A program made the position numbers and the translations under genes. Below the pieces are notes generated by a model. That model saw only the letters and a list, made by a program, of their open reading frames with translations. It did no database searches and was not told the DNA's origin. Positions 1 through 24,467 of a stretch of 24,467 nucleotides of DNA are shown piece by piece (positions within the stretch are counted from its first letter, which is position 1; each line of letters starts with the position of its first letter). Source of the DNA: Chrysochromulina tobinii (Eukaryota; Haptophyta; Prymnesiales; Chrysochromulinaceae); NCBI GenBank assembly GCA_001275005.1, contig JWZX01002035.1:1-24467 (forward strand). Reading direction: 5' to 3'.

Positions 1-590
1 CCTTCGCCGCCTCCGCCGTCTCCACCCCCCTAACCACCACCACCACCATCGCCACCACCGTCGCCTCTACCATCGCCACCTCCGTCGCCTCTACCATCGC
101 CACCACCGTCGCCCCCTCCATCGCCACCGCCATCTCCACCGCCACAATCACCACCACCACCCTCGCCTCCACAGTTACCACCACCACCATCGCCAACGCC
201 ACCCTCGCCACCTCCATCACCACCGCCTTGCCGCCACCACCCCGTCTCCGACGTCCTCCCCTTTGCCTGCTCTAGTCCCTCACCGCCATTGCCACCCTCG
301 CCCTCGCCGCCACCGTCGCCAGTGCCGTCCTCGCCGCCTCCGCCGTCCCCGCCGCCCTCTCCGCCGCCTCCCTCACCACCTCCTTCTCCACCGCCGTCGC
401 CCCCACATACGCCACCCTCGCCATCGCCTTCACCGCCGCCTTCGCCTCCACCTCCTTCGCCGCCTCCGTCGCTCCCACCGCCTTCTCCTCCATCGCCTTC
501 ATCACCGCCTTCGCATCCACCTTCGCCGCCACCATCACTACCCCTCTGCCTTCTCCTCCACCGCCTTCACCACCAGCCTCTTGTATACTC
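1..590. repeat. C-rich low-complexity tract (CCN-type short repeats)
   Basis: The + strand is almost only C and T with scattered G and A, built from short imperfect units of the type CCGCCGCCT, CACCACCG and CCTCGCC. One + frame (289-648) reads as a Ser-Pro/Pro-Pro repeat beginning MPPSPSPPPSP, like algal hydroxyproline-rich wall proteins. Other frames give Arg/His- or Ala/Val-rich shadows. No domain is visible, so I treat it as a repeat tract. It could be the 3' end or linker of a Pro-rich protein from a gene to the left, and that cannot be decided here. A similar tract lies at about 14390-14930. Confidence 0.7.
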
Positions 591-798
591 TTGGCATGCA
601 AATATTGTGTGCTCAAGAAGATTGCAAAATGGGGATTGCGGTTTTTGATATGGGATTTTGTGGGAGATTCAAACTTTGGATTTCGAAAAATGTCAGTCAA
701 TCCAAAATTCCAAAAAATCAACGAAGTTTGTCGCCACCGACGGCGACCTGCGAGTTCCTGCGAGTCTCCTGGAGCGAGGAGGGGACAGAAAGCGCAAG
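591..798 (+). promoter_or_regulatory. AT-richer leader / possible promoter and 5' UTR of the giant IPT gene
   Basis: Between the C-rich tract and the first credible start codon the composition switches for about 140 nt to A/T-rich sequence (about 595-735), which is exceptional in this window. It includes GTATACTC near 582 and runs such as GCAAATATTG and CGAAAAATG. The frame of the giant gene stays open upstream to an ATG at 658, but the residues it would add are not signal-peptide-like, so the start at 799 is preferred. The promoter role is inferred from position and composition only. Confidence 0.35.
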
Positions 799-2902
799 AT
801 GCTGTCGTACCTGCTCACGTCGCAGCTCTTCCTGTTTGCGATGCCGGCGGCGTCGGCGTCGTTGGGCACGTACCTGTTCTTCTCGTCGAACAACATCATC
901 GAGAACCCCGCCGTCGGCTTCCAAATTGTGGCGCAATGCACTGGCACGGCGCCGACCTTTGTCAACGCCAATCCGTTCATCGCAGGTGGCACGTTCGGCA
1001 GCGTCAACTGGCTCGATGGCTGGTCGTTCTTCAACCTGCCCAACCGCCCGGGCTTTGTCAGTGGCAGCTTCACCTGCCCCGAGGCGGCGTTCGTGCTCGT
1101 GACGCTCAACGCCCAGCAGTATGTGGACACGACGTACCGATTCCGCTACAACGGCCTGCGAATCGATCAGGTGACTGTGAACGGCGTGCCGCCCGGGGGT
1201 GTGACCACCGGAGGAACCCTCGTCACCTTCCGCGGCTTTGGTTTCGATGCGGGTCCTATCGCCTTCTGCCGCTTCGGCAGCTCGCGTGAGGTGGTGGTGC
1301 CGGTGCTGCAGGTGAGCAGGGAGCGGCTCCTCTGCGCCACGCCTGCATGCAAGTGCTCACCACGGCGCCATCGCCATTTCCCCACAGGTGAGCAGGGAGA
1401 GGCTCCTCTGCGCCACGCCGCCCGTCGGTCTGAGTGGCGACGTGCATCTGCTGCTCTCGAGCGACGACGCTGTGTACATCGACACCGGCCTCGACTATAC
1501 GTCCTACCTGCAGCCGACCATCTTTTCTGGCATCTCGCCAGAGGCGGGGCCCAAGCGCGGGGGGACACGTGTCACGCTCACGGGCAACGGCTTGGCTGCG
1601 TTTGTGTCGGAGTTGCAGCCCCTCTCTCAACAAGAGATGACACAGGTGATTCCGTTGATTGCCCTTGATTATCCTCGATTTGCCCTTTATCTGGATGGGA
1701 TTTGGATTGATCTGGATGGGATCTGGATTGACCGAGCTCCCCTCGATGCCGCAGATCGCGCGCTGCTTGTGGGGTGGCGGCTTCACTTCCACCCTGACTA
1801 TTGCAGGAAACCTTCGCAACAGAGGCAGCTGGCTGAGCCCACAAGCGCTGCGCGTGGAGGTGGTCGATGCCGGCAGCCTCGACTCGAACCTGACGCACCA
1901 GTCCCAGCACCCGCCCGCGCCCGCCTCGTGGCGCTGTGGCTTTGCGACCTACGGCACCGGCGACGGCTGCGACTGCGCGTGCGGAGCTCTTGATCCCGAC
2001 TGCGACGACACCAGCACCGGCAACCTCGGCGCTCTACTCGGCGCTTGGAATTGCATGCCGGGGCAAGTGTGCGTCGCCCCGGGCGTGTGCTCGGGCGACG
2101 TCGCACGCGTGCAGCTGCGCGGCCTCGGCCTCGCGGCAGTGCGAACCAGCTCAGGCTTGTCGGCGCCGAGCCTCTCTCAGACGCCCGCCGAGTCGATTGC
2201 GGCGTCCATCCCCTCGATCACCTCGATTGTCGCCGCCGACCCGAATGATGGCGATTCGGTCGCGTCGGTGGGCGACACTCTGACCATCCACTTTGATGGC
2301 GTGACCAATTACGCCGCCGGTGCGCTGCGCGGCAACCGCTCGTTTGTGGACGACATCTTCCGCTTCTCGACGGCGCTCGGGAACGACTACACGGGCGAGT
2401 GGGTCGCCTCCTCCATGGTGGACGCCAGCCAGAGCCTCGCGAGCGAGCGTCTGACGAGCATGGAGGATGATCTGGTCGCCAAGGGTGCCAACCTGCCGCC
2501 CACGCCACGCCCAATCGTCGATTGCGCCGGCGTCGTGGTGGGCGAGCTGACTGTCGGCGTCAAGGTGATCACGGCAATCGCCACCATGGGCAAGTCGGCG
2601 CACTCGGACCAACTCTTCGTCGACGTGACGGAACTCAAGCTCAAGAAAGCACCGCCCGCCGCGCGACATGGCGTGCGGCTGCTCGTCGACATGCTCGGCG
2701 TGGCCGAGCTCGAGGAGACGACTCAGAAGGAGACCACGCACGGCGAAGGCCTCTACCCATTCCCCTTCTCCAAGTCCTTCACACTCGCGCCACTCTCGAA
2801 GCTCGCCGTGAAGCTCGCGACGGCGCTCGAGGCGGCCGATGAGGAGGAGAGCGAGATGCAGCTCGTGGTCAAGACCATTTTCCGAAGCGGCAGCGCCTCG
2901 AC
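799..2902 (+). CDS. Exons 1-3 of the giant gene: signal peptide, IPT repeats 1-2, Cys-rich module
   Basis: Exon 1 encodes the signal peptide and the first IPT repeat (VPPGGVTTGGTLVTFRGFGF, then CRFG). Exon 2 begins at 1388 and carries the second IPT start (ISPEAGPKRGGTRVTLTGNG). Exon 3 (1755-2902) completes it and holds a compact Cys-rich module around 1927-2096 with CDCACGALDPDCD followed by further Cys pairs. I have seen CDCGCG...DPDC-type modules described in algal and bacterial surface proteins but know no assigned function. A segment at about 2215-2400 with ADPNDGDSVASVGDTLTIHF looks like a beta-sandwich repeat, and the rest of exon 3 is unassigned. Confidence 0.7.
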
Positions 2903-5900
2903 GTACGGCGTCTGCCACATGACGTGCTCTGATGACCTCTGATGACCTCTGATGACCTCTGATGACCTCTGATGACCTCTGATTGCCTCCCTCATCAGGT
3001 ATGGCATCTGCCACGTGTCGCTCAGGGCACTGCTCGTGGCCGGGCAGGACCTCTCATCCATGGCGCCGCGCCCCGTGCTCTCCCCCAACGGCAAGGAGAC
3101 CCTTGGGACGCTGAGCGTCTCGGTGGTCGCTCTCGCCGCGCTTCGCACACTCAATGAGAGCTCTGGCGGCGGCGCGCCGGGCTCGGTGAGCCTCAAGCTG
3201 TCCGTGCATGAGGTGTTGCTCGTGCGCCCGCCCAAGCCCATCGCGCCGTTGGTCATCCACGTGGACTTGCTCGGCGTCGTGTCGAGCACCTCGGCCGCGC
3301 TCACCCCCAAGGCGGGCGAGGCCGTTCCGGCCAATTTCGACGCCTTGTTTGCCCTCGAGCCCGGCACGGCGCCACGTGAGGCCGCCATCAAGGCATTCCA
3401 ACGGCCGCCCACGTCCACTGCACGGCAGGGCATCAGAGCCGTGCGTAAATTCATCCAGGAGAAGCTGATGCAAGGTTCGATGAAATACTATGGAGCGCGC
3501 GTGTGCATCCTCGGGCATGCTCAGTTGGGCAAGATGGTACGTTGATTGCCACGGATTGCCACTGATTGCCACGGATTGCCACGGATTGCCACGGATTGCC
3601 ACTGATTGACTGTCGGGCACGCTCAGTCAGGCAAGACAGTACGCGTACGCCCAGCATGCATGTGCTCAACACGGCGCCCAAGATGCGCGCCCACCACGGC
3701 GCCCAGTCTGCGCGCTCATCACGGCGCCTTCCCTCGCTCACTTCCCCACAGGTGCTCACCAAGGCTCTCAAGCAGCTCGAGCAGCACATGCGCGACCTCT
3801 CGTACTCGCTGTCTGGTCACATCAGCGTCTCGTCCGCGCTCATCGGCGAGGCGGACTCGCAAGGGGTCCTCACCATGTGGGACCTGTCTGGTGGAAAGGA
3901 CTATGGGTCCGTGCTACAGCCGTACCTGTGCGACGGCTCGGTCTACCTGCTCGTCGTGCCCGCGCTCGATGTATCCATCCTGAAGACGATGTACGAGCTC
4001 TATGTCGGCCGCTGGCTCAACGCATTGCGCCTGGGTGCCCCGAACACGACCGTCATCCCCGTCATGACCAAGGGCGAAGATCTGCTGATGTCCGCGGAGC
4101 GGCGCGACCGTTCAAGTGCGGTGCTCGAGGCCGCATGCGCCCCGCAGGTCGAGTGGTTCAAGTCGCGCCTCGAGCAGTTCCAGGACTCCGTGCCGGAGCA
4201 CATGCCCAAGCTCAAGATCCGGATCGATCTCTTTTCGTGCGTGAGCTCGTCAGTTGGAGGCGAAGCCTCCGTCGAGGTGCGCACTGATGACGCCTGATGA
4301 CGCCTGATGACGCCTGATGACGCCTGATGACGCCTGATGACGCCTGATGACTTCAAGTCCAATGTCCTCGCTTCCCCACAGGTGCGCGCCATCGCCGACC
4401 ACTCGCATGACGGGCGTCGCTGGATGATGCCCTCGAGGCTGCCCGATACGGCGCCTGAGGGCTCACGCGACCTGTGGAATCACCTGAGCGCACGGCCGGG
4501 CTACGAGGTGCGATCTCCTCACGTTGGTCTTCTCACGTTGTGTCAAGCCGGCGGCGTGGCGGCTCCAGCGGTGGCGGTGGGCCCCACGTATGCGGTGTGC
4601 CTCTTGCCGCCCGGTCGGCAGGGGAGCGCTCTTGTGGAATTCTCCGTCAATGGGCAGGTGGGTGATGAAACCTGATCGAGTGACGAAACCTCATTGAGCG
4701 ATGAAACCTGATCGAGTGACGAAACCTCATGCGCCCGCAGACCCATGATGATCCCTGAGGGCCTCTGATGACCGCTGATGTCCCCTCCCATCAGGACTTC
4801 TACTCTCCGCGAGAGCTTCTCTTCTGATGACCTCTGATGACCGCTGATGACCGCTGATGACCCCTCCCATCAGGACTTCTACTCTCCGCGAGAGCTTCTC
4901 TTCTTCGACGGTTCGAACTTGACGAACGCGACCGAGGCTTACCTGCCGCCCGTCCTCACTATCCTCCTCCTAAGCGCCTCCGACGCCACCGAACAGCTCA
5001 GGCAGGTCATCTCAGCGGCGCTCGGGCTTTCGTTTTCTGCCGGAGATCAACTGACGGATGCCCTGGGCGCGCCGACGACCATGGCCGACGACGAGGTGCG
5101 CAGGCTTGTGGGCCTCGCTCATGCATGCGTGCATGCATGCGCTCGCGACGGCTCGCGCGCGCCCAGCGCATGCATGCGCTCATGACTGCGCTCCCGCACA
5201 TGCATGCGCTCACCACGGCGTCTCACCCTTCCCCACAGGTGCGCGAGCTCTTGATCTCGCAAGGCGTGCTCGAGTGCAGCTCGAGGACGACGCGCGTGCT
5301 CACGACCAGGACGACGCGCGATGAGCTCTTCTTGGAAGTGCGCGCGGCTCTGATGAGCCCTGATGATGAGCCCTGATGATGAGCCCTGATGAGCCCTCCC
5401 TTGATGAGCCCTCCGTGATGAGCCCAGATGAGCTCTGATGAGCCCTGATGAGGTGATCGCCGCTGAGTACCACGGTAGCCGAGTGCACTTGCATTCTGCT
5501 GAGTACCCCCCTCATCACACGTCGCAGGCGCTGGTGCCCTTCCCGACGCACGTGCCCAACATGACGCTCGAGCTCATGCCCACGTGGGACCATCCCGAGG
5601 ACGACGGTTTCGTCCTCCTCGCTTCCACAGCGATCGGGCCCTACCGGCCGTGGCTGCGTGCCGTGTTGAGTGCCAATCGGACCACGTCGCTGCGGGCGAT
5701 ATTCAACGGCAGCTACTTCTACTTCCGCTACTATGAGCAGGTGCTCGCCTCGAATGACCTCTGATGACCTCGAATGACCTCTGATGACCTCTAATTACCT
5801 CTACTTCCGCTACTATGAGCAGGTGCTGCACACGTTCTGGCCTCGCGCCGGTCCGGCACTGCGCGGCGATGAGCCGTGTTGCACCCCAAGCACACCCGCC

Positions 5901-8900
5901 GCCGCCGCTGCTGCCGAGGACCGTGCCGTCCCGGGCACCGCCTCGGAGGCGGCGAACGCGAGCGTGGCAGTGACCGGCTTCGGCTTCGACGTCTTCGGCG
6001 CGTCAACGCTCGCGACGACGCGTTGCAAGTTCGGCACCGTCATCACCCAAGTGATCTCGATCGAGCTGAGCGGCATCGTGCTGCCCGGAGCGCCGTCCGC
6101 GCCGCCCCGAGCGCCCGAGCCCCCTCCCTCCTCGGCTGATGACGGCGCCTCATCAGCGGGTTCGTCAACGGCGGCAACTGCCGGTACGAGCCATGCATGC
6201 ATGCACCGACAAGGCGCGCTCTCGATGTGCTCATCCCCCCCTACGCTACCTCGAACCCTAATTAGGTACGAGCATGCATGCATTTGGCACTCTCGACGTC
6301 TTCCTACAGGTCACGAGCGGAGAAGGCAGCAACAGTGCTACCGGTAGCAGCAGTGCCGACAGCAGCGGCGGCGGAGGCGGCGGAGGCGGCGGAGGAGGCG
6401 GAGGCGGCGGAGGCGATGGAGGCGTTGCGAGCTGGGGTGGGAGCGGCGCAGGCACGCTTGTACGCTGCAGTGCTCCAGATTTCGATCTCGTCGCTCCAGA
6501 TGTCGATCTCGTGGGCGTGGGTGGCACGGCGGAGGTTGAGGTGACAATTGCCGTCTCGGAGTACCCTTTGAGCTTTGCGAGCCCTCTGATTGCCCTCTGA
6601 GTGCCCTCTGAGTGCCCTCTGAGTGCCCTCTGAGTGCCCTCTGACTTCCCTCTGATACTGATTGCCTTCTGATTGCCTTCTGAGTGCCCGCTGAGTGCCC
6701 TCTGTTGGCACAGGTGACCATCGCCCTCAATAGCGAGCACTTCCTCTCCCAGCATGCATGCACACGCTCACTGCGGCGCCCATCCTTCCACAGGTGACCA
6801 TCGCCCTCAATGGCGAGCACCTCCTCTCCGCCCGCCCCCCCGCCATCTACCGGTACAACCAGCAGTCCGTCCTCTCCATCTTCCCCACAAGAGGACCGGT
6901 AGGGGGCGGCACGCTCGTCACTGTCCGGGGGTACGGGCTCGTCAACGAACCTACGTTCGCCCCTGGGGTCTCCGACTTCAGCCTCGCCCTCAACGACCAC
7001 CACTACCTCAGACCACTTAGTGGGAGTGGCTTCACGTACGTTGCCTAGCTCGAGACCTCTCTGATTGCATCTGATTGCATCTGATTGCATCTGATTGCAT
7101 CTGATTGCCTCCGATGGCCACTAATTGCGTACGAATTGCGTGCCTCATTAGGTACTACGAGGACCCTCACGTCTTCGGCATCTTGCCCACCGGAGGCCCC
7201 AAGCGTGGCGGCACGCTCGTCACGGTGAGTGTGCTCGGAGTGCACGCCCTGATTGCATCCCTCATCACTGCTTCTCGTCACGGTGATTGTGCACGGAGTG
7301 CACGCCCTGATTGCATCCCTCATCACTGCTTCTCGTCACGGTGATTGTGCACGGAGTGCACGCTCTGATTGGCTGCTCGGGCACGGCTTCCACAGGCCCC
7401 TTGATTGCCCTTCTCCTCATCCCATCAACTCTGAGCGCCCATGGTTGCCTAATATGGCAGGTGCTCGGTCGCGGCTTCCATGGCCTCGGGGCCGACGTGA
7501 GCGTCGCGCGTTGCCTCTTCGGCGAGCAGACCTCCTACGGTCGGGTGATCTCGATCTCGCCAGATGGCACCTCGCTCACATGCCTCGCGCCCACCCCGTC
7601 GCCCTTGGAGTTGGGCTGCGTCATGCCGCCGCCGCCCTTCCCGCCGCCGCCGCCGCCCTCGGCGCCGCCGCCCTCACAGCCCCCCTCGGCGCCGCCGTTG
7701 CCCCCCTCAATGCCACCCTACCAGCCGCCGCTCAATATGACCAATACGACGCTCGGGCTCAATATGACCAACGCGACCAATACCACGGTGTGTGCGCTGA
7801 TCGCCACCGAGAGCCGCTGATGACCACTGATGACCACTGATGACCATTCATTGCCACTGATTGTGTGCGCTGATAGCCGCTGATTGCCATCGAGAGCCGC
7901 TGATGACCACTGATTGCCACTGAGTGTCCCTGGACGCTGCTTCTCGTGGCCTCATATGACCTCTGATCACATCGCTCATCAGGCCTTCAACATGACGAAC
8001 GCGACTAATTACAGCATCATCGAGATCATCACCGTTTCAGCGCCTCCAACGCCACTCCCTGTAGCCGTCGAGGACGCCCATGCGCCCGCCCACTGCGCCG
8101 GCTCTCTCCTCACGCTGCGCATCGCACTCGATGGTCAGGTGATTACCTGATTGCAACTACATGATTGCAATCACCTGATGCAATTACCCGATGCAGTGAC
8201 CTGACATGCGCTCGATGAACAGGTGATTGCAGCTGATGGCAACTGATTACATGTGAGTGATGCTGATTGCTCTCCGCACGTTCCATCTCACCCCATCTCG
8301 CCCCATCTCACCCCATCTCGCCCCATCTCACCGCATCTCGTTCCATCTCGCTCGCCAGATTCGTATCAACTCGTACGGCGATCGCCTCCCGCCGCCGCTG
8401 AACGAGAGCACCCTCGACCTCTCTGACGAAATCGACGAAACCCTCGTCGCCAACGGCGCCAACGCCACCGACACGGCGCTCCTGCTGAACTTGACCAACG
8501 GGACGAATACTACGTCCCCCCCGCCCATCGGCATGCCCCCCCCTTCCTCGCCTCCACCGCCGCCCTCGATCGACGCGCCGCCCTCGATCGACGCTCCCTG
8601 CTTCTTCGGCACCTGCCGCGAGTTCCTTTATTACCTCGGGCCGGCGCTCTCCTCAATCTCGCCCTCGGGAGGTCCCGTCCGGGGGGGGTTTACCGTCACG
8701 GCGCTCGGCCGACGGTTGGATGGGATGCGCCTCAATGCCTCCATTGCGAGGTGCGTCACCCCTGATGGACCCTTGATAACCCCTTGGTCGCCCCCCTTGA
8801 TGACCTCCTCGATGACCTCTAATTGCCTGACGGTCACCCCTTGAGTGCAGATGACCCCCTTGATGACCCCTAATTGCCTCATGGTGATCCCCTTGATGAC

Positions 8901-11900
8901 CCCTAATTGCCTCATGGTGATCCCCTTGATGACCCCTAATTGCCTCATGGCCTCCCCCTTGAGTGCAGATGCGCCTTCGGCCGCCTTCATGTGCGCGTGA
9001 ACTCGAGCGCCGACGACGGGGCGCTCAACTGCACCACGCCGCCGCAGCCGATGGCACACGCGAGATTCGCAATCTCGCTCAACGGGCGCGACTTCACACC
9101 AGCGAACGGCGTGAACGCCCACGTCGGCGGCGTGAACGCGCGCGATCGCGAGTTCAGCAGCGCGATGGGCGGCGTGGGCGGCGCCGTCGTGGGCGGCGTG
9201 GGCGGCGCCGTCGTGGGCGAAGGGGGCGCGGCCGGCCTTGCCGAGTGCCGATTCCTACCCGTCGACGCGCCGTCGCGGGCGTGCGAGGAGTATGACGAAG
9301 CTCGGCTTCGGCCCACCACGCTCGCCCGGTGCCGCTCGAGAGCGGCGGTGGTCTTTCGGGCAGCTGCGGCGGCCTTGGCGGCGAGCGCGGGGGCTGTGGA
9401 AACGCCTGTGGGGTCGGCTGTGGAATCGGCTGTGGGGTCGAAGTACCGAGGGGGGATGGGCGGCGGCATGGGCGCCGACCTGAGCGGCGGTGATTACGAC
9501 GAGACGGGCGCCGACTTGAGCGGCGGTAACGAGACAGTCGCCGTGTCGGGCGCGGCGGCGGACCGGCTGGGCAGCGGTTACACCGACACGATCATCTGTC
9601 TGCTCACTACGGAAAGTCTCCCACAGAATGCGAGCGCCGTGCGTGTGCAGCTCGCCCTCAATGGAGAAGACTATCTCAACCCGATCTCGCCGGTGTGCCT
9701 CTGATGGCCTCTGAGTGCCTCTGATGGCCTCTGATGGCCTCTGATGGCCTCTACTGGCCCCTGATGACCTCTGAGCGCGTCTGAGTGCCACTGTGTGCCT
9801 CTGAGTGCCGCTGTGTGCTGAGTGCAGGTGCGGATCTCCATCTACCCAAGCCTCCAAGTCCATTCAGTCACGCCGCCCGCCGGCACGAGCCACACGCTCC
9901 TCCTAGTGCAAGGCGTCGGCTTCTCCGGCCTGCTGCATGCAACCCCTCGGTGCATCTTCACCACGGCGCGTGGCGGCAGGTTTCGTCAGACGAGCGCCGC
10001 CACGCGGCTGAGCGATACGCAGTTGCGATGCCACTCGCCGCGGGACGTGTACGGACTCGTGCCGCCGTCGTGGGCAAATGGCACGAGCGACAGCCATGGC
10101 GTCGCCCACGACGGCGCGTCCGCCCACGACGGCGCGTCCGCCCACCACGGCGTCGCTGGTGGCGGCGGAGACGGCGGTGGCGGCGGGCTGCTCTACGTAC
10201 GGATTGGGATTACCATCAACGGTGTTGACGAGACTCGAGCTACCGGTGAGATCGCACCGACGCTGCCCTGGCAATTGCGCCCGCCGCCGCCGCCGCCGCC
10301 GCCACCTCCCGAGCCGTCGCCGTCGCCTGATGACGACGGTAATTCGACCGAGACGACGACGACCACCCCCCGCATGCCGCCATCCGCTGTGCCGCCGTCG
10401 CCACCGGAGCCACCGGAGACAGACGCGCAGCAGCTGCTTCGCCTCGCCGCCCGTCTCGCCGCAGAGTCGTCGACGGAACTCAATGCGAGCAGCGCCGATG
10501 CATTCGTCATCTTCCCGCTGCCAGCGCTCTCGACCGTTTCGCCGACCGGGGCCTTCCTAAACGGTGGCGTCCCCTTGACCATCTTAGGCAGGGGCTTCGT
10601 TATTCTTCGCGAGGTGCGCGCCGTCGCGGGCAGCGCCGTGTTGGGCGGTCAGTGCCGCTTCGGCGGCCCGTCGGGCGTGCGCGTGCCCGGTACGGCGCTC
10701 GACGACGGCGCGTTTGCATGCGCGTCGCCCGCATGGGGCGCGCGTGCTCCTGGGCGCGTGTCGATCGAGATTTCCGTCTCCGCTCCGCTCGGCGCCGAAT
10801 ACGCCGACTGGGTAGGGGGGCGACGAGACCCTATCCTCTTCACACTTGCCCGCCCGTTCACACTCTCCTCTGTCCTACCAACCGGTGGGCCTGTGTACGG
10901 GGGGACGTGCCTCTACCTGCGCGGCGACGGCTTCGAGGGCTATGCGCGCACCACGCCGTCGGCCTCCCTGTGCAAGTTCGGACCGTTTGAAGGCCATGCG
11001 TTCGAGGGCTACCCGTAAGTTCTACACGGAGCCCTCTGAGAGACCAACTGATGACCTCCGATGACCGCTGATGATCTCTGATGACCTCTGATGACCTCTG
11101 ATGACCGCTGATGACCACTGATGACCCCTGGTGACCTCCTCTCCATCTGCAGCCATGCGCTCAACGGCACCGTTCAAGCGACGCACTCCAGCGCCACCCT
11201 CGTTCTCTGCTTCGCTGCTCGTCCCCCCGCTGTCGGTCTCTTGCCGTCAAGCGTCGCCCTACGACTCTCACTCAACGGCATCGAGTTCGCTCCCGGGGCG
11301 CACGCAGATTCTCGGGAGATGCCCTTCTATCAGTACGCGGATGAGGTCGACATCACGTACGACGACGTCAAGTACTCGTTCCGCATGACACCCAAGGCGC
11401 ATGACACGATGGTCCTCAAGATCCGAGCACAGTGGATCGAGGTGCGCTACCGCGAGCAGGCCGACGGCTCCATGTACGCGGCCTACGGCGTTGAGTCGCA
11501 CCAGGTCTTTGCCAAGGAGGAGGCCCTCGGCCTGCGCTTGGTGCTCGATGGCGTGGCCGCACTCCTCCCGACCCTGTATGACCGGCACTCGGACTTCACC
11601 GGCAAGCTCATAGGTGATGGCGGCGCCAGCGTCAAGGAGGCCGAGGCGATGAAGTTGATCATCACACTCAACGCGACCGAGAGCGGCGTGATCAAGCACG
11701 AGGACGACGTGATCAAGCACGAGAAGCCCGCGAGCAACAACATCAACCAGGGCGACCTGCTCGTCTCCTTCACGCTCGCGGACACGTCCCGCGTCAAGAA
11801 GATCGGCGCGTTCAACGGGACCCTCGAGTACGCGAGTGCCGGCGCCGCTGGTGGGGCGGTGGTGCAGCGGGCGCGCACCACCTCCGACTTGCAGACTCGG

Positions 11901-14125
11901 CTCGTCGCGCGGCGCGAGGCGATGCTCGAGGAGCTCACCCAAGGCGCCGTGCCGGCACGCCGGGTCGCTGCGCCCGCGCTCGAGACGACGCTCGCCGACC
12001 GCGCCTCGAGATCGTGGGAGATTGTGCAGGTGCAGGCGGCGACGGCCGCACGTGCGGCGGCGCGCGAGCACCCTGAGCGCGTTAAGTACGAGGCGGCGGC
12101 GGAGGCGCTCGCGGCCCGGGAGGCGGAGATGACGGTGCTTCGCACCCTGCCGATCGAAGGGGCACTCGCATTTGGCAATTGATACGCTCGGTAAGCGCGT
12201 GTACGTGCTGCATTCGGGTCTGCTCCGACGCTACCGGTTTGCAGACGCCCCCGGCGCCAGGATTGGTGGCGGCCCCGTGACCACGCAGCCCGAGGAGGCG
12301 GCCGACGCTCTCGCGAACACCGTATGGCTCGAGGGCATACCGGTGGGCGCGCAGTCGGACAGCCCCTTTCTGCATCGGCCGACGGCGCGGCTGTACTGGA
12401 CGGCGCTCGCGCCAGGCGGCGGCTGTAAGATCGAGCGCAGCTTCCTCGACGGGCGCGGGTGCGAGGTGGTGCTGTCCTCACTGCTGCGTGGTTCACGTGC
12501 TGTTGGTGCCGTCGTGAGCGCCGAAGGTCTGGTGCATGCCGCGTACGTGTCCGTTAGGCAGCCTGGCAATGCGTCGCTGCTCATGGTCGCCGAAGAGAAG
12601 TCGCACGCGACCGACGCCAACCCCCTCCGTGTCTCCGTGCTCACCATCCGGCGGGGCATCGCGCCCTCCGCGCTGATGACCTTCGGGCCTCATCTCTTCT
12701 ACAGCGTCACCGCCTCCCGAGCCATTTACCGGTGCGGGCTGGATGGCTCTGAGTGCATCCTGATCGTGCGAGGAGACGTGGGTATGGCATCAGGAGCGGA
12801 GGTAAATGGCGTCCTATACTCAGTCTCCAAGCTGTCCGCGGGCAACCAGGTAGTGTGCCTGATGGCCTCTGATTGGCCCCTGATTACCTCTAAGTGCCAC
12901 TGATTGCCTCTGATTGGCCCCCGATTACCTCTAGATGCCCCTGCTTGCCTCTAATTGCCCATGTTTGGCCTCTAATTGCCCATGATTGGCCTCTAACTGC
13001 CCAGGCGAACCAATTCGCAACTGCCAAGGTTGGGGGCATGCCGCCTCTGATCATGTGGCTTGAGTCGAACGCCAAGGGTGGTTACAACGCTGACGCGCCG
13101 CGCGAGGCGACCTCCGCATTGCTCGCCGTGGCCACCAACAATGAGCCGCTCCAAGGTCTCATCTCATTGCACCTAAATGATTGCATTTGATTTCCTCTGA
13201 TTGGCTCTGGGAACATCCAAGGGCTCATCACGCGCTGCGCTCCAAATGGCATCCCTCCCCTCAGTATGCCAGGGCTCACCACGACGCCTCCTCGGCTTCC
13301 CCACAGGTCTCATCACGCGCTTCTCAAAGGGCAACTTGGCGACGCACGCGGCGGCAGCGCGCACGCTCTGGCACCTCGCCGGCAACTGCACCGAGGGAGA
13401 GGCGATAGCAGCGGCCAGTGGGATGCAGCCTCTGTGCTCGATGCTCTCATCAGAGGACATGCACGCGCAGGTGTACTGATGACCGCGCGCTGATGACCTC
13501 TGATGACCTCTGATGACCTGTGTACATGCTCTCATCGGAGGACGTGCATGTGCAGGTGTGGTGCTGATAAAAACCTCTGATGACCGCTGATGATCGCTGA
13601 TGGCCTCTGATGACCTCTGGTGGCCTCGAATTGCATCCCTCATCAGGTTAAGGCCCGCGCGACCTCTGCTCTCTCCGAGCTCGCGCGCGACAACCCGGCC
13701 AACCAGAGCGCCGCCCAGGCTGGGAGCATTGCATACGTGGCGCTACGCCAAGGTACGTGCATGACCCGCGAATCACGAGGATGGCCTCTGTGCACCCGCC
13801 TTGCCTGCAAAGTGCTCACCACAGCGCACCCCTTCGTGTCTCGAAGGCGACAGGGCCGAGTCGGCGAAGAAAGCCGCCGCCTCGGCGCATTGGCTCCTCA
13901 CAAGGTTCGTCAAACCCTCATGATCTGATGCGTCTGATGGCCTCTGATGCCCTCTGATGGCCTCGCATTAACCAGATTGCCTCCCTCATCATTCATTGGA
14001 TTGCATCGCTCATCAGGTTGGTCACGCCTGTCGTGGGCAGTCAGATCCGCTTCGTGGGAGGCATCGACCTGTTCTACATCTCCGCCCTCTACATATACTT
14101 ATACGTGAGTGCAAACACCCATTGA
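799..14125 (+). CDS. Giant multi-exon IPT/TIG-repeat protein with embedded Roc-like GTPase, YWTD-like segment and C-terminal armadillo repeats
   Basis: I model 25 exons: 799-1311, 1388-1645, 1755-2902, 2999-3536, 3752-4276, 4382-4657, 4874-5095, 5239-5337, 5528-5740, 5823-6183, 6266-6540, 6794-7035, 7152-7224, 7461-7787, 7983-8138, 8359-8750, 8969-9692, 9828-11014, 11153-12029, 12160-12849, 13005-13155, 13307-13470, 13647-13752, 13847-13904, 14017-14125. All 24 introns are GT-AG, every phase joins, and the total of 9684 nt encodes about 3227 aa. The start is chosen at 799 because it begins a typical signal peptide (MLSYLLTSQLFLFAMPAASA). IPT/TIG repeats occur near residues 125, 215, 1300, 1500, 1560, 1838, 2120, 2347 and 2459, and there are many Asn-X-Ser/Thr sequons. 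IPT arrays are typical of secreted or surface adhesion and receptor proteins, so a surface role is inferred. No transmembrane segment is evident. Exon borders come from reading-frame and domain continuity, not from transcripts, so individual borders may be off and the locus could be more than one gene. Confidence 0.75.
1312..1387 (+). other. Intron 1 (type II core with exon-border copy)
   Basis: 76-nt GT-AG intron, phase 0. Its first 32 nt (1312-1343) match the first 32 nt of the next exon (1388-1419) at 31/32 positions. The rest is the TGCATGCA...GCTCACCACGGCG...TTTCCCCACAG module. Confidence 0.8.
1646..1754 (+). other. Intron 2
   Basis: 109-nt GT-AG intron, phase 0, required to change frame into exon 3. 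It contains a 21-nt tandem pair at 1690-1710 and 1711-1731 differing at one base, and GATTG/GATTA motifs related to the array monomers of other introns. Confidence 0.65.
2903..2998 (+). other. Intron 3 (TGATGACC array, exon-border copy)
   Basis: 96-nt GT-AG intron, phase 2. The first 22 nt are a diverged copy (18/22) of the start of exon 4 at 2999. A tandem array of about five CTGATGACCT units follows, then CTCCCTCATCAG. Confidence 0.75.
2999..4657 (+). CDS. Exons 4-6 of the giant gene: degenerate Roc-type GTPase domain
   Basis: Exon 4 ends in a P-loop-like string, VCILGHAQLGKM, where the Walker A Ser/Thr after GK is Met. Exon 5 supplies MWDLSGGKDYGSVLQPYLCD, matching the Roc WDxxGQ/switch II region, then VYLLVVPA and RWLNALRLGAPNTTVIPV, and MTKGEDL in the position of the NKxD guanine-specificity motif (Asn replaced by Thr). 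The order and spacing fit the Ras-of-complex domain of ROCO proteins. Exon 6 (from 4382) reads as the end of that domain, then returns to an IPT-like ending (LVEFSVNGQ). The substitutions suggest weak or lost GTP binding. A GTPase inside a signal-peptide protein is topologically odd. Confidence 0.6.
3537..3751 (+). other. Intron 4 (compound: ATTGCCACGG array plus second P-loop copy plus type II core)
   Basis: 215-nt GT-AG intron, phase 0. After donor GTACGT come about five 10-nt ATTGCC(AC)(GG/TG) units. Then 3613-3643 is a diverged copy (26/31) of 3511-3541, the exon 4 end with its donor, and three CACGGCGCC units plus CACTTCCCCACAG follow. Confidence 0.7.
4277..4381 (+). other. Intron 5 (CTGATGACGC array)
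   Basis: 105-nt GT-AG intron, phase 0. Donor GTGCGC repeats the first six nt of exon 6 (GTGCGC at 4382). About seven tandem CTGATGACGC units follow and the intron ends GCTTCCCCACAG. Confidence 0.75.
4658..4873 (+). other. Intron 6 (perfect 44-nt copy of the acceptor plus exon start)
   Basis: 216-nt GT-AG intron, phase 0. 4782-4825 is identical to 4861-4904, covering the acceptor CCCCTCCCATCAG and the first 31 nt of exon 7. The inner copy runs straight into TGATGACC units and a stop, so only the second acceptor keeps the frame. The 5' part holds GATCGAGTGACGAAACC-type repeats. Confidence 0.8.
4874..9692 (+). CDS. Exons 7-17 of the giant gene: central IPT repeats with Pro-rich, Gly-rich and N-glycosylation-rich linkers
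   Basis: IPT cores are visible in exon 10 (ASVAVTGFGFDVFG, CKFG), exon 12 (IFPTRGPVGGGTLVTVRGYG), exons 13-14 (ILPTGGPKRGGTLVT then VLGRGFHG, CLFG) and exons 16-17 (ISPSGGPVRGGFTVTALGRR then RCAFG). Exons 7-9 hold a less conserved stretch. Linkers are low complexity: about 16 consecutive Gly near 6366-6413, a PPPPFPPPPPPSAPPP segment near 7620-7730 followed by repeated NMTN/NTT sequons, and GGVGGAVV repeats near 9166-9225. Most IPT repeats are split by introns close to the GGxxVT strand or just after the closing strand. Confidence 0.7.
5096..5238 (+). other. Intron 7 (type II, several GCATGCATGCGCTCA units)
   Basis: 143-nt GT-AG intron, phase 0. It starts GTGCGC like exon 8 (5239). It contains at least three GCATGCATGCGCTC units and ends CTCACCACGGCG...CCTTCCCCACAG. 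Confidence 0.75.
5338..5527 (+). other. Intron 8 (GATGAGCCCT array)
   Basis: 190-nt GT-AG intron, phase 0. The 5' half is a GATGAGCCCT array with variants. The 3' half contains two GCTGAGTAC segments and ends CCCCCCTCATCACACGTCGC then AG. Confidence 0.65.
5741..5822 (+). other. Intron 9 (flanked by a perfect 27-nt direct repeat spanning both splice sites)
   Basis: 82-nt GT-AG intron, phase 0. 5719-5745 and 5801-5827 are identical, each holding the upstream exon end, CAG and GTGCT. The intron is therefore one full period of an 82-nt tandem duplication with a GAATGACCTCTGATGACC core. Confidence 0.85.
6184..6265 (+). other. Intron 10 (GTACGAGC-ATGCATGCAT at both borders)
   Basis: 82-nt GT-AG intron, phase 1. 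The first 19 nt match the first 18 nt of exon 11 (6266) apart from one inserted C. It ends CCCTAATTAG. A second AG at 6308-6309 is out of phase. Confidence 0.6.
6541..6793 (+). other. Intron 11 (double intron with three copies of the exon 12 start)
   Basis: 253-nt GT-AG intron, phase 0. Decayed copy 1 begins at 6541 (GTGACAATTGCCGTC). A TCTGAGTGCC array and acceptor CACAG then lead to copy 2 at 6714-6749, which matches the true exon start 6794-6829 at 34/36. The spacer between copies 2 and 3 is a short type II core (GCATGCATGCACACGCTCAC...CACAG). Confidence 0.8.
7036..7151 (+). other. Intron 12 (CTGATTGCAT array)
   Basis: 116-nt GT-AG intron, phase 2, donor GTACGT. It has about five CTGATTGCAT units and ends GCCTCATTAG. 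The next exon begins GTAC, repeating the first four intron bases. Confidence 0.75.
7225..7460 (+). other. Intron 13 (58-nt tandem repeat that regenerates the donor)
   Basis: 236-nt GT-AG intron, phase 0. Units at 7225-7282, 7283-7340 and a partial unit from 7341 each end CTCGTCACG before GTGA, copying the exon 13 end and donor. Further on, about 7373-7396 is a diverged copy of the start of exon 14 (7461). Confidence 0.75.
7788..7982 (+). other. Intron 14 (TGATGACCAC array)
   Basis: 195-nt GT-AG intron, phase 0. TGATGACCAC-type units occur twice, separated by a repeated GAGAGCCGCTGATGACCACT segment. It ends ATCGCTCATCAG. The flanking exons both encode NMTNATN, so the coding border itself looks duplicated. 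Confidence 0.65.
8139..8358 (+). other. Intron 15 (CCCCATCTCGCCCCATCTCA array)
   Basis: 220-nt GT-AG intron, phase 0. The 5' part has CCTGAT(T)GCAA units. About 8281-8355 is a CCCCATCTC(G/A) array acting as a pyrimidine-rich 3' end, with acceptor CTCGCCAG. Confidence 0.65.
8751..8968 (+). other. Intron 16 (33-nt tandem repeat, duplicated acceptor)
   Basis: 218-nt GT-AG intron, phase 2. It contains about 2.8 copies of a 33-nt unit from 8860. The 17-nt acceptor plus exon start CCCCTTGAGTGCAGATG occurs exactly at 8837-8853 and again at 8955-8971, the true junction. Confidence 0.75.
9693..9827 (+). other. Intron 17 (CTGATGGCCT array)
   Basis: 135-nt GT-AG intron, phase 0. It is a CTGATGGCCT array, then CTGAGTGCC units, ending GTGTGCTGAGTGCAG. 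The terminal GAGTGCAG matches that of intron 16. Confidence 0.7.
9828..11014 (+). CDS. Exon 18 of the giant gene: three further IPT repeats
   Basis: This is the longest exon (1187 nt). It encodes IPT-like starts LQVHSVTPPAGTSHTLLLVQ, LSTVSPTGAFLNGGVPLTIL and LSSVLPTGGPVYGGTCLYLR, with CIF, CRFGGP and CKFGPF at the positions where the other repeats have the conserved Cys-x-Phe-Gly. A His-Asp-Gly-Ala-Ser repeat (about 10100-10160), a Gly run and a Pro-rich linker (10276-10330) separate the first two. It ends phase 2 at a consensus donor GTAAGT. Confidence 0.75.
11015..11152 (+). other. Intron 18 (CTGATGACCT array)
   Basis: 138-nt GT-AG intron, phase 2, consensus donor GTAAGT. It has about eight CTGATGACC(T/G) units and ends CCTCTCCATCTGCAG. 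No exon-border copy is evident. Confidence 0.75.
11153..12029 (+). CDS. Exon 19 of the giant gene: end of IPT array and charged/coiled-coil-like stretch
   Basis: The exon begins by completing the preceding IPT repeat (ALRLSLNGIEF), then enters a region without a recognised domain containing VDITYDDVKYSFRM, IRAQWIEVRYRE and LGLRLVLDGV. It then becomes Ala/Glu/Arg-rich and helical in appearance. The frame stays open to 12182 (continuing with RVKYEAAAEALAAREAEM). The next domain is in another frame, so the 3' border at 12029 is a model only: a GT-AG intron 12030-12159 restores the frame, or a single-base indel near 12171 would. Confidence 0.55.
12030..12159 (+). other. Putative intron 19 (ordinary sequence)
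   Basis: A 130-nt GT-AG interval (CAG|GTGCAG to CGAAG|GGG), phase 0, is proposed because exons 19 and 20 are in different frames. It has no array and no repeat and reads as coding in the upstream frame, so a one-base indel is an equal alternative. Confidence 0.35.
12160..12849 (+). CDS. Exon 20 of the giant gene: YWTD/LDLR-B-like beta-propeller segment
   Basis: The exon encodes LAIDTLGKRVYVL, ARLYWTALAPGGGCKIERSF followed by LDGRGCEVVLSS, and HLFYSVTASRAIYRCGLDGS followed by ECILIV. The alternation of (I/L)Y(W/R/S) strands with LDG(S/R)xC turns resembles LDL-receptor class B (YWTD) or NHL-type propeller blades. Only about three to four blades are visible, fewer than the usual six. This supports an extracellular binding role but is weaker than the IPT assignment. 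Confidence 0.5.
12850..13004 (+). other. Intron 20 (CTGATTGGCC / CTAATTGCCC array)
   Basis: 155-nt GT-AG intron, phase 0. Repeated CTCTGATTGGCC, CTCTAATTGCCCATG and related units fill it, ending CTAACTGCCCAG. Confidence 0.7.
13005..14125 (+). CDS. Exons 21-25 of the giant gene: armadillo-like repeats and C terminus
   Basis: Five short exons read continuously in frame: ATAKVGGMPPLIMWLE and REATSALLAVATNNEPLQG (exon 21), HAAAARTLWHLAGNCTEGEA then AASGMQPLCSML (exon 22), VKARATSALSELARDNPANQ and AAQAGSIAYVAL (exon 23), GDRAESAKKAAASAHWLLTR (exon 24). The pattern of small-residue helices followed by GG/GxxxPL is the armadillo repeat, normally a cytosolic or nuclear fold. Exon 25 ends with a hydrophobic aromatic stretch (IDLFYISALYIYLY) and then either continues seven codons to TGA at 14123-14125 or is spliced at GTGAGT (14105). 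I see no further exon in the repeat DNA that follows. Confidence 0.6.
13156..13306 (+). other. Intron 21 (contains a copy of the fused exon junction)
   Basis: 151-nt GT-AG intron, phase 1. Inside it CCAAGGGCTCATCACGCGCT (13218-13237) resembles the joined end of exon 21 and start of exon 22. A further decayed copy, GGGCTCACCACGACGCC, precedes the type II ending CTTCCCCACAG. Confidence 0.7.
13471..13646 (+). other. Intron 22 (copy of exon 22 end plus array)
   Basis: 176-nt GT-AG intron, phase 0. 13526-13559 repeats 13441-13474 (exon 22 end, CAG and GTGT) at 30/34, all differences being transitions. TGATGACCTC units lie on both sides. It ends CCCTCATCAG. Confidence 0.75.
13753..13846 (+). other. 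Intron 23 (decayed type II)
   Basis: 94-nt GT-AG intron, phase 1, donor GTACGT. It contains AGTGCTCACCACAGCGCACC, a diverged form of the type II core, and ends GTGTCTCGAAG. Confidence 0.6.
13905..14016 (+). other. Intron 24 (CTGATGGCCT units)
   Basis: 112-nt GT-AG intron, phase 2. The first 12 nt resemble the first 12 of exon 25 (9/12). It has CTGATGGCCT-type units, and two TCCCTCATC/TCGCTCATC segments precede the final CAG. Confidence 0.65.
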
Positions 14126-14390
14126 TTCTAGAATTCCCAGCGCCCCATTGGGAAAATTGCTGACGAGTCCCATCGCCCCGATGGGGAGATGTGCTGACGT
14201 GTTTGCCACGACTCTCGCTTGCACATGCCCTACAACTGCTACCGATGCTTCGGTCAACTATACAGAAAGTACGTGCACAGAGACCCCTTGAAAATTTCCC
14301 AGCGCCCCGATGGGGTGAAGAATAAGGTGCTGACGTGCTTGCCTCGACTCTCGTCGCTTGCATAACTGTCACAGAGTCTACAAAAAAGGC
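14126..14390. repeat. Intergenic stretch with a diverged direct duplication
   Basis: CAGCGCCCC(A/G)AT(T/G)GGG followed by GTGCTGACGTG(T/C)TTGCC(A/T)CGACTCTCG occurs twice, from about 14147 and from about 14297. Short inverted repeats such as TTCCCA...TGGGAA (14138-14158 region) and CATCG...CGATG lie in the first copy. No ORF or RNA gene is recognised. Confidence 0.5.
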
Positions 14391-14935
14391 GACGGCGTAT
14401 CCTGACGGCCACCCTCACCTTCTCCTCCCTCACCACCTTCGCCGCCCTCGCCTTGTTTGCCACTCCCGCCTTCGCCGCCCTTGCCACCTCCACCCTCACC
14501 CCCACTGCCATCGCCTTCACCACCCCAGCCTTTGCCGCCCTGGCCGTCCTCGCCCTCACCGCCCTCACCCTCACCGCCCCCCGCACCTTCACCTTCGCCG
14601 CCCTCGCCCTCGCCGCCTTCACCTTCGCCGCCCTCGCCCTCGCCGCCCTCGCCTTTGCCTACCCCACCCTCACCACCCTCGCCACCCTCGCCCTTGCCCT
14701 CTCCGTCCGCGCACGTCGTGCCCTCGCCGCTCACGCCCTTGCCCTTGCCGCCCCCACCCTAACCTTCCTCGCCATCGCCGCCCTTGTAACCATCACCTCC
14801 TCCGCCGCCCTCGCTGCCCTCACCCTCATCTCCACTGCAACAACCACCCTCACCATCCATGCCCTCGCCATTCTCAACCCCACCCTCACCGCCATTGCCC
14901 TTGCCACCACCACCATCGCCATCACCGCCTTTTCT
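14391..14935. repeat. Second C-rich low-complexity tract (CCCTCGCCGCC-type units)
   Basis: The + strand is dominated by CCCTCGCCGCCCTCACC-like short units with a strong C+T bias. One + frame (14457-14762) reads as SPPSPSP repeats, another as an Ala/Leu/Thr-rich string, and the minus strand as Gly-Glu-Gly-Gly. None shows a domain. It resembles the tract at 1-590 in unit and strand. Confidence 0.65.
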
Positions 14936-14995
14936 AAAAGCGGTGCTAAACAACCTCGCCCGTCGGGACTGAACAGCCCCAGACCGACGGGTGCC

Positions 14996-15130
14996 TCTTT
15001 GCCGACTTTGACAACTTTGCCGACTTTGCCGACTTTGCCGACTTTGCCACCGACGGGTGCCTCTTTGCCGACTTTGACAACTTTGCCGACTTTGCCGACT
15101 TTGCCGACTTTGCCGACTTTGCCGACTTTG
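14996..15130. repeat. GACTTTGCC 9-bp minisatellite
   Basis: A 9-bp unit GACTTTGCC is repeated in two blocks, each introduced by CGACGGGTGCCTCTTTGCC. The period is a multiple of three, so it reads Leu-Pro-Thr repeatedly in the frame that leads into the next gene. Confidence 0.8.
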
Positions 15131-15136
15131 CGGACT

Positions 15137-15610
15137 ATGTCGCCCATCTCACCGCCGCCCTCTCCACCACCCTCGCCGCCGCCCTCACCACGGTCATCAT
15201 CATCATCGCCGCCCCCTATCCCACCCCTATCCACGACGCAACCCAATCCATTTGAACTACTTTTAAGCTACTTTCGTGACTTTTGGGCCACAAATCCTCC
15301 TCCTCTTCCTACCGATGAGATCATTCTCGACGGTGGCCAAAGGGTCACTGTCATCAAGGTCTACACCATCTCGGGAGAACTCGGATTCGTGGCGTGGCTT
15401 CTCCACGAGGCCGTGCCCACCGCGCCGCCTTTTACGGTAGTTTCTAATTTTGAAGCCACCATCGACAAACTGACGGGTGGAGACCGCAGCGAGACAGGCG
15501 GTGGCAGGGAGAAAACAAGCTTCAAAAGGGGCAGGAATAACTCGGCCGCCAATGCGTACCTTTCGCTGACCTTTCGCTGGATGCGAAGGTCCATGAGGCC
15601 TCCAGGCTAG
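15137..15610 (+). CDS. N-terminal part of the AP2/GARP gene, cut off by a frameshift
   Basis: From the ATG at 15137 the frame encodes a Ser/Pro-rich start (MSPISPPPSPPPSPP) and then ordinary coding sequence: FELLLSYFRDFWATNPPP, TDEIILDGGQRVTVIKVYTI and LGFVAWLLHEAVPT. It ends at TAG 15608-15610 after reading AYLSLTFRWM. An 11-bp perfect tandem duplication (15558-15568 and 15569-15579) sits where the frame stops looking like a protein. With one copy absent, this frame would run into that of the downstream ORF, giving about 975 aa in total. The frame is also open upstream through the minisatellite, so the start could be earlier. I recognise no domain in this part. Confidence 0.55.
   Translation: MSPISPPPSPPPSPPPSPRSSSSSPPPIPPLSTTQPNPFELLLSYFRDFWATNPPPLPTDEIILDGGQRVTVIKVYTISGELGFVAWLLHEAVPTAPPFTVVSNFEATIDKLTGGDRSETGGGREKTSFKRGRNNSAANAYLSLTFRWMRRSMRPPG
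15558..15579. repeat. Perfect 11-bp tandem duplication causing a frameshift
   Basis: ACCTTTCGCTG occurs twice head to tail (15558-15568, 15569-15579). Eleven is not a multiple of three. It is the point where coding character moves from one + frame to another. Confidence 0.9.
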
Positions 15611-15630
15611 GGAAAGGGCTTCTCAGCAAC

Positions 15631-18075
15631 ATGTTGCTGGAGGCCGGGGCAACCATCCGAAGGGTGTTGGTGTACTCCTCCGGGGGGCACATGACACTCC
15701 ACCACGACTGCGGTCGTCCTACCGCACCACCACCACCACCTCCACAGCCAATGCCCACCATGCCACCGCCATCATCCAACGATGATGGTTCAGACATGGA
15801 ACATCAGACAGATGACTCTGACTATGACTTCGTGGATGACTCATACTATGAGTTTGGGTTTAATTTTGAGGATGTGCCGTCACCATCACCACCGCCTCCT
15901 CCCTCAGCACCACCATCGCCATCTCCTCCCCCGCCACTGCCACCTCCAGCACCATTGCCACCTCCAGCAGCGCCTTTTGCACCATTGCCACCACCAGCGC
16001 CGCTGCAGGCCCTCCAGGCCCATCACCAGCAGCTCCAAGCGGCATTTGTTGCCGCTGCGAACGCTGCAGCGGCAGCGATGGCCGCTGCCCTCGCCGCCAT
16101 CGTTGCTGCCCCTGCCGACGCCGCCGGTGCAGCTGCAGCGATGGCCGCCGCCGCCGCCGCAGGTGCCAATGCCGCCAACGCCGCCGCAGCCGCCGCCAAT
16201 GCCGCCGCCGCTGTACAAGCGGCTGCGGCCGCTAATGCACTGTTGCCCCCACAGCAGCCACTCGTACCACTTCAACCACCACCGCCGCCGCCACCACCAC
16301 CACCACCACCGCCGCCACCACCACCACCACCACCGCCGCCACCACCACCACCACCACCGCCGCCGCCACCACCACCACCACCGCCACCACCACCGCCGCC
16401 TGTGCCGCCGCCGCCTGTGCCCCCCGTGCCGCCCGTACCGCCCTGGCATGGCACCGCCAAACTCTTTCTCAAGTTTGGCGGATACTTTACCCGGCAGGGG
16501 GACACAATGATGGAAGCCCTCCACATTGTCCACCCTGGGTTCTGGGTGTATTCAATGCCCCACACTGGCTTCCTTTCCAGTAACCATGGCGGCTGGGGCG
16601 CCATGCACCGGGCAGGTGGTGACGCCAGCATGCCAGCGTTCTCCGTCAAAGTGGCCCTCAGCGGCTTGGAGGTGGCCGGCGAGGCCCTGATGCGCGCCGC
16701 CCTCGAGTCCATGATTGGGTGGGGCCTCGCGGCACCCCGCCCTCTCTTCATGCCGATGCGGTCCTTGGCCGAGGTGGCCGCGCTTCAGGTGTGCTTTGGC
16801 ACTAGAGGCGGGGTCGCGGGCGGCGCGGCAATCAGGGCAAAGTGGATCGAGATCCGCTTTTATGAGTCTCAGGGCCATGCCCTGCCACCTGATCTGCAGG
16901 CCTGGAAGGCCAGGGCGATACAAAGGGCCGGGAGCCGCCTCGCTGAGTGGAAAGCCCGGTTGCTCCAAAACTCTGGAGACGACAGCGTACTTGGCCGGCG
17001 ACGGCGCCTTGGTCAGACGCTGGAGGAGGCTCGGGCGGCGATCTTGCAAAAGACGGCGGCGGAGCTCAAGGCGGAGGCGGAGGTGGCGAGCCGAGAAGGC
17101 ACGATGATTGGCCGCCTGATCATGCACGGCAAGTTGCGGGAGGACGCTTGCCGGACTGTGGTGCGGCTGTCGAAGGAAGGGCGTATTGGAATCGCAATCG
17201 CCCACCTTGTGCGAGTTCATGGCGAAACTCGCGCAGCCGCGGCAAACATTGTCGCACAGATGTCCAACGCAGAGCTTGTCAGGGCCGTGGCGGCGGCGGA
17301 GGGACTTAACCTCGTGACGTCGGCGACAAATAGGACAGGCTTCAAGTACGTGTACTGCGACAGGTACAGCGGGGGGTACTGTGTGCAGATACCGGAGAAT
17401 GGCACCTCTCGCTACCTCGGCCTCTTCGCTACGCCGGAGGAGGCAGCCTTGTGCTACGCGAGTTACATAGGGGTAGAGCGAGCAGCGGCGGAGGCCGAGG
17501 CCGCGACGGCGGCCCTGCTCACGGCGGACGAGGCCTGGGCGGCGGCGGCGGCGGAGGGACTTGAGCTCATGACGTCGGCGACAAGTGGGACAGGCTTCAA
17601 GTATGTGTACAAGGCCAATGACAGGTACGATGTGAAGATGAGAGATAAGAGCACGGGCACTAGTCGTCACCACGGCACCTTCACGACGCCTTGGGAGGCT
17701 GCTTTATGGATCGCAAAGAAAACCGTCGGTCGCGCCGGTACGAGCAATTCCGCTCACGATTCAGCAGACGCCGACGACGCCGGCGACGAAGAGGGCGGCG
17801 AGAAGAAGCAGCGCTTCGTCTGGTCAAAAGAGTTACATCAACGCTTCTGCAAGGTGGTGCATGCCCTCGGCATCGACTCGGCCAAACCACAGAAGATCGC
17901 CGAAGAGTTGGCACGGCTCGCTCCGGATGTGACCGGGCTCCCGACTCGCTTAAACATCAAGAGCCACCTTCAAAAGTACCGTCTGCTCCTAGCGAAGCAG
18001 CGTGACGAGGGGGACACGCTCGGGCTCAGGCACGATTCAGCAGCGTGCGGCGACGTTGACGAGGAAGAGCTGTAA
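15631..18075 (+). CDS. Putative transcription factor: poly-Ala/poly-Pro, two AP2-like domains, C-terminal GARP (SHLQKY Myb) domain
   Basis: From ATG 15631 the ORF is 814 aa without introns. In order: acidic Asp/Tyr patch (residues about 50-85), Pro-rich and Ala-rich segments (85-205), 42 consecutive Pro (216-257), an unassigned region containing LFLKFGGYFTRQGDT and IRAKWIEIRFYE, two AP2/ERF-like domains at about 565-611 (TGFKYVYCDRYSGGYCVQIP, then GLFATPEEAALCY) and about 651-695 (TGFKYVYKANDRYDVKM, then GTFTTPWEAALW), and a GARP/Myb-like domain at about 727-790 (RFVWSKELHQRFCKVV, then LNIKSHLQKYRLLL). AP2 and GARP are plant/algal DNA-binding domains, so a nuclear regulator is inferred. The frame is open upstream from 15541 with sensible residues (SLDAKVHEASRLGKGLLSN), so 15631 is probably not the native start. 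Confidence 0.75.
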   Translation: MLLEAGATIRRVLVYSSGGHMTLHHDCGRPTAPPPPPPQPMPTMPPPSSNDDGSDMEHQTDDSDYDFVDDSYYEFGFNFEDVPSPSPPPPPSAPPSPSPPPPLPPPAPLPPPAAPFAPLPPPAPLQALQAHHQQLQAAFVAAANAAAAAMAAALAAIVAAPADAAGAAAAMAAAAAAGANAANAAAAAANAAAAVQAAAAANALLPPQQPLVPLQPPPPPPPPPPPPPPPPPPPPPPPPPPPPPPPPPPPPPPPPPPVPPPPVPPVPPVPPWHGTAKLFLKFGGYFTRQGDTMMEALHIVHPGFWVYSMPHTGFLSSNHGGWGAMHRAGGDASMPAFSVKVALSGLEVAGEALMRAALESMIGWGLAAPRPLFMPMRSLAEVAALQVCFGTRGGVAGGAAIRAKWIEIRFYESQGHALPPDLQAWKARAIQRAGSRLAEWKARLLQNSGDDSVLGRRRRLGQTLEEARAAILQKTAAELKAEAEVASREGTMIGRLIMHGKLREDACRTVVRLSKEGRIGIAIAHLVRVHGETRAAAANIVAQMSNAELVRAVAAAEGLNLVTSATNRTGFKYVYCDRYSGGYCVQIPENGTSRYLGLFATPEEAALCYASYIGVERAAAEAEAATAALLTADEAWAAAAAEGLELMTSATSGTGFKYVYKANDRYDVKMRDKSTGTSRHHGTFTTPWEAALWIAKKTVGRAGTSNSAHDSADADDAGDEEGGEKKQRFVWSKELHQRFCKVVHALGIDSAKPQKIAEELARLAPDVTGLPTRLNIKSHLQKYRLLLAKQRDEGDTLGLRHDSAACGDVDEEEL
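16276..16401 (+). repeat. CCA/CCG/CCT trinucleotide array encoding 42 prolines
   Basis: 126 nt of proline codons, with blocks of CCA interleaved with CCGCCG, lie inside the AP2/GARP ORF. It is length-variable DNA by nature and may differ between alleles. Confidence 0.9.
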
Positions 18076-18576
18076 ACCTGGGATCACCTCTCATTTGGCG
18101 GAACATGTGTATGAACGGGTGTGACACCGGCTTGAAGGCCAAATACACTGAACTGAAAATTTGATGTGCGTAAAGGTTGTGTCTGGTCATGTTAGAGCGC
18201 GATGTGTCTGGTGGGAGCACATAAAGTGAAACGAACAAGACTCAAGAGGGTGACCCAAGTGCTCATACATGTATTAGGAGCTGAAGTTCTTGACAAGTTC
18301 GCAAGCGACGACCTTGGAGGTAGCCCGACACGGCGGCATCCGTGGCCCCACGGCCTTTGGCTCGTGCTAAAGTTCGATAAACACACTTTCACAGCCAATG
18401 TTTATAATTCGACACCCACTTCACAGCCAATAATGTTTAGAAGTCGACACCCACACCAGGGGGTCGCCGCCGCGGTGCTTGCCCGCGCGCGACGGCGGAA
18501 CAGGGTGCGAGGTGCACCTCCAACACGACCAACATGCCCGACGGGCGGGCCGTCGACTACGGGCACTTCATGAGGG
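18076..18576. other. Intergenic region with a 33-bp tandem duplication
   Basis: It follows the AP2/GARP stop. 18388-18419 and 18420-18453 are imperfect copies of TTCACAGCCAAT...GTTTA...TCGACACCCAC. The frame of the next gene is open upstream to 18202 but closed by TGA at 18571-18573. No DxDGT (HAD motif I) coding sequence was found here in any + frame by eye. It likely holds the 3' UTR of one gene and the 5' UTR or a missed first exon of the other. Confidence 0.5.
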
Positions 18577-19728
18577 ATGGATTTCAAGCTCATGTACGAA
18601 CGCTGCGGCGTCAGCCGCGAGAATGACCTGCTTGCGGAGATTGCCAAGATGCCAGCGGGGAAGGCCGCCGTCGCGCTCGAGGTGATCGACGAGATGGAGG
18701 CCGAAGGTCGGCGCACACTCCAACTCGAGCCGGGAGCCATCGAGCTTTGCCGCTGGCTGCGCGCCCACTCGCTGCCCGTGGCTCTCGTCACTCGCAACTC
18801 GGCAGAGTCGGTCGAGCACTTGCACGCTGCCCTGTGCGGGCCTGCTGGCATGCCGCGGTTCGACCCTGCCGTTTCGAGGGACGATGCAGGCATTCCGCCA
18901 AAGCCAGACCCGACGGCGACGCAGCACATTTCCCACAGGTGGTCGCTGGCGCCCGACACTCTTCTGATGGTCGGCGACTCGCCGTCGAATGACGTCGCGT
19001 TTGGCAAGGCCGCGGGCGCTCACACAGCCCTCGTGGACAGCGGGCGGCGCGTGAGCGAAGGCGCCGTATCAAGCGGCGGCGCTGACCTCGTCGTCGCCTC
19101 CTTGGCCGAGCTCCCCCGCGCCATCTGGGCGCACTTCACCCTGCCGGGCCCCACTGGCGAGCCCATATTGACCAAGTACGGTGCGCCGACCCCGGCGTCG
19201 GCGGCATCGGCGGCCGCGGCTGCGGGGCACAGCTCGCTGCTGCAGGGCTTCAGTGCGGCGGAGCTGGCGCAGCCGGACCCATCCTCGGAGAATTCCTCGG
19301 AGGCTTGGTCAGGCAAAGGCAACACGCCGCTCATCTGGGCCGCGGACGCGGGCCGTCGAGGCGTCGTCGAAGGGATCCTTGGCACGCTGCTTGCCGCCGG
19401 TCCGGCTGCTGCTGCTGCGACTGCCGTCAATGCGCGCGGCTACCTGGGTGCCACGGCTGTGTCGCGTGCGGCACGACGTGGTCACTCGGATGTGCTTAGA
19501 CTCTTGTGTGCGGTGCCCGGCATTGATCTCGACACTCCCAACATCAAGCTGCAGACGCCGCTGCACTTTGCCGCCTTCAAGCGCCACGAGGACGCGGTGC
19601 GTGTGCTGCTTGAGGCGGGCGCGAACCCGCGCGCCCTTGATAGAAAGGGGCGCACGCCTGACCAGGATACGGACGTGGCCGCGATTCGGGATCTCATCGC
19701 CAACTGGGGGTCGGGACTGCCGGCGTAG
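18577..19728 (+). CDS. HAD-superfamily hydrolase fused to ankyrin repeats, motif I missing
   Basis: 383 aa from ATG 18577. Residues 1-185 match the plant/algal HAD-like hydrolase family related to Arabidopsis At2g33255: DFKLMYERCG at the position that normally follows the nucleophile motif, then motif II (LVTRN), motif III Lys (PPKPDPT) and motif IV (VGDSPSNDVAFGKAAGA). Motif I (DxDGT), which carries the catalytic Asp, should lie just before residue 1. It is absent, and TGA (18571) precedes in frame. An AG at 18573-18574 could be an acceptor for an unseen first exon. After an Ala/Ser linker, residues about 247-370 form three ankyrin repeats (GNTPLIWAADAGRRGVVEGI, ATAVSRAARRGHSDVLRLL, QTPLHFAAFKRHEDAVRVLL). 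It is either a truncated gene, a non-catalytic HAD/ANK scaffold, or an incomplete model. Confidence 0.75.
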   Translation: MDFKLMYERCGVSRENDLLAEIAKMPAGKAAVALEVIDEMEAEGRRTLQLEPGAIELCRWLRAHSLPVALVTRNSAESVEHLHAALCGPAGMPRFDPAVSRDDAGIPPKPDPTATQHISHRWSLAPDTLLMVGDSPSNDVAFGKAAGAHTALVDSGRRVSEGAVSSGGADLVVASLAELPRAIWAHFTLPGPTGEPILTKYGAPTPASAASAAAAAGHSSLLQGFSAAELAQPDPSSENSSEAWSGKGNTPLIWAADAGRRGVVEGILGTLLAAGPAAAAATAVNARGYLGATAVSRAARRGHSDVLRLLCAVPGIDLDTPNIKLQTPLHFAAFKRHEDAVRVLLEAGANPRALDRKGRTPDQDTDVAAIRDLIANWGSGLPA

Positions 19729-20357
19729 AAGCGTAAAACTCTGCGAACGCACGGGCTGGGCGAATACCCGGCGTAGCGTGCGATAGTAGAGCATAGGCTG
19801 AAAAGCTGTCGTTCACTACCCACTATCTATTGATACTTCGTGTGCTACGCGTGGCGCGCGTGCCCGTACGGCCATGCCGTACGGTAGTCGGTACGCGGCA
19901 CGTGTAAGTGGGAAGCAGAGTGGGAAGTGTACGGCACTCGGCAGATCGCATAGAGTCGAGCACTGAGTTACTTTATCGGCGTCTAGCCGTCACGCGTGTG
20001 TATTTGTAACGGTTCTCGTAGAAACGAACCTTAGACTTTACTTCCCTGTAACTCATGCTGTGACTGAACCACTGGGTACGCGGTCTGGCACTCCAGTGGT
20101 CCACCGCACTTTAGAGCCGCCATGTCGACCGCCGCGGGTCGTAAGGACCGTTTTTCACGCCCGAGCATTCGAGCATCCCGCTTCTCGGCCGTCCGGACAC
20201 GGCAGTACCCCGGGTCTCACGGTCACTTGCACTTTGCTGTAACCGACATCGTGCTGCTCTCGTTTCATGTAAGTCTCAGCAACGCCAAGCCGCGAAACTG
20301 TCGCGCCTCACTCGCACCCCGGAATCGGACCACACCTCTCCTGCGAGATCTGAAGAA
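19729..20357. other. Intergenic region between the HAD/ANK gene and lipoamide dehydrogenase
   Basis: 629 nt with no credible ORF or tRNA. It contains a perfect 9-bp hairpin with a 3-nt loop at 19864-19884 (CCGTACGGC-CAT-GCCGTACGG) and an 8-bp inverted repeat ACCACTGG/CCAGTGGT at 20068-20075 and 20093-20100. It probably carries the promoter of the downstream gene. No TATA box is obvious. Confidence 0.5.
19864..19884. repeat. Perfect short hairpin (9-bp stem, 3-nt loop)
   Basis: The arms 19864-19872 and 19876-19884 are exact reverse complements, and each contains the palindrome CCGTACGG. It lies about 135 nt after the HAD/ANK stop. It could be a 3'-end structure or a palindromic protein-binding site. 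No run of T follows. Confidence 0.6.
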
Positions 20358-22034
20358 ATGCTGCTTCTCCTAGGCGCGCTGCAAACATCCGCGTGGCTCG
20401 TGGGCGGCATGGCCCCCGTGCCGGCCACCCGTGGCATGACTCGCAGCAGCAGCAGCCTGCGCATGGCAGTGGAGGCGGAGTACGACCTGGTGATCGTCGG
20501 CTGCGGCGGTGCGCTTCCGCAGCATGAATCTTGCCCTTGAGCCCTGGACTGTTGCTCCCCATTTCACCCCTCTGCCAAAGATCTTGACGCGCGCGTGCCT
20601 TGAATTCGCTTTGCTGCTACGCCTACCTCCGCAGTCGGAGGCCACGGTGCGGCGCTGCACGCCGTGTCCAAGGGCCTCAAGGTCGCCGTCGTCGCAGGCG
20701 GTGACGTCGGAGGCACCTGCGTCAACCGCGGCTGCGTGCCGTCGAAGGCTCTGCTCGCCGCATCGGGCCGCGTGCGCGAGATCGGCGATGAGAAGCACCT
20801 GGCTGACATGGGCATCACGACGGGCGGCGTCTCGTATGACCGCGCGAAGGTGGCGGCGCACGCCAACAACCTGGCGTCCAAGGTTGCCAAGAACCTCGGC
20901 GGCTCGCTCACCGCGCTCGGCATCAAGACGTACATGGAGAAGGGCGAGCTCGTTGGCCCGACGGAGGTGAAGCTCGTGGGCACCAGCAACACGATCAAGG
21001 CGAAGAGCGTCATCCTCGCGACGGGCTCGGTGCCCTTCGTCCCGCCGGGCGTGGTGCAGGATGGCAAGACTGTCTTCACATCGGACGAGGCGCTCAAGCT
21101 CGAGTGGGTGCCCGACTACCTCGCGATCGTGGGCTCGGGGTACATCGGTCTCGAGTTTTCGGACGTGTACACCGCGCTCGGCTCGGAGGTCACCTTCGTT
21201 GAGGCGCTCCCGCGCATCATGGCCGGCTTTGACAAGCAGATCGCTCAGCTCGCTGAGCGCATCCTGATCAAGCCGCGCAACATCGACTACCGCACCAACG
21301 TGTTCGCCTCCAAGGTGACGCCGGGCATCCCGGGCGTGAAGCCGGTGACGATCGAGATGATCGACGCGACTACGAAGGAGCACGTCGAGACCCTCGAGGT
21401 CGATGCATGCATGATCTGCACGGGCCGTGCTCCCTACTCGGAGGGCCTCGGCCTCGCCGCCGCCAACGTGCAAGTCAAGCGCGGTTTCGTCCAGGTGAAC
21501 GAGAAGATGCAGGCCCTCGACGTGAACGGCGCCGTCATTCCGGGCCTCTACGCTATCGGCGACCTCAACGGCAAGATGATGCTCGCTCACGCCGCCTCGG
21601 CGCAGGGCATCTCGGCGGTCGAGAACATCTGCGGCCACGAGCACATTCTCAACCACGACGCCATCCCCGCCGCGTGCTTCACGCACCCCGAGATCGCCAT
21701 GGTCGGTCCGACCGAGGAGCAGGCGCGCGAGCGTGCGAAGGCCGAGGGCTACGAGGTCGGCGTCTCGCAGGGCAACTTCAAGGCCAACTCCAAGGCGCTC
21801 GCCGAGGGCGAGAGCGAAGGCATCGCCAAGGTCATATTCCGCAAGGACACGTACGAGGTGCTCGGCGTGCACATCGTGGGCCTCCACGCGGCGGACCTTA
21901 TCCAGGAGTGCTCGAACGCGATCAATGCGGGCTCGACGCTCGAGGATCTCGCTATGATGGTCCACACGCACCCGACGCTCTGCGAGGTGCTCGACGAGGC
22001 CTTCAAGGCTGGCCTGGGCCGCGCCGCGCATTAA
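20358..22034 (+). CDS. DLD: Dihydrolipoyl dehydrogenase, plastid type (E3 of pyruvate dehydrogenase), two exons
   Basis: Exons 20358-20508 and 20635-22034 give 516 aa. The flavoprotein oxidises dihydrolipoamide to lipoamide with NAD+. The FAD loop is completed only across the splice (VGCG|VGGHGAA, residues 47-57). The redox disulfide is Cys79/Cys84 in [13 protein letters not shown], the NAD-binding loop is [15 protein letters not shown], and the catalytic His496/Glu501 pair lies in HTHPTLCE. The [11 protein letters not shown] string and the overall pattern are those of plastidial/cyanobacterial LPD rather than the mitochondrial enzyme. The first about 36 residues have a hydrophobic start ([15 protein letters not shown]) and a Ser/Arg/Met-rich continuation, consistent with signal plus transit peptide for a secondary plastid, with SAW where an ASAF-like cleavage motif is expected. 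Targeting is inferred. Confidence 0.92.
20509..20634 (+). other. Intron of the lipoamide dehydrogenase gene
   Basis: 126-nt GT-AG intron (GGCG|GTGCGC to CCTCCGCAG|TCGG), phase 1. Unlike the introns of the giant gene it has no 10-bp array, no type II core and no exon-border copy. Splicing restores the GxGxxG-type FAD-binding loop, which strongly supports both borders. Confidence 0.88.
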
Positions 22035-22373
22035 CCAGCTGGCCGAGGAAGTTTCGCTAGTCCTCCTGATGCCAACTGGGTGAGGTGGGAATAGGCCACA
22101 TTGAGGGAGGCGGCTTGGCGAGAGGCGCCGTCGCAAGTGCACTGGCAGGAGGAGGCAGACGTTCCGTTGTAACATATCAGATGACGTCTGGGGCCGGCGA
22201 TGTTGTGTACCGTAGTGCGGGTCCAGGGGTCCTCGAGCTAGTGGAAATGGCATCCTTATGCATGCCGGTCCGGTGTCTTGGGTGTCGAATCATAACCATT
22301 GGCTGTGAACACAGTGTTACCCTTCCTAGTTCCCTAGCGAGCCTTCACAGCCTGCTGCCTGGTCCTGCTGTAG
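22035..22373. other. Intergenic region between lipoamide dehydrogenase and PEX7
   Basis: 339 nt with mixed composition and no domain-bearing ORF. A + frame open from 22085 runs into PEX7 but encodes nothing recognisable and is out of frame with it. It presumably contains the 3' UTR and the PEX7 promoter. I see no repeat or RNA gene. Confidence 0.5.
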
Positions 22374-23372
22374 ATGGCAGGTGTTCAGCAAATCGCCGAC
22401 GGCTTCGCTGGCCTCAGCGTGCGCTGCTCGCCCTTCATCAGTGGACGAGTGGCGATTTGTGCCGCAGCCAATTATGGGATCATAGGCAATGGTCGTTTGC
22501 TCATCCAGCAGGAGGCGGCGACGCAGCTGGCAGTGTACACGACCAATTCAGCCTTGTCCGACTCAGCCTGGTCCGAGCTGATCGACAGTCAATGTGTCGC
22601 CGCGTGCGCGGATGGTTCTCTCAAACTCTACGATCTAGCAGCCCAAACCGAGGGGCGGCCGTTGATGGCCTTTGTCGAACATCGCGCGGAGGTCACTGCT
22701 GTGGACTGGAATCTTGTGAAAAAGGATACCTTCGTTTCCTCCTCTTGGGACGGTACGCTCAAAGTGTGGGACCCGACTCGTGGCGCCGCGATTGCAACAT
22801 TTGTCGGCCACGCTATGGAGTCCAAGATTTGGGAGGCGCGGTGCGCGCCGCATCACGCGGGCACGGTGCTGAGCGCGGCAGCCGATGGCACGGTGAGGCT
22901 GTGGGACATCGGGGCGGGTTCGCATGCGGCTCTCGTGGTGCCATGCAATGGTGGCGAGGTGCTGAGCGTCGATTGGTGCAAGTACGATCCGAACGTGTTC
23001 GCGAGTGCCTGCGTGGATGGTGTGATGCGCACACATGACATACGGCAGCCTCGCGTGCCTCTCGGGAACTTTGTCGGTCACACGCTCGCCGTGCGCCGCG
23101 TGCGCTTCTCGCCACACTCGCCCACGCTGCTTCTCACGGCCTCATATGACACCAGCGTCTGCCTCTTCGATACGCTCGCGGCCAGCGCCGGTGCGGCGAA
23201 CGCACTGTTCAGGCCGGCCACGAACGTTAACACGGACGCGCCGGCGAGCTCGCCGCTGCGGCGCTTCTCGCACCATCGCGAATTCGTCGTTGGCCTCGAG
23301 TGGAGTTTGTTTCAGGAAGGAATCGCGTTCTCTTGCGGGTGGGATGCTCAGATGGTAGCTTGGCAAGTTTGA
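22374..23372 (+). CDS. PEX7: Peroxin-7, PTS2 receptor (WD40 beta-propeller)
   Basis: A single exon encodes 332 aa, the usual length for PEX7 (about 320-350). PEX7 binds PTS2-bearing cargo in the cytosol and brings it to the peroxisomal docking complex. The N-terminal signature VRCSPFISGRVAICAAANYG and IIGNGRLLI is characteristic of PEX7. WD repeats follow: CVAACADGSLKLYDL, TFVSSSWDGTLKVWD, TVLSAAADGTVRLWDIG, VFASACVDGVMRTHDIR, TLLLTASYDTSVCLFD and the closing blade IAFSCGWDAQMVAWQV. HRAEVTAVDWNLV and EFVVGLEWSLF are also typical. The start at 22374 gives the expected N terminus. It lies 339 nt after the preceding gene and 99 nt before the next. Confidence 0.93.
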   Translation: MAGVQQIADGFAGLSVRCSPFISGRVAICAAANYGIIGNGRLLIQQEAATQLAVYTTNSALSDSAWSELIDSQCVAACADGSLKLYDLAAQTEGRPLMAFVEHRAEVTAVDWNLVKKDTFVSSSWDGTLKVWDPTRGAAIATFVGHAMESKIWEARCAPHHAGTVLSAAADGTVRLWDIGAGSHAALVVPCNGGEVLSVDWCKYDPNVFASACVDGVMRTHDIRQPRVPLGNFVGHTLAVRRVRFSPHSPTLLLTASYDTSVCLFDTLAASAGAANALFRPATNVNTDAPASSPLRRFSHHREFVVGLEWSLFQEGIAFSCGWDAQMVAWQV

Positions 23373-23471
23373 CGAAGTAAAATTTCGCGCTTTATCGGGC
23401 GTCGCGCCAAAGGGTCGACAAGATGTCGGTGTGTCGACTCGCCCCAGTTGCCCTTGAATACATTGAGCAGC
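23373..23471. promoter_or_regulatory. Short spacer between PEX7 and the bromodomain gene
   Basis: Only 99 nt separate the PEX7 stop from the next start codon on the same strand, so it must hold the end of one transcript and the start of the next. It contains two short GTCGAC-type palindromic pieces (GGGTCGACAAG, GTGTCGACTC). No element is recognised. Confidence 0.35.
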
Positions 23472-24467
23472 ATGTCTCTACCGCCGGCTGATGCATTCAG
23501 TCGGCTCATGATGAAAAAGCGCCCGGCAGAGGCGCAGCCAGTGCCCTCCAACTCCAAGGCGACCAAGGCGACCGAGTCCAAGGCAAAGAAGACGAACGCA
23601 GCTGGTGGAGAATTAGGTTCTCACAGCCCAGCGCCACCGACAGGAGTGGCTGTCACGCCGATGACGGAAAACACATGTTACATACCCGCGGCTGCGGCCA
23701 CAACACCAAATGCGCCCGATGCCGTAATTACCGAGGCGATGTTGGCGGAGGTAGCTGCAAAGGCCAACGCGTCTCGAGAGGCGGCCGAGGCAAAACTGGC
23801 GGCAGCGGCGGCCCTCAAAGAACACGCGGCCGCCATTCGCGCCGCGAATGCTGAGAAGGCAGCGGCCAAGGCAGCAGCGAGGCGCGCAGCATCCGAGGGA
23901 GCGAGCTCAGCGATGGCCGCAGACTGCGCCGACGCTCCCGCTGTAGTACCGCAGCAGCAGCAGATGGCCGTGAATTCGCAGATGGCCGTGAATTCGCGAG
24001 CAGTTTTGGCGCCCGGGGCTGTGCCTGTCTTCGAGACAAGCGGCGCCAAAGAGGCGGACGCGCTCGTGCTGCCAACGGAGCTGGAGCTCGAGGTGGCGGC
24101 TCCGTCCGAAGCTGCAGCTTCTGGCAGCGGCCAGGCAGATGGCGGATCGAGCGTCCTTGTACCGTCCAGTGCGACGGCGTCGTCCGCGGCCGCTGCCGAC
24201 GTAATCGACACTGTCGACGACGTCGATCCTCTGCGCACCAAAGAGGATGGGAAGAAGGAAGAGGCGACCTCCGCTGCCGAGCCCGCGCACAGGCCTCGGC
24301 GGCAGGAGACGTCCAAGATGAGTGGAAGCAGCAGCGTGGAGTCGGGTAAGAGCCCAGCCGGCAAGCCGCCGAACGGCGAGGGCGCCAAGGAGCTCGAGCG
24401 CTTCAAGGGAGTGCTCAAGCTGCTCTTCAAGCACAAGGAGGTGGATCCGTTTCTCGAGCCGGTCGAC
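23472..24467 (+). CDS. Bromodomain-containing protein, N-terminal part (runs off the window)
   Basis: From ATG 23472 the frame is open for 332 codons to the last base of the window without a stop. It begins MSLPPADAFSRLMMKKRPAE. It is then Lys/Ala/Ser-rich and disordered in appearance, with an Ala/Lys/Glu helical stretch at about residues 87-140 (EVAAKANASREAAEAKLAAA) and acidic and Ser-rich parts. Just before the edge it reads ELERFKGVLKLLFKHKEVDP then FLEPVD, which matches the first helix of a bromodomain (xxLLxxLxxxxxxxPFxxPVD). The rest of the domain is outside the window. Such proteins read acetyl-lysine on histones, so a nuclear chromatin role is inferred. Alternative: another basic disordered protein, if the match is chance. 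Confidence 0.65.
   Translation, partial: MSLPPADAFSRLMMKKRPAEAQPVPSNSKATKATESKAKKTNAAGGELGSHSPAPPTGVAVTPMTENTCYIPAAAATTPNAPDAVITEAMLAEVAAKANASREAAEAKLAAAAALKEHAAAIRAANAEKAAAKAAARRAASEGASSAMAADCADAPAVVPQQQQMAVNSQMAVNSRAVLAPGAVPVFETSGAKEADALVLPTELELEVAAPSEAAASGSGQADGGSSVLVPSSATASSAAAADVIDTVDDVDPLRTKEDGKKEEATSAAEPAHRPRRQETSKMSGSSSVESGKSPAGKPPNGEGAKELERFKGVLKLLFKHKEVDPFLEPVD

Follow-up and report, generated by a model that had tools for sequence, protein, structure and literature searches.

Where the bulk of introns comes from is a long-standing question, and many of the introner families described so far resemble cut-and-paste DNA elements. The gene considered here raises that question in a particular form, as its predicted introns carry direct repeats of neighbouring exon sequence and the process that left these copies behind has to be found among element insertion, local duplication and the repair of broken DNA. 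We describe two dispersed families of element that lie between the copies, and about half of the elements examined lie between two copies of a 14–44-letter stretch of the host gene. The duplicated stretch probably lends such elements a splice site and so turns them into removable introns. The best explanation, to which we assign a probability of roughly 0.78, is that elements ending in AG were inserted into exons with a target duplication of 14–44 nt, by target-primed reverse transcription or a closely related process. The insertion scar is long, variable and readable at many sites, and offers a countable record of intron birth in a single assembly.

The host gene and its direct repeats

The window, by which we mean the whole stretch of 24,467 nt that was analysed, is all of contig C968, and the assembly examined comprises 53.15 Mb in 2,253 contigs. 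The host gene is on the + strand, as are the duplication and element sites of this gene described below, and starts at position 799; an IPT/TIG domain was found in one of three scanned pieces of it (9822–11018). Between 799 and 14016 there are 17 non-simple direct-repeat segments with a score of at least 14 and a spacing of 60–150 nt, which is far above chance, as ten dinucleotide shuffles gave 0 or 1 such segments each. Eight repeat pairs had been reported in a first-pass annotation, and all are exact in position and identity (31/32, 18/22, 26/31, 44/44, 27/27, 34/36, 17/17 and 30/34). The accompanying proposal that the simplest introns are exactly one repeat period holds for the predicted introns 1312–1387, 2903–2998 and 5741–5822, that is 3 of 21 in a hand-adjusted model in which two typed borders (7224–7461 and 11018–11152) have no starting GT and could never pass; at the other listed pairs the repeat lies within a longer compound intron. 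The exact register of intron and repeat was seen in 0 of 420 pairs of a swapped control.

The first and second copies of the duplicated target are referred to as T1 and T2, and the elements between them belong to families A and B, defined in the next section. At the first of these sites T1 (1312–1343, 32 nt) begins the predicted intron 1312–1387 in register, a family B element of 44 nt ending CCCCACAG follows (1344–1387), and the downstream exon begins with T2 (1388–1419, 31/32). The same order is seen at 2903–3020, where T1 (2903–2924, 22 nt) begins the predicted intron 2903–2998, a decamer array of family A ending CTGATTGCCTCCCTCATCAG occupies 2925–2998 and T2 (2999–3020, 18/22) is the exon start, and again at 6714–6829, where T1 (6714–6749, 36 nt) stands immediately after an array and is followed by a family B element of 44 nt (6750–6793) and by T2 (6794–6829, 34/36) as exon start.

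A second arrangement places AG/GT inside the duplication or at its right end; here the family A array supplies at most one splice site. At 5719–5827, T1 (5719–5745, 27 nt) ends in GAGCAG/GTGCT with the predicted donor inside the duplication, the array insert (5746–5800) has no splice sites of its own, and T2 (5801–5827, 27/27) holds the predicted acceptor, again GAGCAG/GTGCT, the predicted intron being 5741–5822. At 13441–13559 an array insert (13475–13525) lies between T1 (13441–13474) and T2 (13526–13559, 30/34), and the predicted donor, GCGCAG/GTGT, is likewise within the duplication; L038, L042, C45 and C1720 provide further examples. The duplication at 3511–3643 (T1 3511–3541, array insert 3542–3612, T2 3613–3643; 26/31) has the same structure on contig C1720 and extends across the predicted donor of a compound intron, 3537–3751, the 3′ part of which is by its sequence a family B-like element (3652–3751) for which no long duplication of its own was detected (score 9).

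The 44-nt pair 4782–4825 and 4861–4904 (44/44) lies over the acceptor of intron 4658–4873, whose junction 4657/4874 is that of protein P0122, discussed below. The pair is part of a 79-nt tandem duplication, 4746–4904, with 92% matches, and looks like a local duplication of exon sequence. Plain tandem duplication of an AGGT-containing exon segment was one of the two origins proposed in the first-pass annotation. It is an accepted mechanism, named together with break repair among the sources of introns in the parts of PMC3443670 compared, where the AGGT of both copies gives both splice sites and the intron is the duplicated exon. The proposal thus stands for some cases, such as 4746–4904, where the intron consists of duplicated local sequence, and a similar picture is seen in stretches of C33 and in one of C1720. 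It fails for the others, including 2903 and two C1720 sites, as the copies there mostly enclose a foreign element, of family A or B sequence, and contig C1067 lacks the 2903 insert entirely. Tandem duplication is therefore rejected as a general cause, and as an account of the whole phenomenon we regard it as improbable. The 17/17 pair at 8837 and 8955 is weak evidence of any kind, as it is located at both ends of an array of 33-nt units (8837–8971).

Two dispersed families of element

Family B has the form GCATGCAWGYGCTCACCACGGCGCC...CCCCACAG. Its inserts are 39–79 nt long, contain GCATGCAWGTGCTCACCACGGCGCC and end CCCCACAG, the 3′ end being fixed at an AG that abuts the target GT and the 5′ end being variable. 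The core of the family has 1,956 genome-wide matches with no more than two mismatches, and the reversed pattern has 0. In one copy (L055) the variable 5′ stretch had no second match in the assembly and so is not traceable to a source intron. In nine aligned B inserts inspected by eye, the GCATGC end and the CCCCACAG end did not form terminal inverted repeats.

Family A consists of arrays of 10–11-nt CTGATGACCT-type units, which often end in TGATTGCCTCCCTCATCAG or CTGATTGCCTCCCTCATCAG. Its end pattern has 2,914 genome-wide matches at the same two-mismatch limit, and again 0 when reversed, and all 76 occurrences of the array motif in the window gene are on the coding strand, with 0 on the opposite strand. 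The element at 2927–3001 has at least 40 dispersed matches among the 40 scored of 785 candidates, 39 of them at 90–100% identity and one at 86%, and 33 of the 40 listed matches extend to within a few bases of the terminal CAG. The elements contain repeated CTGAT/CTAAT, which we take to resemble a branch-point sequence. Searches against plasmids and phages gave no match.

There are then, as for introners, many similar elements at unrelated positions of one genome, a statement that concerns the elements and does not make every copy an intron. The process had initially been described as concentrated in one gene; this was wrong, as both the element families and the duplications occur genome-wide, and confinement to a single gene is rejected.

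Duplications at elements chosen independently

The association of elements with duplications was assessed on sets of elements picked independently of the duplications, the exon start after each being compared with the 230 nt upstream. The first sets were fixed-pattern 3′ ends of both families in the window, in twenty 10-kb stretches and in six further stretches, these last from five contigs selected for holding the array. Nine of 16 B elements scored at least 12, against 0 of 151 swapped pairs at 10 or more (maximum 9), and 14 of 29 A elements scored at least 10, against 2 of 280 swapped pairs, one of these scoring 45. With the window's own sites removed the fractions were 7/12 for B and 12/23 for A. 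The second sets were 20 B and 20 A exact pattern matches, chosen by hand from the first 100 listed places so as to cover different contigs. Here 14 of the 20 B copies scored at least 13 (swapped pairs, 13/380 at 12 or more, maximum 19), and 4 of the 10 A copies analysed, out of the 20 picked, scored at least 15 (swapped pairs, 0/90 at 10 or more). In eight of these 14 B copies the duplication starts precisely at the AG of the element, and in a ninth (L065) it does so by eye once one gap is allowed. The duplication was below these thresholds in 7/16 and 6/20 B copies and in 15/29 and 6/10 A copies, perhaps because these are old or nested or follow another arrangement.

A further control with the antisense motif did not separate the two classes, in-register GT..AG being present in 56 of 291 antisense and 61 of 281 sense cases, and the motif also matches the complement of CATCAG ends; for these reasons we rely on the swap controls. 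The in-register scan started from 903 raw pairs, and 842 without the motif or without in-register GT..AG were removed; six of the 61 left were merged as overlapping to give 55 listed pairs, several of which (e.g. L033, L034, L035) are array-internal or coding repeats and were excluded as insertions.

Length of the duplication, the insert and the intron

At 32 sites (37 rows minus 5 set aside as other repeats), 18 typed A and 14 typed B, the duplication measures 14–44 nt with medians of 22 and 27.5 nt, in a scan whose threshold score of at least 13 meant that shorter duplications could not be reported. The sites are partly dependent, some A rows on C33 overlapping or being local duplications, and the 3′ end of one row typed B (L076) places it in A. 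The scan required T1 to start with GT; the preceding base is G in 30 of the 32 sites, against a background of 27%, and AG precedes the GT in 14.

These lengths bear directly on transposition. MITE-like DNA transposons, moving by cut and paste, are well placed as a source of introners in general, since 59.2% of 130 scorable introner families have target duplications, inverted repeats or both in the parts of PMC9860276 compared. DNA-transposon introners would, however, leave target duplications of 3–9 bp, and the duplications here are broad in length rather than fixed and, at all 32 sites, longer; nor were inverted repeats seen in the nine B inserts. Cut-and-paste transposition was rejected on these two grounds, and we hold it to be very improbable. 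Long and variable duplications argue against a standard transposase and against reverse splicing of intron RNA, which predicts no target duplication and is rejected because duplications are present.

For family B the lengths of duplication and insert are anti-correlated (r −0.78, n = 16, permutation p = 5e-5; 13 B rows together with L038-6140, L040-7434 and C1720), a relationship that is partly built in, as the insert is the intron minus the duplication and an underestimated duplication lengthens the insert equally. The intron length consequently varies little, around 79.8 nt with a standard deviation of 7.4, where independence would give 13.5. A narrow range is as expected if only spliceable combinations survive, and its persistence despite a variable scar suggests what a newborn intron of this family requires. 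The shortest introns at the scanned sites are of 61–66 nt.

Related contigs and related proteins

If insertion makes introns at formerly intron-free sites, related sequences should include sites with and without the element, and both states were found. Contig C1067, which is 94–97% identical to the window around the 2903 site, has the 22-mer once and no array, and this empty site has three mismatches to T1 and one to T2. In the opposite direction, C1720 has two introns where the window has neither: a family B insert with a 34-nt duplication (33/34) at the empty window site 3906–3939, and an array insert with an 18-nt duplication (17/18) at 4167–4184. At 3906 the uninterrupted window sequence is the same as T2 of C1720, and the sole change sits in T1.

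A deletion between two copies could in principle also produce the state of C1067, but the proteins P0121 (88% identical) and P0124 (59%) read unbroken through the 2903 site, which argues against deletion as its source. Polarity is assigned in this way for 2903 only, at the protein level and from these two protein predictions; for most sites the direction of change is one that we infer. Taken together, the dispersed families, the empty site on C1067 and the introns present only on C1720 indicate that most cases are insertions with long and variable target-site duplications. This upholds the other origin proposed in the first-pass annotation, an introner-like insertion with an unusually long target-site duplication, as dispersed families lie between the copies and a related empty site has a single copy. 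The intron-bearing parts of L038 and L040 had no match among the scored candidates (39 of 1,419 and 39 of 1,173, respectively) and yielded no further empty sites.

An artefact of assembly, with repeats collapsed or stitched together as in metagenome-like data, has in its favour the division of 53 Mb into 2,253 contigs. We think it extremely improbable, since five of the eight pairs are imperfect, the 5741 intron is also present on C1932 with differences of its own, and P0123, which shares 95% identity with the window protein where the two were compared, runs into the same 2903 intron as the window.

Further traces of the elements are found in these relatives. The C-terminal stretch of P0124 has SAHHGA, which equals one frame of the B core, so that family B may extend to a related gene or species. 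P0121 terminates in LLDC/LLEC repeats, perhaps an array that was read through; from these features both proteins are likely to be genomic predictions. Contig C1932 has 295 extra bases relative to window positions 6952–6953, consisting of an A-type insert with a 17-nt duplication (16/17, within C1932 27801–28220) and further sequence, and the window may have lost these bases by deletion.

Splicing of the introns

The joined exons maintain an open frame across nine introns. Protein P0122, of 384 aa and derived from a 1,187-base contig, matches the joined exons over its first 377 residues, with junctions at 4276/4382, 4657/4874, 5095/5239 and 5337/5528, and its last seven residues equal the 5741–5822 intron read to its first stop codon. 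As the genomic span exceeds the 1,187-base contig, P0122 is very likely a transcript, and the 5741 intron was very likely retained unspliced in that molecule. Support for splicing thus comes from four upstream introns through one transcript-like protein, and at the clean insertion sites splicing is predicted from the sequence.

How the elements may insert

Non-LTR retroelements and their short passengers leave target duplications of variable length and have a fixed 3′ end and a variable 5′ end. Family B shares these features of LINE-type retroposition, and its 3′ end fixed at AG by the target GT, its variable 5′ end, the variable duplication and the lack of visible inverted repeats together point to target-primed reverse transcription. 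The elements differ from such passengers in having no poly(A) tail, and a passenger here would end at the AG of an intron. Selection for exact splicing could mimic an insertion property in producing the AG end that abuts GT. The assembly contains 26 matches to the reverse transcriptase domain RVT_1, 22 of them over the cut-off and many in open frames of more than 1,500 codons; these proteins may be candidate partners of the elements, none being linked to them.

In the mechanism that we propose, an element would end in AG and carry a predicted branch point and 3′ splice site without a 5′ splice site. Its insertion into an exon would duplicate 14–44 nt of the target, the target's own GT would act as the new 5′ splice site, and splicing would take out the element with one copy of the duplication, so that the coding sequence would be restored exactly. 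We take the element itself to derive from an excised intron, the RNA of whose 3′ part would be copied into the exon by target-primed reverse transcription or a closely related process. A more specific form of this idea, to which we would give somewhat less than an even chance, is that half-introns spread as RNA, staggered nicks in exons being the sites at which the 3′ parts of excised introns are reverse-transcribed, and the long duplication becoming the 5′ half of each new intron. If true, introns would arise en masse by retroposition, and the splice site that the element lacks would come from the host exon.

The main rival is the repair of staggered double-strand breaks, in which the fill-in of long overhangs duplicates the target, intron fragments are captured and exact splicers are selected, with no dedicated machinery. 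It accounts for variable duplication lengths, for variable 5′ ends and for the second arrangement, which has no fixed ends, and new Daphnia introns, in which one exon border is directly repeated at the far end of the intron as it is here, have been interpreted in this way in the parts of PMC4202315 compared. The Daphnia border repeats are, however, of 4–12 bp against 14–44 nt here, and those parts present no dispersed insert family. Such repair would leave short border repeats around unrelated filler, whereas the repeats at these sites are longer and the filler is a family, the inserts belonging to two families with thousands of copies and B having one 3′ end. We therefore consider break repair with capture of intron fragments unlikely.

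Comparison with known introners and intron repeats

A close parallel to the elements described here is provided by the introners of Gozashti et al. (2022, PNAS, PMC9860276), similar introns that are dispersed over many positions in aquatic protists. Some introner families rely on the target for one splice site or for both, and a family from Chrysochromulina is among those described. In the parts of that study compared, the target duplications are of 3–9 bp for families described earlier, with 4 bp given for Chrysochromulina and 8 bp for Aureococcus; theirs are short, and those described here are 14–44 nt, variable and associated with no inverted repeats that we could see. Introner elements are also described from Micromonas in the parts of PMC3879977 compared. 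Direct repeats near intron borders were reported by Rogers and Bendich (2025, PMC11782384) for 213 introns, with lengths of 4–30 bp and a mean of 11.4; the parts compared contain no element families or empty sites, and the repeats here are mostly longer, in GT/AG register and swap-controlled. Our search of the literature on introners with long duplications, which covered neither supplements nor most subscription papers, found no duplications this long, and that on haptophyte intron repeats found no description of such element-flanking duplications. A long and variable scar points to a different insertion chemistry, and the insertion route is perhaps one of RNA copying, unlike that of most known intron-making elements.

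The composition of the window

Beyond the host gene, the window encodes a dihydrolipoamide dehydrogenase (20604–22034) with 100% identity to a cluster present on 30 contigs and 78% identity to that of Prymnesium parvum, the best named relative among the matches listed, which makes a haptophyte alga the likely source of the DNA. The host gene is mosaic-like over 1079–12700, where consecutive pieces resemble C2196, C1067, C1720, C1932 and C1452 at about 86–98%, and the borders of these pieces fall within exons, as at 3397–3398, where a C1067-like piece meets a C1720-like one. Two pieces about 20 kb apart on C2196 (2358–24138) are near neighbours in the window, one ending at 1821 and the next starting at 1824. 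Simple local duplications are also present, namely 2.7 copies of a 58-nt unit at 96% (7216–7371), close to a predicted intron of the gene, and an exact 66-nt tandem duplication (14983–15114) among CTTTGCCGA repeats.
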